A DNA stretch of 64,000 nt, taken from the NCBI RefSeq assembly GCF_001424755.1, contig NZ_LMRF01000006.1, positions 351,862 through 415,861 on the forward strand, read 5' to 3'. This DNA is from Marmoricola sp. Leaf446. GTDB lineage: Bacteria; Actinomycetota; Actinomycetes; Propionibacteriales; Nocardioidaceae. A model generated the notes under the pieces. It did no database searches. It was not told where the DNA came from and worked only from the letters and a program-made list of their open reading frames with translations. Position numbers and translations under genes: made by a program. Positions 1 to 64,000 of the stretch are shown here, one piece after another (the stretch's first letter is position 1; every line of letters begins with the position of its first letter).

Positions 1-2836
1 AGGCGAACGCGTCGCCGAGCCAGAAGCCGTACTGCTGCGAGACGCCGTTGGCGATGTCGCTGAAGGTCGCGGTGCCCTTGTCGGCGGCGACCACCAGGTA
101 GGGGTCGTCGTCGTCGTGGCGCACCACCCGGGCGGGCGGCACGACCTCGCGGCCGTCCGGCCCGTCGACGAGGTTGTCGGTGAGGTCGAGCAGCCCCGAG
201 ATGAAGGAGGTGTACGCCGCGACGCCCTCGGCCAGCCATGCCTCCCGGTCGCCCGGGTCGGGCAGCCGCTTGGCGAAGAACCCGCCCTTGGCGCCGACCG
301 GCACGATCACGGTGTTCTTGACCATCTGCGCCTTGACCAGCCCGAGCACCTCGGTGCGGAAGTCGTCGCGGCGGTCGGACCAGCGCAGCCCGCCACGCGC
401 GACGGCACCGAAGCGCAGGTGCACCCCCTCGACGCGGGGCGAGTAGACGAAGATCTCGAACTTCGGCCGCGGGGCCGGCAGGTCGGGGATCGCCGCGGGG
501 TCGAGCTTGAACGAGAGCCGGTCGAGCGGTCGGCCCTCGGCGTCGGTGACGTAGTAGCTGGTGCGCAGCGTCGCCTTCACCATGGCCAGGTAGGAGCGCA
601 GGATCCGGTCGTGGTCGAGGCTGGTGACCTCCTCCAGCGCGCGGCTGATCCGCTCCTCGATCTCGGTGCACCGCGCGACCCGTGCCTCGCCGTCGGCGGG
701 GATCTCGTGGCGGGTGCCGGGGTCGAAGCGCGCCTCGAAGAGCGCGACCAGGGCGCGGGTGATGTCGACGTTGCCCTGCAGCGCGCCCTCGATGTAGTCC
801 TGGGCGAACGGCGTGCCGCCCTGGCGCAGGTGCTTGGCGTAGGCCCGCAGCACGGTGGCCTGGCGCCAGGTCAGCCCGGCCGTGAGCACCAGGGCGTTGA
901 ACCCGTCGCTCTCGTTGCGGCCGTCCCACACCGCGGCGACCGTGTCCTGGAAGCGCTCGCGCACGTGGTCGGGCCAGGGCCGGTGGTAGCGCAGCCCGAA
1001 GTCGTAGATGAACGACTCCCGCGGCAGCCCCTCGAGCTCGTAGGGCCGCTCGTCGACGACCTCGACGCCCATCGTGGACAGGATCGGCAGCACCTGCGAC
1101 AGCGAGAGCGGCGACCCCACCCGGAACACCTTCAGCCGCGCCTCGCCCGCGGGGGCGGCGACGTCCTGGTAGAGCGAGAGGCCGAGACCGTCGTCGCCGG
1201 TGACCTGCTCGAGACGACCGAGGTCGTTGGCCCCGGTGACCGGGAGGTAGTCCTCCTTGTAGGCCTCCGGGAAGGACCCGGCGTAGGTCCGGGCGAGGCG
1301 GCTGCCCTGCTCCTCGCCGTACGCCGCCACGACGGCGTGCACGAAGTCGTCGCGCCAGGACCGGGCCGCCTCGGCGCAGCGGCGCTCCAGGTCGGCGACG
1401 TCGACGTCGGCGAGCGCCTCCCCCTCGGCGGGACGCACCACGAAGTGCAGCCGGGCGGCGAACGACTCCCCGACGTGGGCGGTGTACTCGATGCTGTCGC
1501 CGTGCAGCCGCTCGGTGAGGATCGCCGCGATCCGCTCGCGCACGGCGGTGTTGTAGCGGTCGCGGGGCAGGTAGACCAGGCAGGAGTGGAAGCGGGCGTA
1601 GCGGTCTCGGCGCACGAACAACCGCAGCTGGCGACGCTCGCGGGTCAGCATCACCTGCGAGGCGATCGGGACGAGGTCCTCCAGCGGCGTCTGGAACAGC
1701 TCGTCGCGGGGGTAGGTCTCCAGCACGTCCATCAGCGCCTTGCCGGCGTGGCTGGTGGGGTCCAGGCCGACCTCGTCGATGACGGCGGCCGCCTTCTCGC
1801 GCAGCACCGGGATCCGGCGTACGGACTCGGTGTAGGCGGCCGAGGAGAACAGCCCCAGGAACCGCTGCTCCCCCACCACCGCGCCGTCGTCCCCGAACAC
1901 CTTGACGCCGACGTAGTCGAGGAAGACCGGGCGGTGGACGGTGGCGCGCGAGTTGGCCTTGGCCAGGACGAGGAGGTGGGGGTCCCGGGCGTGCCGGGCC
2001 ACGGGGCCGGGCAGCGGACGCGGTGTGGCGGGATCGGCGCGCAGGATGCCGAAGCCGGTGCCGGGCACGCTGACCAGGATGTCGCCCTCGTCGGTGGCGC
2101 GCAGGGCGTACTCGCGGTAGCCGAGGAAGGTGAAGTGGTCCTCGGCCAGCCACTCCAGCAGCGAGGCGCCCTGGGCGAGCTCGGCCTCCGGCAGCGGCGG
2201 CGGGTCCGAGCGCAGCCGCTCCACGATGCGGCCGGCCTGGGCGTGCATCCGCGACCAGTCCTCGACGGCGTCGCGCACGTCCTGGAGCACCTTGGTCAGC
2301 TGCTCGGTGATCGCGGGCAGGTCCTCGTCGGCCACGCGGTCGATCTCCACGTGCATCCACGACTCGCGGGCAACGTCGTGGTCCTCGGTGCTGCTCTGCT
2401 CGTCGAGGACGCCCTGCAGCGCGCCGGCCATGTCGCGTCGTACGACGACCTGCGGGTGCACCACCAGGTGCACGTCGTGCTCGGAGCGGTCCAGCGCCAT
2501 CGAGACCGAGTCGACGAGGAACGGCATGTCGTCGGTGACGACCTCGACCACGGTGTGCCCGCCCGCCGCCCAGCCGTTGACCGACACCGACGGGGTGAAC
2601 ACCTTGACCGCGGCGGTGCCCTGCGGACGCTCCCGGGCCAGCCGCAGCTGGGCCATCACCGCGCCGTAGAGGTCCTGCGGCTCCCGCTCCAGCAGGTCCT
2701 CGGCCGCGACGTGGCGGTAGAAGGCGGTCATCACCTCCGCGACGTCCACCCCCGCGGGTGCGGCCCCCGCCGCGCCCCGCGCGACGTCGCACACGCGGTC
2801 GATCAGCTCGGACTTGTCCTGCTCCAGCGCCGTCAC
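1..2836 (-). CDS. gdh: NAD-dependent glutamate dehydrogenase, large type (3' end beyond window)
   Basis: Oxidatively deaminates glutamate to 2-oxoglutarate with NAD+. Only the first ~945 codons are present; the family is about 1,600 residues, so the C-terminal part lies to the left of the window. Near the left edge the minus strand reads PYLVVAADKGTATFSDIAN, the signature of the catalytic domain with the active-site lysine; the upstream ~700 residues are the regulatory N-terminal part of this class. I chose GTG at 2836: a TAACCT -10 box ends six bases before it, so the mRNA is probably leaderless and the GGAGG touching the start codon is probably not a ribosome binding site. kynA lies just upstream on the same strand, and pruA, whose product is glutamate, is nearby. 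Confidence 0.93.
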   Translation of the reverse strand, partial: MTALEQDKSELIDRVCDVARGAAGAAPAGVDVAEVMTAFYRHVAAEDLLEREPQDLYGAVMAQLRLARERPQGTAAVKVFTPSVSVNGWAAGGHTVVEVVTDDMPFLVDSVSMALDRSEHDVHLVVHPQVVVRRDMAGALQGVLDEQSSTEDHDVARESWMHVEIDRVADEDLPAITEQLTKVLQDVRDAVEDWSRMHAQAGRIVERLRSDPPPLPEAELAQGASLLEWLAEDHFTFLGYREYALRATDEGDILVSVPGTGFGILRADPATPRPLPGPVARHARDPHLLVLAKANSRATVHRPVFLDYVGVKVFGDDGAVVGEQRFLGLFSSAAYTESVRRIPVLREKAAAVIDEVGLDPTSHAGKALMDVLETYPRDELFQTPLEDLVPIASQVMLTRERRQLRLFVRRDRYARFHSCLVYLPRDRYNTAVRERIAAILTERLHGDSIEYTAHVGESFAARLHFVVRPAEGEALADVDVADLERRCAEAARSWRDDFVHAVVAAYGEEQGSRLARTYAGSFPEAYKEDYLPVTGANDLGRLEQVTGDDGLGLSLYQDVAAPAGEARLKVFRVGSPLSLSQVLPILSTMGVEVVDERPYELEGLPRESFIYDFGLRYHRPWPDHVRERFQDTVAAVWDGRNESDGFNALVLTAGLTWRQATVLRAYAKHLRQGGTPFAQDYIEGALQGNVDITRALVALFEARFDPGTRHEIPADGEARVARCTEIEERISRALEEVTSLDHDRILRSYLAMVKATLRTSYYVTDAEGRPLDRLSFKLDPAAIPDLPAPRPKFEIFVYSPRVEGVHLRFGAVARGGLRWSDRRDDFRTEVLGLVKAQMVKNTVIVPVGAKGGFFAKRLPDPGDREAWLAEGVAAYTSFISGLLDLTDNLVDGPDGREVVPPARVVRHDDDDPYLVVAADKGTATFSDIANGVSQQYGFWLGDAFA

Positions 2837-2842
2837 CCTCCG

Positions 2843-2872
2843 AGGTTAGGACGAGGTGAGCCAGGTCACCAA
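2843..2872 (-). promoter_or_regulatory. sigma-A type promoter of gdh (leaderless)
   Basis: Read on the minus strand: TTGGTG (2872-2867), an 18-base spacer, then TAACCT (2848-2843), then six bases to the GTG start. Hexamers and spacing fit a housekeeping actinobacterial promoter, with transcription starting at or very close to the start codon. It lies in the 77-base gap after kynA, so gdh need not depend on kynA transcription. Confidence 0.55.
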
Positions 2873-2913
2873 CCGGGCCGCGCCCGGACGCCGTGCCGTC
2901 GCGATCCCGGCCG

Positions 2914-3759
2914 TCACAGGGCCGAGCGCAGCTCCCACAGCAGCGGGTAGTACTTCAGGTCCAGCCGGCTGCGCAGGTACGTCGCACCGGTCGACCCGCC
3001 CGTGCCGGACCGCGAGCCGATCATCCGCTCGACCATCACCACGTGCCGCGCCCGCCAGGCCGCGGCGAGCTCGTCGTGCAGCACCAGTGCCTCGGCCAGC
3101 GCCCACACCTCGCCGTGGGTGCCGCGGTCGTGGGCGACCGTGCGCAGCGACGCCGTGAGGGTCGCGTCGTCGTCGACGGGGAGGCCGCGGGCGGCGACGA
3201 GGCCGACGAAGACGTCCCACAGCGAGGGCTCGGCCAGCCGCCGGTCCAGCCGCGACCGCTCGGCGGCGGTGATGCCTCGGAAACGCTTCAGGTAGCCCGG
3301 GTCCTTGGCGCCGGAGAGGAACTCCAGCTCACGGAACTGCACCGACTGGAAGCCGCTGGCCGGGGCGAGGCGCTGGCGGAACTCCAGGAAGTCCTGCGGC
3401 GTCATCGTCTCCAGCACGTCGACCTGCTGCACCAGCACCCGCTCGACGACGTGCACGCGGTTCATCAGGTGCCGGGCCCACCACACCCGGCCCTCACCCG
3501 CCGCGAGCGCGTCGCGCACCGCCTCGACCTCGTGCAGCAGCTGCTGGAACCACAGCTCGTAGACCTGGTGGACGGTGATGAAGAGCAGCTCGTCGTGGGC
3601 CGGCGGGTCGGACTCGAGGTGCTGGGCGTCGAGCAGGTCCTCGAGCCGGAGGTAGCTGCCGTAGGTCAGCTGGCGCTCGCGCTGCCCCTCCGCCACGGCC
3701 TCCTCGCCGAAGCTGACGAACGTCTCGTCCGGGGGCTCTGCCGGTGTCATGGCTGACAT
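2914..3759 (-). CDS. kynA: tryptophan 2,3-dioxygenase
   Basis: Haem enzyme that opens the indole ring of L-tryptophan to N-formylkynurenine, the first step of the kynurenine pathway. At 281 residues it has normal bacterial length. The substrate/haem pocket motif FITVHQVYELWF is at residues 60-71, the probable haem-ligand histidine is H239 in RARHVVMVERMIG, and the GGSTGAT loop follows at about 254-260. The start at 3759 is supported by GAGG six bases upstream; an in-frame ATG at 3750 has no such signal. No other kynurenine gene is in the window. Its start codon region overlaps that of the divergent DUF2505 gene. Confidence 0.95.
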   Translation of the reverse strand: MSAMTPAEPPDETFVSFGEEAVAEGQRERQLTYGSYLRLEDLLDAQHLESDPPAHDELLFITVHQVYELWFQQLLHEVEAVRDALAAGEGRVWWARHLMNRVHVVERVLVQQVDVLETMTPQDFLEFRQRLAPASGFQSVQFRELEFLSGAKDPGYLKRFRGITAAERSRLDRRLAEPSLWDVFVGLVAARGLPVDDDATLTASLRTVAHDRGTHGEVWALAEALVLHDELAAAWRARHVVMVERMIGSRSGTGGSTGATYLRSRLDLKYYPLLWELRSAL

Positions 3760-3760
3760 G

Positions 3761-4264
3761 ATGCGCCTCGTGCAGCTCCGTCACGAGATCACCTACCGCG
3801 CCTCGCCCGACGAGGTCTTCGCCATGCTGGCCGACGAGGACTTCCGCCGCCGGTCGGCGGTCGCCCAGGGGGTGCTGACCGCCGACGTCTCGATCGTGCG
3901 CAACGGTCCGGACGAGCAGGGCATCAGCGTGCGCATCGACCAGCTGCAGCCGACCCGCGGCGTGCCCGAGGTCGCCCGACGGTTCGTGAGCGAGACGGTG
4001 CGGCTGGTGCAGCTGGAGGAGTGGTCGGACGCCCGCGGCGGCACCGTCGTGGTCGAGCTCCCCGGGCTGCCCGTCACCGTGACCGGCAGGGTCGTCCTGT
4101 CGGCCGACGGCGACCTGACGCGCCAGCGCGTGGAGGCCGACGTCGAGGTCCGGGTCCCGCTGCTGGGAGGGCGCCTGGCAGGCTTCATCGGCGGGCTGGT
4201 CGCGGCCGGCATGGACACCGAGCAGCAGGTCGGCGAGGCCTGGCTGAGAGGAGAGCGTGGATGA
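3761..4264 (+). CDS. DUF2505 family protein (first copy)
   Basis: Member of the DUF2505 family, small SRPBCC-like proteins predicted to bind hydrophobic ligands; no reaction is known. The N-terminus LRHEITYRASPDEVFAML is typical. Possible starts are ATG at 3749, 3758 and 3761 and GTG at 3770; 3761 is my preference because homologues begin a few residues before this motif, but no clear ribosome binding site decides it. The gene overlaps the next DUF2505 gene by four bases (ATGA), so the two are translationally coupled paralogues. It diverges from kynA with overlapping 5' ends. Confidence 0.85.
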   Translation: MRLVQLRHEITYRASPDEVFAMLADEDFRRRSAVAQGVLTADVSIVRNGPDEQGISVRIDQLQPTRGVPEVARRFVSETVRLVQLEEWSDARGGTVVVELPGLPVTVTGRVVLSADGDLTRQRVEADVEVRVPLLGGRLAGFIGGLVAAGMDTEQQVGEAWLRGERG

Positions 4265-4746
4265 AGAAGGTCACCGAGGAGCTCCGCTACGACGGCGCCA
4301 CCCTGGAGCAGGTGCACGAGATGCTGGCGGACCCTGCGTTCCGCGAGCGGGTGTGCGACTACCAGGGCGTCAAGCGGCACACCGTCACCGTCGACCGGCA
4401 GGGCGACCGGATGGGCGTCACCATCGACCAGGTGCAGGCGGCGCAGGGCATCCCCGGCTTCGCCAAGAAGTTCGTCGGCGACGAGATCAACATCGTGCAG
4501 ACCGAGGACTGGCTGAGCCCGGCCAAGGGCGACATCCACGTCGCCATCCCGGGCAAGCCCGGCGAGATGAGCGGCACCGCCCTGCTCACCGAGGACCCCG
4601 ACGGCGTCACCGAGACCGTCAACCTCGCCGTCAAGGTCAACATCCCGCTGGCCGGCGGCAAGATCGAGGGCCTGATCGCCGACATGCTCTCCAAGGCGCT
4701 GCGCGCGGAGAACAAGGTCGGGCGCGACTACCTCTCCGGCGCCTGA
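4261..4746 (+). CDS. DUF2505 family protein (second copy)
   Basis: Second, 161-residue member of the DUF2505/SRPBCC-like family, starting KKVTEELRYDGATLEQVHEML and sharing the overall plan of the preceding protein (FVGDEINIVQTEDW here against FVSETVRLVQLEEW there), so the pair arose by tandem duplication and diverged. It starts at the ATGA overlap with the first copy, and AGGAGAG lies just upstream. Ligand and role are unknown. A strong stem-loop follows directly after its stop codon. Confidence 0.87.
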   Translation: MKKVTEELRYDGATLEQVHEMLADPAFRERVCDYQGVKRHTVTVDRQGDRMGVTIDQVQAAQGIPGFAKKFVGDEINIVQTEDWLSPAKGDIHVAIPGKPGEMSGTALLTEDPDGVTETVNLAVKVNIPLAGGKIEGLIADMLSKALRAENKVGRDYLSGA

Positions 4747-4943
4747 TCCACCGCCCCGGTCCCCGGCCCCGCGGCGTCCGGGGCCGGGACCGGGGCGGGC
4801 TCGTCCTCGCGCGCGTCGCGACGCCGGCTGAGCCAGATCGTCACACCGAGCAGCACGAACGGCCCGAACGCCAGCAGCAGCGTCAGCAGCTGCTCGGCCG
4901 GGTGCAGCGGACCCAGGTGCAGGGGGACGGCGAGCGGGACCAC
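4728..4943 (-). CDS. small single-pass membrane protein, unknown function
   Basis: Predicted 71-residue protein. It begins VVPLAVPLHLGPLHPAEQ, has one hydrophobic segment (about residues 18-38, LLTLLLAFGPFVLLGVTIWL), an SRRR stop-transfer signal and an acidic, proline-rich cytoplasmic tail. GTG 4943 lies only five bases after the pruA stop, so it is probably the last gene of the pruA transcript. Its 3' end overlaps the DUF2505 gene tail-to-tail by 19 bases and contains the strong stem-loop. Membrane topology supports a real gene; I do not recognise the family. Confidence 0.6.
   Translation of the reverse strand: MVPLAVPLHLGPLHPAEQLLTLLLAFGPFVLLGVTIWLSRRRDAREDEPAPVPAPDAAGPGTGAVDQAPER
4751..4798. 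terminator. very strong stem-loop between convergent units
   Basis: Arms at 4751-4770 and 4780-4798 pair over about 19 bases, interrupted by a single bulged C, around a nine-base loop. It starts five bases after the stop of the DUF2505 pair and is the obvious candidate for ending that transcript. There is no T-run, as is common in high-GC actinobacteria. It also lies inside the 3' end of the small opposing ORF at 4728-4943. Confidence 0.6.
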
Positions 4944-4948
4944 CGCGC

Positions 4949-6577
4949 TCAGCCGAGGTGGGGGTAGCGGTGGTCCTTGGGCGGCACGAACGTCTCCTTG
5001 ATCGAGCGCGGCGAGGTCCAGCGCAGCAGGTTGACCGGCGCCCCCGCCTTGTCGTTGGTGCCCGACGCGCGACCGCCGCCGAAGGGCTGCTGGCCCACGA
5101 CCGCACCGGTCGGCTTGTCGTTGACGTAGAAGTTGCCCGCGGCGAAGCGCAGCCGCTCGGACGCCCAGGCCACGGCCCGGCGGTCCTGGCTGATCACCGC
5201 CCCCGTGAGGGCGTACGGCGCGACCGACTCCATCTGGTCCACCACGGTCTCGAACCGGTCGTCGTCGTAGACGTGGACGGCCAGGATCGGGCCGAAGTAC
5301 TCCTCGGAGAACATCGCGTCGTCGGGGTCGCCGGCCTCGACGATCGTGGGCCGCACGAACCACCCGACCGAGTCGTCGGTCTGGCCGCCGGCCACCACCT
5401 CCAGCTTGGAGGACCGCTGGGCCCGGCTGATCGCCTTCTCGTGCTTGGCGAACGCCCGGTCGTCGATGACGGCGCCCATGAAGTTGGACAGGTCGGTGGT
5501 GTCGCCCATGGTGAGGTTCTCGGTGTCGGCGACGAGCTGGTCCTTGAGCCGCGACCAGACGCTGCGCGGCACGTAGGCGCGGGACGCGGCCGAGCACTTC
5601 TGGCCCTGGAACTCGAAGGCGCCGCGGATCATCGCCACGCGGAGCACGTCGACGTCGGCCGAGGGGTGGGCGACGATGAAGTCCTTGCCGCCGGTCTCCC
5701 CCACGATGCGGGGGTAGGTGCGGTAGCCGGTCAGGTTGGCCCCGACTGTGCCCCACAGCGACTGGAAGGTCGGCGTGGAGCCGGTGAAGTGGATGCCGGC
5801 CAGGTCGGGGTGGGCCAGGGCGACCTCGGAGACCGCGAGCCCGTCGCCCGGGACCATGTTGATCACGCCCGGGGGCAGGCCCGCCTCCTCGAGCAGCTCC
5901 ATCGTCAGGCTGGCGGCCAGCTGCTGGGTCGGCGAGGGCTTCCAGACCACGGTGTTGCCCATCAGGGCCGGCGCGGTGGGCAGGTTGCCGGCGATCGCGG
6001 TGAAGTTGAAGGGCGTGATCGCGTAGACGAAGCCCTCGAGCGGCCGGTGGTCGGTGCGGTTCCAGACGCCGGGTGCGTTGGCCGGCGGCTGCTCCTCCAG
6101 GATCTGCCGGGCGTAGTGCACGTTGAAGCGCCAGAAGTCGATCAGCTCGCAGGCGGCGTCGATCTCGGCCTGCCAGACCGACTTGGACTGGCCCAGCATG
6201 GTCGCGGCGTTGAGCGTGGCACGCCACGGGCCGGCGAGGAGGTCGGCGGCCTTGAGGATGATCGAGGCGCGGTCGTCGAAGGACATCGCCCGCCACATGG
6301 GCGCCGCGTCGGCAGCGGCCTGCACGGCGGCCCGGGCGTCGGCGGTGGTGCTGTTCTTCAGCACGCCGAGCACCTTGGCGTGGGCGTGCGGCTGCACGAC
6401 CTCGATCTCGGCGCCGCCGCCCATGACGGCCTCCCCGCCGACGTGCGCCGGGAGGTCGCGCGGCGCGGCCGCCAGGTGGGCCAGCGCCGCCTCGACCTCC
6501 ACCCGCTCGGTGGAGCCGGGCGCGTAGTGCAGCGTGGGCTCGTTGACCGGGGCGGGCGGCGTGGTGATGGCGTCCAT
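4949..6577 (-). CDS. pruA: L-glutamate gamma-semialdehyde (P5C) dehydrogenase
   Basis: Oxidises glutamate semialdehyde (from proline or ornithine) to glutamate with NAD+. The 542-residue protein matches the single-domain P5C dehydrogenase class (about 540 residues), not the proteobacterial PutA fusion. The aldehyde dehydrogenase general base is E284 in RIVGETGGKDF and the catalytic cysteine is C318 in FEFQGQKCSAASR; the NAD-binding part contains FTGSTPTFQSLW. No proline dehydrogenase is in the window. Its product feeds the glutamate dehydrogenase encoded at the left edge. Confidence 0.96.
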   Translation of the reverse strand: MDAITTPPAPVNEPTLHYAPGSTERVEVEAALAHLAAAPRDLPAHVGGEAVMGGGAEIEVVQPHAHAKVLGVLKNSTTADARAAVQAAADAAPMWRAMSFDDRASIILKAADLLAGPWRATLNAATMLGQSKSVWQAEIDAACELIDFWRFNVHYARQILEEQPPANAPGVWNRTDHRPLEGFVYAITPFNFTAIAGNLPTAPALMGNTVVWKPSPTQQLAASLTMELLEEAGLPPGVINMVPGDGLAVSEVALAHPDLAGIHFTGSTPTFQSLWGTVGANLTGYRTYPRIVGETGGKDFIVAHPSADVDVLRVAMIRGAFEFQGQKCSAASRAYVPRSVWSRLKDQLVADTENLTMGDTTDLSNFMGAVIDDRAFAKHEKAISRAQRSSKLEVVAGGQTDDSVGWFVRPTIVEAGDPDDAMFSEEYFGPILAVHVYDDDRFETVVDQMESVAPYALTGAVISQDRRAVAWASERLRFAAGNFYVNDKPTGAVVGQQPFGGGRASGTNDKAGAPVNLLRWTSPRSIKETFVPPKDHRYPHLG

Positions 6578-6628
6578 GCTCGCGATCGTCTCAGACGCGT
6601 CGTACGCCGACCAACCGCGCGGGCGCCG

Positions 6629-6952
6629 TCAGGCCAGCAGGGCCGGGATCTCCTGGGTGGCGAACCAGGCCAGGTCGTCGTCCGGCCCGGCGCCCTCGGG
6701 GTCGGCGTGGACCGCCACCACCCGGCGCAGCGGCACCGGGTCGCCCTCGCGGCCGACCTCGGCGACGAGCACCACCCGTCGCGCGCCCTCCGGCTGCAGG
6801 TCGGCCGAGGCGTCGGCCGCGGCCATCAGCGCGTCGTACTCCGACTCCTCGTCGTCGTCGGCGGCCACGAACGGCTCGTCGTAGTCGCGCACCTCCCCCG
6901 CCGCGGCGTACGACGCCAGCTGGTCGAGGGTGCTGGGGAGGTAGATCCTCAC
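6629..6952 (-). CDS. conserved actinobacterial protein, DUF6912-like
   Basis: 107-residue acidic protein starting VRIYLPSTLDQLASYAAAGEV, the N-terminus I associate with small actinobacterial proteins grouped as DUF6912; this assignment is from memory. It continues through an Asp/Glu stretch (DDDEESEYDALMAAADAS) to a C-terminal WFATQEIPALL. No catalytic motif, signal peptide or membrane segment is visible. GTG 6952 overlaps the stop of the upstream acyltransferase gene by four bases (GTGA), so the two are probably one transcript. Function unknown. Confidence 0.8.
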   Translation of the reverse strand: MRIYLPSTLDQLASYAAAGEVRDYDEPFVAADDDEESEYDALMAAADASADLQPEGARRVVLVAEVGREGDPVPLRRVVAVHADPEGAGPDDDLAWFATQEIPALLA

Positions 6953-8406
6953 GGCTGCTCGGGGCGCCGAGTGCCGCGGCCCCGGGGGGCGCGGGGACGG
7001 GTGTCGCTGGCGCTGTCGACCAGCTCGTCGAGGGCCTCGCGGACGCACTGGCCCAGCACCTCGATGTCGGGCAGCGCGTCGCGGTCGGCCGTGATGCCGT
7101 AGTAGACGGCCCCGTCGTAGGAGGTCACGCCGACCGAGAGCGAGAACCCCGGCAGCAACGGCGGCACGGGGTAGGTCTGCACCATCTCGGCGCCCGCGAG
7201 GTACATCGGGAACTGCGGGCCTGGGACGTTGGTGACCACGAGGTGGACCTGCTGCCGGGCCTCGGTGAAGGCGACCCGCGACCCGAGCGCGTGGAAGGTG
7301 GTGGGCGCGAAGCCCGCCACCCCGGCGATCCGGTCGGCCGCCACGGCCCTGCCGGTCTCGCTGTGGGCGCGCAGCGCGTAGGAGACCTGGTGCAGCCGCA
7401 GCACCGGCGACCCCTCGCCGATCGGCAGGTCGACGAGGTGGCCCACGACCTGGGAGCCCAGCGAGGTGGGCTCGAGCTCCTCGTCGATGACGCTCATCGG
7501 CACCAGCGACCGCAGCCGACGACCGGCGCCGACGGGCTCGGCCCGCGTCATCAGCCAGGCCCGGACCGCCCCGGTCAGGGTGGCCAGGATGACGTCGTTG
7601 ACAGTGCCACCGTGGACCCGGCGGACCTTGCGGTAGTCCTTGAGCGAGGTCCGCACGCAGACCAGTCGCCGCTGCGCCGAGGGCTCCTTGTTGAACGGCG
7701 TGTCCGGGACCGTACGCCGCCCCGCCAGCCCGCCCGAGACCCCGGCGGCGACCTGGCCGGCCAGCGACAGCGTGCCCCCGAGGGCGCGCCCCACGGCCTC
7801 GGCGTTGCTGCGCACCGTCGCCGCCGCGACCCGGGGGTCGCGCACCGACTCGCCGAGCGCCCCGAGCAGCAGCGAGGTCTGGCTGGGCTCGTGGGAGGGC
7901 ACCCAGCCCTCCTGGACCAACGGGCGCGGCCCGGGGTCGACGTCGAGCAGCACCTGGCCGAGGTCGACGGTGGAGATGCCGTCGACCAGGATCTGGTGGG
8001 ACTTGCTCAGCAGCGCCACGCGGCCGCCCTCGAGGCCCTCCACGAAGTACATCTCCCACAGCGGCCGGGCCACGTCGAGGCGACGCGACATGATGCGGGC
8101 CGTCAGCTCGCCGAGCTGCTCGAGGTTGCCCGGGCGGGGCAGCGCCGAGCGGCGCACGTGGTAGTTCAGGTCGAAGTCCTCGTCGTCGACCCACACCGGG
8201 TTGGCCACGCGCCCCGGCACCCAGCGCACCCGCTGGCGGTAGCGCGGCACGAACGCGATCCGGTCGTCGATGTGCGCGAGCAGGGCGTCGAAGTCGAAGC
8301 CGGAGTCCAGCGGGTCGAAGATCTCGATGGTGCCGTTGTGCAGCGGCGTCCGCTCGGTCTCCTCCGCCAGGAGCGCCAGGTCGCTGGCGCGCAGCCGCTC
8401 GCTCAT
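6949..8406 (-). CDS. wax ester synthase/diacylglycerol acyltransferase family O-acyltransferase
   Basis: 485-residue member of the WS/DGAT family, which transfers acyl groups from acyl-CoA to alcohols or diacylglycerol to make storage lipids. The family motif HHxxxDG appears around residue 150 as SKSHQILVDG, so the second, catalytic-type histidine is replaced by glutamine. The C-terminal part has the expected VTNVPGPQFPMYLAGA and PLLPGFSLSVGVTSY stretches. ATG 8406 is preceded by GAGAGG at good spacing. Either it works with a variant active site or uses another acceptor; the family call is firm, the activity is not. Confidence 0.88.
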   Translation of the reverse strand: MSERLRASDLALLAEETERTPLHNGTIEIFDPLDSGFDFDALLAHIDDRIAFVPRYRQRVRWVPGRVANPVWVDDEDFDLNYHVRRSALPRPGNLEQLGELTARIMSRRLDVARPLWEMYFVEGLEGGRVALLSKSHQILVDGISTVDLGQVLLDVDPGPRPLVQEGWVPSHEPSQTSLLLGALGESVRDPRVAAATVRSNAEAVGRALGGTLSLAGQVAAGVSGGLAGRRTVPDTPFNKEPSAQRRLVCVRTSLKDYRKVRRVHGGTVNDVILATLTGAVRAWLMTRAEPVGAGRRLRSLVPMSVIDEELEPTSLGSQVVGHLVDLPIGEGSPVLRLHQVSYALRAHSETGRAVAADRIAGVAGFAPTTFHALGSRVAFTEARQQVHLVVTNVPGPQFPMYLAGAEMVQTYPVPPLLPGFSLSVGVTSYDGAVYYGITADRDALPDIEVLGQCVREALDELVDSASDTRPRAPRGRGTRRPEQP

Positions 8407-8488
8407 CGTCGCCTCTCGCTCGGGTGTGGCATCGGTCTCACCACCGGTGGGGCAGGGCCGCAGGACTTGGGTCGGCCGGGGGCACATG

Positions 8489-8507
8489 GGAGTCTGGCAG
8501 AGACTCC
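8489..8507. promoter_or_regulatory. inverted repeat in a divergent promoter region
   Basis: GGAGTCT and AGACTCC form a perfect 7-base inverted repeat around GGCAG, in the 141-base gap between the acyltransferase gene (start 8406, minus) and the lipoprotein gene (start 8548, plus). It could be an operator or an RNA hairpin in the lipoprotein leader. I see no convincing -35/-10 pair nearby. Confidence 0.35.
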
Positions 8508-8547
8508 GCAGCGAGACAGCACGACGTCCACCACGAGAGGTTGTCCC

Positions 8548-9012
8548 ATGTCACCCGCCCTCGGCCGGCTGCTCCGGCCGACCGCCCTGACCGTGTCGAC
8601 CCTGGTGCTCCTCGCCGGCTGCGGCTCGTCGCAGGACCCGGCGTCGTCGTCGCCCCCGGCCTCCGAGAGCGCCTCCGCCTCGGAGTCCTCGGGGTCCTCG
8701 AGCCCGTCGCCGTCGTCCGGGTCCTCGGCGTCCTCCGATCCGGAGGAGGCGGGCACCGTCGTGGCCATCACGATCGCCGACGGCACCGCCTCGCCCCAGG
8801 GCAAGGCCATGCAGGTCGCGATCGGCGAGCCGGTCACGCTGCGCGTGGAGTCCGACGCCCCGGGCGAGCTGCACATCCACTCCACCCCCGAGCAGGAGCT
8901 GTCCTTCGAGGCCGGCACCACCGAGGACGAGCTCACCTTCGACCGGCCCGGCGTGGTCGACGTCGAGTCGCACGACCTCGGCCAGCTGCTCGTCCGGCTC
9001 GAGGTGCGCTGA
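8548..9012 (+). CDS. lipoprotein with cupredoxin-like C-terminal domain
   Basis: 154-residue predicted lipoprotein: signal peptide with lipobox LLAGCGSS (Cys about residue 23), then a low-complexity Ser/Pro/Glu linker (residues ~25-68), then a ~85-residue beta-rich domain beginning TVVAITIADGTASPQG. The domain resembles cupredoxin-type folds (EfeO/Cupredoxin_1 style, with the ELHIHST strand and the FDRPGVVDVESHDLGQLLVRLEVR end) but I see no complete Cys/His/Met copper site, so metal binding is doubtful. GAGAGG precedes ATG 8548. The next gene starts three bases after its stop, so the two probably work together. Confidence 0.8.
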   Translation: MSPALGRLLRPTALTVSTLVLLAGCGSSQDPASSSPPASESASASESSGSSSPSPSSGSSASSDPEEAGTVVAITIADGTASPQGKAMQVAIGEPVTLRVESDAPGELHIHSTPEQELSFEAGTTEDELTFDRPGVVDVESHDLGQLLVRLEVR

Positions 9013-9015
9013 GCG

Positions 9016-10359
9016 GTGCTCCTCCCCCAGGTGCTGGTCCCCCAGCACGGTCTCGGTGGCGCCCAGAACCTCCCGCTCCCGTTGCCACTGGCCGTCAGTG
9101 GCGCCGTGGCCGCGCTGGTCGTCTCCTTCTGCGTGCTCGCGCTGGCCTGGCGCCGGCCGCGCTACGTCGACGGCCACCCCTCCCGTCCCGCACCCGCGTT
9201 GCTGGCCCGCGTCGTCGACCACCCGGCGTGGACGTGGGGATGGCGCCTGGTGGGGCTGCTGTTCTTCGGCTACCTCGTCTGGCCGCTGGTCTGGGGACCC
9301 GACCTGGTCACCAACCCGGTGCTGGGCACGTTCTACGTCCTGGTCTGGGTCGGCGTGGTGCCGCTGTCGCTGCTGCTCGGACGCGTCGCCCGCGCCGTCA
9401 GCCCGGTGCGCACCCTCAACGCCCTGCTCGCCCGCGTCACCGGCGGCGACCCGGCCACCGGGATGGCGGAGTACCCCGCTCGGTGGGGCTACTGGCCGGC
9501 GGCGATCGGCCTGTTCGGGTTCGTGTGGCAGGAGCTGGTCAACCCCACCAGCGCCTACCTCGGCTCGGTGCGGGTCTGGCTGGCGGTCTACCTCGCGGTG
9601 ATGCTGGTCGGGGCAGCCGTCTTCGGCGACACCTGGCTGTCGCGGGCCGACCCCTTCGAGGTGTGGTCCGACCTGTTGGCCCGGCTCTCGCCGTGGGGCC
9701 GCGACGACGCCGGGCGGCTCGTGGTGCGCAGCCCGTTGGCCAACCTCGCCACGGTCGTGCCGCGGCCCGGGCTGCTCGCGGTCGTCGCGGTGCTGTTCGG
9801 CTCGACGGCCTTCGACAGCTACGCCGACACCCTGTTCTGGCAGCGGGTGGTGCGCGACTCCGGGCTGCCCGAGGTGCCGCTCAACTCCGTCGCGCTGCTG
9901 GTGTTCTGCCTGGTGGTCGGCGTGAGCTTCACCGTCGCCGCCCGGCTCACCCGGGTCGACGAGCGGCCGGGCGGCGTACGACGTCGGGAGCTGCCGCTGC
10001 TGCTCGCCCACTCGGTGGTGCCGATCGTGGTCGGCTACCTCACCGCGCACTACCTGACCTACCTCGTCGAGCAGGGACAGACGACGCTGATCCAGCTCAG
10101 CGACCCGCTGGTGCGCGGCGACGACCTGCTGGGCACCGGCGACTGGTCGGTGAACTACTTCCTGTCCTTCCACCCCACGCTGCTGGCCGTGCTCAAGGTG
10201 CTGGCCATCGTGCTCGGCCACGTCGTGGGCGTCGTCGCGGCGCACGACCGGGCCATCGCGCTGCTCCCGGCCCGCCGGCACGTGACCGGTCAGCTGGCCA
10301 TGCTGGTGATCATGGTCGTCTACACCGCCACCGGCCTCTACCTGCTGATGAGCGCCTGA
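9016..10359 (+). CDS. polytopic membrane protein, about ten helices, unknown function
   Basis: 447-residue integral membrane protein starting at GTG 9016, directly after the cupredoxin-like lipoprotein gene. I count about ten hydrophobic segments, the first at ~25-45 and the last at the extreme C-terminus (QLAMLVIMVVYTATGLYLLM). Conserved-looking polar residues within or near helices include WGYWPAAIGLF, HYLTYLVEQG and GHVVGVVAAHDRA. I dimly recall similar actinobacterial proteins annotated as fenitrothion hydrolase, but cannot support that from the sequence. It has no transporter signature I recognise. Its 3' end overlaps the opposing CpaE-like gene by 50 bases. Confidence 0.8.
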   Translation: MLLPQVLVPQHGLGGAQNLPLPLPLAVSGAVAALVVSFCVLALAWRRPRYVDGHPSRPAPALLARVVDHPAWTWGWRLVGLLFFGYLVWPLVWGPDLVTNPVLGTFYVLVWVGVVPLSLLLGRVARAVSPVRTLNALLARVTGGDPATGMAEYPARWGYWPAAIGLFGFVWQELVNPTSAYLGSVRVWLAVYLAVMLVGAAVFGDTWLSRADPFEVWSDLLARLSPWGRDDAGRLVVRSPLANLATVVPRPGLLAVVAVLFGSTAFDSYADTLFWQRVVRDSGLPEVPLNSVALLVFCLVVGVSFTVAARLTRVDERPGGVRRRELPLLLAHSVVPIVVGYLTAHYLTYLVEQGQTTLIQLSDPLVRGDDLLGTGDWSVNYFLSFHPTLLAVLKVLAIVLGHVVGVVAAHDRAIALLPARRHVTGQLAMLVIMVVYTATGLYLLMSA

Positions 10360-11566
10360 CCGGGTCACCGACGTCGCCGAGCACCACGTCGTGGAGCTCG
10401 GCGACCGCCGCGGCCAGGGGCGAGGCACCCGCCTCGACCACCGAGCGGCCGGCGACGAGGGCGCGGTCGGCGGCGGCCCGGTCGTCGGGCACGAACACCA
10501 CGCCCGCCGGGCGCACGTAGCCCTCGACCATGCCGAGGATGTCGCGCCTGCTCCAGCCCAGGCTGTCGCGCATCCGGTTGACCACCACGGTGACCGGGAC
10601 GGGCGCCAGGTCGCGCAGGTCGACCAGGGTGCGGGCCAGCCGCGCCAGCCCGACCGGCTCGGCCGTCCCGACGGCGACGACGTGGTCGGCGGCGGCCACC
10701 GCGTCGAGGGTCAGCTGGTTGCGGACCAGCCCACGCCCCAGGTCGGCGTCGTCCTCGAGGCTGAAGCCGGTGTCGACGACCACGTCGCCCACCTCGCCCG
10801 CCCGCTCGAGCACGGCGTCGAGGACGCCCGGACGGGCCTCGACCCACCGGTCGGGCCGCGGCAGCCCGGTCAGCACCTCCAGGCCCGGCACCACCTCGCG
10901 GCGGCACCGCGCGAACGAGCGCGCGTCGAGCCCGCCCGCGTTGACCAGGCGGGCGGCGGCCAGCAGCCCGCTCACCTCGTCGAGCACCCCGAGGTGCTGG
11001 GCCACGGCACCGCCGTGCGGATCGGCGTCGACCAGCACCGTCGGCGCACCGCGGCGGGCGTGCTCGGCCGCGAGCCCCGTCGCCAGCAGGGTGCGTCCCG
11101 GGGCGCCGGCGGGGCCGTGCACCACGACGGTGCGGCCCCGGTCGGCGCGGACCTCGAGCCGGCTCTCGGGCTCCGGGTCGGGGTCGAGCACCAGGTCCTG
11201 CCGCACCGCGCGCCGCACCACCTCGGGCAGCCCGGCGGGGTCGTCGGCCGGGTGCACCTCCACCACCCCGAGGCGGCCCAGCACCTCGGCGTCCCCGCCG
11301 ACCGCGACGCACCGGACGTCGACCCGGAGCAGCTGCATCACCGCGTCGGCGTCGAGCCCGGCCAGCTCGCCGCTGACCAGGACCACGCCGACGGTGCCGG
11401 CCGAGGCGCTGGCCAGCAGGTCGGTCAGGTCCACGCAGCGCTTGAGCACGACCACCGAGGCCTCGGCCAGCGCGCGCAGGGCCGGGGCCTCCCACGTCTC
11501 GCCCGCCGCCGCGACGAGGACCGGCACCCGGTCGCGCAGCGCCGGGGCGCCTGGTGCTGTCGCCAC
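10310..11566 (-). CDS. CpaE/TadZ-like P-loop ATPase-fold protein
   Basis: 418-residue protein of the MinD/ParA superfamily. Residues ~20-120 look like a receiver-like N-terminal domain, as in CpaE/TadZ; the P-loop region VVVHGPAGAPGRTLLATGLA follows at ~150, then the VLVDADPHGG switch. The P-loop carries Arg where MinD/ParA proteins have the catalytic Lys (GAPGRT instead of GxGKT), so ATP hydrolysis may be weak or absent. GTG 11566 lies three bases after the stop of the SAF-domain gene, a pairing typical of Flp/Tad pilus loci, but no other tad gene is here. Probable role: polar or surface-structure localisation (inference). Confidence 0.82.
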   Translation of the reverse strand: MATAPGAPALRDRVPVLVAAAGETWEAPALRALAEASVVVLKRCVDLTDLLASASAGTVGVVLVSGELAGLDADAVMQLLRVDVRCVAVGGDAEVLGRLGVVEVHPADDPAGLPEVVRRAVRQDLVLDPDPEPESRLEVRADRGRTVVVHGPAGAPGRTLLATGLAAEHARRGAPTVLVDADPHGGAVAQHLGVLDEVSGLLAAARLVNAGGLDARSFARCRREVVPGLEVLTGLPRPDRWVEARPGVLDAVLERAGEVGDVVVDTGFSLEDDADLGRGLVRNQLTLDAVAAADHVVAVGTAEPVGLARLARTLVDLRDLAPVPVTVVVNRMRDSLGWSRRDILGMVEGYVRPAGVVFVPDDRAAADRALVAGRSVVEAGASPLAAAVAELHDVVLGDVGDPVRRSSAGRGRWRCRRP

Positions 11567-11569
11567 CGG

Positions 11570-12286
11570 TCAGCCCTTCCGGGTGAGGACGACGCGACCG
11601 TCGGCGAGTCCGCCGAGGGCGGCCGCGACCTCGTCGGAGCGGTCGGTCGGCACGCCCAGGACGACCTGACGCGTCGTGTCGGGCGCCAGGCTGTCCCCGG
11701 TGCCGGGGACGGCCACCACGGTCACGTCCTCGAGCACCCGACGGGCCTCGGGGGCGCGCTGCTCGCCCGTCGCCGAGGTGGTCCCGCCACCGGTGGGAGT
11801 GGGTGCGACCCAGACGTCGACCACCGAGCCCTGCCGGACGGTCGCGGGGAGGTCGTCGGAGGCCACGCCGAGTGGCAGCTCGACCAGCTCGGAGCGCTCG
11901 CGCGGGGCGACGGCGGCGCGGGGCAGCAGCTCGCCCGCGCCCACCCGGCGGTCGAGGACGGCGCCGACGGGCGGCGCCTGGTCGGCGGAGATGTAGCCGT
12001 CGGCGGCCTCCTGGTCGGGGAACCGCACCCGCTCCCGTCCGAGGTCGGCCTCGGCGAGCGTCGCCCCGTCGGGCAGGTCACGGGTCGAGGTCCAGACGGC
12101 GACGGTGTCGTCCGCGTTCGCCAGGAGCCGGGCGCCGCCCAGCACCGAGGCGGCCACGAGCAGCAGCCCGAGCAGCAGCCGGGGGTTGCGCCACCCGGGA
12201 CGGCGGCTGCGGGTCACCGGCGGTGCAGGCTCGGCAGTGGCCTCCTCGGGAGCCGGGACATGGCGGCGGTGGCGGGTGGTGGTCAT
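11570..12286 (-). CDS. SAF domain protein, CpaB/RcpC-like
   Basis: 238-residue membrane-anchored protein: a basic N-terminus, one transmembrane segment at about residues 31-50 (NPRLLLGLLLVAASVLGGARLL), then a SAF domain starting WTSTRDLPDGATLAEADL and continuing through GAVLDRRVGAGELLPRAAV. SAF domains occur in CpaB/RcpC pilus assembly proteins and FlgA. ATG 12286 has GGAG eight bases upstream. It forms a two-gene unit with the CpaE-like gene and diverges from the BldC-like gene. Confidence 0.82.
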   Translation of the reverse strand: MTTTRHRRHVPAPEEATAEPAPPVTRSRRPGWRNPRLLLGLLLVAASVLGGARLLANADDTVAVWTSTRDLPDGATLAEADLGRERVRFPDQEAADGYISADQAPPVGAVLDRRVGAGELLPRAAVAPRERSELVELPLGVASDDLPATVRQGSVVDVWVAPTPTGGGTTSATGEQRAPEARRVLEDVTVVAVPGTGDSLAPDTTRQVVLGVPTDRSDEVAAALGGLADGRVVLTRKG

Positions 12287-12401
12287 CGTGCGTCTCCGGT
12301 GGTGGTGCGGTGGGTGGGCCGGGTCGGCCGGGACGGCGGGGGTCGGCGTGACGTCCACAGGTCGCCGGGGGCACCTGCTCGCCGCCGGACGCGACCGGTG
12401 G

Positions 12402-12407
12402 CAGAGT
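12402..12407 (+). promoter_or_regulatory. candidate -10 element of the BldC-like gene
   Basis: CAGAGT lies seven bases before GTG 12415, the same geometry as the clearer leaderless promoters in this window. Only the A2 and T6 positions match consensus, so support is modest. If real, it selects 12415 over the in-frame GTG at 12406, which overlaps this box. Confidence 0.35.
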
Positions 12408-12414
12408 GACGCAC

Positions 12415-12657
12415 GTGAACGCGACCCCACGGTTCCTGCAGCTGGCCGACGTCGCCGAGATCCTCAACATCTCGGGGGCGCAGGTCTACGCCCTGGTGCG
12501 GCGCCAGGACCTCAAGGCGATCAAGATCGGCGGCCGGGGACAGTGGCGGGTGGAGGCCAGCGAGCTCGAGGCCTACATCCAGCGGGCGTACGCCGAGGCC
12601 GACCAGTTCGTGCGCGAGCACCCGTTCGTCGAGGGCGGTCCGGCGCCGAAGGACTGA
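12415..12657 (+). CDS. BldC-like/excisionase-family small DNA-binding protein
   Basis: 80-residue single-domain MerR-type helix-turn-helix protein (excisionase family HTH_17). The core FLQLADVAEILNISGAQVYALV - RRQDLKAIKIGGRGQWRV is the standard helix-turn-helix plus wing, followed by a helical tail. It resembles BldC, a Streptomyces regulator that binds direct repeats as head-to-tail oligomers; orthology is likely at family level only. GTG 12415 fits a leaderless transcript; GTG 12406 is the alternative. It diverges from the SAF/CpaE-like pair. Confidence 0.85.
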   Translation: MNATPRFLQLADVAEILNISGAQVYALVRRQDLKAIKIGGRGQWRVEASELEAYIQRAYAEADQFVREHPFVEGGPAPKD

Positions 12658-12677
12658 GCCTCGGCCCGCCACGGCGC

Positions 12678-13235
12678 TCACGACCCGCCTCGCAGGGCGG
12701 CGACCGCGGCGAGGGGGACGAGCGTGGTCGAGGTCGGGACCCGCTCGCCGGGCGCCGGGTCACCGGCCACGAGCTCGAGGAAGTCGCTGCCCACCCGGAG
12801 CACGGCCCCGGTCGTCGACGACCCGTCGGCCAGGTGGAGCCGGCAGCGGGGGTCGGACTCCGCCGTACGACGCACCAGCGCGCGGAGCGTCAGCCGGTCG
12901 ACGGCCGACCAGCTCTCGGTGTCGTCCGCGCGCGGCGAGAGGCCGGAGACCGAGACCACGCCCGCGAGCGGCACCAGCCACGACGCCCCTGCGGCCTCGA
13001 CCAGGAGCCAGTCGGTCCCGCTGCGCACCAGCGTGCCGGTGAGCACCAACCCGCCGACGGAGCGCACCACGAGCAGGGCGCCGCGCGAGGCGTGGGCCCG
13101 CGCGGCCAGCGCGACCTCAGCGTAGGCGGCCGCAGCCAGGTCGGCGACCTCTGCGTCCCGGTCGGCCAGGCGCAGCCCCGCGGCCTGCTGTTCGAGGTCC
13201 TCGAAGACGTCCAGCAGCGCTGCTTCCCAGCTCAT
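12678..13235 (-). CDS. conserved actinobacterial protein of unknown function
   Basis: 185-residue protein starting SWEAALLDVFEDLEQQAAGL, with a helical N-terminal ~55 residues and a beta-rich rest built around two similar units: LVLTGTLVRSGTDWLLVEA and STTGAVLRVGSDFLELVAG. These resemble small-barrel (Sm/PRC-like) repeats, but I cannot assign a family. No signal peptide, membrane segment or catalytic motif is visible. Proteins like it sit near secA in related actinobacteria. It converges on the BldC-like gene. Confidence 0.75.
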   Translation of the reverse strand: MSWEAALLDVFEDLEQQAAGLRLADRDAEVADLAAAAYAEVALAARAHASRGALLVVRSVGGLVLTGTLVRSGTDWLLVEAAGASWLVPLAGVVSVSGLSPRADDTESWSAVDRLTLRALVRRTAESDPRCRLHLADGSSTTGAVLRVGSDFLELVAGDPAPGERVPTSTTLVPLAAVAALRGGS

Positions 13236-13344
13236 CGATCGTCCCCCGTCCGGGGCCCCGCCGGTCGCGTGGCCCGATCCACCCAGGGCAGATGCCCGGC
13301 GACCGACGGGATCAAACGGGGTGGTTCAGGCTGTGGACGCTCTG

Positions 13345-13373
13345 TTGACACCCGACGATCCTGGACGTTGTCT
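13345..13373 (+). promoter_or_regulatory. candidate promoter of the LysM gene
   Basis: A perfect TTGACA (13345-13350) is followed after 17 bases by TTGTCT (13368-13373). The -35 is consensus; the -10 matches at three positions. It lies in the 171-base gap between the DUF-type gene at 13235 (minus) and the LysM gene at 13407. Confidence 0.4.
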
Positions 13374-13376
13374 GAT

Positions 13377-13393
13377 GCAAACGCAAGCAAACG
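13377..13393 (+). repeat. direct repeat GCAAACG x2, one helical turn apart
   Basis: GCAAACG occurs at 13377-13383 and again at 13387-13393, centre-to-centre ten bases apart, between the candidate promoter and the LysM start. Tandem sites on one face of the helix are what a BldC-type regulator would use, and such a gene lies less than 1 kb away. The link is inference. Confidence 0.4.
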
Positions 13394-13406
13394 AAAGCAT
13401 CGAGAC

Positions 13407-13994
13407 GTGATCACCACCTCCGGCCACCGCGGCCCCGCCTTCGACGCCCTCCTCGAGACGGCGGCGACCTGGGTGCTGATCGCGACGCTGCTCTGGGGCG
13501 CAGCCGTGGTCCTGGCCGCCCTGGTCGAGCGGGGCAGCCGGGGACGGGTCCCGGCGCTGCACTGGGTGGGCTGCCCCCGTCGCGCCCGCCCACTCCTGCT
13601 GGCCGTGGCCGGTCTCGCCGTCCTCGCGCCGGGCATGGCCCACGCCGCCGCCGGCACGGCGGACGGACCGCGGCCCGGCGGCGGCGCCCTCCCCGTCCCC
13701 TCACGGCCCACCGACGCCGGGGCGGTCCCCTCGCTCCCCCGTGCGGCGGCCCGTCCGGCACCGGCCGGCGGGCACAGGCGGGACGCGGGCGTCACCGTGC
13801 GCCCCGGCGACTCGCTCTGGACGCTGAGTCGCGAGCGCCTCGGCCCCGCGGCGGACGAGGCCGACGTGGCCGCGCTGGTCGAGCGGACCCACCGCCGCAA
13901 CCTCGCCGTCGTCGGGCCCGACCCCGACCTCCTGCGCCCCGGGCAGCAGCTCCGCTTCCCGGCCCCACCCCCACCCCTCACGGAGGCACCATGA
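13407..13994 (+). CDS. LysM domain membrane-anchored protein
   Basis: 195-residue protein with hydrophobic segments at about 20-40 (WVLIATLLWGAAVVLAALV) and 62-78 (LLLAVAGLAVLAPGMAHA), a Pro/Ala-rich linker, and a C-terminal LysM domain starting VTVRPGDSLWTLSRERL and ending LLRPGQQLRFPAP. LysM domains bind peptidoglycan N-acetylglucosamine. GTG 13407 is the first plausible start after the promoter region; its ribosome binding site is weak. It overlaps the Rv3235-like gene by four bases (ATGA). Confidence 0.85.
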   Translation: MITTSGHRGPAFDALLETAATWVLIATLLWGAAVVLAALVERGSRGRVPALHWVGCPRRARPLLLAVAGLAVLAPGMAHAAAGTADGPRPGGGALPVPSRPTDAGAVPSLPRAAARPAPAGGHRRDAGVTVRPGDSLWTLSRERLGPAADEADVAALVERTHRRNLAVVGPDPDLLRPGQQLRFPAPPPPLTEAP

Positions 13995-14500
13995 GCAGCA
14001 CGACCGTCCCCGCCGCACCGCACCGTGCCAGCGCGGGTCCCGGCCGGCCCCGCCGCCGGGTCCCGGTGGCGAGCGTCCAGGGCACCCTCGCGCTCGACCT
14101 CGGCGGGGGTGCCGCGACCACGTCGGCGGGCCTCCCGAGCCCGCTGGCGCTGCTCCCCGGTGGCCGGGCCGAGCTCGACGCCTTCGCACAGCGCTTCGCC
14201 GCCGCCGTCGTGGAGGTCGTGGGCGGTGACCGCGGCCCCAGCCAGCTGCTGCGGTGGACCAGCCCCGAGGTCTACGCCGACCTGCAGCGCCGCTCCGCCC
14301 TGATGAACCGCACCGTCCCGGGCGACCGCCGCGTGCGCCGGCTCCGCAGCCAAGTGCGCAGCGTCCACCTCAGCTGCCCTGCACCCGGGGCCGTCGAGCT
14401 CAGCATCCACGTGCGACGCGGCGAGCGCTCGCGTGCCGTCGCGGCCCGCCTGGTGCAGCGCGAGGGTCGCTGGTGCTGCACCGCCCTGGAGTTCGGCTGA
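13991..14500 (+). CDS. Rv3235 family protein
   Basis: 169-residue protein resembling mycobacterial Rv3235, which lies in the same neighbourhood near secA. After a disordered basic/proline N-terminus (~50 residues) the folded part runs from LDAFAQRFAAAVVEVVGGDR through LLRWTSPEVYADLQRRSAL to a final strand pair LVQREGRWCCTALEFG. No catalytic motif is evident; the fold looks NTF2-like in my judgement. It starts at the ATGA overlap with the LysM gene, so a joint role at the cell wall is plausible. Confidence 0.8.
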   Translation: MSSTTVPAAPHRASAGPGRPRRRVPVASVQGTLALDLGGGAATTSAGLPSPLALLPGGRAELDAFAQRFAAAVVEVVGGDRGPSQLLRWTSPEVYADLQRRSALMNRTVPGDRRVRRLRSQVRSVHLSCPAPGAVELSIHVRRGERSRAVAARLVQREGRWCCTALEFG

Positions 14501-14518
14501 GCCCGGGTGGGCTCAGCC
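14495..14518. terminator. bidirectional stem-loop terminator
   Basis: GGCTGAGCCC and GGGCTCAGCC form a perfect ten-base stem with the tetraloop GGGT, spanning the stops of the convergent Rv3235-like gene (ends 14500) and the membrane acyltransferase-like gene (ends 14513). No U-tract follows on either strand. Confidence 0.65.
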
Positions 14519-15577
14519 CCCGACCCAGCGGTACGCCGCCTCGGCCGGCCCGATCCCGAACCGGCGGTGCCACCACGACCCGACGAGCACGGCCACCACC
14601 CAGAAGCCGGCGGAGAGCAGCAGCGCCGGCCCGAACCCGGTCAACGGCACCGCGCCGAGCCCGTCGACGAGCACCCGGAAGACCACGATGTGGGCGAGGT
14701 AGAGGGTCAGCGACATCGCCCCCGCCCGGCGCAGCACGTCGACGACCGGGTGGCCGGGCGCCCGCTCGGCCAGCCACGACACCAGGGCGAACGCCAGCAG
14801 GGCGGACCCCAGGGCGCTGGCGGTGTAGAGCAGGCTGCGGGTCGTCGGCACCGTGCTGGTGGCCAGCTGCAGCCGCAGCGACCCGGTCGCGGCCAGCCGC
14901 GACGCGAGGGTCGCACCGCCCAGCAGCACCAGCCCGACGCCGACGACTCCGGGTCGCCACCCGGGTCGCACGAGGGAGCGGCCCAGCAGCAGGCCGGCGC
15001 AGAAGAAGGCCAGCCACGGCAGCAACGGGTGGCTGCCGTTGACGACCGTGTCGAGGAACAACCCCTGGGGCGTCCAGTGGGGCGGGTCGGTGAGCCAGTC
15101 GACCGAGCCCCCGTCGAGGCGCCGCTCGAGGGACCAGGAGGCCAGCGCGGCCGCGGCCACCGCGGACAGCGCCCCGACCACGAGCAGGGCACGCGAGGAG
15201 AGCACCACCAGGAGCGCGGCCACGGCGAACATCGCACCGTAGTAGGGCAGGATCGTGCCCTCCCAGGTGAGGTCCACCAGCCAGCCGACGACGAACAGCG
15301 CCAGCCCGCGCCGCAGCAGCACCACCCGGCGACGACGCAGCTCGGTGCCCTGGGCACTCCTGGTCAGCAGGGTGGCCCCCACCCCCGCCACCAGGACGAA
15401 GGTCGCCGCGAAGCGGGTGGCCAGCGGACCCACACGTGGGTCGACGACGGCACCCAGGGCGCCCGGCTCACGCGGCGCTCCGGCCACCATCAGGTAGGCG
15501 TAGTAGTTCATCACCACCACGCCGATCAGCGCGACCGCCCGGACGACGTCGGGCCCGACCAGCCGCTCCCCCGCCAT
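14513..15577 (-). CDS. membrane protein, heparan-alpha-glucosaminide N-acetyltransferase/DUF418-like
   Basis: 354-residue polytopic protein with about nine or ten helices. The N-terminus RLVGPDVVRAVALIGVVVMNYYAYL is the R-x-x-x-[LIV]-D-x-[LIV]-R-G-x-A-like opening of the HGSNAT/DUF1624/DUF418 acyltransferase superfamily, and the late segment SLTLYLAHIVVF carries the typical histidine in a helix. Such proteins acylate envelope sugars or have unknown cargo. ATG 15577 has only a weak ribosome binding site. It lies downstream of secA on the same strand with a 23-base gap. Confidence 0.82.
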   Translation of the reverse strand: MAGERLVGPDVVRAVALIGVVVMNYYAYLMVAGAPREPGALGAVVDPRVGPLATRFAATFVLVAGVGATLLTRSAQGTELRRRRVVLLRRGLALFVVGWLVDLTWEGTILPYYGAMFAVAALLVVLSSRALLVVGALSAVAAAALASWSLERRLDGGSVDWLTDPPHWTPQGLFLDTVVNGSHPLLPWLAFFCAGLLLGRSLVRPGWRPGVVGVGLVLLGGATLASRLAATGSLRLQLATSTVPTTRSLLYTASALGSALLAFALVSWLAERAPGHPVVDVLRRAGAMSLTLYLAHIVVFRVLVDGLGAVPLTGFGPALLLSAGFWVVAVLVGSWWHRRFGIGPAEAAYRWVGG

Positions 15578-15600
15578 CGCAGGAAGCCTGTCGCTGCCCC

Positions 15601-18384
<2,784 letters not shown>

Positions 18385-18443
18385 CTCCTAGGGAGGGGAA
18401 CGGGGAGGGAACGGGCACGGCTGTGCCCCGCAACCCGTCGACC

Positions 18444-18449
18444 ATCGTA
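18444..18449 (-). promoter_or_regulatory. candidate -10 element for secA
   Basis: TACGAT on the minus strand lies about 60 bases upstream of the secA start, in the 117-base gap after the glycosylase-like gene. No good -35 hexamer accompanies it, so this is a weak call. Confidence 0.3.
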
Positions 18450-18501
18450 ACGGCCGGGACCCGTCCGGAGTTTCGAGACCGCGGACTCGCGGCGCGCCCG
18501 T

Positions 18502-19722
18502 TCAGCCGGCGACGGCGCCCAGCGCGGGCGCGAGGTCGCCGCGGTCGCGCACCACGACGTCGTCCAGACCCAGCCAGTCCGCCGTCCGGCGCAGCTCGGC
18601 GGCCAGCTCGGGTGCGGTGTCGGACGGGGCGCCGGGCTCGGCGTACGCCGCCTGCACGAGCAGCCGCCCGCCGGGTCGGTCGGCCTTGAGGTCGACCCGG
18701 GCGACGATCCGGTCGCCCAGCACGAACGGCAGCACGTAGTAGCCGTGGCGCCGCAGGTGCTGGGGCACGTAGATCTCGATGCGGTAGTGGAAGTCGAAGA
18801 GCCGCTCGGTGCGCTCACGCTCCCAGACCAACGGGTCGAACGGGCTGACCAGGGAGCGCACGTGGACGCGGCGCGGCAGCACGGCGTCGCGGTGGAGGTA
18901 CGCCGGACGGGCCCAGCCCTCCACCCGGGCCGGGAGCAGCTCGCCGGACTCGACGAGCTCGGCCACCGCACGCGCGGTCGCGGCCTGGCCGGGGCCGCCC
19001 ATGCTCCTCTGGAGCCGGTAGTAGTCGGAGAGGCAGCGCACGGTGGCGACGCCGTGGCTGCGCGCCGCGCGTCGCACCAGCTCGCGGGTGGCCTCCTCCG
19101 GGCTCGGGGTCGGGGTCGCCAGCACCGCCGCGGGCAGCACCCGCTCGGGCAGGTCGTAGACGCACTCGAAGGAGGCGGTCCTGCCCGCGATCGCCAGCTC
19201 GCCGACGAGGTAGAGCCAGTCGAGCGCCTTGCGGGCCTCGGACCAGTTCCAGCCCCAGTGCTCCCGGCTGCGGGGCGCACCGTCGTCGAGGTCGCGGGCC
19301 GTGGTCGGCCCGCGGGCAGCGACGTCCTCGCGGACCCGGTCGACCAGGCCGGGGTTGGTCGCGAGCCACCCGCCCCAGCGCGGGCTGGTGCGGAACCCCG
19401 CCATGCGGTGCTGCATCACCGGCCACAGCTCGACGGGCATGAAGGCCTGCACGTGGGCCCAGTACTCCACCATCCGCCGGGGACGCACCTCCGAGGCCCG
19501 GCCCAGCAGGTCGGGGTCGTAAGGGCCCATCCGGGAGTAGAGCGGCAGGTAGTGCGCGCGCTGCAGCACGTTGACCGAGTCGACCTGGAGCACGCCGGTG
19601 CGCTCCAGGGTGCGGCTCAGCGTGCGCAGCGTCGGCGGCTGGTGCACCGGGTCGCGGAACCCCTGGGCCACCAGGGCCACCCGGCGCGCCTGGGCCGCGG
19701 ACAGGTGGGTCTCGGCGGTCAC
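18502..19722 (-). CDS. winged-helix DNA glycosylase-like protein, YcaQ/AlkX family
   Basis: 406-residue member of the HTH_42/YcaQ family. Characterised relatives are DNA glycosylases that remove bulky or cross-linked alkyl adducts: AlkZ uses a QxQ motif, YcaQ/AlkX a QxD motif. Here residues ~46-56 read [11 protein letters not shown], giving Q-V-D, so the YcaQ/AlkX-type active site is present. The following [13 protein letters not shown] and the C-terminal [20 protein letters not shown] are family hallmarks. GTG 19722 overlaps the stop of the response regulator gene by four bases. Confidence 0.85.
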
Positions 19723-20429
19723 GGGATGTCGAGCAGCTTGGTGCGCACGGCGTACATGACCGCCTCCATGCGCGAGTGCAGCTGCAGCTTCTCCAAGATG
19801 TTGCGCACGTGGTTCTTCACGGTGTTCTCGCTGATGAACAGCTCGCGCGCCGCGTCGCGGTTGTTCAGCCCGCGCGCCACGAGGCGCAGCACCTCGAGCT
19901 CGCGGTCGGTGAGCCGGGGCGTGGGCACCTGCTCGCGCTCCGCGCGCGACATCTCCTTGAACTCGTCGATCAGCTTGACCGCCATCGACGGGCTGATCAG
20001 GGACTGGCCCTCGGCCACCACGCGGACCGCCTGGGCGACCTCGTCGATGGAGGAGTCCTTGAGCAGGTAGCCCGAGGCGCCGTTCTTGACCGACTCGTAG
20101 AGGTCGCCCTCCTCGTCGCTGACGGTGAGCATGATGATCTTGACGCTCGGCACGAGCTCCTTGATCTTCATGCAGGCCTGCAGCCCGGAGCGCTTGGGCA
20201 TCCGCACGTCGAGCAGCACCACGTCGGGCACCGTCGCCACGACGATGTCGGTGGCCGCGATGCCGTCGCCGGCCTCGCCGACCACCTCGAGCCCGGGCTC
20301 GACCCCGAGCAGCATGGTCAGGCCGCGGCGGAAGAGCTCCTGGTCGTCGACCACCACCACGCGGATCGGCTCGAGGCCGTCACCGTCCCCGGGACCCGAG
20401 CCCGAGTCGTCGTCGTCCATGGGCGTCAC
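19719..20429 (-). CDS. NarL/LuxR family response regulator (orphan)
   Basis: 236-residue two-domain regulator: receiver domain with phosphoacceptor D74 in VVLLDVRMP, acidic pocket [10 protein letters not shown] and conserved Lys in GYLLKD, then a LuxR-type helix-turn-helix ([36 protein letters not shown], in part). No histidine kinase is adjacent, but orthologues next to hpf and secA are common in actinobacteria. The acidic N-terminal extension before [10 protein letters not shown] is unusual. GTG 20429 or ATG 20420 could be the start; there is no ribosome binding site for either. It is followed by the glycosylase-like gene with a GTGA overlap. Confidence 0.9.
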
Positions 20430-20439
20430 TATGGCAGAG

Positions 20440-20489
20440 CACCGCCGTCGCGGGGCGCGAGTCGGTGACCGCGCCCCGCGACGGCGGTG
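20440..20489 (-). terminator. perfect 20-base-pair stem-loop after hpf
   Basis: Arms at 20440-20459 and 20470-20489 are exact reverse complements over 20 bases with a ten-base loop. It begins just after the hpf stop (20493) on the minus strand and ends only ten bases before the response regulator start (20429). It is the strongest stem in the window and probably terminates or attenuates hpf transcription. Confidence 0.7.
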
Positions 20490-20492
20490 GCG

Positions 20493-21110
20493 TCAGCTCA
20501 GCTGCAGCGCGATCACGCCGTAGTCGTAGCCGCGGCGGCGGTAGACCACCGACGGCTGCTCGGACTCCTTGTCGACGAACAGGTAGAAGTCGTGGCCCAC
20601 GAGCTCCATCTCGTAGAGCGCCTGGTCCAGGGTCATCGGCGAGGCCGGGTGCGTCTTCTCCCGCACCACGAGCGGCCCGTCGCCGGTCACCGTCATGGGT
20701 CCGACCTTGCGCTCCACGACGGCGTCGTCGTCGGTCTCGCCGACCTGCTCCTCGGGCAGGCTGCGGGCCATGGCCGCGCGCAGCGACTCCGGCGTCGCGT
20801 GGCCGCGGTGCACCTTGCGGCGGTCCGCGGCGCGGCGCATCTGGGAGGCCATCTTGTCCAGCGCGAGGTCGAGGGCGGCCATCTTGTCCTCGGCGGCCGC
20901 CTCCGCACGCACGATCGGGCCCTTGGACCGGGCCGTGAGCTCGACGCGCACCGCCCGCTCGGGGTCCCGGGGGCGGGCCTCCTTCTCGACGGTCACGTCC
21001 ACACGGATGATGCGGTGGTCGTGCTTCTCCAGACGTCCGAGCTTGTCCTCGACGTGCTCGCGGAACCGGTCCGTCACCTCGCAGTGACGGGCGCTGACGA
21101 CGACATCCAC
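20493..21110 (-). CDS. hpf: ribosome hibernation promoting factor, long form
   Basis: 205-residue HPF of the long type that dimerises 70S ribosomes into 100S particles in stationary phase. The N-terminal S30AE domain (VDVVVSARHCEVTDRFREHVEDKL) binds the decoding centre; a linker with basic RRAADRRKVHRGH follows; the C-terminal dimerisation domain includes DQALYEMELVGHDFYLFVDKES and ends YGVIALQLS. GTG 21110 is fixed by AGGAGG five bases upstream. Stress control is likely: a GGGTAA sequence typical of SigB/SigF-like -10 elements lies ~60 bases upstream (21172-21177). Confidence 0.95.
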   Translation of the reverse strand: MDVVVSARHCEVTDRFREHVEDKLGRLEKHDHRIIRVDVTVEKEARPRDPERAVRVELTARSKGPIVRAEAAAEDKMAALDLALDKMASQMRRAADRRKVHRGHATPESLRAAMARSLPEEQVGETDDDAVVERKVGPMTVTGDGPLVVREKTHPASPMTLDQALYEMELVGHDFYLFVDKESEQPSVVYRRRGYDYGVIALQLS

Positions 21111-21164
21111 CTGTACCTCCTGTCCCCGGACGCGCCCCGGCTCTCGACGACGCGCGCCTGAAAT

Positions 21165-21185
21165 GAGTCGGTTACCCGTTGACTC
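21165..21185 (-). promoter_or_regulatory. candidate stress-type promoter/inverted repeat upstream of hpf
   Basis: On the minus strand GGGTAA (21177-21172), like the -10 of SigB/SigF-type sigma factors, sits inside the inverted repeat GAGTC-N11-GACTC (21165-21185). No convincing GTTT -35 is at the expected distance, so this is tentative. Confidence 0.3.
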
Positions 21186-21309
21186 CCGTCCCTCGACACC
21201 GGACGGGCAGGAACCCCGGGCGGACCGCTCCGACGACGCGGAGGGTGCTCCGGGGCTCCATGCACCGACGCTAGTCCCCCGGCGGGCAGACCGGTAGGGC
21301 ACGTTGGTG

Positions 21310-22023
21310 CTACTCCGCCCGCACGGGCAGCCGTCGACGGGTGGCGGCCACGGTCGCGACGCCGGCGACCGGCACGCCGGACACCTCCAGCGCCCGCTGC
21401 GCCTCGCGCACGGTCGCCCCGGTGGTCAGCACGTCGTCGACGACCAGCACGCGGACCGGGACGCCCGTGCGTGCCAGCGCCGCCCGCGGGCCGGGCCGCA
21501 CCGCGAGGGTCCCCTCGCGGTTGCGGCGTCGCGCCCCCGAGTCCAGGCCCGCCTGGTCGGCGACCGGCAGCCGCGTCGTCAGCAGCGGCGCCACCTCGAC
21601 CACCCCTCCGGACGTACGCCGTAGCCGTGCGGCGGCGCGTCGGGCCACCCTCAGCACGGGGTCGTGACCGCGGCCGCGGACCACGTGCCGCGGGCTGGGC
21701 ACCGGCACGAGCAGGGTGCGCACCGGCGCCCGGCCCGCGGGGTCGAGGAACGGCTCGAGCGCGACGGCCAGGCAGCCCGCGAGCGGACCGGCCAGCGCCA
21801 GCACCGCCTGCTCCTTGTGGGCGAGCACCAGGGCGCGCAGCAGCCCGTCGTACTCCCCGGCCGTGGAGCAGGCGACCAGTCCCGGTGGGCAGGGCGTGGG
21901 CCGGGTCGGCCGGCCCCGGGTCGGCAACCGGGCCGCGCAGGCGCGGCACAGCGACCGGCCGGCGCGGCCGCAGCCCACGCAGCAGCCGCCGTGCACCAGG
22001 TCCAGCCAGGTGTCCCGCACCAC
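21310..22023 (-). CDS. comF: ComF family phosphoribosyltransferase-fold protein
   Basis: 237-residue ComF-type protein. An N-terminal zinc-finger pattern CVGCGRAGRSLCRAC (~residues 15-29) precedes a PRTase domain with the PRPP-binding loop VLVVDDVLTTGATV (~197-210). In naturally competent bacteria ComF helps DNA uptake; its role in actinobacteria is uncertain. GTG codons at 22023 and 22020 both serve as possible starts. It lies downstream of lpqB on the same strand with a 73-base gap, as in Mycobacterium. Confidence 0.88.
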   Translation of the reverse strand: MVRDTWLDLVHGGCCVGCGRAGRSLCRACAARLPTRGRPTRPTPCPPGLVACSTAGEYDGLLRALVLAHKEQAVLALAGPLAGCLAVALEPFLDPAGRAPVRTLLVPVPSPRHVVRGRGHDPVLRVARRAAARLRRTSGGVVEVAPLLTTRLPVADQAGLDSGARRRNREGTLAVRPGPRAALARTGVPVRVLVVDDVLTTGATVREAQRALEVSGVPVAGVATVAATRRRLPVRAE

Positions 22024-22096
22024 CCCAGGGTCGTCGCCCGCGGCGTCCGGGACCAGCAGCGGCGGGGCGCCTGTGGACGGGTGGACAGAGCCACCC

Positions 22097-23842
22097 TCAG
22101 GGCGAGTACGTCGCCGCGCCCAGCTCCGAGGCGGTGCGGGGCCAGGTGCCGCCCGCCACGAGGGTGAAGAGCCGCTGGTCGGCGGTCACCAGGCGCAGCG
22201 GGACGTCGGCCTGCGGCGAGACCACCAGCTCGGTCGCGTCGTCGCGGAACACGCTCGGCTCGACCAGGCCGGAGCCGACCGGTGACCCGTCGGCCGAGAC
22301 GTAGTCGACCCGGCTGGTCTCGGCCCCGGTGCGGCTCAGCACGGCGAGCGTCGCGGGATCGCGCCACCCGACGTCGACCGCCTGTGCGGCGTCGCCGGCG
22401 ACCGTCAGCGACCGCGACGTGCCGGTGCCGGTGACCTGCCCCTCGTCGGTGCGCAGCACGTCGACCACCCGCACCCGGGCGACGTCGCGGCCACCGAGCG
22501 CCACGGCCAGCCGGGTGCCGTCGTGAGACACCGCGGCCGCGGCCACCGTCCGGCCGGTGACGCCCCGCACCTGCAGCTCTCGCACCGCGCCGTCCTGGAC
22601 CAGCCGGACGCGCGCGCCCGCAGGAGTCCGGTCGACGACCCACAGCCCGCCGAACAGGTCGTAGGACGGGCGCAGCAGGTCGGTGCCGGTCACGGCCTGA
22701 CGCACCCCCTCGTCGGCGCCGCCCTGCTCGAGCGGGGCCTCGAAGACGGTGCCGCCGTCGGCGGAGACCGCGGCGACGCGGCCGGTGGTCGTGCTGACCG
22801 CGAGGCTGCGGGTCTCGAAGCCGGTGCGCCCCAGCGGGCCGCCCACGGGCTCGGCCGCCCCGCCGTCGAAGGCCACCACCCGACCGTCGCGGAGGCCGAA
22901 GAGCACCGAGGGGGTGTCACCCGCGGCGTCGAGGGCCTGGCCGCTGGAGACCGGGACGTCGACGACACCGCGCGGCAGCGGCACCGCCGTGCCCCCGACC
23001 ACCATCCGCACCCGGGCGACGCCCGGCACCTGGCGCAGCGTCCACGCGAGCTGGTCGGCGGCCCGCTCGAGGTCGCCGGGCGAGGCCCGCAGCAGCTCGC
23101 GGCTGAGCGGCACCTCCGCCACCCCGCTCTCGGTGACCACCACGGACAGGTCGAGGCCCGTGCCGCGCGGGAAGGCCGACGTCGCCACCTGGGCCAGCGC
23201 GGGGCCCGGGCCGGTGAGCAGCCCGCGGACCAGGTTGGTGGCCAGCTGCCCGCCGCGGGGGATGAAGACCGGGTCGGGCAGCAGGACGCGACCGGTGGGG
23301 TCGTAGAAGAACAGCGTGCGCCGCTCGAAGGTGCGGTCGAAGAACGAGGCCGGCACCACCAGGGCGTCCGGGGGGTTCTCCACCCGCCACTGGCCCTCCT
23401 CGTACTCCAGGTCCAGCCTCAGCTCCTGCGCCCGGCCCGGCGCGTCACCGCGCCAGCCGCCGCGCGCGTCGAGCCGGCGCACGTCGGCGAGCCGGACGGT
23501 GGCCTGCGACCCGCTGGGGGTCACGGTGAACGCCTCGTAGACCAGCGTGCCCCGGTTGGGGCGCCAGGTGCGGGCCGCGCGGTCGGTCAGGAACTCGCGG
23601 GCGACCTTGGTGCTCAGCGGGTTGGCCTGCATCGCGACGAGGAAGCCCGAGGCGATCGCGGCAGGCGAGCCGTCCTCGGCGGGTCCGGGCGGGTTGAAGT
23701 AGGGCGCGCTGGGGACCTCGTCGTCGCCGGTGGCGGCCTCCCGGCGCACCGGCCCGCTCTCGGGCAGGCTGGCGCACCCGGCGGCCAGGGCCAGCACGAC
23801 GAGCAGCGCCGCGAGGGGGCGTACGCCGCGCGGCGGCCTCAC
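22097..23842 (-). CDS. lpqB: lipoprotein LpqB of the MtrAB system
   Basis: 581-residue lipoprotein that in mycobacteria interacts with the extracellular part of MtrB and modulates MtrA phosphorylation. Signal peptide and lipobox LALAAGCAS (Cys ~residue 22), then a GerMN-type domain (FFYDPTGRVLLPDPVFIPRG through LAWTLRQVPGVARVRMVV), then a C-terminal beta-propeller-like region with repeated strands. GTG 23842 overlaps the mtrB stop by four bases (GTGA), so mtrA-mtrB-lpqB are one translationally coupled unit. Confidence 0.95.
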   Translation of the reverse strand: MRPPRGVRPLAALLVVLALAAGCASLPESGPVRREAATGDDEVPSAPYFNPPGPAEDGSPAAIASGFLVAMQANPLSTKVAREFLTDRAARTWRPNRGTLVYEAFTVTPSGSQATVRLADVRRLDARGGWRGDAPGRAQELRLDLEYEEGQWRVENPPDALVVPASFFDRTFERRTLFFYDPTGRVLLPDPVFIPRGGQLATNLVRGLLTGPGPALAQVATSAFPRGTGLDLSVVVTESGVAEVPLSRELLRASPGDLERAADQLAWTLRQVPGVARVRMVVGGTAVPLPRGVVDVPVSSGQALDAAGDTPSVLFGLRDGRVVAFDGGAAEPVGGPLGRTGFETRSLAVSTTTGRVAAVSADGGTVFEAPLEQGGADEGVRQAVTGTDLLRPSYDLFGGLWVVDRTPAGARVRLVQDGAVRELQVRGVTGRTVAAAAVSHDGTRLAVALGGRDVARVRVVDVLRTDEGQVTGTGTSRSLTVAGDAAQAVDVGWRDPATLAVLSRTGAETSRVDYVSADGSPVGSGLVEPSVFRDDATELVVSPQADVPLRLVTADQRLFTLVAGGTWPRTASELGAATYSP

Positions 23843-25521
23843 GCCGCTCCTCCGCCGGGCGGGGAGGTTGCGGGCTGGGGCACCTGGGGCGTCCGGCGCG
23901 GCGCGGTCCGCAGGTCCTCGGGCACCAGCGGCAGCGGGCTGTGGGTCACCGGCTCGCCCGCCCGGCGCGGCAGCGTCAGCCGGAACTGCGCCCCGCCGCC
24001 GGGGATCCCCCACGCCTGCAGCCACCCGCCGTGCAGCCGGGCGTCCTCGAGGGCGATCGAGAGCCCCAGGCCGGTGCCGCCGGTGGTGCGGGCACGGGCG
24101 GGGTCGGCCCGCCAGAACCGGTTGAAGACCATGCCCGACTGACCGGGCTGCAGGCCGACCCCGTGGTCGCGCACGGTGAGCGCGGTGGTGTCCTCGTCGC
24201 TGGCCAGCCGGACCACCACCCCGGAGGCGTCCGCGTGGTCGATGGCGTTGGTCACCAGGTTGCGCACGATCCGCTCGACCCGGCGTACGTCGGACTCGGC
24301 CATGAACACGCCGTCGTCGAGCACCTGCACCCGGACGCCTCGCTTGGTCGCCATCGGCGCGGTGGCGGCGACCACCCGGCGGGCGACGTCGCCGAGGTTG
24401 GCGTCCTCCAGCTCCAGCACGGCCGCCCCGGCGTCGAAGCGGCTGATCTCGAGCAGGTCGGCCAGCAGGTTCTCGAACCGGTCCAGCTCGGCCTGCAGCA
24501 GCTCGGCGGCCCGGGCCGCGACCGGGTCGAAGCCGTCGCGGGCGTCGTGCAGGACGTCGCCGGCCATCCGCACGGTGGTCAGCGGGGTGCGCAGCTCGTG
24601 GCTGACGTCGGAGACGAAGGTGCGCTGCACCCGGGAGAGCTCGACCAGCTTGCGGATCTGCGACTGCAGCGCCTCGGCCATCTGGTTGAAGGAGGTGGCC
24701 AGCCGGGCGATGTCGTCCTCGCCGGTGACCTGCATCCGCTCCTCGAGCCGGCCCGAGGCGATCCGCTCCGCCACCCGGCGCGCCAGCCGGACCGGGGTGA
24801 TCACCTGGCGGGTGACCAGCAGCGCGACGCCCGCGATCAGCAGCAGCAGGACCAGGCCGGCCACGACGAGCACCTGCCGCAGCAGCGCCAGGGTCTGCTG
24901 CTCCTCCCCCATCGGGAACAGGTAGTAGAGCGCGTAGCTGCCGCCGTCGGCGGGCAGCACCACGGTGGCCCCGACGGCGACGCCCGGCTGCGGGGCCGGG
25001 GTGGCCGCGCCGGTGTCGGCGGCGGCGTACCGGATCCGGGTGTAGGTCCAGGCGAGGCCCTTCTCGCCCTCCTCCACCGTGCGGCGCAGCGACGCCGGGA
25101 CGCTCGCGGCGTCGACCTGGGGCGTGGTGCGCACCCCCGACGGCGCGGTCCCGTCGCCGAACGGGCCCTGCACGACCACCTCGAAGCCCTTGGCGTCGCC
25201 GCGGGCGACGAGGGTCTCGACCAGCAGGCGCAGCTGCGTCTCGGGGTCGAAGTCGTTGCTGCCGGCCGGCCCGAGCCGCTCGCGCACGATGGCGGTCTCG
25301 GTGCGGGCCTCGGCCAGCGAGCCGTCGACCCGGCTGCTGACCAGGCCGTCGGCGATCTGGCGGGTGACCATCCAGCCCACCGAGCCGACCACCAGCGCGC
25401 TGAGGACGACGATCGCGGTCACCACGCGGGTGCGCAGCGAGCGCCGCCAGAAGCCCAGGGCGGCGCGCGGCAGGCGCTTCACCGCGGCGAGCGGCAGCTC
25501 ACGCCTCGTCGACCGGGTCAT
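23839..25521 (-). CDS. mtrB: sensor histidine kinase MtrB
   Basis: 560-residue membrane kinase that phosphorylates MtrA; the pair controls cell division, cell-wall hydrolases and osmotic responses in actinobacteria. Two transmembrane helices at ~31-53 and ~216-237 flank an extracellular sensor domain; a HAMP domain follows (TPVRLARRVAERIASGRLEE), then the phosphoacceptor H308 in VSDVSHELRTPL and the ATPase domain with GVGLQPGQSG and GGTGLGLSIA. The ATG start overlaps the 3' end of mtrA by 23 bases. Confidence 0.97.
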   Translation of the reverse strand: MTRSTRRELPLAAVKRLPRAALGFWRRSLRTRVVTAIVVLSALVVGSVGWMVTRQIADGLVSSRVDGSLAEARTETAIVRERLGPAGSNDFDPETQLRLLVETLVARGDAKGFEVVVQGPFGDGTAPSGVRTTPQVDAASVPASLRRTVEEGEKGLAWTYTRIRYAAADTGAATPAPQPGVAVGATVVLPADGGSYALYYLFPMGEEQQTLALLRQVLVVAGLVLLLLIAGVALLVTRQVITPVRLARRVAERIASGRLEERMQVTGEDDIARLATSFNQMAEALQSQIRKLVELSRVQRTFVSDVSHELRTPLTTVRMAGDVLHDARDGFDPVAARAAELLQAELDRFENLLADLLEISRFDAGAAVLELEDANLGDVARRVVAATAPMATKRGVRVQVLDDGVFMAESDVRRVERIVRNLVTNAIDHADASGVVVRLASDEDTTALTVRDHGVGLQPGQSGMVFNRFWRADPARARTTGGTGLGLSIALEDARLHGGWLQAWGIPGGGAQFRLTLPRRAGEPVTHSPLPLVPEDLRTAPRRTPQVPQPATSPPGGGAA

Positions 25522-26218
25522 CGGTCACGCCCGCCTTGTAGCCGACTCCCCGGACGGTGACGACGATGGTGGGGTTCTCGGGGTCGTTCTCGATCTTGGC
25601 GCGCAGCCGCTGCACGTGCACGTTGACCAGGCGGGTGTCGGCGGCGTGGCGGTAGCCCCACACCTGCTCGAGCAGCACCTCGCGGGTGAAGACCTTGCGC
25701 GGGTTCTGGGCCAGGCACACCAGCAGGTCGAACTCCAGCGGCGTCAGCGCGATCGGCCGGCCGTCGCGGCTGACCTCGTGGCCCACGACGTCGACCCGCA
25801 GGTCGCCGATCTGCAGCTCCTCGGGCGCCGGCACCTCGAAGCGACGCACGCGCGCGCGGATGCGGGCGACCAGCTCCTTGGGCTTGAACGGCTTGGCGAC
25901 GTAGTCGTCGGCCCCGGACTCGAGGCCGACGACGACGTCGACGGTGTCGCTGCGGGCGGTGAGCATCACGATGGGGACGCCCGACTCCGCCCGGATCTCC
26001 CGGCAGACGTCGACGCCGTCCATGCCCGGGAGCATCAGGTCGAGCAGCACCACGTCGGGCCGGAAGCTCCGGAAGGCCGCCAGCGCTTCGTCGCCACGGG
26101 CGACGACCTGGCTGGCGAACCCCTCGGTGCGCAGCACGAGGGTGAGCATCTCCGCGAGCGCCGCGTCGTCGTCGACGACGAGGACCCGCGGTCGCTCGAC
26201 CACCTCGTGCTGCGCCAC
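25499..26218 (-). CDS. mtrA: response regulator MtrA
   Basis: OmpR-family regulator, about 239 residues: receiver domain with D60 in VVLLDLMLPGMDG and conserved Lys in YVAKPFKPKELV, then a winged-helix domain whose stretch LTPLEFDLLVCLAQNPRKVF and VWGYRHAADTRLVNVHVQR are nearly identical to mycobacterial MtrA. Possible starts are GTG 26218 (listed) and GTG 26203, which is closer to the conserved RVLVVDDD. It follows ahcY by 11 bases; thymidylate kinase, which separates the two in Mycobacterium, is absent here. Confidence 0.97.
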   Translation of the reverse strand: MAQHEVVERPRVLVVDDDAALAEMLTLVLRTEGFASQVVARGDEALAAFRSFRPDVVLLDLMLPGMDGVDVCREIRAESGVPIVMLTARSDTVDVVVGLESGADDYVAKPFKPKELVARIRARVRRFEVPAPEELQIGDLRVDVVGHEVSRDGRPIALTPLEFDLLVCLAQNPRKVFTREVLLEQVWGYRHAADTRLVNVHVQRLRAKIENDPENPTIVVTVRGVGYKAGVTDDPVDEA

Positions 26219-26229
26219 TCCCGGGCCGC

Positions 26230-27660
<1,431 letters not shown>

Positions 27661-27791
27661 GCGGGATCCTTGTCAGTCAGCAGAGGGTCGGGTCGGTGCG
27701 GCAGGGGCGGCGCCCCGGAGCGCGTCCGCAGGAACGGACGGCGGGCCCACCGATGCGTCAGACCACGATCTCGTGCGAAAGGCGCGTGCCC

Positions 27792-27821
27792 ATCGTAGTC
27801 GAACGCCCCCGGCCTCCCCAA
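27792..27821 (-). promoter_or_regulatory. candidate promoter of ahcY
   Basis: Minus strand: TTGGGG (27821-27816), 18-base spacer, TACGAT (27797-27792). Transcription would start near 27785, leaving a ~125-base leader before ahcY that contains several GC-rich hairpins (for example GGGGC-GCC-GCCCC). I could not find the conserved core of the SAH riboswitch in it. Confidence 0.45.
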
Positions 27822-27866
27822 CGGCGCGCGGGCCCGGAGCAGCCGCCGGCCCCGCCGGGCGAGGTC

Positions 27867-28889
27867 TCAGCCCCGGCCCATTCCGAGGCTGAGGTAGGAC
27901 GCGGCGTAGGTGCCGACCGAGAGCATCGCCGCGTAGCGGGCGACCTCGCCGTCGGCCTCGGAGGTGATGGTCTCGACGCGCACCCCGTGCTCGCGGGCGA
28001 CGGTGGCGAGCCGGTCGCGGGTCGCGGTCACCGCCACCTCCTCCGAGCCGTCGTCGAGCAGGACCAGCGCGGGGCGCGGCTCGGCCCCCGGGTCGGCGAA
28101 CGGGTCGGCGAACACGTCGGCGGGGGCGGTGGCCTCGAGGACCGCGAGCAGCTGCTCGGCGTCGGCCGCCAGCGCGGTGCGGCCCGTGGCGCGGCGTACG
28201 GACTCGGCCACGCGGCGGCCGGCCCGCGCCGCGAGCACGGTGCCGCCCCAGAAGACCGGGTCGGCGTCGGCGACGCCGATGGCGAGGATCTTGGCGGGGT
28301 TGGTGGCGAGGTCGCGGTGGGGGCTGCACACCACGGCGACCTCGTCGAGCGCGTCGGCCACGACGTCGGGGTCGGTGCGGGGACCGAGGTCGACCCGGTC
28401 GAGGAGGTCCAGGACGGTCACCGCCACGGCCAGCTGGTCACCGGTCTGGGTGGGCAGCAGCGAGGTGTAGCGGCCGGCCGCGTGGTCGGCCACGAGCGAC
28501 CCCTCGGGGGCGGCCACGACCAGCTGGCACCCGCGGCGCACCGCCTCGGCCACGGCACCGGCGGTCGCCGCGTCGTCGCCCACGGGCGCGAGCACCACGA
28601 CGAGGTCCAGCCCCCCGGCCCAGCCGGGCAGGCCGGGCCCGGGCCAGGCCACGAACGGGACGGGGCAGACCGGCTCGAGCACAGCGCGCAGCAGCCTCGA
28701 GTCGGGGCCGGCCGCCACCACGGCGCGCGGTCGGCTCTCGCTGAGCCGCTCCACCGCCGCCGCCAGCACCTCGGCCGCCGCCACCGCCTCGCGGCGCACC
28801 CGGGAGCCGCTCTCGGCCAGGTGCCGCAGCCGGGTGTCGGCGCGGGCGAGCGCGGTCTCGTCGTCGAGCAGTCCGTCGTCGAAGGTCAT
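27867..28889 (-). CDS. SIS-domain protein, phosphomannose/phosphoglucose isomerase-like
   Basis: 340-residue homologue of the protein encoded beside manB in Mycobacterium (Rv3256c), related to bifunctional phosphoglucose/phosphomannose isomerases with a SIS fold. The central LDLVVVLAPVGDDAATAG and GCQLVVAAPEGSLV stretches correspond to SIS sugar-phosphate-binding strands; the C-terminal HGVRVETITSEADGEVAR is isomerase-like. The usual active-site residues are not obvious, so it may be regulatory. No classical manA is in the window, so it may supply mannose-6-phosphate isomerisation for the adjacent ManB (inference). Confidence 0.78.
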   Translation of the reverse strand: MTFDDGLLDDETALARADTRLRHLAESGSRVRREAVAAAEVLAAAVERLSESRPRAVVAAGPDSRLLRAVLEPVCPVPFVAWPGPGLPGWAGGLDLVVVLAPVGDDAATAGAVAEAVRRGCQLVVAAPEGSLVADHAAGRYTSLLPTQTGDQLAVAVTVLDLLDRVDLGPRTDPDVVADALDEVAVVCSPHRDLATNPAKILAIGVADADPVFWGGTVLAARAGRRVAESVRRATGRTALAADAEQLLAVLEATAPADVFADPFADPGAEPRPALVLLDDGSEEVAVTATRDRLATVAREHGVRVETITSEADGEVARYAAMLSVGTYAASYLSLGMGRG

Positions 28890-28897
28890 CGCAGGCC

Positions 28898-29068
28898 TCA
28901 GGAGGGGACGCGGGCCTCGTCGACCAGGAGCACCGGGATGTCGTCGCGGACCGGGTAGGCGCGACCGCAGCCCGCGCACACCAGCTCCTCGGCCGCCTCG
29001 TCGGCGGCGAGCGAGGACCGGCAGGCCGGGCAGACGACCACGTCGAGGAGTCGGGGGTCGAGGTTCAT
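28898..29068 (-). CDS. Trm112-like zinc-ribbon protein
   Basis: 56-residue Trm112/YcaR-family protein with two CxxC pairs, CPAC (residues 13-16) and CAGC (31-34), forming a zinc ribbon, then the family end YPVRDDIPVLLVDEA. Such proteins act as small partners of methyltransferases; the bacterial role is unclear. ATG 29068 has AGGAG six bases upstream and overlaps the manB stop by four bases, so it belongs to the manB transcript. Confidence 0.9.
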   Translation of the reverse strand: MNLDPRLLDVVVCPACRSSLAADEAAEELVCAGCGRAYPVRDDIPVLLVDEARVPS

Positions 29069-30438
29069 CGGGATCTCCTGATCAACGCGAGCACGTCGTC
29101 GCGCACCCGCTCCATCGTGGCCTGGTCGCGTCCCTCGGCGTTGAGCCGCAGCAGCGGCTCGGTGTTGGACGCGCGCACATTGAACCACCAGTCCGGGTGC
29201 GTGACCGTCAGGCCGTCGAGGCGGTCGAGCTCGACGTCCTCGCCACCGCCCCAGGTCTGCTCCACCTCGGCGACGACCGCCTGCTGGTCGCCCACCGTGG
29301 AGTTGATCTCGCCGCTGGCCACGTGGCGCGCCCAGGGCGCCAGCACCTCCGACAGGGGCGCGTCGGTCTCGGCCAGGGCGGCCAGCGCGTGCAGCGCCGC
29401 GAGCATCCCGGAGTCGGCCCGCCAGAAGTCGCGGAAGTAGAAGTGGCCGGAGTGCTCGCCGCCGAAGATCGCGCCGGTGCGGGCCATCTCGGCCTTGATG
29501 TAGGAGTGGCCCACGCGGGTCCGCACCGGGGTGCCCCCCAGCTCCTCCACGATCTCGGGGACCGCCCGCGAGGTGATCAGGTTGTGGATGATGCTCGCGC
29601 CCGGCTCCTTGGCCAGCTCGCGGGCCGCGATCAGCGCCGTCAGGGTGCTCGGGCTGACGAGCTCACCGCGCTCGTCGACCAGGAAGCAGCGGTCGGCGTC
29701 GCCGTCGAAGGCGAGCCCGACGTCGGCGCCGTGCTCGCGGACGGCCGCCTGGAGGTCGCGGAGGTTCTCCGGCTCGATGGGGTTGGCCTCGTGGTGCGGG
29801 AAGGTCCCGTCGAGCTCGAAGTAGAGCGGCAGCACCTCGACGTCGAGGCGACCCAGCACGGCCGGCGCGGTGTGGCCGGCCATGCCGCTGCCGGCGTCGA
29901 CGGCCACGCGCAGCCGGCGCCCGGTCACCGGGGCGAGCGAGAGCAGGTGGTCGGCGTACGCCGTGAGGAGGTCCTGCTCGTCGACGACGCCCTCGGTCTC
30001 CGCCCGCTGGGTCTCCCCCGCCGCGACCCGCTGCTCGATCTCCACCAGCCCGGTCTCGCGACCCACGGGCGCGGCCTCGGCGCGGCACAGCTTGATCCCG
30101 TTGTACGCCGCGGGGTTGTGGCTGGCGGTGAACATCGCGCCCGGACGACCCAGGTGGCCCGAGGCGAAGTAGAGCTGGTCGGTGCTGGCCAGCCCGATCA
30201 GGGTGACGTGCGCCCCGGCCGTGGCCGCGCCGCGGGCGAACGCGCGGGCCATGCCGGGCGAGGAGTCGCGCATGTCGTGCCCGACGACCACGGCCTCGGC
30301 GCCGAGCACCGCGACGAACGCGTTGCCCACGGCCTCGGCGAGCTCCTCGTCGACCTGCTCGGGGACCAGCCCCCGCACGTCGTAGGCCTTGAAGACCGCG
30401 GCGAGGTTGGCGGGGTCGCGGGTGCTGTTCGGGGACAT
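29065..30438 (-). CDS. manB: phosphomannomutase/phosphoglucomutase
   Basis: Interconverts mannose-6-phosphate and mannose-1-phosphate for GDP-mannose synthesis. 457 residues of the alpha-D-phosphohexomutase family: catalytic serine S105 in FTASHNPAAYNG, metal loop DGDADR (LAFDGDADRCFLVDE), sugar-binding GGEHSGHFYF, and phosphate-binding RASNTEPLLRLN near the C-terminus. With manC about 4 kb away it supplies GDP-mannose for envelope glycans. Confidence 0.95.
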   Translation of the reverse strand: MSPNSTRDPANLAAVFKAYDVRGLVPEQVDEELAEAVGNAFVAVLGAEAVVVGHDMRDSSPGMARAFARGAATAGAHVTLIGLASTDQLYFASGHLGRPGAMFTASHNPAAYNGIKLCRAEAAPVGRETGLVEIEQRVAAGETQRAETEGVVDEQDLLTAYADHLLSLAPVTGRRLRVAVDAGSGMAGHTAPAVLGRLDVEVLPLYFELDGTFPHHEANPIEPENLRDLQAAVREHGADVGLAFDGDADRCFLVDERGELVSPSTLTALIAARELAKEPGASIIHNLITSRAVPEIVEELGGTPVRTRVGHSYIKAEMARTGAIFGGEHSGHFYFRDFWRADSGMLAALHALAALAETDAPLSEVLAPWARHVASGEINSTVGDQQAVVAEVEQTWGGGEDVELDRLDGLTVTHPDWWFNVRASNTEPLLRLNAEGRDQATMERVRDDVLALIRRSR

Positions 30439-30455
30439 GCCCCGCAGCCTAGGGC

Positions 30456-30815
30456 TCAGGCGTCGGAGCGCAGCGAGCGCAGGTGACCGCGGCGGACACC
30501 GTCACGGGTCCCGACCGGCGGGGCGACCGGAGCCGCGGCCGGTCGGGGCTGGGCCGCCTCGCGCACGGCGTCGGCCAGCGCGAGCAGGTCGTCGGAGGTG
30601 GGACCGGACCGGTCGTCGACCGCCAGCCGCATCACCTCCCAGCCGCGCGGGGCGGACAGGCGCTCGCTGTGCAGGTCGCACAGGTCGTAGGCGTGCGGCT
30701 CGGCGTGGGTGGCCAGCGGGCCGACGACGGCCGTCTGGTCGGCGTACACGTAGGTGAGGGTGGTGGTGGCGGGGCGGCCGCACGCGGTGCGCGAACAACG
30801 ACGGAGGAGGGCCAC
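30456..30815 (-). CDS. DUF3499 family protein
   Basis: 119-residue actinobacterial protein (Rv3258c-type, DUF3499). A cluster RRCSRTACGRPA near the N-terminus with a later YDLCDLHSERL suggests a zinc site (C-x4-C and CxxH); the C-terminus is basic. Function unknown. GTG 30815 lies exactly seven bases after a TAGCGT -10 box on the minus strand, so the transcript is probably leaderless. Confidence 0.87.
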   Translation of the reverse strand: MALLRRCSRTACGRPATTTLTYVYADQTAVVGPLATHAEPHAYDLCDLHSERLSAPRGWEVMRLAVDDRSGPTSDDLLALADAVREAAQPRPAAAPVAPPVGTRDGVRRGHLRSLRSDA

Positions 30816-30822
30816 GGCCGCG

Positions 30823-30828
30823 ACGCTA
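30823..30828 (-). promoter_or_regulatory. -10 element of a leaderless promoter (DUF3499 gene)
   Basis: TAGCGT on the minus strand, followed by seven bases and then GTG 30815. Pairs with the divergent promoter at 30853-30858, leaving both units with start codons 50 bases apart. Confidence 0.5.
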
Positions 30829-30852
30829 CCGGCTCGGGAGGACTGCGGCCCT

Positions 30853-30858
30853 TAGGCT
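30853..30858 (+). promoter_or_regulatory. -10 element of a leaderless promoter (metallopeptidase-like gene)
   Basis: TAGGCT on the plus strand, seven bases before GTG 30866. There is no ribosome binding site before that GTG, which supports leaderless translation. Confidence 0.5.
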
Positions 30859-30865
30859 CGCGGTC

Positions 30866-31282
30866 GTGACGACACGGGACCGGCGAGGACGCGGGATGCG
30901 CGGGCCGGCGTACGCCCCGGGGGCGCCGCGCGGGCCGGTGCCGGCGGCCCTGACCCGCCGCGAGCGCTTCGACCGGATCGCGGTGACGGTGATGGCCGAC
31001 GTCGAGGAGCGCTGGCACGACGAGCTGTCGCGCGTCGAGCTGGCGGTCGAGGACGCACCGGTGCTGCCGGTCTCGTGGGTGAACCCGCGGGTGCCGCTGG
31101 CGTCGTTCGTCGACGCCGCCGGCCGCGTGCCGCCGCGCCTCGTGCTCTTCCGCCGGCCGCTGGAGCACCGCGCCGAGACGCCCGCCGACCTCGAGGCGCT
31201 GGTCCTCACCGTGGTCGTCGAGCAGCTCGCCGAGGTGCTCGGGGTGCCCCCCGAGGACGTGCACCCCGACTACGAGGCCTGA
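30866..31282 (+). CDS. metallopeptidase-like (PF06262 zincin-type) protein lacking the HExxH motif
   Basis: 138-residue protein matching, by position (between DUF3499 and whiB2) and sequence, the actinobacterial metallopeptidase-like family (Rv3259-type). The helix that carries HE in relatives reads ALVLTVVVEQLAEVLGV here, so no HExxH zinc motif is present and peptidase activity is unlikely. The N-terminus is basic and disordered; the core starts LTRRERFDRIAVTVMADVEERW. GTG 30866 fits a leaderless mRNA. Confidence 0.82.
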   Translation: MTTRDRRGRGMRGPAYAPGAPRGPVPAALTRRERFDRIAVTVMADVEERWHDELSRVELAVEDAPVLPVSWVNPRVPLASFVDAAGRVPPRLVLFRRPLEHRAETPADLEALVLTVVVEQLAEVLGVPPEDVHPDYEA

Positions 31283-31313
31283 GCCCCCCGCAGTCGAGCG
31301 GTCGGTCGAGCCG

Positions 31314-31577
31314 TCAGACGGCGCGCTTCTTGAGCTTGCGCCGCTCACGCTCGGACAGGCCGCCCCAGATCCCGAACCGCTCGTCGTGGGCCAGGGCGTA
31401 CTCGAGGCACTCCTGACGCACGTCGCAGGTCAGGCAGACCTTCTTGGCCTCCCGGGTCGAGCCGCCCTTCTCCGGGAAGAAGGCCTCGGGGTCGGTCTGG
31501 GCGCACAGTCCGCGCTCCGCCCACCCCGGGTCCTCGCCGCCGCCGCCATCGCCGTCCAACACGTACAGTTCGCGCAT
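31314..31577 (-). CDS. whiB2: WhiB-family iron-sulfur transcription factor, WhiB2/WhmD-like
   Basis: 87-residue WhiB protein with the four cluster-ligand cysteines C25, C48, C51 and C57 (GLCAQ and VCLTCDVRQEC), the GIWGGLS turn and a basic C-terminal LSERERRKLKKR for DNA contact. The position beside fbiA and manB matches whiB2 (Streptomyces whiB, mycobacterial whmD), needed for division and sporulation septation there. ATG 31577 has AAGGGG six bases upstream; a strong promoter lies in the divergent gap. Confidence 0.95.
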   Translation of the reverse strand: MRELYVLDGDGGGGEDPGWAERGLCAQTDPEAFFPEKGGSTREAKKVCLTCDVRQECLEYALAHDERFGIWGGLSERERRKLKKRAV

Positions 31578-31623
31578 CTTGTGCCCCTTCGACCCTGCGG
31601 CCCTGACGGACCGAGTTGATAAC

Positions 31624-31635
31624 CACACTGGTGTG
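31624..31635. promoter_or_regulatory. palindrome at the whiB2 transcription start
   Basis: CACAC and GTGTG arms around TG form a 12-base palindrome directly downstream of the whiB2 -10 box, covering the expected transcription start. The related sequence CACTGGT recurs at 31688-31694 in front of fbiA. It is a natural site for a dimeric repressor. Confidence 0.5.
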
Positions 31636-31665
31636 ATTACATGCCTGTCGTGCACGGGTCGTCAA
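31636..31665 (-). promoter_or_regulatory. sigma-A promoter of whiB2
   Basis: Minus strand: TTGACG (31665-31660), 18-base spacer, TGTAAT (31641-31636). Both hexamers match consensus at five of six positions, one of the clearest promoters in the window. The expected leader is about 50 bases. Confidence 0.7.
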
Positions 31666-31708
31666 GCGGAACAGTGGTAATGGATCCCACTGGTACACAC
31701 TGTGGTCC

Positions 31709-32794
31709 ATGTCCTCCACGCCCGTGACGCCCCGCCCGGACGCCTCCCCCGGCACCGACCCGGGAGCCGCGCCGCGCCGCCTCACCGTCCTGTCCGGTGG
31801 CGTCGGCGGCGCCCGGTTCCTCCAGGGCCTGCTGCACCTGGCCCGTCGCGAGCAGGACGCGACCGGCACCGTGACCGAGGTGACGGTGGTGGCCAACACC
31901 GCCGACGACTGGTGGCTGCACGGCCTCAAGGTCTGTCCCGACCTCGACACCGTGATGTACACCCTCGGCGACGGCATCGACGTCGAGCGCGGCTGGGGCC
32001 GGCGCGAGGAGACCTGGAACGCCCGCGACGAGCTGGCGGCGTACGGCGTGGGGCCGGCGTGGTTCGGCCTCGGTGACCGCGACCTCGCCACCCACCTGGT
32101 GCGCACCCAGATGCTCGACGCCGGCTACCCGCTCTCCGCGGTCACGGCCGCGCTCTGCCGGCGGTGGCAGCCCGGCGTGGAGCTGCTGCCCATGACCGAC
32201 GACCGCGTCGAGACCCACGTCGTCATCGACGACCCCGACACCGGGGAGCGCCGGGCGGTCCACTTCCAGGAGTACTGGGTGCGCCACCACGCCGAGGTGC
32301 CCGCCCACGCGGTCGTGCCCATCGGCCTGGAGGACTCCTCCCCCGGCCCCGGTGTCCTCGCGGCGATCGCCGGCGCCGACGTGGTGCTGGTGCCGCCGTC
32401 GAACCCGGTCGTCTCGGTCGGGACGATCCTGGGCGTGCCCGGGCTCCGCGAGGCGCTGGCCAGCACCCCGGCCCCGGTCGTGGGCGTCTCGGGGATCATC
32501 GGCGAGGACCACGTGCGCGGCATGGCCCGCCAGCTGCTCGGGGTCGTCGGGGTGGAGGTCTCCGCCGCCGGCGTCGCCGAGCACTACGGCCGTCGCGGCG
32601 CCACCGCGAGCGACGGGGCGGCCGGCGTGCTCGATGGCTGGCTGGTCGACACGGTCGACGAGAAGGCGGTGGAGCGGCTCCGGGCGAGCGGGTTCGCCTG
32701 TCGCGCCGTACCCCTGTGGATGGACGACCTCGACACCACCGCCGCCCTCGCCGCCGCGGCCCTCGACCTGGCCGCCGAGGTCGGGCGCCGGTGA
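31709..32794 (+). CDS. fbiA: 2-phospho-L-lactate/phosphoenolpyruvate transferase of F420 biosynthesis
   Basis: 361-residue CofD/FbiA protein, joining Fo with the activated phosphoenolpyruvate (or lactyl phosphate) unit to make (dehydro-)F420-0. The N-terminal [17 protein letters not shown] nucleotide loop, [20 protein letters not shown] and [13 protein letters not shown] are diagnostic, as is the C-terminal DNA-divergent [14 protein letters not shown] 31709 has no ribosome binding site; CACACT seven bases upstream could be the -10 of a leaderless promoter. It overlaps fbiB by four bases (GTGA). Confidence 0.94.
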
Positions 32795-33804
32795 CGGGCG
32801 GGTCCCCGCCCGGTCATACCGACGGGGGGCCGGGCCTGCGGGCGTGGCCGGTCGACGGCCTCGGCGAGGTGCGACGCGGCACCGCGCTCGTCGCCCTGCT
32901 CGACGGCGTCGACCTGCACGACGGCGACGTGGTGTGCGTGACCAGCAAGGTGGTGTCCAAGGCCGAGGGCCGGCGACGCCGCCAGGACCGTGAGGAGGCG
33001 GTGACCGAGGAGACGGTGCGCGTCGTCTCGCGCCGCGGGGCCACCCGGATCGTGGAGAACCGGCTCGGGCTGGTGATGGCCGCGGCGGGCGTCGACGCCT
33101 CCAACACCGAGCCCGGCACGGTGGTGCTGCTGCCCGAGGACCCCGACGCCTCGGCCCGGCGGCTGCGCGAGGACGTGGCCGCCCGGCACGGGCGCAACGT
33201 CGCCGTGGTGGTCACCGACACGGCCGGCCGGGCCTGGCGCACCGGCCAGACCGACCTCGCCATCGGCGTCGCGGGGCTCGAGCCGCTCGAGGTGCTCGAC
33301 GGCGCGGTCGACGGCTACGGCAACCAGCTGGTCGTCACCGCCCCGGCCGTGGCCGACGAGCTGGCGGGTCTCGCCGAGCTGGTCACCGGCAAGCTGGGCG
33401 GCCGGCCGGTCAGCGTGGTCCGCGGGCTGTCGCACCGCGTGCTCGCCGCGGGAGACCACGGCCCCGGGGCGCGGGTGCTGCAGCGTCCTCGCTCCCAGGA
33501 CATGTTCGCCCTCGGCGCGCGGGAGGCGGTCGTGGCCGCCGTCCGCGGTCGCGACGCCGACTGCTTCGGCGCGCCCGCGACGGCCGAGGAGGTCGTGGCG
33601 GCCCTGGCCTCGTGCGGCCTGGACGCGACCCTCGACGGGCCCGCCGTCCGGGTGGGCCTGGGAGCCGGCACCCGCGACCAGGTGGTGGCGCTGGAGCGGG
33701 CCCGGCTGGTGTGCCTGGCCCACGGCTGGGGGCCGTTCAGCGACACCGGCCCGACCACCTCCGCCGTCGGGGACGCCGTCTTCTTCTCACCGGGCGATCC
33801 GTAG
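32791..33804 (+). CDS. fbiB: F420-0:gamma-L-glutamate ligase (CofE domain only)
   Basis: 337-residue protein that adds gamma-linked glutamates to F420-0. The CofE fold spans residues ~15-255: [35 protein letters not shown] and [21 protein letters not shown] are diagnostic. The mycobacterial FbiB is about 448 residues because it also carries a C-terminal nitroreductase-fold dehydro-F420 reductase; here only a ~75-residue tail of unknown type follows. GTG 32791 overlaps the fbiA stop, so the two are coupled. Confidence 0.92.
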
Positions 33805-33807
33805 ACT
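33802..33807 (+). promoter_or_regulatory. candidate -10 element of the DUF3105 gene
   Basis: TAGACT overlaps the fbiB stop codon and would give a ~38-base leader to ATG 33852. The -35 region is poor, so the gene could instead be read from the fbi promoter. Confidence 0.35.
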
Positions 33808-33851
33808 CACCACCGCCCGCACCCGACCAGCACCCGAGCCGAAGGCGGACC

Positions 33852-34577
33852 ATGGCCAAGAAGAACACCCGTGACCACGAGCGTCGCGCCGTCGCCGAGC
33901 AGCTGCGCAAGGACCAGCAGCGCAAGGAGCGGATGCGCAGCTTCGCGATCCTGGGGGTCTGCGTCCTGGTCGTGGTGGGGCTGCTGGGCGTCGCGGTGTT
34001 CACCTACGTCCGCTCCGAGCGCGACAAGGCCGCGGCCGCCGGCGCCCCGCTGGCCGACCTGGGCGTCCCTGCGTCGCAGGCCTCGTGCGACGCCCCCGCG
34101 GAGAAGGCGGCCACCGGCAACAACGAGCACCTGACCATCGGGCAGCCCATCGACTACCCCGACGCCCCGCCCGCCTCCGGCCCGCACTGGGGCAACTTCC
34201 TGCAGGGCTCGGAGATCCGGTCCTTCTACACCGTCGACGACCGCCCCGAGAAGGAGCGGCTGGTCCACAGCCTCGAGCACGGCCACACGGTGGTCTGGTA
34301 CGACGACACGGTCACCCGCGACACCGACGCCTACCGCCAGCTGCGGTCGATCTCGCAGAAGTTCGACGCCGAGTCCGACAAGGTGATCGTGGCGCCCTGG
34401 ACGTCGGAGGACGGCGGCGGCTTCCCGGAGGGCAAGCACGTCGCGCTGACCCACTGGACCGGCCCGGAGGACCAGAAGGGCGTGACGCAGTACTGCGGCG
34501 CCCCGAGCGGTGCGGTGCTCGGCGAGTTCATGGAGACCTACCCCGCCACCTCGGCGCCGGAGCCCAACGCCCCCTGA
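33852..34577 (+). CDS. DUF3105 membrane-anchored protein
   Basis: 241-residue protein: a charged N-terminus (KKNTRDHERRAVAEQLRKDQ), one transmembrane helix at ~34-56, then an extracytoplasmic DUF3105 domain with VHSLEHGHTVVWYDD and WGNFLQGSEIRSFY. Two cysteines (ASCDAP and QYCGAP) could form a disulfide. The His-rich LEHGH could bind metal, but no enzyme activity is known. It lies downstream of fbiB and converges on manC. Confidence 0.85.
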   Translation: MAKKNTRDHERRAVAEQLRKDQQRKERMRSFAILGVCVLVVVGLLGVAVFTYVRSERDKAAAAGAPLADLGVPASQASCDAPAEKAATGNNEHLTIGQPIDYPDAPPASGPHWGNFLQGSEIRSFYTVDDRPEKERLVHSLEHGHTVVWYDDTVTRDTDAYRQLRSISQKFDAESDKVIVAPWTSEDGGGFPEGKHVALTHWTGPEDQKGVTQYCGAPSGAVLGEFMETYPATSAPEPNAP

Positions 34578-34592
34578 CCCGGGAGCGTCAGG

Positions 34593-35690
34593 TCACGTCA
34601 GGTCGGTGCGGCCCTCGCGCTTGAGGGTGTCCACGACGTCCTTGACCTGCTGCGCGTGGGCGTACGTCGTGACCAGCACCGCGTCGCCGGTGTCGACCAC
34701 GACGACGTCCTCGAGCCCGACGACCGCGACCGTGCGGCCCCCGGAAGGCACCACGAGCCCGGTGCTGCCGGGCGCCTGCACCAGCGCGGCGTCGCCCAGC
34801 ACGTGCACGCCGGGGGTGTCCCGGGGGCGCATGGCCCCCAGCGCGGCGAAGTCGCCGAGGTCCTCCCAGGCGAACGGCCCGGGCACCATGGCGACCCGGC
34901 CGGTCGCGGCGGCGGGCTCCGCCACGGCGTGGTCGATGGCGATGCGGGTGAGGCCGGGCCAGCGGCGCTCGAGGCTGTCGGGCTCGGCCGCGATCGCGCG
35001 CAGCGAGGCGGCCAGGTCGGGGTGCTGCTCGGCCAGCAGGTCGAGCAGCACGCCCGCACGGCACAGGAACATGCCGGCGTTCCAGCGGTAGCGCCCCGAG
35101 GCGACGTACTCGGTCGCGCGCTCGCGGTCGGGCTTCTCCACGAACTCCTCGACCTCGCGCGCGGTGGCGAACCCCTCCAGCGCCGCGCCTCCCCGGACGT
35201 AGCCGAACCCGGTGGCGGGCTCGGTGGGCTCGATGCCGATGGTGACCAGCAGCCCGGTGTCGGCGACCTCGGCGGCCTCCTCGACGCAGCGGCGGAAGGC
35301 GTCCTCCTCCCAGATCACGTGGTCGGCGGCGAAGGAGCCGAGCAGCGCGTCGGGGTCCTCGCGCTCCAGCAGCGCGGCGGCCCAGCCGATCGCGGCCATC
35401 GAGTCGCGCGGCGAGGGCTCGGCCAGGACCCGCTCCACGGCCGGCAGCTGGCGGCGTACGGCGCGCTCGTGGACCGCGCCGGTGACCACCACCACGCGCG
35501 GGCCCACCAGCGGCTGCAGCCGGTCCACCGTGCCCTGCAGCAGGGTGCGGCCCGAGCCGGTGAGGTCGAGCAGGAACTTGGGGTGGGCGGCCCGCGACAG
35601 CGGCCACAGCCGGGTGCCGGCTCCCCCCGCGGGGACCACCGCCCAGAGGCGGTCGAGGACGGGTCGGGCACCGGTGGCGGGAGCGGTCAC
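34593..35690 (-). CDS. manC: mannose-1-phosphate guanylyltransferase
   Basis: Makes GDP-mannose from mannose-1-phosphate and GTP. 365 residues, nucleotidyltransferase fold with the signature VPAGGAGTRLWPLSR at ~19-33, SFAADHVIW metal site, and FVEKPDRERA and RWNAGMFLCRAG sugar-binding stretches. This is the monofunctional type without a C-terminal isomerase domain. GTG 35690 lies seven bases after CAGACT on the minus strand, so leaderless. It sits back-to-back with the TIGR03089 gene. Confidence 0.94.
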   Translation of the reverse strand: MTAPATGARPVLDRLWAVVPAGGAGTRLWPLSRAAHPKFLLDLTGSGRTLLQGTVDRLQPLVGPRVVVVTGAVHERAVRRQLPAVERVLAEPSPRDSMAAIGWAAALLEREDPDALLGSFAADHVIWEEDAFRRCVEEAAEVADTGLLVTIGIEPTEPATGFGYVRGGAALEGFATAREVEEFVEKPDRERATEYVASGRYRWNAGMFLCRAGVLLDLLAEQHPDLAASLRAIAAEPDSLERRWPGLTRIAIDHAVAEPAAATGRVAMVPGPFAWEDLGDFAALGAMRPRDTPGVHVLGDAALVQAPGSTGLVVPSGGRTVAVVGLEDVVVVDTGDAVLVTTYAHAQQVKDVVDTLKREGRTDLT

Positions 35691-35697
35691 GGCGGTG

Positions 35698-35703
35698 AGT
35701 CTG
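35698..35703 (-). promoter_or_regulatory. -10 element of a leaderless promoter (manC)
   Basis: CAGACT on the minus strand, then seven bases, then GTG 35690. Matches TAnnnT at positions 2 and 6 only, but its spacing equals that of the partner element at 35717. Confidence 0.4.
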
Positions 35704-35716
35704 GCACGACGCGCAC

Positions 35717-35722
35717 TAGCGT
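35717..35722 (+). promoter_or_regulatory. -10 element of a leaderless promoter (TIGR03089 gene)
   Basis: TAGCGT, seven bases before GTG 35730. It overlaps the alternative start GTG 35721, which argues for 35730 as the real start. Confidence 0.5.
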
Positions 35723-35729
35723 GAGCAGC

Positions 35730-36485
35730 GTGAACGCCACCGCGACGTCCTCCTCCCCCACGTTCCCCGCCCTGCTCGCGCGGCTGCTGCGCGAGGACCC
35801 CGGCCGACCGCTGGTGACCTTCTACGACGACGCCACCGGGGAGCGCACCGAGCTGTCGGTCGTCACCTACGCCAACTGGGTCTCCAAGAACGCCAACCTG
35901 CTCCTCGAGGAGCTCGACGTCGAGCCGGGCGACGCGGTCCTGGTCGACCTGCCCGGCCACTGGCTGGTGCCGGTGTTCCTGGGGGCCGCCTGGTCGATCG
36001 GCGCGGCGGTGACCACCGACCCGGCGGCGGCCCACCGCGTCGTGGTCTGCGGTCCGGACACGCTCGAGGCCCATGCGGCCGACCCGGCCGGGCCGCTGGT
36101 GCTCGCCTGCTCCCTGCACGCCTTCGCCACCCGGTTCGCCACCCCGCTGCCGCCGGGCGTCGTCGACCACGGCAGCGCCTGGCCCGGCCAGGGTGACGTG
36201 CTGGTCGCCCCCGAGCCGGTGGAGCCCGACGCCCCCGGCTGGGCCGGGGCCGACGGGTCACGCTCCCAGGCCGAGCTGCTGGCCGCGGCCCGGGCGCAGC
36301 CGCTGCCGGGCGGCGGCCGGCTGCTCACCGACCACCACCCGCTCGAGCCCGGGCACCTCGTCGCCGACCTGCTCGCGCCGCTGCTCCAGGGCGGCTCGGT
36401 GGTCCAGGTGCGCCACGCCGACCCGGCGAGCTGGACCCGCCGGGCCGAGCAGGAGCGGGCCGACGTCGTACGCCGCGCCGGCTGA
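35730..36485 (+). CDS. TIGR03089 family protein
   Basis: 251-residue actinobacterial protein of the TIGR03089 family, which resembles the N-terminal part of AMP-dependent synthetases but is much shorter. It opens TFPALLARLLREDPGRPLVTFYDD and has the WVSKNANLLLEELDVEPGDAVLVDLPGHW stretch typical of the family. No full AMP-binding motif (SSGTTG-type) or C-terminal lysine domain is present, so enzymatic adenylation is unlikely. It diverges from manC, its usual neighbour. Confidence 0.88.
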   Translation: MNATATSSSPTFPALLARLLREDPGRPLVTFYDDATGERTELSVVTYANWVSKNANLLLEELDVEPGDAVLVDLPGHWLVPVFLGAAWSIGAAVTTDPAAAHRVVVCGPDTLEAHAADPAGPLVLACSLHAFATRFATPLPPGVVDHGSAWPGQGDVLVAPEPVEPDAPGWAGADGSRSQAELLAAARAQPLPGGGRLLTDHHPLEPGHLVADLLAPLLQGGSVVQVRHADPASWTRRAEQERADVVRRAG

Positions 36486-36518
36486 GCCGGGCGGCCGGGC
36501 GACCGGTCGGCTCAGCCG
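36479..36518. terminator. bidirectional stem-loop terminator
   Basis: CGGCTGAGCCG (36479-36489) and CGGCTCAGCCG (36508-36518) form an 11-base-pair stem; the 18-base loop contains the smaller hairpin CCGG-GCGA-CCGG. It spans the stops of the convergent TIGR03089 gene and the amidase gene. Confidence 0.6.
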
Positions 36519-39500
36519 CCGAGGTCGTAGCCGCCGTAGCCGGTGGCCAGGAGGCGCCGCGGACCCAGCCCGGTGGTGGTCCCGGGCAGCAGCCACACCA
36601 CGCCGGCGGTGTCCCGCGCCACGAGGTCGGCCCGGCCGTCGCCGTCGACGTCACCCGGCCCGACCGTCCAGGTGTAGCCCGTGACCGCGGTGCCGGCCGC
36701 GCCCACGAAGGGCACGAACGAGCCGTCGGGGCTGACGAACGTGCTGCCCGGCATCGAGGTCGTCCGGAAGGACCCGGTCCCCACCTGGTTGAAGGTCCGC
36801 ATGGTCGACGGCGCCAGGATCGGTGCGAGCAGCCCGGTCCCGCCGTCGCCGGGGAAGATGACCGGCTTGCCCTTCGCCGTGCGCCCGAGCAGGTCGGGGT
36901 TGCGGTCGCCGGTCACGTCACCCACCGCGGCGAGCTGGACGAAGTCCTCCCAGCCGTGGCTGAGCAGCACGGGTCCGCTGAAGGTGCCGGTGCCCGTGCC
37001 GAGCCGCAGCTTGAGGGTGCCGTCGTCGTTCTGACGGGTCACCAGGTCGCCCTTGCCGTCGCGGTTCCAGTCGCCCGCGGACAGGACCTGGGTCGCGGCC
37101 GGCAGCTCGAGACCGGAGCGGAGCACCGCACCGGTGTTGCGACGCCCGTTGTGAGGCACCACGACCACCCGGGTGCCGTCGGCCGAGAGCGCCACCACGT
37201 CGGGCTGTGCCGAGCCGGTCATCGGACCGGCCGAGACGAGCCGCAGGCCGGTGGGCGCGGTGAACGGGCCCAGGGCCGCGCCCAGCGCCGGGCGCCCGGT
37301 GCCGGTCAGGACCGAGACCGCACCCGTGGGTGCGATGCCGTAGAGGTCGGGGCGGCCGTCCCCGTCCAGGTCGGTGCCGGCGCCGACCACCCGGGTGCTG
37401 CCGGCCAGCGAGCCGGTCAGCCGGGTCCAGGGGCCCAGGGTGCCGGACGCGGTCGACGGGGCGACGTAGGCGACCCCCGCCCGCACGACGGCGAGGTCCG
37501 GTCGCCCGTCACCGGTGACGTCGCCGACGGGCGCCGTCGAGGTCACCCCGCGCCAGTCGGTGCTGAGGACCTTGGTGGTGCCGAAGGTGCCGTTGCCGTT
37601 CCCACGGGCCAGCCAGAGGGCTCCGCTGACGCGGTCGCGCACCAGCAGGTCGTTGCGGCGGTCGCCGTCCCAGTCACCGGCCCCGACCAGCATCGTGGCG
37701 GTCTTGAAGCGCTTGGTCGCCCCCACCCCCGCGGGGTCGATGCGGCCGGCGCCGTCGCCGCGGTAGACGCGCAGCGTCCCGCCGCGGACGGCGCGGCCGA
37801 CCAGGTCGCCCTTGCCGTCGCCGGTGAGGTCGCCGGCCGCGGCGAGCAGGTTCACCCGTCCGGACCAGCGCACCGGGGTGGTCACCGCGGCACCGAGGCC
37901 CACCTGGCCCTCGGTCGGCAGCACGCCGACCTCGCCGGTGGCCTTCTCCCGCAGCACGACGTCCGGGTACGCCGACCCGACCAGGTTGGGGCGGGTGAGG
38001 CTGATCCCCGCGGGTTGCGGCTTGGCCGCCCGGGGCGTCTGCGTCGGCGAGGTGAAGGTGGCGGGCGGCGACGGTGACGGCGCGGGGCTCGGCGTGGGCG
38101 TCGGGGTCGGGGCCGGGACCGACACCTGGCCGCTGGACTGGATCCGTGCGGCGGCGGCGCGGATCTCGGGGAGCTTGGCGTAGAGGTAGCGCCCCGGGCA
38201 CGCGGTGGTGCCGGCGTCGCGGTGGCCGTTGATGCCGTTGAAGTACTTGTTCTTCACGTAGAGCCGGGTGGCGTCGGCACGCGCGTCGCTCAGCGACAGC
38301 TTCCACGCGAACAGCGCCGCGTAGGCGTTGACCACGGCCTGGGGAGGCTGGGCGACGTCGAAGTTGCCGATCGCCGACATCGCGAAGGAGACCTCGTTGT
38401 AGCCCAGGGTGTGCGCCCCGACGACGGCCTTGTCGACGCCGCCGTAGCGGCCCTCCCAGATGCGGCCGAAGCGGTCGACGAGGAAGTTGTAGCCGAGGTC
38501 GCTCCAGCCCCGCGACTGCGTGTGGTAGGCGTAGATGCCGCGCAGCAGGCTCGGGACGTCGGCCTCGGAGTAGTTGTTGGCGTTGACCGTGTGGTGGATG
38601 AACCCGGTCTTCACGGTGCCGTAGCTGGGCGCCGAGCCGCGGAGCCGCTCGTTGGCGCCCCACTGGGCGCGCGAGAAGATCTGCGGCTTGGGTGCGACCC
38701 GCATGGCGCTGAGCGCCGCCGTGGCGCTCGAGGTCGTCGCCTGCTCGCCCGAGGCGGAGGACTCCGGCTGCGGCGCCGTGGTGGGAGCCGTGGTCGGGGC
38801 TGCGGTCGTCGGCATGGTCGCGGTGTCGAGGGCCGGCTCCTCCACCTCGGTCGTGCCCGCACCGGGGTCGACGACGGCCAGCTCGAGGTCGGGCGGGGTG
38901 GTGCCGTCGCTGGTCAGCGTCCGCATCTGGACCGCGTCGACGTCACCCACGACGACGGCGTCGGTGCCGGGTCGCTCGGCACGCGAGGCGGCCGCGGCGG
39001 CCTCGGCCGGCTCCGGGGCGTGCTCGTCGTGGTACTCCGCCGGGCTCCAGTCCGACCACCGCCCGTCGTCCTGGGTGCGGACCTCGACGGCGATCTGGTC
39101 CTCGGCGTACTCGCGGCCCGACTTCCAGGTCACGCCGACGGTCGCGTAGCCCTCGACGGGCTGCGCCGCGGACCGCGCGACGAGCCGCGTGGGCGCGGGC
39201 TCCGCGGCGTCGCTCTCGTCGGACTGGCTCTCCTCGGGCCGGCTCTCCTCGGGCCGGCTCTCCTCGGGCTGGGCCTGCTCGGGGGCCGTGCGGCCGCCGC
39301 CGGGTCCCCGGACGCCGGTGACGGCGACCTCCCGCACCTCGGGCGTGACCGGGGCGGTGTCGACGGTCGCCGGACGGGGTGCGGGCGCCGGCGGGGTCCC
39401 GGGCGTCGGAGCCGTCGTCACCTGCTGCTCGCCCTCGCGCAGGGCGGTCGTCCGCTCGGGCGGCAGCGCCCCCGCCTGCGCCCCCGACGGGGCCGCTCCC

Positions 39501-39619
39501 GGGGCCGGGACGATGTCCAGGGTGCGCACACCGGCCGCCGAGCAGGCGACGACGAGGACCGCGGCCGTGACCAGGCTCTGCTGGCACACGGTGACGTAGC
39601 GGGCACGGCGCGAACGCAT
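36512..39619 (-). CDS. secreted N-acetylmuramoyl-L-alanine amidase with FG-GAP repeats
   Basis: 1,035-residue secreted wall hydrolase. Signal peptide (residues 1-~30), a long Ala/Pro/Glu-rich disordered region (~35-330) with an embedded beta domain, then a PGRP/amidase-2 domain (~331-500) with zinc ligands in FIHHTVN and GHRDAGTTACPG and the WEGRYGG loop. After a proline linker (~505-540) come eight or nine FG-GAP/VCBS repeats such as GDLTGDGKGDLVGRA and GDVDGDGRADLVARD, likely calcium-binding propeller blades. Mycobacterial Rv3811 is a related amidase near the galactan genes. GGAG precedes ATG 39619 by eight bases. Confidence 0.93.
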   Translation of the reverse strand: MRSRRARYVTVCQQSLVTAAVLVVACSAAGVRTLDIVPAPGAAPSGAQAGALPPERTTALREGEQQVTTAPTPGTPPAPAPRPATVDTAPVTPEVREVAVTGVRGPGGGRTAPEQAQPEESRPEESRPEESQSDESDAAEPAPTRLVARSAAQPVEGYATVGVTWKSGREYAEDQIAVEVRTQDDGRWSDWSPAEYHDEHAPEPAEAAAAASRAERPGTDAVVVGDVDAVQMRTLTSDGTTPPDLELAVVDPGAGTTEVEEPALDTATMPTTAAPTTAPTTAPQPESSASGEQATTSSATAALSAMRVAPKPQIFSRAQWGANERLRGSAPSYGTVKTGFIHHTVNANNYSEADVPSLLRGIYAYHTQSRGWSDLGYNFLVDRFGRIWEGRYGGVDKAVVGAHTLGYNEVSFAMSAIGNFDVAQPPQAVVNAYAALFAWKLSLSDARADATRLYVKNKYFNGINGHRDAGTTACPGRYLYAKLPEIRAAAARIQSSGQVSVPAPTPTPTPSPAPSPSPPATFTSPTQTPRAAKPQPAGISLTRPNLVGSAYPDVVLREKATGEVGVLPTEGQVGLGAAVTTPVRWSGRVNLLAAAGDLTGDGKGDLVGRAVRGGTLRVYRGDGAGRIDPAGVGATKRFKTATMLVGAGDWDGDRRNDLLVRDRVSGALWLARGNGNGTFGTTKVLSTDWRGVTSTAPVGDVTGDGRPDLAVVRAGVAYVAPSTASGTLGPWTRLTGSLAGSTRVVGAGTDLDGDGRPDLYGIAPTGAVSVLTGTGRPALGAALGPFTAPTGLRLVSAGPMTGSAQPDVVALSADGTRVVVVPHNGRRNTGAVLRSGLELPAATQVLSAGDWNRDGKGDLVTRQNDDGTLKLRLGTGTGTFSGPVLLSHGWEDFVQLAAVGDVTGDRNPDLLGRTAKGKPVIFPGDGGTGLLAPILAPSTMRTFNQVGTGSFRTTSMPGSTFVSPDGSFVPFVGAAGTAVTGYTWTVGPGDVDGDGRADLVARDTAGVVWLLPGTTTGLGPRRLLATGYGGYDLGG
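39226..39270 (-). repeat. 15-base tandem repeat, three copies, inside the amidase gene
   Basis: GGCTCTCCTCGGGCC repeats at 39226, 39241 and 39256; the third copy differs only in its last base. On the coding strand it encodes EESRP repeats at about residues 117-131 in the disordered region. Copy number probably varies between strains. Confidence 0.85.
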
Positions 39620-39774
39620 CAGGAGTACTCCACGTGAAGGAAGGGGAATTCACACGAGTACCAAGTTTCACACCAGTTACATATGCAGCCGCAACCAATA
39701 TGCCCGAATTACAAACCTGTATTTAAATGGGATCCTATTAATAACACGGGTGTCATTAACGATCGGATATCGGA
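39620..39774. other. AT-rich intergenic island
   Basis: 155 bases between the amidase start and the Wzt stop, visibly far richer in A+T than the ~73% GC surroundings (ATTTAAAT, TATTAATA, GAATTC and similar runs). It includes a 22-base near-palindrome and a tandem ATCGGAT repeat (39762-39775). It must hold the amidase promoter, but I could not choose a single -35/-10 pair. Confidence 0.7.
39738..39759. promoter_or_regulatory. 22-base near-perfect palindrome
   Basis: TTAATAACAC and GTGTCATTAA flank GG with one mismatch. In minus-strand RNA the mismatch becomes a G-U pair, so it could also be an AT-rich hairpin ending the wzt transcript; its sequence better suits an operator for the amidase gene. 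Confidence 0.45.
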
Positions 39775-40560
39775 TCAGACGTCGGAGCCCAGCTCGGCGT
39801 CGACGTCCTCCTCGGTGGTGGCGCCAGACAGGGGCGGCTCGTCGTCGTGCAGGTGGCGGATGCCGGCGTCGACCTCGCCGTCGAAGGTCAGCCGGCCCTG
39901 CTCGAGCACCAGCACCCGGTCGCACATCGCGCGCACCGACGCGGTCGCGTGGCTGACGTAGAAGATCGTGGTGCCCTGGCGACGGATCTCCTGCATCTTC
40001 TCCATGCACTTCTTCTTGAAGGGGCGGTCCCCCACCGCCAGCACCTCGTCGGCCAGGAAGATGTCGGCGTCGACGTGCACCGCGATGGAGAAGCCCAGCC
40101 GGGCGTACATGCCCGAGGAGTAGTGCGAGACCGGGGTCTCGAGGAACTTGCCGATGTCGGCGAACTCCACGATCTCGTCGAAGCGACGGTCGATCTCCCG
40201 CTCGTTCATCCCGAGGATCGCGCCGTTGAGGTAGAGGTTCTCCCGACCGGTGAGCTGGGGGTGGAACCCGGCCCCGGTCGCGATCAGGCCCGCGATCCGG
40301 CCCCGGGTCAGGACGGTGCCGCGGTCGGGTCGCATGACACCGTTGAGGACCTTGAGCAGGGTGCTCTTGCCGGACCCGTTGAGCCCCATCAGACCGATGG
40401 ACTCGCCCTGCTCGACGGTGAACGAGACGTCCTGGACGGCCTGGAACTGCTCGGTCAGGGGCAGCCGCCGCACCGACGCGACGGCCATCTGCTTCAGGGT
40501 GCGGTGGTACTGCATCGTGAAGTGCTTGCTGACGTGGTCGACCTCGATGGACACACTCAT
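39775..40560 (-). CDS. wzt: polysaccharide ABC exporter ATP-binding protein (Wzt-like)
   Basis: 261-residue ATPase subunit of an ABC-2 glycan exporter. Walker A GLNGSGKST at ~59-67, signature SSGMYARLGFSIA, Walker B ADIFLADEVLAVGD and H-loop YVSHATASV. It ends soon after the nucleotide-binding domain and lacks the C-terminal carbohydrate-binding module of O9a-type Wzt, like mycobacterial Rv3781, which exports galactan. ATG 40560 overlaps the permease stop (TGATG); GTG 40563 is the alternative. Confidence 0.94.
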   Translation of the reverse strand: MSVSIEVDHVSKHFTMQYHRTLKQMAVASVRRLPLTEQFQAVQDVSFTVEQGESIGLMGLNGSGKSTLLKVLNGVMRPDRGTVLTRGRIAGLIATGAGFHPQLTGRENLYLNGAILGMNEREIDRRFDEIVEFADIGKFLETPVSHYSSGMYARLGFSIAVHVDADIFLADEVLAVGDRPFKKKCMEKMQEIRRQGTTIFYVSHATASVRAMCDRVLVLEQGRLTFDGEVDAGIRHLHDDEPPLSGATTEEDVDAELGSDV

Positions 40561-41569
40561 CACAGACGCTCCGGGAACTGGCCCTCGACGCGCGAGAAGA
40601 ACCGTTGCGCGCCGGCGAGCAGGACGAGGCTGATGGCCAGGGTGATCAGACCGCGGACGAACATGTCCGGCGGGAAGGCCTGGCCGAGCGAGGACGGGTC
40701 ATCGACCAGGGGGTACCAGAAGAAGCGCTGCAGCAGCATGACCGCCTGCGCCACCGGGTTGGCGACGTAGATCTGGTAGAGCACCGGGTGGTCGGCGTGG
40801 GCGGCGTAGATGCGCTCGAAGGGGTAGATCATCGGCACCAGGAAGTGCATGAACTGCAGGATCGTGCCGACGATGTTCTGGAAGTCGCGGTAAAAGACGT
40901 TGATGGCCGAGAAGAAGATCGCCAGCGCCGCCGAGAACACCGCCAGGATCGACAGGCCCAGCACCAGCGCGGCCACCGAGGTCCAGGTGATGCTCCACCC
41001 GATGAACAGGCAGCAGACCACGAGCACGAGCACCTGCGGGAAGGTGTGGTAGGCCGCGACCACCATGGCCGAGACCGGGAAGATCTCCCGCGGCATCCGC
41101 ATCTTCTTCACCAGCGCCTGGTTCTGCCAGATCGACCGGGTGCCGCCGTTCCAGGTCTCGCTGAAGTAGTGCACCACCACCATGCCGGTGAACAGGTGGA
41201 TCGCGAAGTAGGGGAAGCCCTGGTGGAGCACCAGGATGTAGCCCATCACGACGTAGTAGACGCCGAAGCGCATCGCCGGCTGCACGTAGGACCACAGCAG
41301 CCCGAGCAGCGAGGCGCTGTACATCGCCGCGAGCTGGCGCCGCACGATCAGGCGCAGCAGGTAGGGCTGGTGGAAGACCTCGACCAGTCCACCGCGCGGG
41401 GCGGGGGCCTGGAGCTCGGCCTCGACGGTGCGCGTCTCCCGGGGGCCGTCGACGGCCTCCACGACCGGCATCGCGTCGGCCTGGCGCCGGGCGAGCCGCC
41501 GGGCCCTCCGGCTGGCGTTCCGGGGTCGCTCGCCGGTCTCCCGGGTCGCGGTCCGCTTGTCTGCGGGGT

Positions 41570-41573
<4 letters not shown>
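40560..41573 (-). CDS. wzm: polysaccharide ABC exporter permease (Wzm-like)
   Basis: 337-residue ABC-2 permease. A ~70-residue charged cytoplasmic N-terminus precedes the family start VFHQPYLLRLIVRRQLAAMY and six helices; WNGGTRSIWQNQALVKKMRMPREIFP is the typical coupling region and NVFYRDFQNIVGTILQ the second signature. It pairs with the Wzt gene to move a lipid-linked glycan across the membrane. ATG 41573 overlaps the GlfT2-like gene by four bases. Confidence 0.94.
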
Positions 41574-46667
<5,094 letters not shown>

Positions 46668-46674
<7 letters not shown>

Positions 46675-48143
46675 GCCGAGGAGAGGTCCTCGGCCTGGTT
46701 GGCACCGTAGCCGTCACGCAGGTTGCCCAGGGAGCCGCCGGTGGTGCCGGTGTCCTTCGGGCTGGTGGGAGCCGGGGCCGGGTCGGCCTGCCGGGCACCG
46801 TCGTCCTGGGACTTCTCCGGCGGGTCGACCGCCTTCTGCACCGCGGCGTGGATCTTGTCGATGTCCGGGTCGCCGGTGGAGATCATCGGCGGCACGAAGG
46901 AGACGGTGCGCACCGGCTGGCTGCGTGCCTGGAGCGCGAGCCGCATGAAGCGGTCGACGTCGCCCTGCGGGATGTCGGTGGTGATCAGCGCCTCGCCCGC
47001 CTCGGCGATCTTCTCGAAGTTCATCACCACGGTGCGGGGGCTGAGCTGGTGCAGCATCGCGTTCATCACGCACTTCTGCCGCGCCATCCGGGAGTAGTCG
47101 TCGGCCGCGACGCGTGACCGGGCGAACCACAGCGTCTCGAAGCCGTCCAGCGTGCGGGTGCCGGGCTCGACGTAGCCGGTCACCGGGGCGCCGATGCCGC
47201 CGATCGGGATGCGGTCGCGCACGGTCAACTCGACCCCGCCGACGGCGTCCACGAGCTTCTCGAAGCCCTGCAGGTTGACCATGGCGTAGTAGTTGATCTC
47301 GAGCCCGGTGATCCCCTCGACGCCCTCCTTGGTCGCCTCGACCCCCGGGTCGGCGTACCCCTCGAAGAGGGACTCGTGGTCCGCGGCCCAGGTGGCCAGC
47401 GAGTTGAGCTCGCACTCGGGACCGCAGTCGTAGCCGTCCGGGAACTGCTCGTGCATCACCGAGCCCTCGGGGAACGGGAAGTCGAGCATGTTGCGCGGCA
47501 GCCCGAACAGCACGGTCTCGCCGGTCTCGGCATCGATGCTGGCCACGGAGATCGAGTCGGGTCGCATCCCCCAGCGGTCGGCGCCGGAGTCGCCGCCGAG
47601 CAGCAGCACGTTGTAGCGGCCGTCGTGGGCACCGACCGTGGTGCCGTCGGCGAACATCGTGCTCACCAGGTCGCGCTGCACCCCGACGACGTGGGAGGCG
47701 AACAGCAGCGAGCCCGCGACGCCGAAGCACAGCACGCCGTTGATGCCGACCATCGCCAGGCGCTGCTTGCGGTGCAGGGTGAGCGGCTCGCCCAGGCGCC
47801 ACGCGTCGACGAGCAGCAGGGCCCAGCCCACGGCGAGCGCCATCAGCACGACCCGGAGCGTGCCGAGCACCGGCGGGCTGCTCAGCAGCCAGAACACGAA
47901 GGCGTCGAAGACCAGGCCCAGGCCGAAGAGCACCAGGGCGGTGGCCCACAGGCCGATCCACACCCGCAGCGCGACGCGACCCACCCGCTTGTTGCCGGCG
48001 ACCAGCTGCGCCGACCCCGGCGCCACCAGGGTCATCAGCATCAGCACCAGGGCGCGGCGGAAGTGGTGGGGGCTGCGGCCGGGACCGCCGCCACCGCCGC
48101 CGCGCGAGGTGGCGCGAGGTGGTTCGGTCAGGACTGACGCCAT
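46668..48143 (-). CDS. LCP family glycopolymer ligase with multi-helix N-terminus
   Basis: 491-residue LytR-CpsA-Psr protein; LCP enzymes attach glycopolymers to peptidoglycan muramic acid phosphate. Unlike typical single-helix LCP proteins it has about four hydrophobic helices in residues 30-155, then the LCP domain with YNVLLLGGDSGADRWGMRPDSI, GLPRNMLDFPFP and FARSRVAADDYSRMARQKCVM, containing the conserved arginines. The C-terminus is a disordered Pro/Asp tail ending in Cys. GGAGAGG precedes ATG 48143. It leads the glycan operon. Confidence 0.92.
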
Positions 48144-48292
48144 GGGGAAGGCCTCTCCGGTGTGGTCGCGGGCGAGGGTGGTCGAGGAACGCTGGGGGGC
48201 ACCGCTCGCTGCTCGTGGAGGGTGCGGACCAGTATCACCAGCCGACCCGCCGCCGACCGGTCCGGCGCGCCGGGAGCGGCCGCCCTGCGCGG

Positions 48293-48298
48293 TAGCGT
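48293..48298 (+). promoter_or_regulatory. -10 element of a leaderless promoter (second LCP gene)
   Basis: TAGCGT, six bases before ATG 48305, which has no ribosome binding site. Confidence 0.45.
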
Positions 48299-48304
48299 CG
48301 GCGC

Positions 48305-49582
48305 ATGCCAGCAGGTGGAGGCGGGTCAGGACGGCGCCCGGACGACGACGACTCGCAGTACGGCTGGCTCTACGGCAGCTCCGACGACCGGCCCGGTGGG
48401 TCCGGTCGACCCGGCTCGGGCGACCCCGAGCCCACCCGGATGATCCCCCGGCTGGACCGGCGCACGGGCCGGCCGGTGCAGGAGGAGCGCACCACCGCGA
48501 TCCCCCGCGAGCCGCGCCCGCGGCAGGACGCCCGCGACCCGCGTGGCGGCGGTGAGCCTCCCCGGCGCATCGTGCAGCCGCCCCGCGAGGCGGCGGGCGG
48601 CGGCCGGCCCCGGCGTACCCGACGACGCCGGCCGTGGGGCCGGATCGTGCTGCTGGTGCTCGTGGCCTGGCTGGTGTTCCTGGTCGCCGTGCCGATCTGG
48701 GCCGTGGGACGGATCGAGAAGGTCGACGCCTCCCCCGACGCCGACCGGCCCGACCAGCAGCCGGGGCGCACCTACCTGCTGGTGGGCTCCGACAGCCGCA
48801 AGGGTCTGAGCGAGGCCGAGAACCGGCGGCTCGGCACCGGCGGGGTCGACGACACCAGCCAGCGCACCGACACGATCATGCTCCTGCACACCGGGTCGGG
48901 CCCCTCGATGCTGCTCTCCATCCCCCGTGACTCGCTGGTGAACGTGCCCGGGACGGGCCGGACCAAGATCAACTCCGCCTTCGCCCGCGGTGGGCCGGGA
49001 CTGCTCGTGCAGACCATCGAGGAGAACACCGGTGTCCGGGTCGACGACTACGTCGAGATCGGCTTCGGCGGGTTCGTCAACGCGGTCGACGCGGTCGGCG
49101 GGATCACGGTGTGCCCCCGGGAGCGGATGGTCGACCCCAAGGCCAACCTGCGGATCCGCAAGGGCTGCCAGGAGGTCGACGGCGTCACGGCGCTGGGCTA
49201 CTCGCGCTCGCGCTACGTCAGCCGGTACGGCGACCTCGACCGTGCCCGCCGCCAGCGCGAGGTGGTCAGCGCGATCGGCGCCGAGGTCAAGTCGCCGTGG
49301 ACCTTCCTCAACCCGGTCCGCTACTTCCGCGTCAACCAGGCCGCCACCTCCTCGCTGCGCATCAGCGAGGGGACCGACCCGGTCGCGCTGGCCCGGTTCG
49401 GGCTCGCCATGACCCGCGTCAACGGCATCGACGGGCTGACCTGTGGCATGCCGATCGCCGACCAGGAGGTCAACTGGGACCGGGAGCGGGCGCTGGCGCT
49501 GCTGGCGTACGTCAAGGAGGACCGCACCGGTGACATCCCCAAGGAGCTGTGCACCCCGACCGGGTTGGCCGGGGTCGGCTAG
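48305..49582 (+). CDS. LCP family protein
   Basis: 425-residue LytR-CpsA-Psr protein: a ~115-residue basic, disordered cytoplasmic N-terminus, one transmembrane helix at ~118-137 (IVLLVLVAWLVFLVAVPIWAV), then the LCP domain with TYLLVGSDSRKGL, RTDTIMLLHTGSG, LLSIPRDSLVNVPG and GYSRSRYVSRYGDLDRARRQ. All expected arginines and aspartates are visible. It is divergent from the first LCP gene, 161 bases away, so both may act on the galactan made by the neighbouring operon. Confidence 0.93.
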   Translation: MPAGGGGSGRRPDDDDSQYGWLYGSSDDRPGGSGRPGSGDPEPTRMIPRLDRRTGRPVQEERTTAIPREPRPRQDARDPRGGGEPPRRIVQPPREAAGGGRPRRTRRRRPWGRIVLLVLVAWLVFLVAVPIWAVGRIEKVDASPDADRPDQQPGRTYLLVGSDSRKGLSEAENRRLGTGGVDDTSQRTDTIMLLHTGSGPSMLLSIPRDSLVNVPGTGRTKINSAFARGGPGLLVQTIEENTGVRVDDYVEIGFGGFVNAVDAVGGITVCPRERMVDPKANLRIRKGCQEVDGVTALGYSRSRYVSRYGDLDRARRQREVVSAIGAEVKSPWTFLNPVRYFRVNQAATSSLRISEGTDPVALARFGLAMTRVNGIDGLTCGMPIADQEVNWDRERALALLAYVKEDRTGDIPKELCTPTGLAGVG

Positions 49583-49597
49583 GGAACCCTGTCGGGC

Positions 49598-50467
49598 ATG
49601 ACCTCCTTCGAGACGCTGTCCTGGTCGCTCGACGACGACGGGGTGGGCACCCTCACCCTCGACCGTCCCGACGCGCTGAACTCCTTCACCGTCACGATGG
49701 CGCGCGAGCTCGAGGAGTTCTTCCGCGTCACCGCGGCCGATGACGCCGTGCGCGCCGTCGTGGTCACCGGCGCCGGCCGTGCCTTCTGCGCGGGCATGGA
49801 CCTCTCGGCCGAGGGCAACGTCTTCGGCCTCGACGAGTCGGTCACCCCGACGCCCGCCGACCTGCGCGACCACCTCACCGAGGAGCCGTTCCAGTCGGGC
49901 GTCCGCGACACCGGCGGCAAGGTCACCCTGGCGATCCACGAGCTGCCCAAGCCCGTCGTCGCCGCGATCAACGGCCCGGCCGTCGGCATCGGCGCCACCA
50001 TGACCCTGGCCATGGACATCCGGATGGCCTCGACCAAGGCCCGGATCGGGTTCGTGTTCGGCCGCCTCGGCATCGTGCCCGAGGCCGCCTCGTCGTGGTT
50101 CCTGCCGCGCATCGTGGGCCTGCAGCAGGCGCTGGAGTGGGTGTACGCCGCGGACGTGCTCACCGCCGAGCAGGCGCTCGAGGGCCGGCTGCTGCGCTCG
50201 GTGCACGAGCCCGACGACCTGGTCGGCGCCGCCCAGGAGCTGGCCCGCTCGTTCGTCGTCGGCCGCTCCCCCGTGGCGCTCGGTCTCGCCAAGCGGCTGC
50301 TGACCGCCGGCGCCGGCTTCGAGCACCCCGTCGAGTCCCACCGCGCCGACAGCCTCGCGATGTGGCACGCCTCCACCGGCGACGGCAAGGAAGGCGTGGC
50401 GGCCTTCCTCGGCAAGCGCACCCCGGAGTTCACCGGCCGCGCCAGCGAGCTGCCCGAGATCTTCTGA
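49598..50467 (+). CDS. enoyl-CoA hydratase/isomerase family protein
   Basis: 289-residue crotonase-fold protein. The oxyanion-hole stretches AFCAGMDLSAEG and INGPAVGIGATMTL are present, and a candidate catalytic Glu lies in GIVPEAASSWFLPR. The pathway cannot be told from its neighbours: it follows the LCP gene by 15 bases but its function is unrelated. The insert around residues 85-105 (DESVTPTPADLRDHL) suggests an acyl-CoA specificity other than crotonyl-CoA. Confidence 0.9.
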   Translation: MTSFETLSWSLDDDGVGTLTLDRPDALNSFTVTMARELEEFFRVTAADDAVRAVVVTGAGRAFCAGMDLSAEGNVFGLDESVTPTPADLRDHLTEEPFQSGVRDTGGKVTLAIHELPKPVVAAINGPAVGIGATMTLAMDIRMASTKARIGFVFGRLGIVPEAASSWFLPRIVGLQQALEWVYAADVLTAEQALEGRLLRSVHEPDDLVGAAQELARSFVVGRSPVALGLAKRLLTAGAGFEHPVESHRADSLAMWHASTGDGKEGVAAFLGKRTPEFTGRASELPEIF

Positions 50468-50533
50468 CGCCGGGCCGGCGTACGCCGGGGCGTCGGGCCT
50501 GGTGACGGGTCCCGGCGGCCCGGACGAGCCCCC

Positions 50534-50552
50534 TTGACAGGCCCCCGGGGGC
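50534..50552 (+). promoter_or_regulatory. TTGACA with adjacent 12-base palindrome
   Basis: TTGACA at 50534-50539 is followed at once by the palindrome GCCCCCGGGGGC (50541-50552) in the 149-base gap before the glycosyltransferase cassette. No -10 is at the normal distance. A GGGTAT at 50602-50607, nine bases before ATG 50617, is an alternative stress-type -10. Confidence 0.3.
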
Positions 50553-50616
50553 AGCCCCATCGGATTTCACCCCTTCGGGCTCGACTGTCCGGGATGCGGA
50601 CGGGTATGGGGCCAGC

Positions 50617-51768
50617 ATGTCCGTCGTCCCCACGACGTCGTCCCCGGTCACCACCCTCCGACCGGACCGCTCGACGTCCCCCAGCCCCCGAGCCCCCGGT
50701 GCGACCACCGTCGTCGCCTCGGTGCCCGGCTCGCACGTCTACGTCCGTCACGTCGCGGCCGAGCAGCCCGACGGCGTCGTACGGCTGGCCGACCCGGACC
50801 CCGACGACCCCACCCGCACCACGACGACGCGGTGGTGGCCGCCGGTGATGCTGTCCCCGGAGTGGGTCGCGCGGGCCGACTTCGACGTCTTCCACGTGCA
50901 GTTCGGCTTCGACTCCTGGGAGCCGGACCGGCTCGAGGCCGTCGCGCAGGCGGTGCACGCCCGGGGCGCCCGGCTGGTCCACACGGTGCACGACCTGCGC
51001 AACCCGCACCACACCGACCCCACGCTCCACGACGCCCAGCTGCGCGTGCTGCTGGCCCACGCCGACGAGGTGCTCACGCTGACGGCCGGTGCTGCGGCGG
51101 AGGTCGAGCGTCGCCACGGTCGCCGCCCCACGGTGGTGCCCCACCCCCACGTGGTCGAGCTCGGCACCATGGCGTCGTACGCCGCCCGCCCGCGCCCGGC
51201 GGGTCCCTTCCGCATCGGGCTGCACGTCAAGAGCCTGCGTGCCAGCCTGGCGCCCGAGGTGGTGCTCCCCGCCCTCGTCGAGGCCGTCGCCGACCTGCCC
51301 GACACGGTGCTCCAGGTCAACGGGCACCGCGACGTGCTCGACGGCGACAGCCCCCGGGCCGACCACGCGCTGGCCGCCGAGCTGCGTCGGCTGGACGCGG
51401 CCGGTGCGCTGGAGCTGCACGTCCACGACTACCTCACCGACGCCGAGCTGTGGGACTACCTGCACCGGCTCGACGCGTCGGTCCTGCCCTACCGCTTCGG
51501 CACCCACTCCGGCTGGCTCGAGGCCTGCCGCGACCTCGGCACCGCCGTGGTCGCGCCGACCTGCGGGTTCTTCGCCGACCAGGGCCCGGTGCACTCCTAC
51601 GACCTCGACGAGGAGCGCTTCGACGCCGACTCGCTCGTGGCAGCCGTGCGGGCGGCCCGCGACGCGGGGCCGGTCGCCCCCGTCACGGTCGCGGAGCGAC
51701 GGGCGCAGCGCGCGGCCGTGGCCGCGGCGCACCGGGAGGTCTACGGGCGGGCCGGGCAGGCCTCATGA
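50617..51768 (+). CDS. GT4-like glycosyltransferase, cassette gene 1
   Basis: 383-residue GT-B glycosyltransferase-like protein. Motifs: ADFDVFHVQFGFDS, LVHTVHDLRNPHH, donor-side VLPYRFGTHSGWLEACRDLGTAVVAP. In GT4 enzymes the nucleotide-sugar site has an EX7E motif; here the second Glu (WLEA) is kept but the first position is Phe, so the site is degenerate or specialised. First of four glycosyltransferase genes joined by four-base overlaps (stop overlaps ATG 51765). Donor and acceptor unknown. Confidence 0.85.
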   Translation: MSVVPTTSSPVTTLRPDRSTSPSPRAPGATTVVASVPGSHVYVRHVAAEQPDGVVRLADPDPDDPTRTTTTRWWPPVMLSPEWVARADFDVFHVQFGFDSWEPDRLEAVAQAVHARGARLVHTVHDLRNPHHTDPTLHDAQLRVLLAHADEVLTLTAGAAAEVERRHGRRPTVVPHPHVVELGTMASYAARPRPAGPFRIGLHVKSLRASLAPEVVLPALVEAVADLPDTVLQVNGHRDVLDGDSPRADHALAAELRRLDAAGALELHVHDYLTDAELWDYLHRLDASVLPYRFGTHSGWLEACRDLGTAVVAPTCGFFADQGPVHSYDLDEERFDADSLVAAVRAARDAGPVAPVTVAERRAQRAAVAAAHREVYGRAGQAS

Positions 51769-52838
51769 GGTTGCGCATCTGCCTGATCGCCTCCTCGCGG
51801 TTCCCGGTCGCCGAGCCCTTCATGGGCGGGCTGGAGGCCCACACCCACTCCCTGGCCGCCGCGCTGAAGCGACGCGGCCACGAGGTGCTGGTCTTCGCCG
51901 GGCCCGGCAGCGACCCCGCCCTCGAGGCGACCACGCTGCCGGTCGCACCGTTCTCGAGCAGCGAGGCGGCCCGCTCCGACGTGGGCGGCCGTCCCGAGCA
52001 GTGGATGGCCGAGCACCACGCCTACCTCGACCTGATGCTGGCGCTCGCGCGCGGCGACCACGGCCACGTCGACGTGGTGCACAACAACAGCCTGCACCAC
52101 CTCCCGATCGCGATGAGCCGCACGCTGTCGGCCCCGCTGCTGACCACGCTGCACACCCCGCCCATCGCGTGGCTGGAGTCGGCGGCCGAGTTCGCCGCCA
52201 GCAACGCCCACTACGTCGCGGTCAGCGACCACCTGGCCCGCTCCTGGGAGCACGTGGTGACCGCCGAGACCATCCCCAACGGCATCGACACCGCCGCCTG
52301 GCGCCCGGGCCCCGGCGGCCCGCGCGCGGTCTGGTCGGGACGGCTGGTCGCCGAGAAGGCACCCCACGAGGCGATCGACGCGGCCCGGCTGGCCGGTGTG
52401 CCGCTCGACCTCGTCGGCCCGGCCCACGACCCGGCGTACTTCGCGCGCGAGGTGGAGCCCCGGCTCGGCGCGGGGGTCCGCTACCTCGGCCACCTCGCCG
52501 GGGACCCGCTGCGGCGGCTGGTCGGCGAGGCCGGCGTCGCCGTGGTCACGCCCGCCTGGGACGAGCCGTTCGGGCTGGTCGCCGCCGAGGCGCTGGCGAG
52601 CGGGACGCCCGTCGCGGCGTACGCCCGGGGTGCGCTGCCCGAGATCGTGACGCCCGGCTGCGGCCGGCTGGCTGTCGGCGGCGACACCGCCTCGCTGGCG
52701 GTCGCGATCCGCGAGGCGATGACGCTCGACCGCGGTGCCGCACGCCGACGGGCCGTGGAGCACTTCGACGTCGAGGTGATGGTCGACCGCTACGAGGAGA
52801 CCTACCGCTGGCTCTCCGGGGTGAGGGACGCGGCGTGA
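51765..52838 (+). CDS. GT4 family glycosyltransferase, cassette gene 2
   Basis: 357-residue retaining GT-B enzyme. N-terminal acceptor domain with SRFPVAEPFMGGLEAHTHSLA and VDVVHNNSLHHLPIA; donor domain with AVWSGRLVAEKAPHEAIDAA and a complete EX7E motif in EPFGLVAAEALASGTPV, consistent with a functional GT4 enzyme. No membrane segment; cytoplasmic. ATG 51765 overlaps the previous stop (ATGA), and its stop overlaps the next start (GTGA). Confidence 0.92.
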   Translation: MRLRICLIASSRFPVAEPFMGGLEAHTHSLAAALKRRGHEVLVFAGPGSDPALEATTLPVAPFSSSEAARSDVGGRPEQWMAEHHAYLDLMLALARGDHGHVDVVHNNSLHHLPIAMSRTLSAPLLTTLHTPPIAWLESAAEFAASNAHYVAVSDHLARSWEHVVTAETIPNGIDTAAWRPGPGGPRAVWSGRLVAEKAPHEAIDAARLAGVPLDLVGPAHDPAYFAREVEPRLGAGVRYLGHLAGDPLRRLVGEAGVAVVTPAWDEPFGLVAAEALASGTPVAAYARGALPEIVTPGCGRLAVGGDTASLAVAIREAMTLDRGAARRRAVEHFDVEVMVDRYEETYRWLSGVRDAA

Positions 52839-53863
52839 TCGGCTACTACGTCCACCACCAGGGCAGCGGCCACCTCCACCGCGCCCTGGCCGTCGCCCGC
52901 GCCTGGGTGGCGCAGGGCGGGGAGGTCACCGGGCTCTCGTCCGCCGAGCGGCCGCGCGAGTGGCCCGGCCCCTGGGTGCGGCTGCCCCTGGAGGACGTCA
53001 CCGACCCGGCGGTCGCCGTCGACCCGACGGCCGGCGGCGCGCTCCACTGGGCGCCCCGCGGCGACGGCGGGCTGCTGGCCCGGCAGGGCGCGATCTCCGG
53101 GTGGTTGGCGTCGGCCCGACCCCGGGCGTTCGTGGTCGACGTGTCGGCCGAGGTCGCCTGGCTGGTGCGGCTGCACGGGGTGCCCACGGTCACCGTGGTG
53201 CAGCCCGGCCACCGGGCCGACGACGCGCACCTCGCGGCCTACCGCTCCGCCTCCGCGCTCGTCGCGCCCTGGCCCGCCGCCGCCGAGCAGCGCGTCGCCG
53301 GGGGCTTCACGCCCCGGCTGCCCCTCGACGTCCGCACCCGGGTGCAGCCGGTCGGCGCCATCTCGCGGCTCGGCACCACCGGTCTCGACGCGGGGCCCGC
53401 GCGCCCGGCGCCCGACCCCGGCCACGCCGTGGTGCTGCAGGGCCGCGGGGGCGGACGGCTGACCGAGGAGTCCGCCACGGACCTGGGTCGTCGGCTGCCG
53501 CGCTGGCGGTGGACGGTGCTCGGGGGCGGCGGCACCTGGGTCGAGGACCCGGCCGCGGTGCTCGCCTCCGCCGGGCTGGTCGTCGCCCAGGCCGGGCTGG
53601 GCTCCCTCGCCGACGTCGCCGCGCTGCGGCGACCCGCGGTCGTGGTCCCCTTCCCCCGCCCGTACGACGAGCAGCACGCCACCGCCCGGGTGCTGGCCGC
53701 CGGTGACTGGCCGGTCGTCGTGGCCGCCTCCGGCGCCGAGGCGCTGCGCGAGGAGACCCTCGACGCGGCCGCCGCCCTCGACGGCGAGGCCTGGCGGGGC
53801 TGGGTCGACCCCGACGCGCCCGCCCGGGTCGCCAAGGCGGTCGCCGAGGTGGCGCTCCCGTGA
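52835..53863 (+). CDS. MurG/GT28-like glycosyltransferase, cassette gene 3
   Basis: 342-residue GT-B protein of the GT28/GT1 type. The N-terminal HHQGSGHLHRALAVARAW is the glycine-rich GxGH acceptor loop of MurG-like enzymes; the C-terminal VVAQAGLGSLADVAALRRPA and VPFPRPYDEQHATARVL correspond to the donor-binding region. It starts at GTG 52835 in a GTGA overlap and is itself overlapped by gene 4. Acceptor and donor are unknown; it does not look like a second MurG. Confidence 0.85.
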   Translation: MIGYYVHHQGSGHLHRALAVARAWVAQGGEVTGLSSAERPREWPGPWVRLPLEDVTDPAVAVDPTAGGALHWAPRGDGGLLARQGAISGWLASARPRAFVVDVSAEVAWLVRLHGVPTVTVVQPGHRADDAHLAAYRSASALVAPWPAAAEQRVAGGFTPRLPLDVRTRVQPVGAISRLGTTGLDAGPARPAPDPGHAVVLQGRGGGRLTEESATDLGRRLPRWRWTVLGGGGTWVEDPAAVLASAGLVVAQAGLGSLADVAALRRPAVVVPFPRPYDEQHATARVLAAGDWPVVVAASGAEALREETLDAAAALDGEAWRGWVDPDAPARVAKAVAEVALP

Positions 53864-54729
53864 GCCCGTCGGCCCGCGCGACCTCCGACCACGTCGCCGT
53901 CATCACCCTCGTGCGCGGCCGTCGCGAGCACCTGGCCCGCCAGCAGCGGTCGCTGTCCCGCGGGACCGTCCGGCCCGGGCAGTGGGTCGTGGTGGCCATG
54001 GACGACCCCGGCCTGGTCGACTTCTCCCCCCGAGACGGCGTGCGCCCGACCGTGGTGCACCTCGACGCCGACCCGCGGCAGCTGCCCCTCGCGGCGGCCC
54101 GCAACGCCGGCGCCGAGCGCGCCCTGGCGGGCGGTGCACGGGTGCTGGTCTTCCTCGACGTCGACTGCCTCGCCGGGCCCCACCTCGTCTCGTCCTACGA
54201 CGCCGCCGTGACCGACGACCCCGACGTGGTGTGGTCGGGCCCGGTGACCTACCTGCCCGCGGGCCTCGACGAGGAGCAGCTCGCGACCCCGTGGACGCTC
54301 GACTCCCCCCACCCCGCCCGCGCGATGCCGCCCCCCGGGCAGCGGGTGCTGGGGGCCCCGCCCGAGCTGTTCTGGTCGCTGTCCTTCGCCCTGTCCGCGC
54401 GGGCCTGGGAGGCCACCGGCGGCTTCTGCGAGGACTACGTCGGGTACGGCGGGGAGGACACCGACTTCGGCATGCTCGTCGTGGAGCGCGGGCTCGAGCA
54501 CGGCTGGCTCGGCGACGCCCGCGCCTACCACCAGCACCACCCGACGTCGTCGCCGCCGGTGCAGCACCTCGAGGCGGTGGTGCGCAACGGCGCCGTCTTC
54601 CGCGACCGGTGGGGCTGGTGGCCCATGACGGGGTGGCTGGAGGCCTTCGAGGAGCGCGGGCTGGTCGAGCGCGTCGGCGACGACTGGCGGCTCGTCGAGG
54701 GCGCCCGGGTGGACCACCCCACGACGTAG
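53860..54729 (+). CDS. GT2 glycosyltransferase with galactosyltransferase-type C-terminus, cassette gene 4
   Basis: 289-residue GT-A enzyme. AVITLVRGRREHLARQQRSL opens a GT2 fold, LVFLDVDCLAGPH contains the DXD metal site, and YGGEDTDFGMLVVERG matches the GT7-C/galactosyltransferase signature. GTG 53860 sits in the GTGA overlap with gene 3. Last gene of the cassette: two GT4-type, one GT28-type and one GT2 enzyme suggest at least a tri- or tetrasaccharide. Confidence 0.9.
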   Translation: MSPSARATSDHVAVITLVRGRREHLARQQRSLSRGTVRPGQWVVVAMDDPGLVDFSPRDGVRPTVVHLDADPRQLPLAAARNAGAERALAGGARVLVFLDVDCLAGPHLVSSYDAAVTDDPDVVWSGPVTYLPAGLDEEQLATPWTLDSPHPARAMPPPGQRVLGAPPELFWSLSFALSARAWEATGGFCEDYVGYGGEDTDFGMLVVERGLEHGWLGDARAYHQHHPTSSPPVQHLEAVVRNGAVFRDRWGWWPMTGWLEAFEERGLVERVGDDWRLVEGARVDHPTT

Positions 54730-54756
54730 CCCCGTCCGGTGGGGCAGGGTGGCCCG

Positions 54757-55008
54757 ATGGACGACGCGGCCCCTGATCCGGGCGGAACCCCCGACCACCA
54801 GCACGACGACCGGTCCGAGCAGCCCGACGACCCGGCCGCCGACCTGGTCGGCCGGCCGGTCGAGGAGGCCGGCCACCTCGCCGAGGAGCGCGGGTGGCGG
54901 GTGCGCTCGCACCGCCCCGACGACCTGCTGACGATGGACCACGTCGACGACCGGCTCAACCTCGAGCACGACGACGACGGTGTCGTGCGACGCACCTGGT
55001 TCGGCTGA
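54757..55008 (+). CDS. small protein with I78-type peptidase-inhibitor-like domain
   Basis: 83 residues. After an acidic disordered N-terminus (~28 residues) the rest, DLVGRPVEEAGHLAEERGWR followed by LTMDHVDDRLNLEHDDDGVV, fits the I78/potato-inhibitor-like pattern of a helix and a two-strand reactive loop. Inhibitor activity is not demonstrated for most such proteins. No signal peptide, so it acts in the cytoplasm. AGGGTGG precedes ATG 54757. Confidence 0.72.
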   Translation: MDDAAPDPGGTPDHQHDDRSEQPDDPAADLVGRPVEEAGHLAEERGWRVRSHRPDDLLTMDHVDDRLNLEHDDDGVVRRTWFG

Positions 55009-55056
55009 TCACCGGTCTGTCGGCGCCGGCCCGTAGGCTCACCCGGTGAGCCGACG

Positions 55057-55344
55057 ATGAGCAAGATGGACAACCTGCGCGCCATGCGCGAGGCACGCTT
55101 CGAGCAGAACGCCGCCCGTGCGGGCACCCGCCCGGCGGCCCGACGGGCCACCCCGCCCGTCGCGCCCCCCGAGGAGGCATCGCCCCGCGGCGCCCGCGCC
55201 GCCAAGCCCCCCAAGCCCGCCGATCCCGCCGCCGGGTCCGCCGCCACGGGGGCCGCCGAGGCCCTGTGCGGCCACCGCAACATGAGCGGTCGCACCTGCA
55301 CCCGCGAGGCCGGGCACGCGGCGAAGAGCCACCGCTACTCCTGA
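55057..55344 (+). CDS. small protein with C-terminal Cys/His motif
   Basis: 95 residues: a helical N-terminus (KMDNLRAMREARFEQNAAR), a Pro/Ala-rich linker, and the C-terminal motif CGHRNMSGRTCTREAGH followed by KSHRYS. The spacing CxH-x7-C-x5-H could bind zinc. I recall similar C-termini in other actinobacterial proteins but no family name. It lies between the inhibitor-like gene and the kinase gene, with 48- and 61-base gaps. Confidence 0.65.
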   Translation: MSKMDNLRAMREARFEQNAARAGTRPAARRATPPVAPPEEASPRGARAAKPPKPADPAAGSAATGAAEALCGHRNMSGRTCTREAGHAAKSHRYS

Positions 55345-55390
55345 TCCCCCGGCCCACGTCCCAGCCCGGGGCCCGCGGCCCGGCGCCCCC

Positions 55391-55396
55391 TACGAT
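55391..55396 (+). promoter_or_regulatory. candidate -10 element of the kinase gene
   Basis: TACGAT, nine bases before GTG 55406. The distance fits a leaderless or near-leaderless transcript. Confidence 0.4.
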
Positions 55397-55405
55397 GGCC
55401 CTCCC

Positions 55406-56971
55406 GTGACGTCCCAGCACCGAAGGCCCACCGTGATCGCAGGCAGGTACTCGCTCGAGCGCGAGGTCGGCCGCGGCGGCTCCGGCGCGGTGTGGCTCGG
55501 CCGTGACGAGACCCTCGGTCGACGGGTCGCGCTCAAGCGCATCGGCCTGCTGCCGGGCGCCGACTCCACCGACCTGGCGCGGGCCGAGCGCGAGGCGCGC
55601 CTCAGCGCCCAGCTGCACCACCCCCACGTCGTGCTCGTCTTCGACGTCGTGGTCGACGGCGACAGCGGGGCCCGCTGGCTGGTCATGGAGTACGTCGAGG
55701 GGCCGACCCTCGACGCCCTGGTCCGTGAGCGCGGGCGGCTCTCGCCCGACGAGGCCGCCCCGCTGCTGTGGCAGGTCGCGGACGCGCTGGTCGCCGCCCA
55801 CGCGGCCGGCATCGCCCACCGCGACGTCAAGCCGTCCAACGTGCTGCTCGAGCACGGCCGCGTCGCCAAGCTGGCCGACTTCGGCATCGCCCGCGTCGCG
55901 AGCGACCCGTCGCTGACCCAGACCGGCATGGTGACCGGCTCCCCGGCCTACCTCGCTCCCGAGATCGCCACCGGCACCGGCGGCGGCGCCGCGGCCGACG
56001 TCTGGTCGCTCGGGGCGACCGCCTGGCACGTGCTGGCCGGCCGCAAGCCCTACGACTCGGGCGACAACGTGCTGGGCACGCTCTACCGGATCGTCCACGA
56101 GGAGCCGCCGCGGCTCGACGAGGCCGGCTGGCTGGCGCCCGTCCTGGCCGGCACCATGGTCCGCGACCCGGAGCAGCGCTGGTCGATGGCGCAGGTCCGC
56201 GACTACCTCGCCGCGGGCCGCGACGCCGCGGGGCCGACCGCGGCTGCCCCCGCCGTCGGGGCCGCGGCTGCACCCTCCCCCGCCGACGAGCCGACCCAGC
56301 GGATCAGCCCGGCACCGGCCCCGGCAGCGGCCCCGGCGGCACCGGCGGCGGCGCCCGGCCCACCCGCCCCGCCCACCGTCGGCCACGCCGACCCCGGGAG
56401 GGGCGCTGGGGACGACCGGGACGACCCTGACCACCGCGACCCCCGGCGCCGCCGAGCCCTGCTGCTGGGTGCGGCGGCCCTGCTCGCGCTCGTGCTGCTC
56501 GCCGTCCTGGTGCTGCCGCTGCTCGGCGGAGACGGCGACGAGCCCGCGGCCTCGCGGCCCAGCGCCTCGCCCACCGCCTCGGCCAGCCCGTCGGAGTCCC
56601 CCTCGGAGTCGCCCTCGCCGTCAGCATCGGCCTCGACGCCCGCCGGGCCGACCGCCGCGGGCATGCGGGACTTCATCCGCAGCTACGTCTCGACGGTCGC
56701 CGCGGACCCCGACGCCGCGTGGACGATGCTGACGCCGAAGTTCCAGCGGGAGAGCGGTGGCATCGAGCGCTACCGCGCCTTCTGGGACCGCGCCACCTCG
56801 GGTCGGGTGCTCAGCATCCAGGCCAACCCCGACGACCTCAGCGTCAGTTACCAGGTGCGGTTCGAGAACTTCGACAACGGCCCCGGGCCGACCGTGCTCG
56901 ACCTGGCCTTCGACGACGGCACCTACCGCATCGACGGCGAGCGCTCCGAGGGGTTCACGCCCGTCGGCTGA
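55406..56971 (+). CDS. membrane Ser/Thr protein kinase with extracellular NTF2-like domain
   Basis: 521-residue PknB-type (Hanks) kinase. Catalytic domain ~12-265: glycine loop VGRGGSGAVWLG, VALKRI lysine, HRDVKPSNVLL, DFGIARV and SPAYLAPE. A Pro/Ala-rich juxtamembrane region follows, then a transmembrane helix at ~350-371, an extracellular Ser/Pro linker and a C-terminal domain (~415-521, MRDFIRSYVSTVAADPDAAW to the end) that looks NTF2/SnoaL-like instead of carrying PASTA repeats. So it senses something other than muropeptides. GTG 55406 is favoured by the -10 box; GTG 55433 is possible. Confidence 0.93.
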   Translation: MTSQHRRPTVIAGRYSLEREVGRGGSGAVWLGRDETLGRRVALKRIGLLPGADSTDLARAEREARLSAQLHHPHVVLVFDVVVDGDSGARWLVMEYVEGPTLDALVRERGRLSPDEAAPLLWQVADALVAAHAAGIAHRDVKPSNVLLEHGRVAKLADFGIARVASDPSLTQTGMVTGSPAYLAPEIATGTGGGAAADVWSLGATAWHVLAGRKPYDSGDNVLGTLYRIVHEEPPRLDEAGWLAPVLAGTMVRDPEQRWSMAQVRDYLAAGRDAAGPTAAAPAVGAAAAPSPADEPTQRISPAPAPAAAPAAPAAAPGPPAPPTVGHADPGRGAGDDRDDPDHRDPRRRRALLLGAAALLALVLLAVLVLPLLGGDGDEPAASRPSASPTASASPSESPSESPSPSASASTPAGPTAAGMRDFIRSYVSTVAADPDAAWTMLTPKFQRESGGIERYRAFWDRATSGRVLSIQANPDDLSVSYQVRFENFDNGPGPTVLDLAFDDGTYRIDGERSEGFTPVG

Positions 56972-56984
56972 GCGGCACCGACGG

Positions 56985-57767
56985 CTAGCGCCCCTGCCAG
57001 CGCGGCGGCCGCTTCTCCGCGAAGGCGCGTGGACCCTCCTGGGCGTCCTCGCTGAGGAACACCGGCAGCGTGAGCTCGTCCTGCTTGTCCCACCGCTCCG
57101 CGTCCGACCAGCCGCGGGAGGCGCGGGCGACGCGCCGTGACGCGGCCACCGCCAGCGGGCCGTTCGCGGCGATCCGGGCCGCCAGCTCCAGCGCCGCCTC
57201 CAGCGCCAGACCGGTCGGCACCACCCGGTTGACCAGGCCGAGCCCGGCCGCGCGGCGGGCGTCGATCGGGTCGCCGGTGAGCAGCAGCTCCAGGGCGATC
57301 GGCAGCGGCAGCAGCTCGGGCAGCCGCAGCGCGGCGCCGGCCGCGGCGACCAGGCCCCGCTTGACCTCGGGCACGCCGAACCGGGCGTCCTCGGCCGCGA
57401 CCACCAGGTCGCAGGCCAGCGCGATCTCGAACCCGCCGGCCAGCGCCCAGCCCTCCACCGCCGCGATCAGCGGCTTCTCGGGGGCCCGCTGCGTCAGCCC
57501 GGCCAGGCCACGGCCCTCCACCATCGGCGACTCGCCGGCGAGGAACGCCTTGAGGTCCATGCCGGAGCAGAAGGTGCCGCCGGCGCCGGTGAGCACGCCG
57601 ACGCGCAGCTCCTCGGTGGCGTCGAGGTGGTCCAGCGCGGCGGCCACCCCGGCCGCGACCGCCGCGTCGACGGCGTTGCGCGCCTCGGGCCGGTCGAGGG
57701 TGATCACGAGCGTCTGGTCGCGGACCTCGGTGCGGACCGGCCCGCCCGGGCTGCCGGCCGGGCTCAC
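56985..57767 (-). CDS. enoyl-CoA hydratase/isomerase family protein
   Basis: 260-residue crotonase. LVITLDRPEARNAVDAAVAAG, oxyanion stretches FCSGMDLKAFLAG and GWALAGGFEIALACDLVVAA, and the candidate catalytic Glu in GVPEVKRGLVAAAG are visible. GTG 57767 overlaps the upstream acyl-CoA dehydrogenase stop by four bases (GTGA), so the two form a beta-oxidation-type pair: dehydrogenation followed by hydration. Confidence 0.93.
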   Translation of the reverse strand: MSPAGSPGGPVRTEVRDQTLVITLDRPEARNAVDAAVAAGVAAALDHLDATEELRVGVLTGAGGTFCSGMDLKAFLAGESPMVEGRGLAGLTQRAPEKPLIAAVEGWALAGGFEIALACDLVVAAEDARFGVPEVKRGLVAAAGAALRLPELLPLPIALELLLTGDPIDARRAAGLGLVNRVVPTGLALEAALELAARIAANGPLAVAASRRVARASRGWSDAERWDKQDELTLPVFLSEDAQEGPRAFAEKRPPRWQGR

Positions 57768-59050
57768 GTGAAGTGCGGCTTGGGCAGCGTGAACAGCGGC
57801 TCCGCGCCGAGCTCGGCGCGCGCCAGCGAGGTCAGGTGCACCTCGTCGGGCCCGTCGAAGATGCGCATCGCGCGGTGCCAGCCGTACATCATCGCCAGCG
57901 GGGTCGCGTCGGAGATGCCGGCGCCGCCGTGCACCTGGATGGCGCGGTCGATGACGTCGTTGACCGCGCGCGGCACCGCCACCTTGGCGGCGGCGATGAG
58001 GTGGCGGGCGGCCTTGTTGCCCTGGCTGTCGATGACGTACGCCGCCCGGTGGCACAGCGCCCGGGCCTGCTCGAGCTGGATCCGCGACTCCGCGATCCGC
58101 TCGCGCACCGAGGACTGCTCGGCCAGCGGCCGACCGAACGCCACCCGCTCCTGGGTGCGCTCGACCATCATCTGCAGCGCACGCTCGCCGGCGCCCAGCG
58201 CCCGCATCACGTGGTGGATGCGGCCCGGGCCGAGCCGGGCCTGGGCCGCGGCGAACCCGCCGCCCTCCTCGCCGAGCAGGTTGGTGGCCGGCACCCGGAC
58301 GTCGTGGAACTCCACGACGCAGTGGCCGTGCTGGTCCTGGCGGCCGAAGACCGGGTAGGACCGCTTGATCTCCACGCCCGGGGTGTCGGCGGCGACGATG
58401 ATCATCGACTGCTGGCGGTGGGTGGCGGCCTCGGGGTCGGTCTTGCCCATCGTGATGAGCAGCGAGCAGCGCGGGTCGGCGGCGCCGCTGCTCCACCACT
58501 TGGTGCCGTTGACGACGTAGTCGTCGCCGTCGCGCACGATCCGGGTCGCGATGTTGGTGGCGTCGGAGCTGGCCACGGCCGGCTCGGTCATCGCGAAGGC
58601 CGAGCGGATCTCGCCACGCAGCAGCGGGTCGAGCCACTGCCGCTGCTGCTCCTCGGTGCCGATCAGGTGCAGCAGCTCCATGTTGCCGGTGTCGGGCGCC
58701 TGGCAGTTCATCGCCTCGGGCGCGAGCTCGTTGCTCCACCCGGACAGCTCGGCCATCGCGGCGTACTCCAGCTGGGTCAGGCCCGACTCCGAGGGCAGGA
58801 AGAGGTTCCACAGCCCGCGGGACTGCGCCTTCTTCTTCAGCTCCTCGATCACCGGTGGCACGGTGTGGTCCTCGGGACCGACCTGCTCGCGGTAGGCGTC
58901 GTAGGTCGCCTCGGCCGGGAACACCTCGGTCTCCATGAAGTCGACGAGCTCGGCGTGCAGCGCCACCGCCTTCTCCGAGGGAGCGGGGTAGGCGTCGTAC
59001 AGGGTGGACCCGAGGGAGCGGGGGCTCGTCGCAGCTGCCATGGCGCCCAT
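57764..59050 (-). CDS. acyl-CoA dehydrogenase
   Basis: 428-residue flavoprotein of the ACAD family (closest in feel to the ACAD10/11-type long-chain enzymes). FAMTEPAVASSDATNI and TKWWSSGAADPRCSLLI are the FAD/substrate loops; VHGGAGISDATPLAMMYGWHRAMRIFDGPDEVH (in part) carries the C-terminal signature, with Asp in FDGPDEV at the site where many ACADs place the catalytic Glu or Asp. ATG 59050 has AGGGGG four bases upstream; ATG 59041 is possible. It diverges from the NmrA-type gene by 35 bases. Confidence 0.93.
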   Translation of the reverse strand: MGAMAAATSPRSLGSTLYDAYPAPSEKAVALHAELVDFMETEVFPAEATYDAYREQVGPEDHTVPPVIEELKKKAQSRGLWNLFLPSESGLTQLEYAAMAELSGWSNELAPEAMNCQAPDTGNMELLHLIGTEEQQRQWLDPLLRGEIRSAFAMTEPAVASSDATNIATRIVRDGDDYVVNGTKWWSSGAADPRCSLLITMGKTDPEAATHRQQSMIIVAADTPGVEIKRSYPVFGRQDQHGHCVVEFHDVRVPATNLLGEEGGGFAAAQARLGPGRIHHVMRALGAGERALQMMVERTQERVAFGRPLAEQSSVRERIAESRIQLEQARALCHRAAYVIDSQGNKAARHLIAAAKVAVPRAVNDVIDRAIQVHGGAGISDATPLAMMYGWHRAMRIFDGPDEVHLTSLARAELGAEPLFTLPKPHFT

Positions 59051-59085
59051 CCAACCCCCTGCCCCCTGGGGTGCACCATGGGCCC

Positions 59086-59955
59086 ATGACTACTGGGACT
59101 CCTGCACCCGTCACCGGACCCACCCTCGCCCTGACCGGCGTCACCGGCGCGCTCGGCGGACGCGTCTCCGCGCTGCTCGGCGAGCGCGGCGTCGCCGCCC
59201 GGCTGCTGGCCCGCGACCCCGCCCGCGTCGCCCCGGTCGAGGGCGGGATCCCGGTCCGGTTCACGGGGTACGCCGACCGCGACTCCTGCCTGGCCGCGCT
59301 GCACGGCATCGAGACGCTGCTGATGGTCTCGGGCTCGGAGAGCGCCGACCGGCTCGACCAGCACAGCGCCTTCGTCGACGCGGCCGCCGAGGCCGGGGTG
59401 CGCCACGTCGTCTACACCTCCTTCGTCGGCGCGTCCCCCACCTGCACCTTCACCCTGGGCCGCGACCACCACGCCACCGAGGAGCACCTGCGGGCGTCGG
59501 GGATGACCACGACGTTCCTGCGCGACAACTTCTACCTCGACGTGCTGCCGCTGTTCGCGGGCGAGGAGGGCGTGCTGCGCGGGCCCGCCGGCGAGGGCCG
59601 GGTGGCCGCGGTGGCCCGCGAGGACGTCGCCCGGGTGGCGGCGGCGGTGCTGGCCGACCCCGACGCGCACGCCGGGGCGACGTACGACCTGACCGGGCCG
59701 GAGGCGATCACGCTGGCCGAGGCCGCCGCCGTGATCGGTGCGGCCCAGGGCCGCGAGGTGCGGTTCGAGGACGAGACGGTGGAGGAGGCCTACGCCTCGC
59801 GCCGGGCGTGGGACGCGCCGCAGTGGCAGTACGACGCCTGGGTCAGCACCTACACCGCGATCGCGGCCGGCGAGCTCGAGCAGGTCACCGACCACGTCGA
59901 GCGGCTCACCGGCCGGCCGCCGCTCGACCTCGCCGCGGTCCTCGCCGCCGGGTGA
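59086..59955 (+). CDS. NmrA-type NAD(P)-binding protein (quinone/azo-reductase-like)
   Basis: 289-residue atypical short-chain dehydrogenase. Rossmann start LALTGVTGALGGRVSALL with GxxGxxG, ARLLARDPARV for the NADP adenosine phosphate, and VVYTSFVGASPTCTF. It resembles QorB/NmrA-like proteins that reduce quinones or act as redox sensors; the classical YxxxK active site is absent, as usual in that group. ATG 59086 gives a start consistent with homologues; in-frame ATG/GTG codons upstream lie in the ACAD promoter region. Confidence 0.85.
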   Translation: MTTGTPAPVTGPTLALTGVTGALGGRVSALLGERGVAARLLARDPARVAPVEGGIPVRFTGYADRDSCLAALHGIETLLMVSGSESADRLDQHSAFVDAAAEAGVRHVVYTSFVGASPTCTFTLGRDHHATEEHLRASGMTTTFLRDNFYLDVLPLFAGEEGVLRGPAGEGRVAAVAREDVARVAAAVLADPDAHAGATYDLTGPEAITLAEAAAVIGAAQGREVRFEDETVEEAYASRRAWDAPQWQYDAWVSTYTAIAAGELEQVTDHVERLTGRPPLDLAAVLAAG

Positions 59956-59973
59956 GCTCCCGCCGGCCGGGCC

Positions 59974-61533
59974 TCAGCCGGCGCAGCGCTTCGCGGCCTC
60001 GGCGGTGCAGTAGGTCGTGCCGAGGAACGGCGGGGTGACGACGCCGGCATCGAGCGCGAACCGGCCGGTCATCCCCACCACGGGCAGCGTGCCGCTGATC
60101 ATGGTGCGGTCCGTCACCTCCACGGCCGTCAGCGTCGCCGTCGCGCCGCGCTTCGCGCCGGTGCCGGTGGCGTCGGCGAGCTGGTAGGTCAGGTCGATCA
60201 CCGGACCCTTCGGTCCGGCCAGCCGCTCGGTCACCAGACCGGTCTCGCCGACCACGAGGCTGCGGCGCGGGCCGCGGTAGGCGCCGACGAGGCCCTCGAA
60301 GGTGGGCTCGTCGCGGCTGACCTCGATGCGCTGCTCGACGCCGGCCGCCCGCTCCGCCAGGCGGCCGAGCTCCTCGGTCAGGGCGCCGCGGAGCACGGGC
60401 GCGTCCAGGACGGGGGCCAGCAGCACGCCGGAGGCGGGCACCAGGGTGCCCAGCGCGCCCTCCCCGGCGCAGCCCTCGAGCAGGGCCACGGCGTCCTTGC
60501 CGAGCGCACGGGTGCAGCTGCGCTCGCCCAGCAGGTCGGCGAACAGCTTGCGCGCGGTAGGCGCCCCCTCCACGCCGAAGGCGCGCAGCCGGGCGGAGAG
60601 CGTGGTGGCCAGCGAGCGCAGCGCCTGCACCGAGCGGCCCCGGGCGTCGTCGGTGGCGGTGGCGAGCAGCGTGCTGCCCGGGTCGAGCTCGACGTCGTAC
60701 GACGCGGTGCGGCCCGGCGCCAGCCAGGTGCCCCCCGCGCCACCGCCGCCGCCGACCGCGGCGGACCAGGCGTCCCAGGGGGTGCCCTCGGTGGTGGAGC
60801 CGGTGGTCGCGGGCGCCTCGACCCCGGGCACGCTGACCCGGACCGGCACGCTGCGGGTGTTGGTCAGGCGCAGCGTGCGGCCCTCGCCGACGTCGCCGAA
60901 GCACCAGGCGAGCGTGCTGCGCTTCCAGGACCGGGCGCCGTAGCCGTCCTCGCGGGCCGCCTTCGACCCGACGCAGGACGCGGTGGCCGTCTCGGGGGCC
61001 GGGAGGGCGGGCACGTCGGCCAGGTCCTCGCGCACCGCGTCGAGCACGGCGCGCCGATCCATCGCCAGGACGCCGATGTCGCCCACCTGGGAGACGATCA
61101 GCTCGACGTGGCGTCGCCCGGCGTCGAGGTCGCCCTCGAGGTAGGTCCACGGCTGGTCGGGCGCCGCGCGGCTGACCACGACGACCGGCGTGCCACGCGG
61201 GACGGCGTTGTCCAGCGCCACCCGGACCAGCGTCGGCGCGGCCAACGGCCCGTCGTGGCTGATCCGGTGGACGTCGGAGACGGGGTAGAGCCCCCCGCCG
61301 GGCTCGGGCGCCGACTGCGGGTCCCCGACCGAGAACGCCTCGGGGTCGGGGGCGCCGACGATCTCGACGGCCTGCTCCTCCTCGGCGGCCGGGGTGGTGG
61401 ACGGCGCAGCCGCGGGCAGCTCGGCCGCCTGCGGCTCCGCGTCGGTGGCCCCGCACCCGCCCAGCACCAGGGCGGCCGTCGTCGCTCCCACGAGGACGCG
61501 CCAGGTGGTCGCGCGTCGCCGGTGTGCACCCAT
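59974..61533 (-). CDS. large lipoprotein of unknown function
   Basis: 519-residue predicted lipoprotein: basic N-terminus, hydrophobic stretch and lipobox LVLGGCGAT (Cys ~27), Ala/Pro/Glu linker, then several beta-rich regions, including TLRLTNTRSVPVRVSVPGVEA, which looks like an immunoglobulin-like strand pair. Cys pairs later in the chain (TASCVGS/AWCFGD, RSCTRAL/EGCAGE, TYCTAEAAKRCAG) suggest disulfides in an extracytoplasmic protein. GGAG six bases upstream fixes ATG 61533. I do not recognise a family. Confidence 0.8.
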   Translation of the reverse strand: MGAHRRRATTWRVLVGATTAALVLGGCGATDAEPQAAELPAAAPSTTPAAEEEQAVEIVGAPDPEAFSVGDPQSAPEPGGGLYPVSDVHRISHDGPLAAPTLVRVALDNAVPRGTPVVVVSRAAPDQPWTYLEGDLDAGRRHVELIVSQVGDIGVLAMDRRAVLDAVREDLADVPALPAPETATASCVGSKAAREDGYGARSWKRSTLAWCFGDVGEGRTLRLTNTRSVPVRVSVPGVEAPATTGSTTEGTPWDAWSAAVGGGGGAGGTWLAPGRTASYDVELDPGSTLLATATDDARGRSVQALRSLATTLSARLRAFGVEGAPTARKLFADLLGERSCTRALGKDAVALLEGCAGEGALGTLVPASGVLLAPVLDAPVLRGALTEELGRLAERAAGVEQRIEVSRDEPTFEGLVGAYRGPRRSLVVGETGLVTERLAGPKGPVIDLTYQLADATGTGAKRGATATLTAVEVTDRTMISGTLPVVGMTGRFALDAGVVTPPFLGTTYCTAEAAKRCAG

Positions 61534-61612
61534 GTCGGTCTCCACCGTCGGACGACGGCGCCTTTCCGGACCACCGTACGAGAGTCGGCGCCCGAATTGG
61601 GCGGTTTTCGGA

Positions 61613-62041
61613 TTACCCGTGGAGCTGGTGGTGCTCCTGGGACGACCCGCTGCCGACCTCGATCTTGCGCGGCTTGGCCCGCTCCGCGACCGGGACCACC
61701 AGCCGCAGCACGCCGTCGGCGTAGTCGGCCTGGATCCGGTCGAGGTCGAGGTTGTCCCCCAGGACCAGCTGACGGCTGAACATGCCGCGGCTGCGCTCGG
61801 AGGTCAGCATCTCCCAGTCGCCGTTGCGTGGCAGCCGCTCGGCCCGGACGGTGAGCACGTTGCGCTCGACGTCGAGGTCGATGGTCTCGCGGGCGACGCC
61901 CGGCAGGTCGAACTCGATCACGAACCGGTCGCCCTCGCGCCAGGCGTCCATCGGCATCGCCGCGGGTCGGGTCGCCGTGCCCATCATCTGCTGGGCGAGG
62001 CGGTCGAGGTCACGGAACGGGTCGGTGGTGCGCAGCAACAT
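61613..62041 (-). CDS. Hsp20-family small heat-shock protein
   Basis: 142-residue alpha-crystallin-type chaperone that holds unfolding proteins. Short N-terminal arm ([19 protein letters not shown]), crystallin domain from [27 protein letters not shown] to [23 protein letters not shown], including the A-x-x-x-n-G-v-L motif, then a short His-rich tail. ATG 62041 is fixed by AGGAGG five bases upstream. A strong promoter with an operator-like inverted repeat lies upstream, facing the HspR-like regulator. Confidence 0.94.
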
Positions 62042-62061
62042 CTCTTCCTCCTCGGAGTCGT

Positions 62062-62081
62062 CAGGTCGTCGGGACGACCTG
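62062..62081. promoter_or_regulatory. 20-base perfect palindrome in the hsp20 leader
   Basis: CAGGTCGTC and GACGACCTG flank GG. It lies in the transcribed leader between the promoter and the ribosome binding site, so it could be a second operator or an RNA hairpin affecting translation, for example thermosensing. Confidence 0.5.
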
Positions 62082-62098
62082 TAATGTCTGATACAGGT
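62077..62098. promoter_or_regulatory. operator-like inverted repeat at the hsp20 start site
   Basis: ACCTGTA-N8-TACAGGT: seven-base arms, perfect, immediately downstream of the -10 box and covering the expected transcription start. A dimeric MerR/HspR-type protein bound here would block transcription. It is not the HAIR sequence (CTTGAGT-N7-ACTCAAG) of known HspR. Confidence 0.6.
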
Positions 62099-62128
62099 TT
62101 TATAGATCGACCGAGGTGCTTCTTTCAA
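62099..62128 (-). promoter_or_regulatory. sigma-A promoter of hsp20
   Basis: Minus strand: TTGAAA (62128-62123), 18-base spacer, TATAAA (62104-62099). Near-consensus in both hexamers and unusually AT-rich for this genome; strong promoter expected when not repressed. Confidence 0.75.
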
Positions 62129-62157
62129 GTCCGTCATCCACTTTTCCCGGAGGAGTC

Positions 62158-62460
62158 GTGCCCCGTCCCCCGACCCACCACCGCGGCGTCTACGCGATCT
62201 CGGTGGCCGCCGAGATGGTCGCGATGCAGGTGCAGAACCTGCGGGTCTACGAGCGGCGCGGCCTGCTGCGGCCCGACCGCACCGAGGGCGGGACCCGCCT
62301 GTACAGCGCCGCGGACATCGACACGCTGCACCGCATCCGCGACCTGCTCGCCGAGGGCCTCAACCTGGTGGGCGTCGCCCGCGTGCTCGACCTCGAGGCC
62401 GAGAACGCACGACTGCGGGCACGGCTGGGCTCCCGACCCCGAGCTCGGGGGCACGACTGA
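62158..62460 (+). CDS. MerR/HspR-like transcriptional regulator
   Basis: 100-residue single-domain regulator. [27 protein letters not shown] is the MerR-type helix-turn-helix in the HspR variant, and [26 protein letters not shown] the wing and helix; the final ~15 residues are basic. HspR represses heat-shock genes; divergence from hsp20 strongly suggests this one represses hsp20 and itself. GTG 62158 has GGAGG four bases upstream. Confidence 0.88.
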
Positions 62461-62524
62461 GGGGGTTGCCGCAGGGCGTGGCGTCGGTCACAGTGGCGGC
62501 CCGTCGTACCCCGCAGGAGGACAC

Positions 62525-64000
62525 GTGTTCCCGGGCACCCACGCCGCCACCACCCCCGACAAGGTCGCCCTGGTGATGGCCGACACCGGTGAGACCCTGA
62601 CCTACGGCGAGCTCGAGGAGCGCTCGGTCCGGCTCGCGCACGTGCTGCGCGACGGCGAGGGCACGGCCGGGTTCGCCGGTCTGACCGTCGGCGACGACGT
62701 GGCGCTGCTGTCGGAGAACTCGCTGCGCTACCACGAGGTCTACTGGGCCGTCCTGCGCAGCGGCCTCTACGTCACCGCGCTCAACCACCACCTCGCGACC
62801 GAGGAGCTGGTCTACATCCTGCGCGACTGCGGCGCGAGGGTGCTGGTCGCGAGCGCCGACCGGCGGGAGCAGGCGCTGGCCCTGGCCGCCGCGGTGCCGG
62901 GCCTGGAGCTGCGGCTGGCCTTCGACGGCGAGGTCGAGGGCTTCGAGGACTACGAGTCGGCGCTGGCCGCCGCCTCCCCCGTGCCGTACGACGACCAGCC
63001 GGCCGGCAACGACATGCTCTACTCCTCCGGCACCACCGGCCACCCCAAGGCGATCCGGCCGAGCCTGCCCGACCGGCAGGTCGACGAGCCCGGCGACCTG
63101 CTGCTGGCGGTGTTCGCGAAGCTCTACGGCTTCGACGGCGAGACCGTCTACCTCTCCCCCGCCCCGCTCTACCACGCCGCACCGCTGCGCTTCGTCGGCA
63201 TGATCACCGCCACCGGCGGCACCGTCGTGGTGATGTCGCGCTTCGACGCCGAGCGCGCGCTGGCGCTGGTGCAGGAGCACCGGGTGACCCACAGCCAGTG
63301 GGTGCCGACGATGTTCGTGCGGATGCTCAAGCTGCCCGAGGAGGTGCGGGCGGCGTACGACGTGTCCTCGCTGCGCGTCGCGATCCACGCCGCCGCGCCG
63401 TGCCCGGTGGAGGTCAAGCAGCGGATGATGGACTGGTGGGGCCCGGTGCTGCACGAGTACTACGCCGCCACCGAGGCCGCCGGCGTCACCCTGGTCGGGC
63501 CGCAGGACTGGCTGCAGCGGCCCGGCACGGTCGGGAGGGCCGGCCTCGGCGTGGTGCACGTCTGCGACGAGTCGACGCCCGACCAGGACGAGGTGCCGAC
63601 CGGCGAAGTCGGGCTGATCTACTTCGAGCGCGAGCAGATGCCGTTCGTCTACCACCACGACCCCGACGCCACCCGCGCCGCGCAGCACCCGCGGCACGAC
63701 ACCTGGGCCACCACCGGCGACATCGGTCGCATCGACGAGGACGGCTTCGTCTACCTCACCGACCGCAAGGCGTTCATGATCATCTCGGGCGGGGCGAACA
63801 TCTATCCCCAGGAGGTCGAGGACGTCCTCACCCTGCACCCCGCCGTCCACGACGTCGCGGTGATCGGCGTGCCCGACGACGACATGGGCGAGGTCGTCAA
63901 GGCGGTCGTCCGACCCGCCGAGGACGCCACCCCCGGGCCCGACCTCGAGGCCGAGCTGATCGGCTACGTCCGCGAGCGCATCGCCCACCTCAAGGCCCCC
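62525..64000 (+). CDS. acyl-CoA synthetase (AMP-forming), 3' end beyond window
   Basis: 492 codons of an ANL-superfamily acyl-CoA/AMP ligase, missing only the last few tens of residues. P-loop motif YSSGTTGHPKAIRP, aromatic YYAATEAAG (A5), TGDIGRIDEDGFVYLTDR (A7/A8 hinge), then the C-terminal domain as far as YVRERIAHLKAP; the catalytic lysine (A10) is beyond the end. Likely a fatty or aromatic acid-CoA ligase. GGAGG four bases before GTG 62525 fixes the start. Confidence 0.93.
   Translation, partial: MFPGTHAATTPDKVALVMADTGETLTYGELEERSVRLAHVLRDGEGTAGFAGLTVGDDVALLSENSLRYHEVYWAVLRSGLYVTALNHHLATEELVYILRDCGARVLVASADRREQALALAAAVPGLELRLAFDGEVEGFEDYESALAAASPVPYDDQPAGNDMLYSSGTTGHPKAIRPSLPDRQVDEPGDLLLAVFAKLYGFDGETVYLSPAPLYHAAPLRFVGMITATGGTVVVMSRFDAERALALVQEHRVTHSQWVPTMFVRMLKLPEEVRAAYDVSSLRVAIHAAAPCPVEVKQRMMDWWGPVLHEYYAATEAAGVTLVGPQDWLQRPGTVGRAGLGVVHVCDESTPDQDEVPTGEVGLIYFEREQMPFVYHHDPDATRAAQHPRHDTWATTGDIGRIDEDGFVYLTDRKAFMIISGGANIYPQEVEDVLTLHPAVHDVAVIGVPDDDMGEVVKAVVRPAEDATPGPDLEAELIGYVRERIAHLKAP

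Follow-up and report, generated by a model that had tools for sequence, protein, structure and literature searches.

The window analysed here, a 64,000-nucleotide stretch of the Marmoricola sp. Leaf446 genome, carries a run of four glycosyltransferase genes on its + strand, G1 (50617..51768, 383 amino acids), G2 (51765..52838, 357 amino acids), G3 (52835..53863, 342 amino acids) and G4 (53860..54729, 289 amino acids). All four reading frames are open, and each stop codon shares a four-base overlap with the next start: ATGA between G1 and G2 (51765..51768), GTGA between G2 and G3 (52835..52838) and GTGA between G3 and G4 (53860..53863), all on the + strand. The window sequence confirms that the four-gene, three-overlap cassette described in the original prediction is real and, as also predicted, no transporter gene lies within the unit. 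In related loci, with the duplicates L035 (= L101) and L038 (= L102) left out, 272 of 308 cassette junctions had a four-base overlap available (a suitably placed start codon, whether or not it is used). For neighbouring genes on the same strand of these loci the figure was 310 of 938, or 284 of 595 when the pairs were less than 60 bases apart. All three junctions offered the overlap in 68 of 91 loci. Such overlaps occur at cassette junctions more than chance would give.

The enzyme families proposed originally held for G2 and in part for the other proteins. On its profile scores G2 clearly belongs to GT4, with Pfam matches to PF13439 (62.6 bits, cut-off 28.5) and PF00534 (57.2, cut-off 26.4). 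G1 had been called GT4-like; it matched no family in Pfam or NCBIfam, its profile found no match in the PDB, and sequence-profile membership of CAZy GT4 was not seen. The likeness lies in its predicted structure, as the AlphaFold model (pLDDT 81, pTM 0.80) is of a GT4-like GT-B fold, with ManT, PimA and MshA as the best PDB matches (TM about 0.5) and further resemblance to BshA and SenB. G3, a GT-B protein of the GT28/GT1 superfamily, scored weakly but above cut-off for Glyco_tran_28_C (26.6 versus 22) and has a MurG-like fold and C-terminal motif, whereas by score it is not MurG (27.9 versus 250.25 bits for the equivalog) and GT1 enzymes match its fold about equally well; natural-product glycosyltransferases also resemble it. 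G4, taken to be a GT2-type enzyme, contains a galactosyltransferase (7C) region with the motif GYGGEDTDF, barely above the Pfam cut-off (Glyco_transf_7C, 24.7 versus 23), and its GT2-type match, PF10111, fell below cut-off (21.5 versus 27.3).

By profile, the nearest solved relatives of G2 are the glucosylsucrose synthase TeGSS (Tll1591; PDB 7fg9 and 7fga; E 4.5e-54) and the tetrahydrobiopterin glucosyltransferases 5zer, 5zfk and 9v0l (E 2.9e-49), which makes small-acceptor glucosyltransferases its closest group as judged from sequence. The available portion of the TeGSS study gives the roles of the diphosphate-binding residues (PMC9909042); with a 3-residue numbering offset assumed between that text and the TeGSS chain, G2 keeps the residues aligned with Arg179, Lys184 and the Glu of the DEP/QEP motif, and its GR-x3-EK and EP motifs align, providing the predicted Arg, Lys and Glu ligands of the UDP diphosphate. 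TeGSS and the tetrahydrobiopterin enzymes alike use UDP-glucose and small soluble acceptors; according to the same portion, the TeGSS product is linked to salt stress, and its Tyr18 contacts UDP and sucrose (PMC9909042). Unlike TeGSS, the G2 family has Ala, Met or Gln/Thr at the aligned position, never Tyr, and because Tyr18 is not kept, sucrose, the acceptor suggested by TeGSS, is less likely for G2. As far as the available text goes, no comparable glycosyltransferase set is reported alongside TeGSS or the tetrahydrobiopterin enzymes (PMC9909042).

The four genes form a conserved unit, as had been proposed. All four families were present in 77 of the best 80 named loci (one of the 77, L126, holding just a G4 fragment), and 70 kept the canonical order and strand; order was counted from tblastn positions, and some HMM hit coordinates (for example in L041, L111, L122 and L168) are shifted because they refer to the final domain of the hit. 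Loci with the cassette include those of Nocardioides, Aeromicrobium, Janibacter, Agreia and Streptomyces and one of two from Solirubrobacter. Among 394 genomes of the class, searched at E <= 1e-15, G1 was found in 55, G3 in 54 and G4 in 53. In this per-genome count, which covers G1, G3 and G4 and includes related, non-independent genomes, 52 of the 57 genomes with any of the three held them all, and the five exceptions had G1 alone (three), G3 alone (one) or G3 with G4 (one). Genomes carrying the genes only independently, which would have spoken against a unit, are thus mostly missing. A plasmid of Rhodococcus qingshengii carries the same block, with an ANTAR protein and a sigma factor of the SigB/SigF/SigG family encoded nearby. 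A tree mostly follows taxonomy, with Janibacter and Homoserinimonas placed within groups of Nocardioidaceae, and none of the stronger claims depends on it.

The fixed assembly line that had been envisaged, here one of four steps, is not supported, because G1 moves relative to G2–G4 in some genomes. Five of the 77 named loci with all four families have G1 downstream of G4; in two genomes (G340 and G221) it is on the opposite strand, and in two others (G172 and G271) it lies far from G2–G4. L045, where gene calls conflict, was left out of this argument. The tight core of the cassette is G2–G3–G4. Glycosyltransferase genes are often clustered, and this independent movement of G1 would fit four genes that share an operon while serving separate pathways, yet G1 accompanies G3 and G4 even in genomes where it is not linked to them (G172 and G271), and the three genes occur together in 52 of 57 genomes; we regard that explanation as highly improbable.

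The four-gene set is also incomplete, because six partner genes adjoin the cassette in other genomes and the Leaf446 genome holds all six at three places unlinked to it. They encode two further glycosyltransferases (c4 and c0'), a WcbI-like protein, an acyl-CoA-dehydrogenase-like protein (x342), a PIG-L/NodS-like fusion (PIG-L/MT) and an additional GT2. In one locus, L093, all ten genes lie together, with a catalase-cluster gene heading a nine-gene strand run of x342, PIG-L/MT, WcbI, c4, c0', GT2, G2, G3 and G4, to which G1 is convergent. A second locus, L092, has the order catalase, ADH, SDR, x342, PIG-L/MT, GT2, G2, G3, G4 and aminotransferase, and Novosphingobium plasmid pSA2 carries catalase, GT4, GT, a G3-like gene, acyl-CoA dehydrogenase, PIG-L, methyltransferase and a G4-like gene. 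With a c4 profile made from cassette-bearing genomes, all 23 genomes with strong c4 matches were cassette-positive, and weak matches (E 2e-16 to 7e-11) occurred in 11 further genomes, all cassette-negative. Similarly, WcbI was found in 15 of 316 searched genomes, all 15 positive for c4 and the cassette. The partners are nevertheless optional, as 29 of the 52 genomes with G1, G3 and G4 lack a strong c4 match.

Mycothiol synthesis (MshA/MshB) and Nod-factor tailoring (NodB/NodS) combine a glycosyltransferase with a PIG-L deacetylase or a NodS-like methyltransferase, and the partner set likewise pairs glycosyltransferases with PIG-L and NodS-like domains; the difference is that up to seven glycosyltransferases are present here and that G2 scores far below the NCBIfam MshA equivalog cut-off (39.3 versus 462.5 bits). 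The mycothiol-like pairing of PIG-L with a GT4 enzyme, the relationship of G2 to tetrahydrobiopterin glucosyltransferases, the MshA-, BshA- and SenB-like fold of G1 and the likeness of G3 to natural-product enzymes could together indicate that the product is not an oligosaccharide protectant but a glycosylated cofactor or small metabolite (a pterin, a thiol or a specialised metabolite). We consider such a product improbable, as four to seven glycosyltransferases are many for a cofactor, G2 also falls below the BshA and SenB equivalog cut-offs, and none of the recurrent flank clusters could be recognised as serving scaffold synthesis.

The surroundings of the cassette bear on whether its product is a surface glycan. 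Positions 39775–49582 of the window encode galactan enzymes (UDP-galactopyranose mutase and a GlfT2-like protein), together with an ABC-2 exporter and two LCP proteins; the galactan genes are on the strand opposite to the cassette. These neighbours, the MurG-like fold of G3 and the presence of PimA and ManT among the folds closest to G1 would suit a lipid-linked or surface glycan (a glycolipid or secreted polysaccharide) built at the inner membrane face and finished and exported by genes elsewhere. WcbI points the same way, as it belongs to capsule synthesis, although the known protein comes from a Gram-negative capsule cluster, unlike the actinobacterial setting here; the available part of its structural study reports bound CoA, no detected acetyltransferase activity, and no partner or substrate found (PMC4104973). 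The partner proteins match the WcbI family PF18588 at E 2e-50 to 2e-71, and the Leaf446 protein, at 208 bits (cut-off 29.2), is by profile a member.

Flanks differ between loci, however, and the galactan side was kept beside the cassette in only one of 117 other sources, L033, a close relative, which led us to reject galactan or cell-wall membership as the main reading. The ABC-2 permease of the window had no relative among these 117 sources, where weak generic matches were limited to an ABC ATPase in L100, L123, L170 and L176 and LCP in L116. The 30 recurrent flank clusters, each represented by one protein in Pfam searches, included no flippase and no polysaccharide polymerase; those of a transport type were an oligopeptide-type ABC ATPase, seen in 11 loci, and a BrkB membrane protein, seen in 10. 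By these representatives, the recurrent flanks lack the conserved flippase, polymerase or exporter that accompanies glycosyltransferases in Wzx/Wzy or ABC-dependent polysaccharide clusters, although an exporter may be encoded in non-recurrent flanks or at an unlinked place. A simple hydropathy scan gave no clear membrane helix in any of the ten Leaf446 proteins; G3 has two borderline hydrophobic windows (maximum 1.70), which count towards a lipid-linked or surface product. On balance we view a lipid-linked or surface glycan as a possible but rather unlikely outcome.

Across the 117 fetched sources, stress genes turn up repeatedly near the cassette, as does a sigma factor. The sigma-factor cluster that includes the Rhodococcus protein was found in 22 of them and a catalase cluster in 14 (one a duplicate; a raw count at cassette loci), and the window has no catalase near the cassette. 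Two genes labelled katE743 and ADH397 encode, by Pfam, a SpoIIE-type phosphatase and a spore photoproduct lyase, contrary to their labels.

A candidate SigB/SigF-type promoter, GACT-N15-GGGTAT, lies at 50583..50607 on the + strand, 9 bases before the G1 ATG, and G1 probably has a leaderless or near-leaderless start. Among 112 cassette heads, counted with identical or too short upstream stretches left out and with related genomes being non-independent, 35 are preceded by GNNT-N14-16-GGGTAY, the pattern that we take to describe SigB-type promoters, compared with 89 of 1116 other genes (p 4e-11); on the reverse strand it occurred at 3 of the 112 heads. An unbiased hexamer search placed GGGTAC at the top (42/112 versus 114/1116), and the available text of a Streptomyces study describes SigB-type promoters with GNNT −35 and GGGTAC/T −10 boxes (PMC8346170). 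The enrichment comes mainly from Nocardioides and Aeromicrobium; within 110 bases upstream the motif was absent from all Streptomyces (6/6), Agreia (4/4), Solirubrobacter (2/2) and Herbiconiux (2/2) heads, from the single Rothia, Agrococcus, Homoserinimonas, Sediminivirga and Rhodococcus heads and from 3 of 4 Janibacter heads. A GGGT-N15-GGGTAC site precedes c4 in the Leaf446 genome, but the partner heads as a set were not enriched (c4, 1/22; WcbI, 0/18; x342, 0/9), and the idea that all parts of the dispersed pathway share a SigB-type promoter was rejected.

We give about an even chance to the reading that the cassette forms the conserved core of a stress-linked pathway with dispersed genes, which works in the cytoplasm to assemble and modify an oligosaccharide or glycoside. 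Its product may be a modified, soluble sugar-chain compound that aids stress survival. G2, as a retaining TeGSS/BGluT-like GT4 enzyme, would use a UDP-sugar to glycosylate a small soluble acceptor, and G1, G3 and G4 would extend the chain, with c4, c0' and the extra GT2 where present. PIG-L would then take the N-acetyl group off an amino sugar, the NodS-like domain would methylate that sugar, and WcbI would acylate the product. A SigB/SigF-type stress sigma factor would turn on expression, at least in Nocardioides and Aeromicrobium, and the product would serve as an intracellular protectant or be passed to an exporter or acceptor encoded elsewhere.

More tentatively, and at well below even likelihood, the ten genes could constitute an undescribed pathway of seven glycosyltransferases, the PIG-L/NodS-like fusion, a WcbI acyltransferase and an acyl-CoA-dehydrogenase-like enzyme, shared by Actinobacteria with a variant on an alphaproteobacterial plasmid. 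Its product would be an N-modified, acylated, Nod-factor-like but soluble intracellular stress oligosaccharide, with catalase co-expressed in some genomes. The original prediction recognised no described pathway with the four-glycosyltransferase set, and a few narrow searches of open-licence papers likewise found none. If true, common soil- and plant-associated actinobacteria would hold an unannotated, widespread and genetically tractable pathway for a stress-linked glycan, the CoA-binding WcbI would be tied to a defined enzyme set, and there would be a concrete gene list for protection against desiccation, UV and oxidative stress.

The four glycosyltransferase (GT) genes G1 (50617-51768), G2 (51765-52838), G3 (52835-53863) and G4 (53860-54729) are all open on the forward strand, and the original prediction of an overlapping four-GT cassette stands, with successive genes sharing 4 bases (ATGA, GTGA and GTGA). 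A Pfam scan of the cassette proteins placed G2 in GT4, gave weak support for a GT28 C-terminal domain in G3, matched G4 to Glyco_transf_7C just above cut-off and found no family for G1. The predicted G1 model adopts a GT-B fold with GT4-like enzymes (ManT, PimA and MshA) as top PDB matches at a TM-score of about 0.5, and that of G3 is similar to both MurG and GT1 enzymes. Across related loci, a 4-base overlap was available at 272/308 cassette junctions, compared with 310/938 background pairs and 284/595 closely spaced background pairs. The gene that follows the cassette in the window (55057-55344) is kept in fetched loci L033 and L034; its 95-aa product matched no family. The window also holds a cell-wall galactan-type block (39775-48143, reverse strand, and 48305-49582, forward strand), comprising an ABC-2 permease and ATPase, a GlfT2-like galactofuranosyltransferase, a UDP-galactopyranose mutase, a GT2 and two LCP glycopolymer transferases.

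G3 matches at E ≤ 0.001 were present in 28 of 98 genomes (the window's own and relatives), and in 15 of the 28, its own among them, they were near full-length at 1e-45 or better. When G3, G4 and G1 profiles were each run over the same 394 class genomes (E ≤ 1e-15), 54, 53 and 55 genomes, respectively, were positive, and a hand count from the match lists found all three genes in 52 of the 57 genomes with any, two of the 52 being imperfect (a partial G1 match in G452 and a fragmented set in G439). Of the other five, genome G394 had G3 and G4 without G1, G417 had G3 alone, located 1.7 kb from a contig end, and three had G1 alone: G432, G476 and G265, the last by a weak match (1.5e-22). The weakest G3-positive genome in this search scored 3.5e-68, so the G3 family is sharply bounded. 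Second G4 matches, weaker at 1e-16 to 1e-20, come from other loci; in the three that were fetched and in the window's own genome, this is the c0' relative (a GT2 protein).

A pattern scan of named loci gave at least 516 confirmed relatives, of which the best 80 were used, so the sample leans to close relatives. Among these 80, all four families were present in 77, with G1-G2-G3-G4 on a single strand in 70 and the order G2-G3-G4-G1 in 5; G4 is inverted in L116 and present only as a fragment in L126. Three loci were incomplete within the covered stretch: L153 (G3 only), L160 (G3 and G4) and L165 (no G1). Among L033-L047, flanks matched the window fully only in L033 and on the downstream side in L034, and differed elsewhere. 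A Rhodococcus plasmid carries the cassette too; encoded close by are a sigma factor of the SigB/SigF/SigG family, an ATP-binding protein and an ANTAR protein. These differing flanks and the plasmid copy indicate that the genes move yet stay together as a unit, apart from G1 in some genomes.

The fixed assembly line originally proposed was not upheld: rather than a complete four-step line, the four genes form a conserved functional unit that appears to lie at the core of a broader pathway with dispersed genes. Distant loci carry a recurring c4 and c0' pair and a WcbI protein; of two c4 proteins scanned, one matched Glyco_trans_4_4, with a score under the cut-off. A c4 profile, built from cassette-bearing genomes and thus favouring that subfamily, matched 34/394 genomes at E ≤ 1e-10, and all 23 strong ones (E ≤ 8e-77) were cassette-positive, compared with 0/11 weak ones (2e-16 or weaker). 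WcbI, searched with an external Pfam model, occurred in 15/316 genomes, all within the strong c4 set, and in 0/14 control genomes. A third set consists of x342 (acyl-CoA-dehydrogenase-like), a PIG-L/NodS-like fusion and a GT2; L092, L093 and L094 have this set next to the cassette, and in L189 and L193 it accompanies WcbI or c4/c0'. L093 holds all ten genes in a single locus with a catalase-cluster gene, nine on the same strand; overlaps of -1, -4, -8 or -11 there are possible only where start choice allows, and some called starts fall later. All ten genes are present in the window's own genome, spread over four loci: the cassette, c4 and c0' (C5:264063-266398), WcbI (C1:1640618-1641586) and the x342 set (C1:1402257-1405359). 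G1 is separable: G172 and G271 have it at another site, and in G340 and G221 it is on the opposite strand. A second copy of G1 accompanies c4, c0' and WcbI in L195 (G387:C21) and L196 (G440:C7), with the main cassette on another contig, which suggests that G1 is part of both modules. A related catalase-GT4-GT-G3-like-acyl-CoA dehydrogenase-PIG-L-methyltransferase-GT run lies on plasmid pSA2, typed as conjugative, of the alphaproteobacterium Novosphingobium resinovorum (L099 9635-18247).

Upstream of cassette heads (the first cassette genes), the top enriched hexamer was GGGTAC (42/112 versus 114/1116, p 1e-12 before correction). GGGTAY was found at 56/112 versus 181/1116, GNNT-N14-16-GGGTAY at 35/112 versus 89/1116 and a GTTT-like variant at 11/112 versus 37/1116; the window cassette has GACT-N15-GGGTAT nine bases ahead of its ATG. 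Within 110 bases, the motif preceded 25/82 heads pooled from Nocardioides and loci without a genus label, 5/7 in Aeromicrobium, 1/4 in Janibacter and 0/19 in nine other genera. Partner-gene heads showed no enrichment.

Apart from the window, the flank survey covered 117 fetched sources, two of them duplicates; 113 of the 117 carry two or more cassette families. Raw source counts for protein clusters, each named after a scan of one or two representatives, included 29 for SDR, 26 for FdhA-like alcohol dehydrogenase, 22 for a haem-oxygenase-2/CDGSH protein, 22 for the sigma-70-family cluster holding the Rhodococcus factor, 16 for GAF-ANTAR regulators and 14 for catalase HPII. In the window an HSP20 small heat-shock gene (61613-62041) lies 6.9 kb downstream of the cassette; with a divergent MerR-type regulator gene (61613-62460 together) it is kept in L033 and L034. 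Within about 5 kb of the own-genome WcbI (L186 11103-14736; C1, 1643102-1646735) are two divergent genes, one for a SpoIIE-type phosphatase with GAF and HATPase domains and the other for a spore photoproduct lyase. A Paracoccus aestuarii plasmid (L100 9954-21698) carries G3-like and G4-like GTs beside an HAD-IIB protein and the trehalose/glycogen genes treZ, treY and glgX, possibly another stress-solute variant.

Among solved structures, G2 is nearest to the glucosylsucrose synthase TeGSS and tetrahydrobiopterin glucosyltransferases, which use small soluble acceptors (PMC9909042). The nucleotide-binding residues of TeGSS are kept in G2 but Tyr18 is not, making sucrose an unlikely acceptor. A hydropathy scan found no clear membrane helix in the ten pathway proteins; the maxima of G3 (1.70) and WcbI (1.62) lie just above the 1.6 guide value, and two membrane controls reached 2.63 and 2.96. 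Judged by family membership, the PIG-L/NodS-like fusion may yield an amino sugar that is N-deacetylated and N-methylated, and WcbI suggests that the product may bear an acyl group. The product may be a soluble oligosaccharide, a glycoside or a membrane glycan; we favour a soluble, stress-protective one at roughly even odds.
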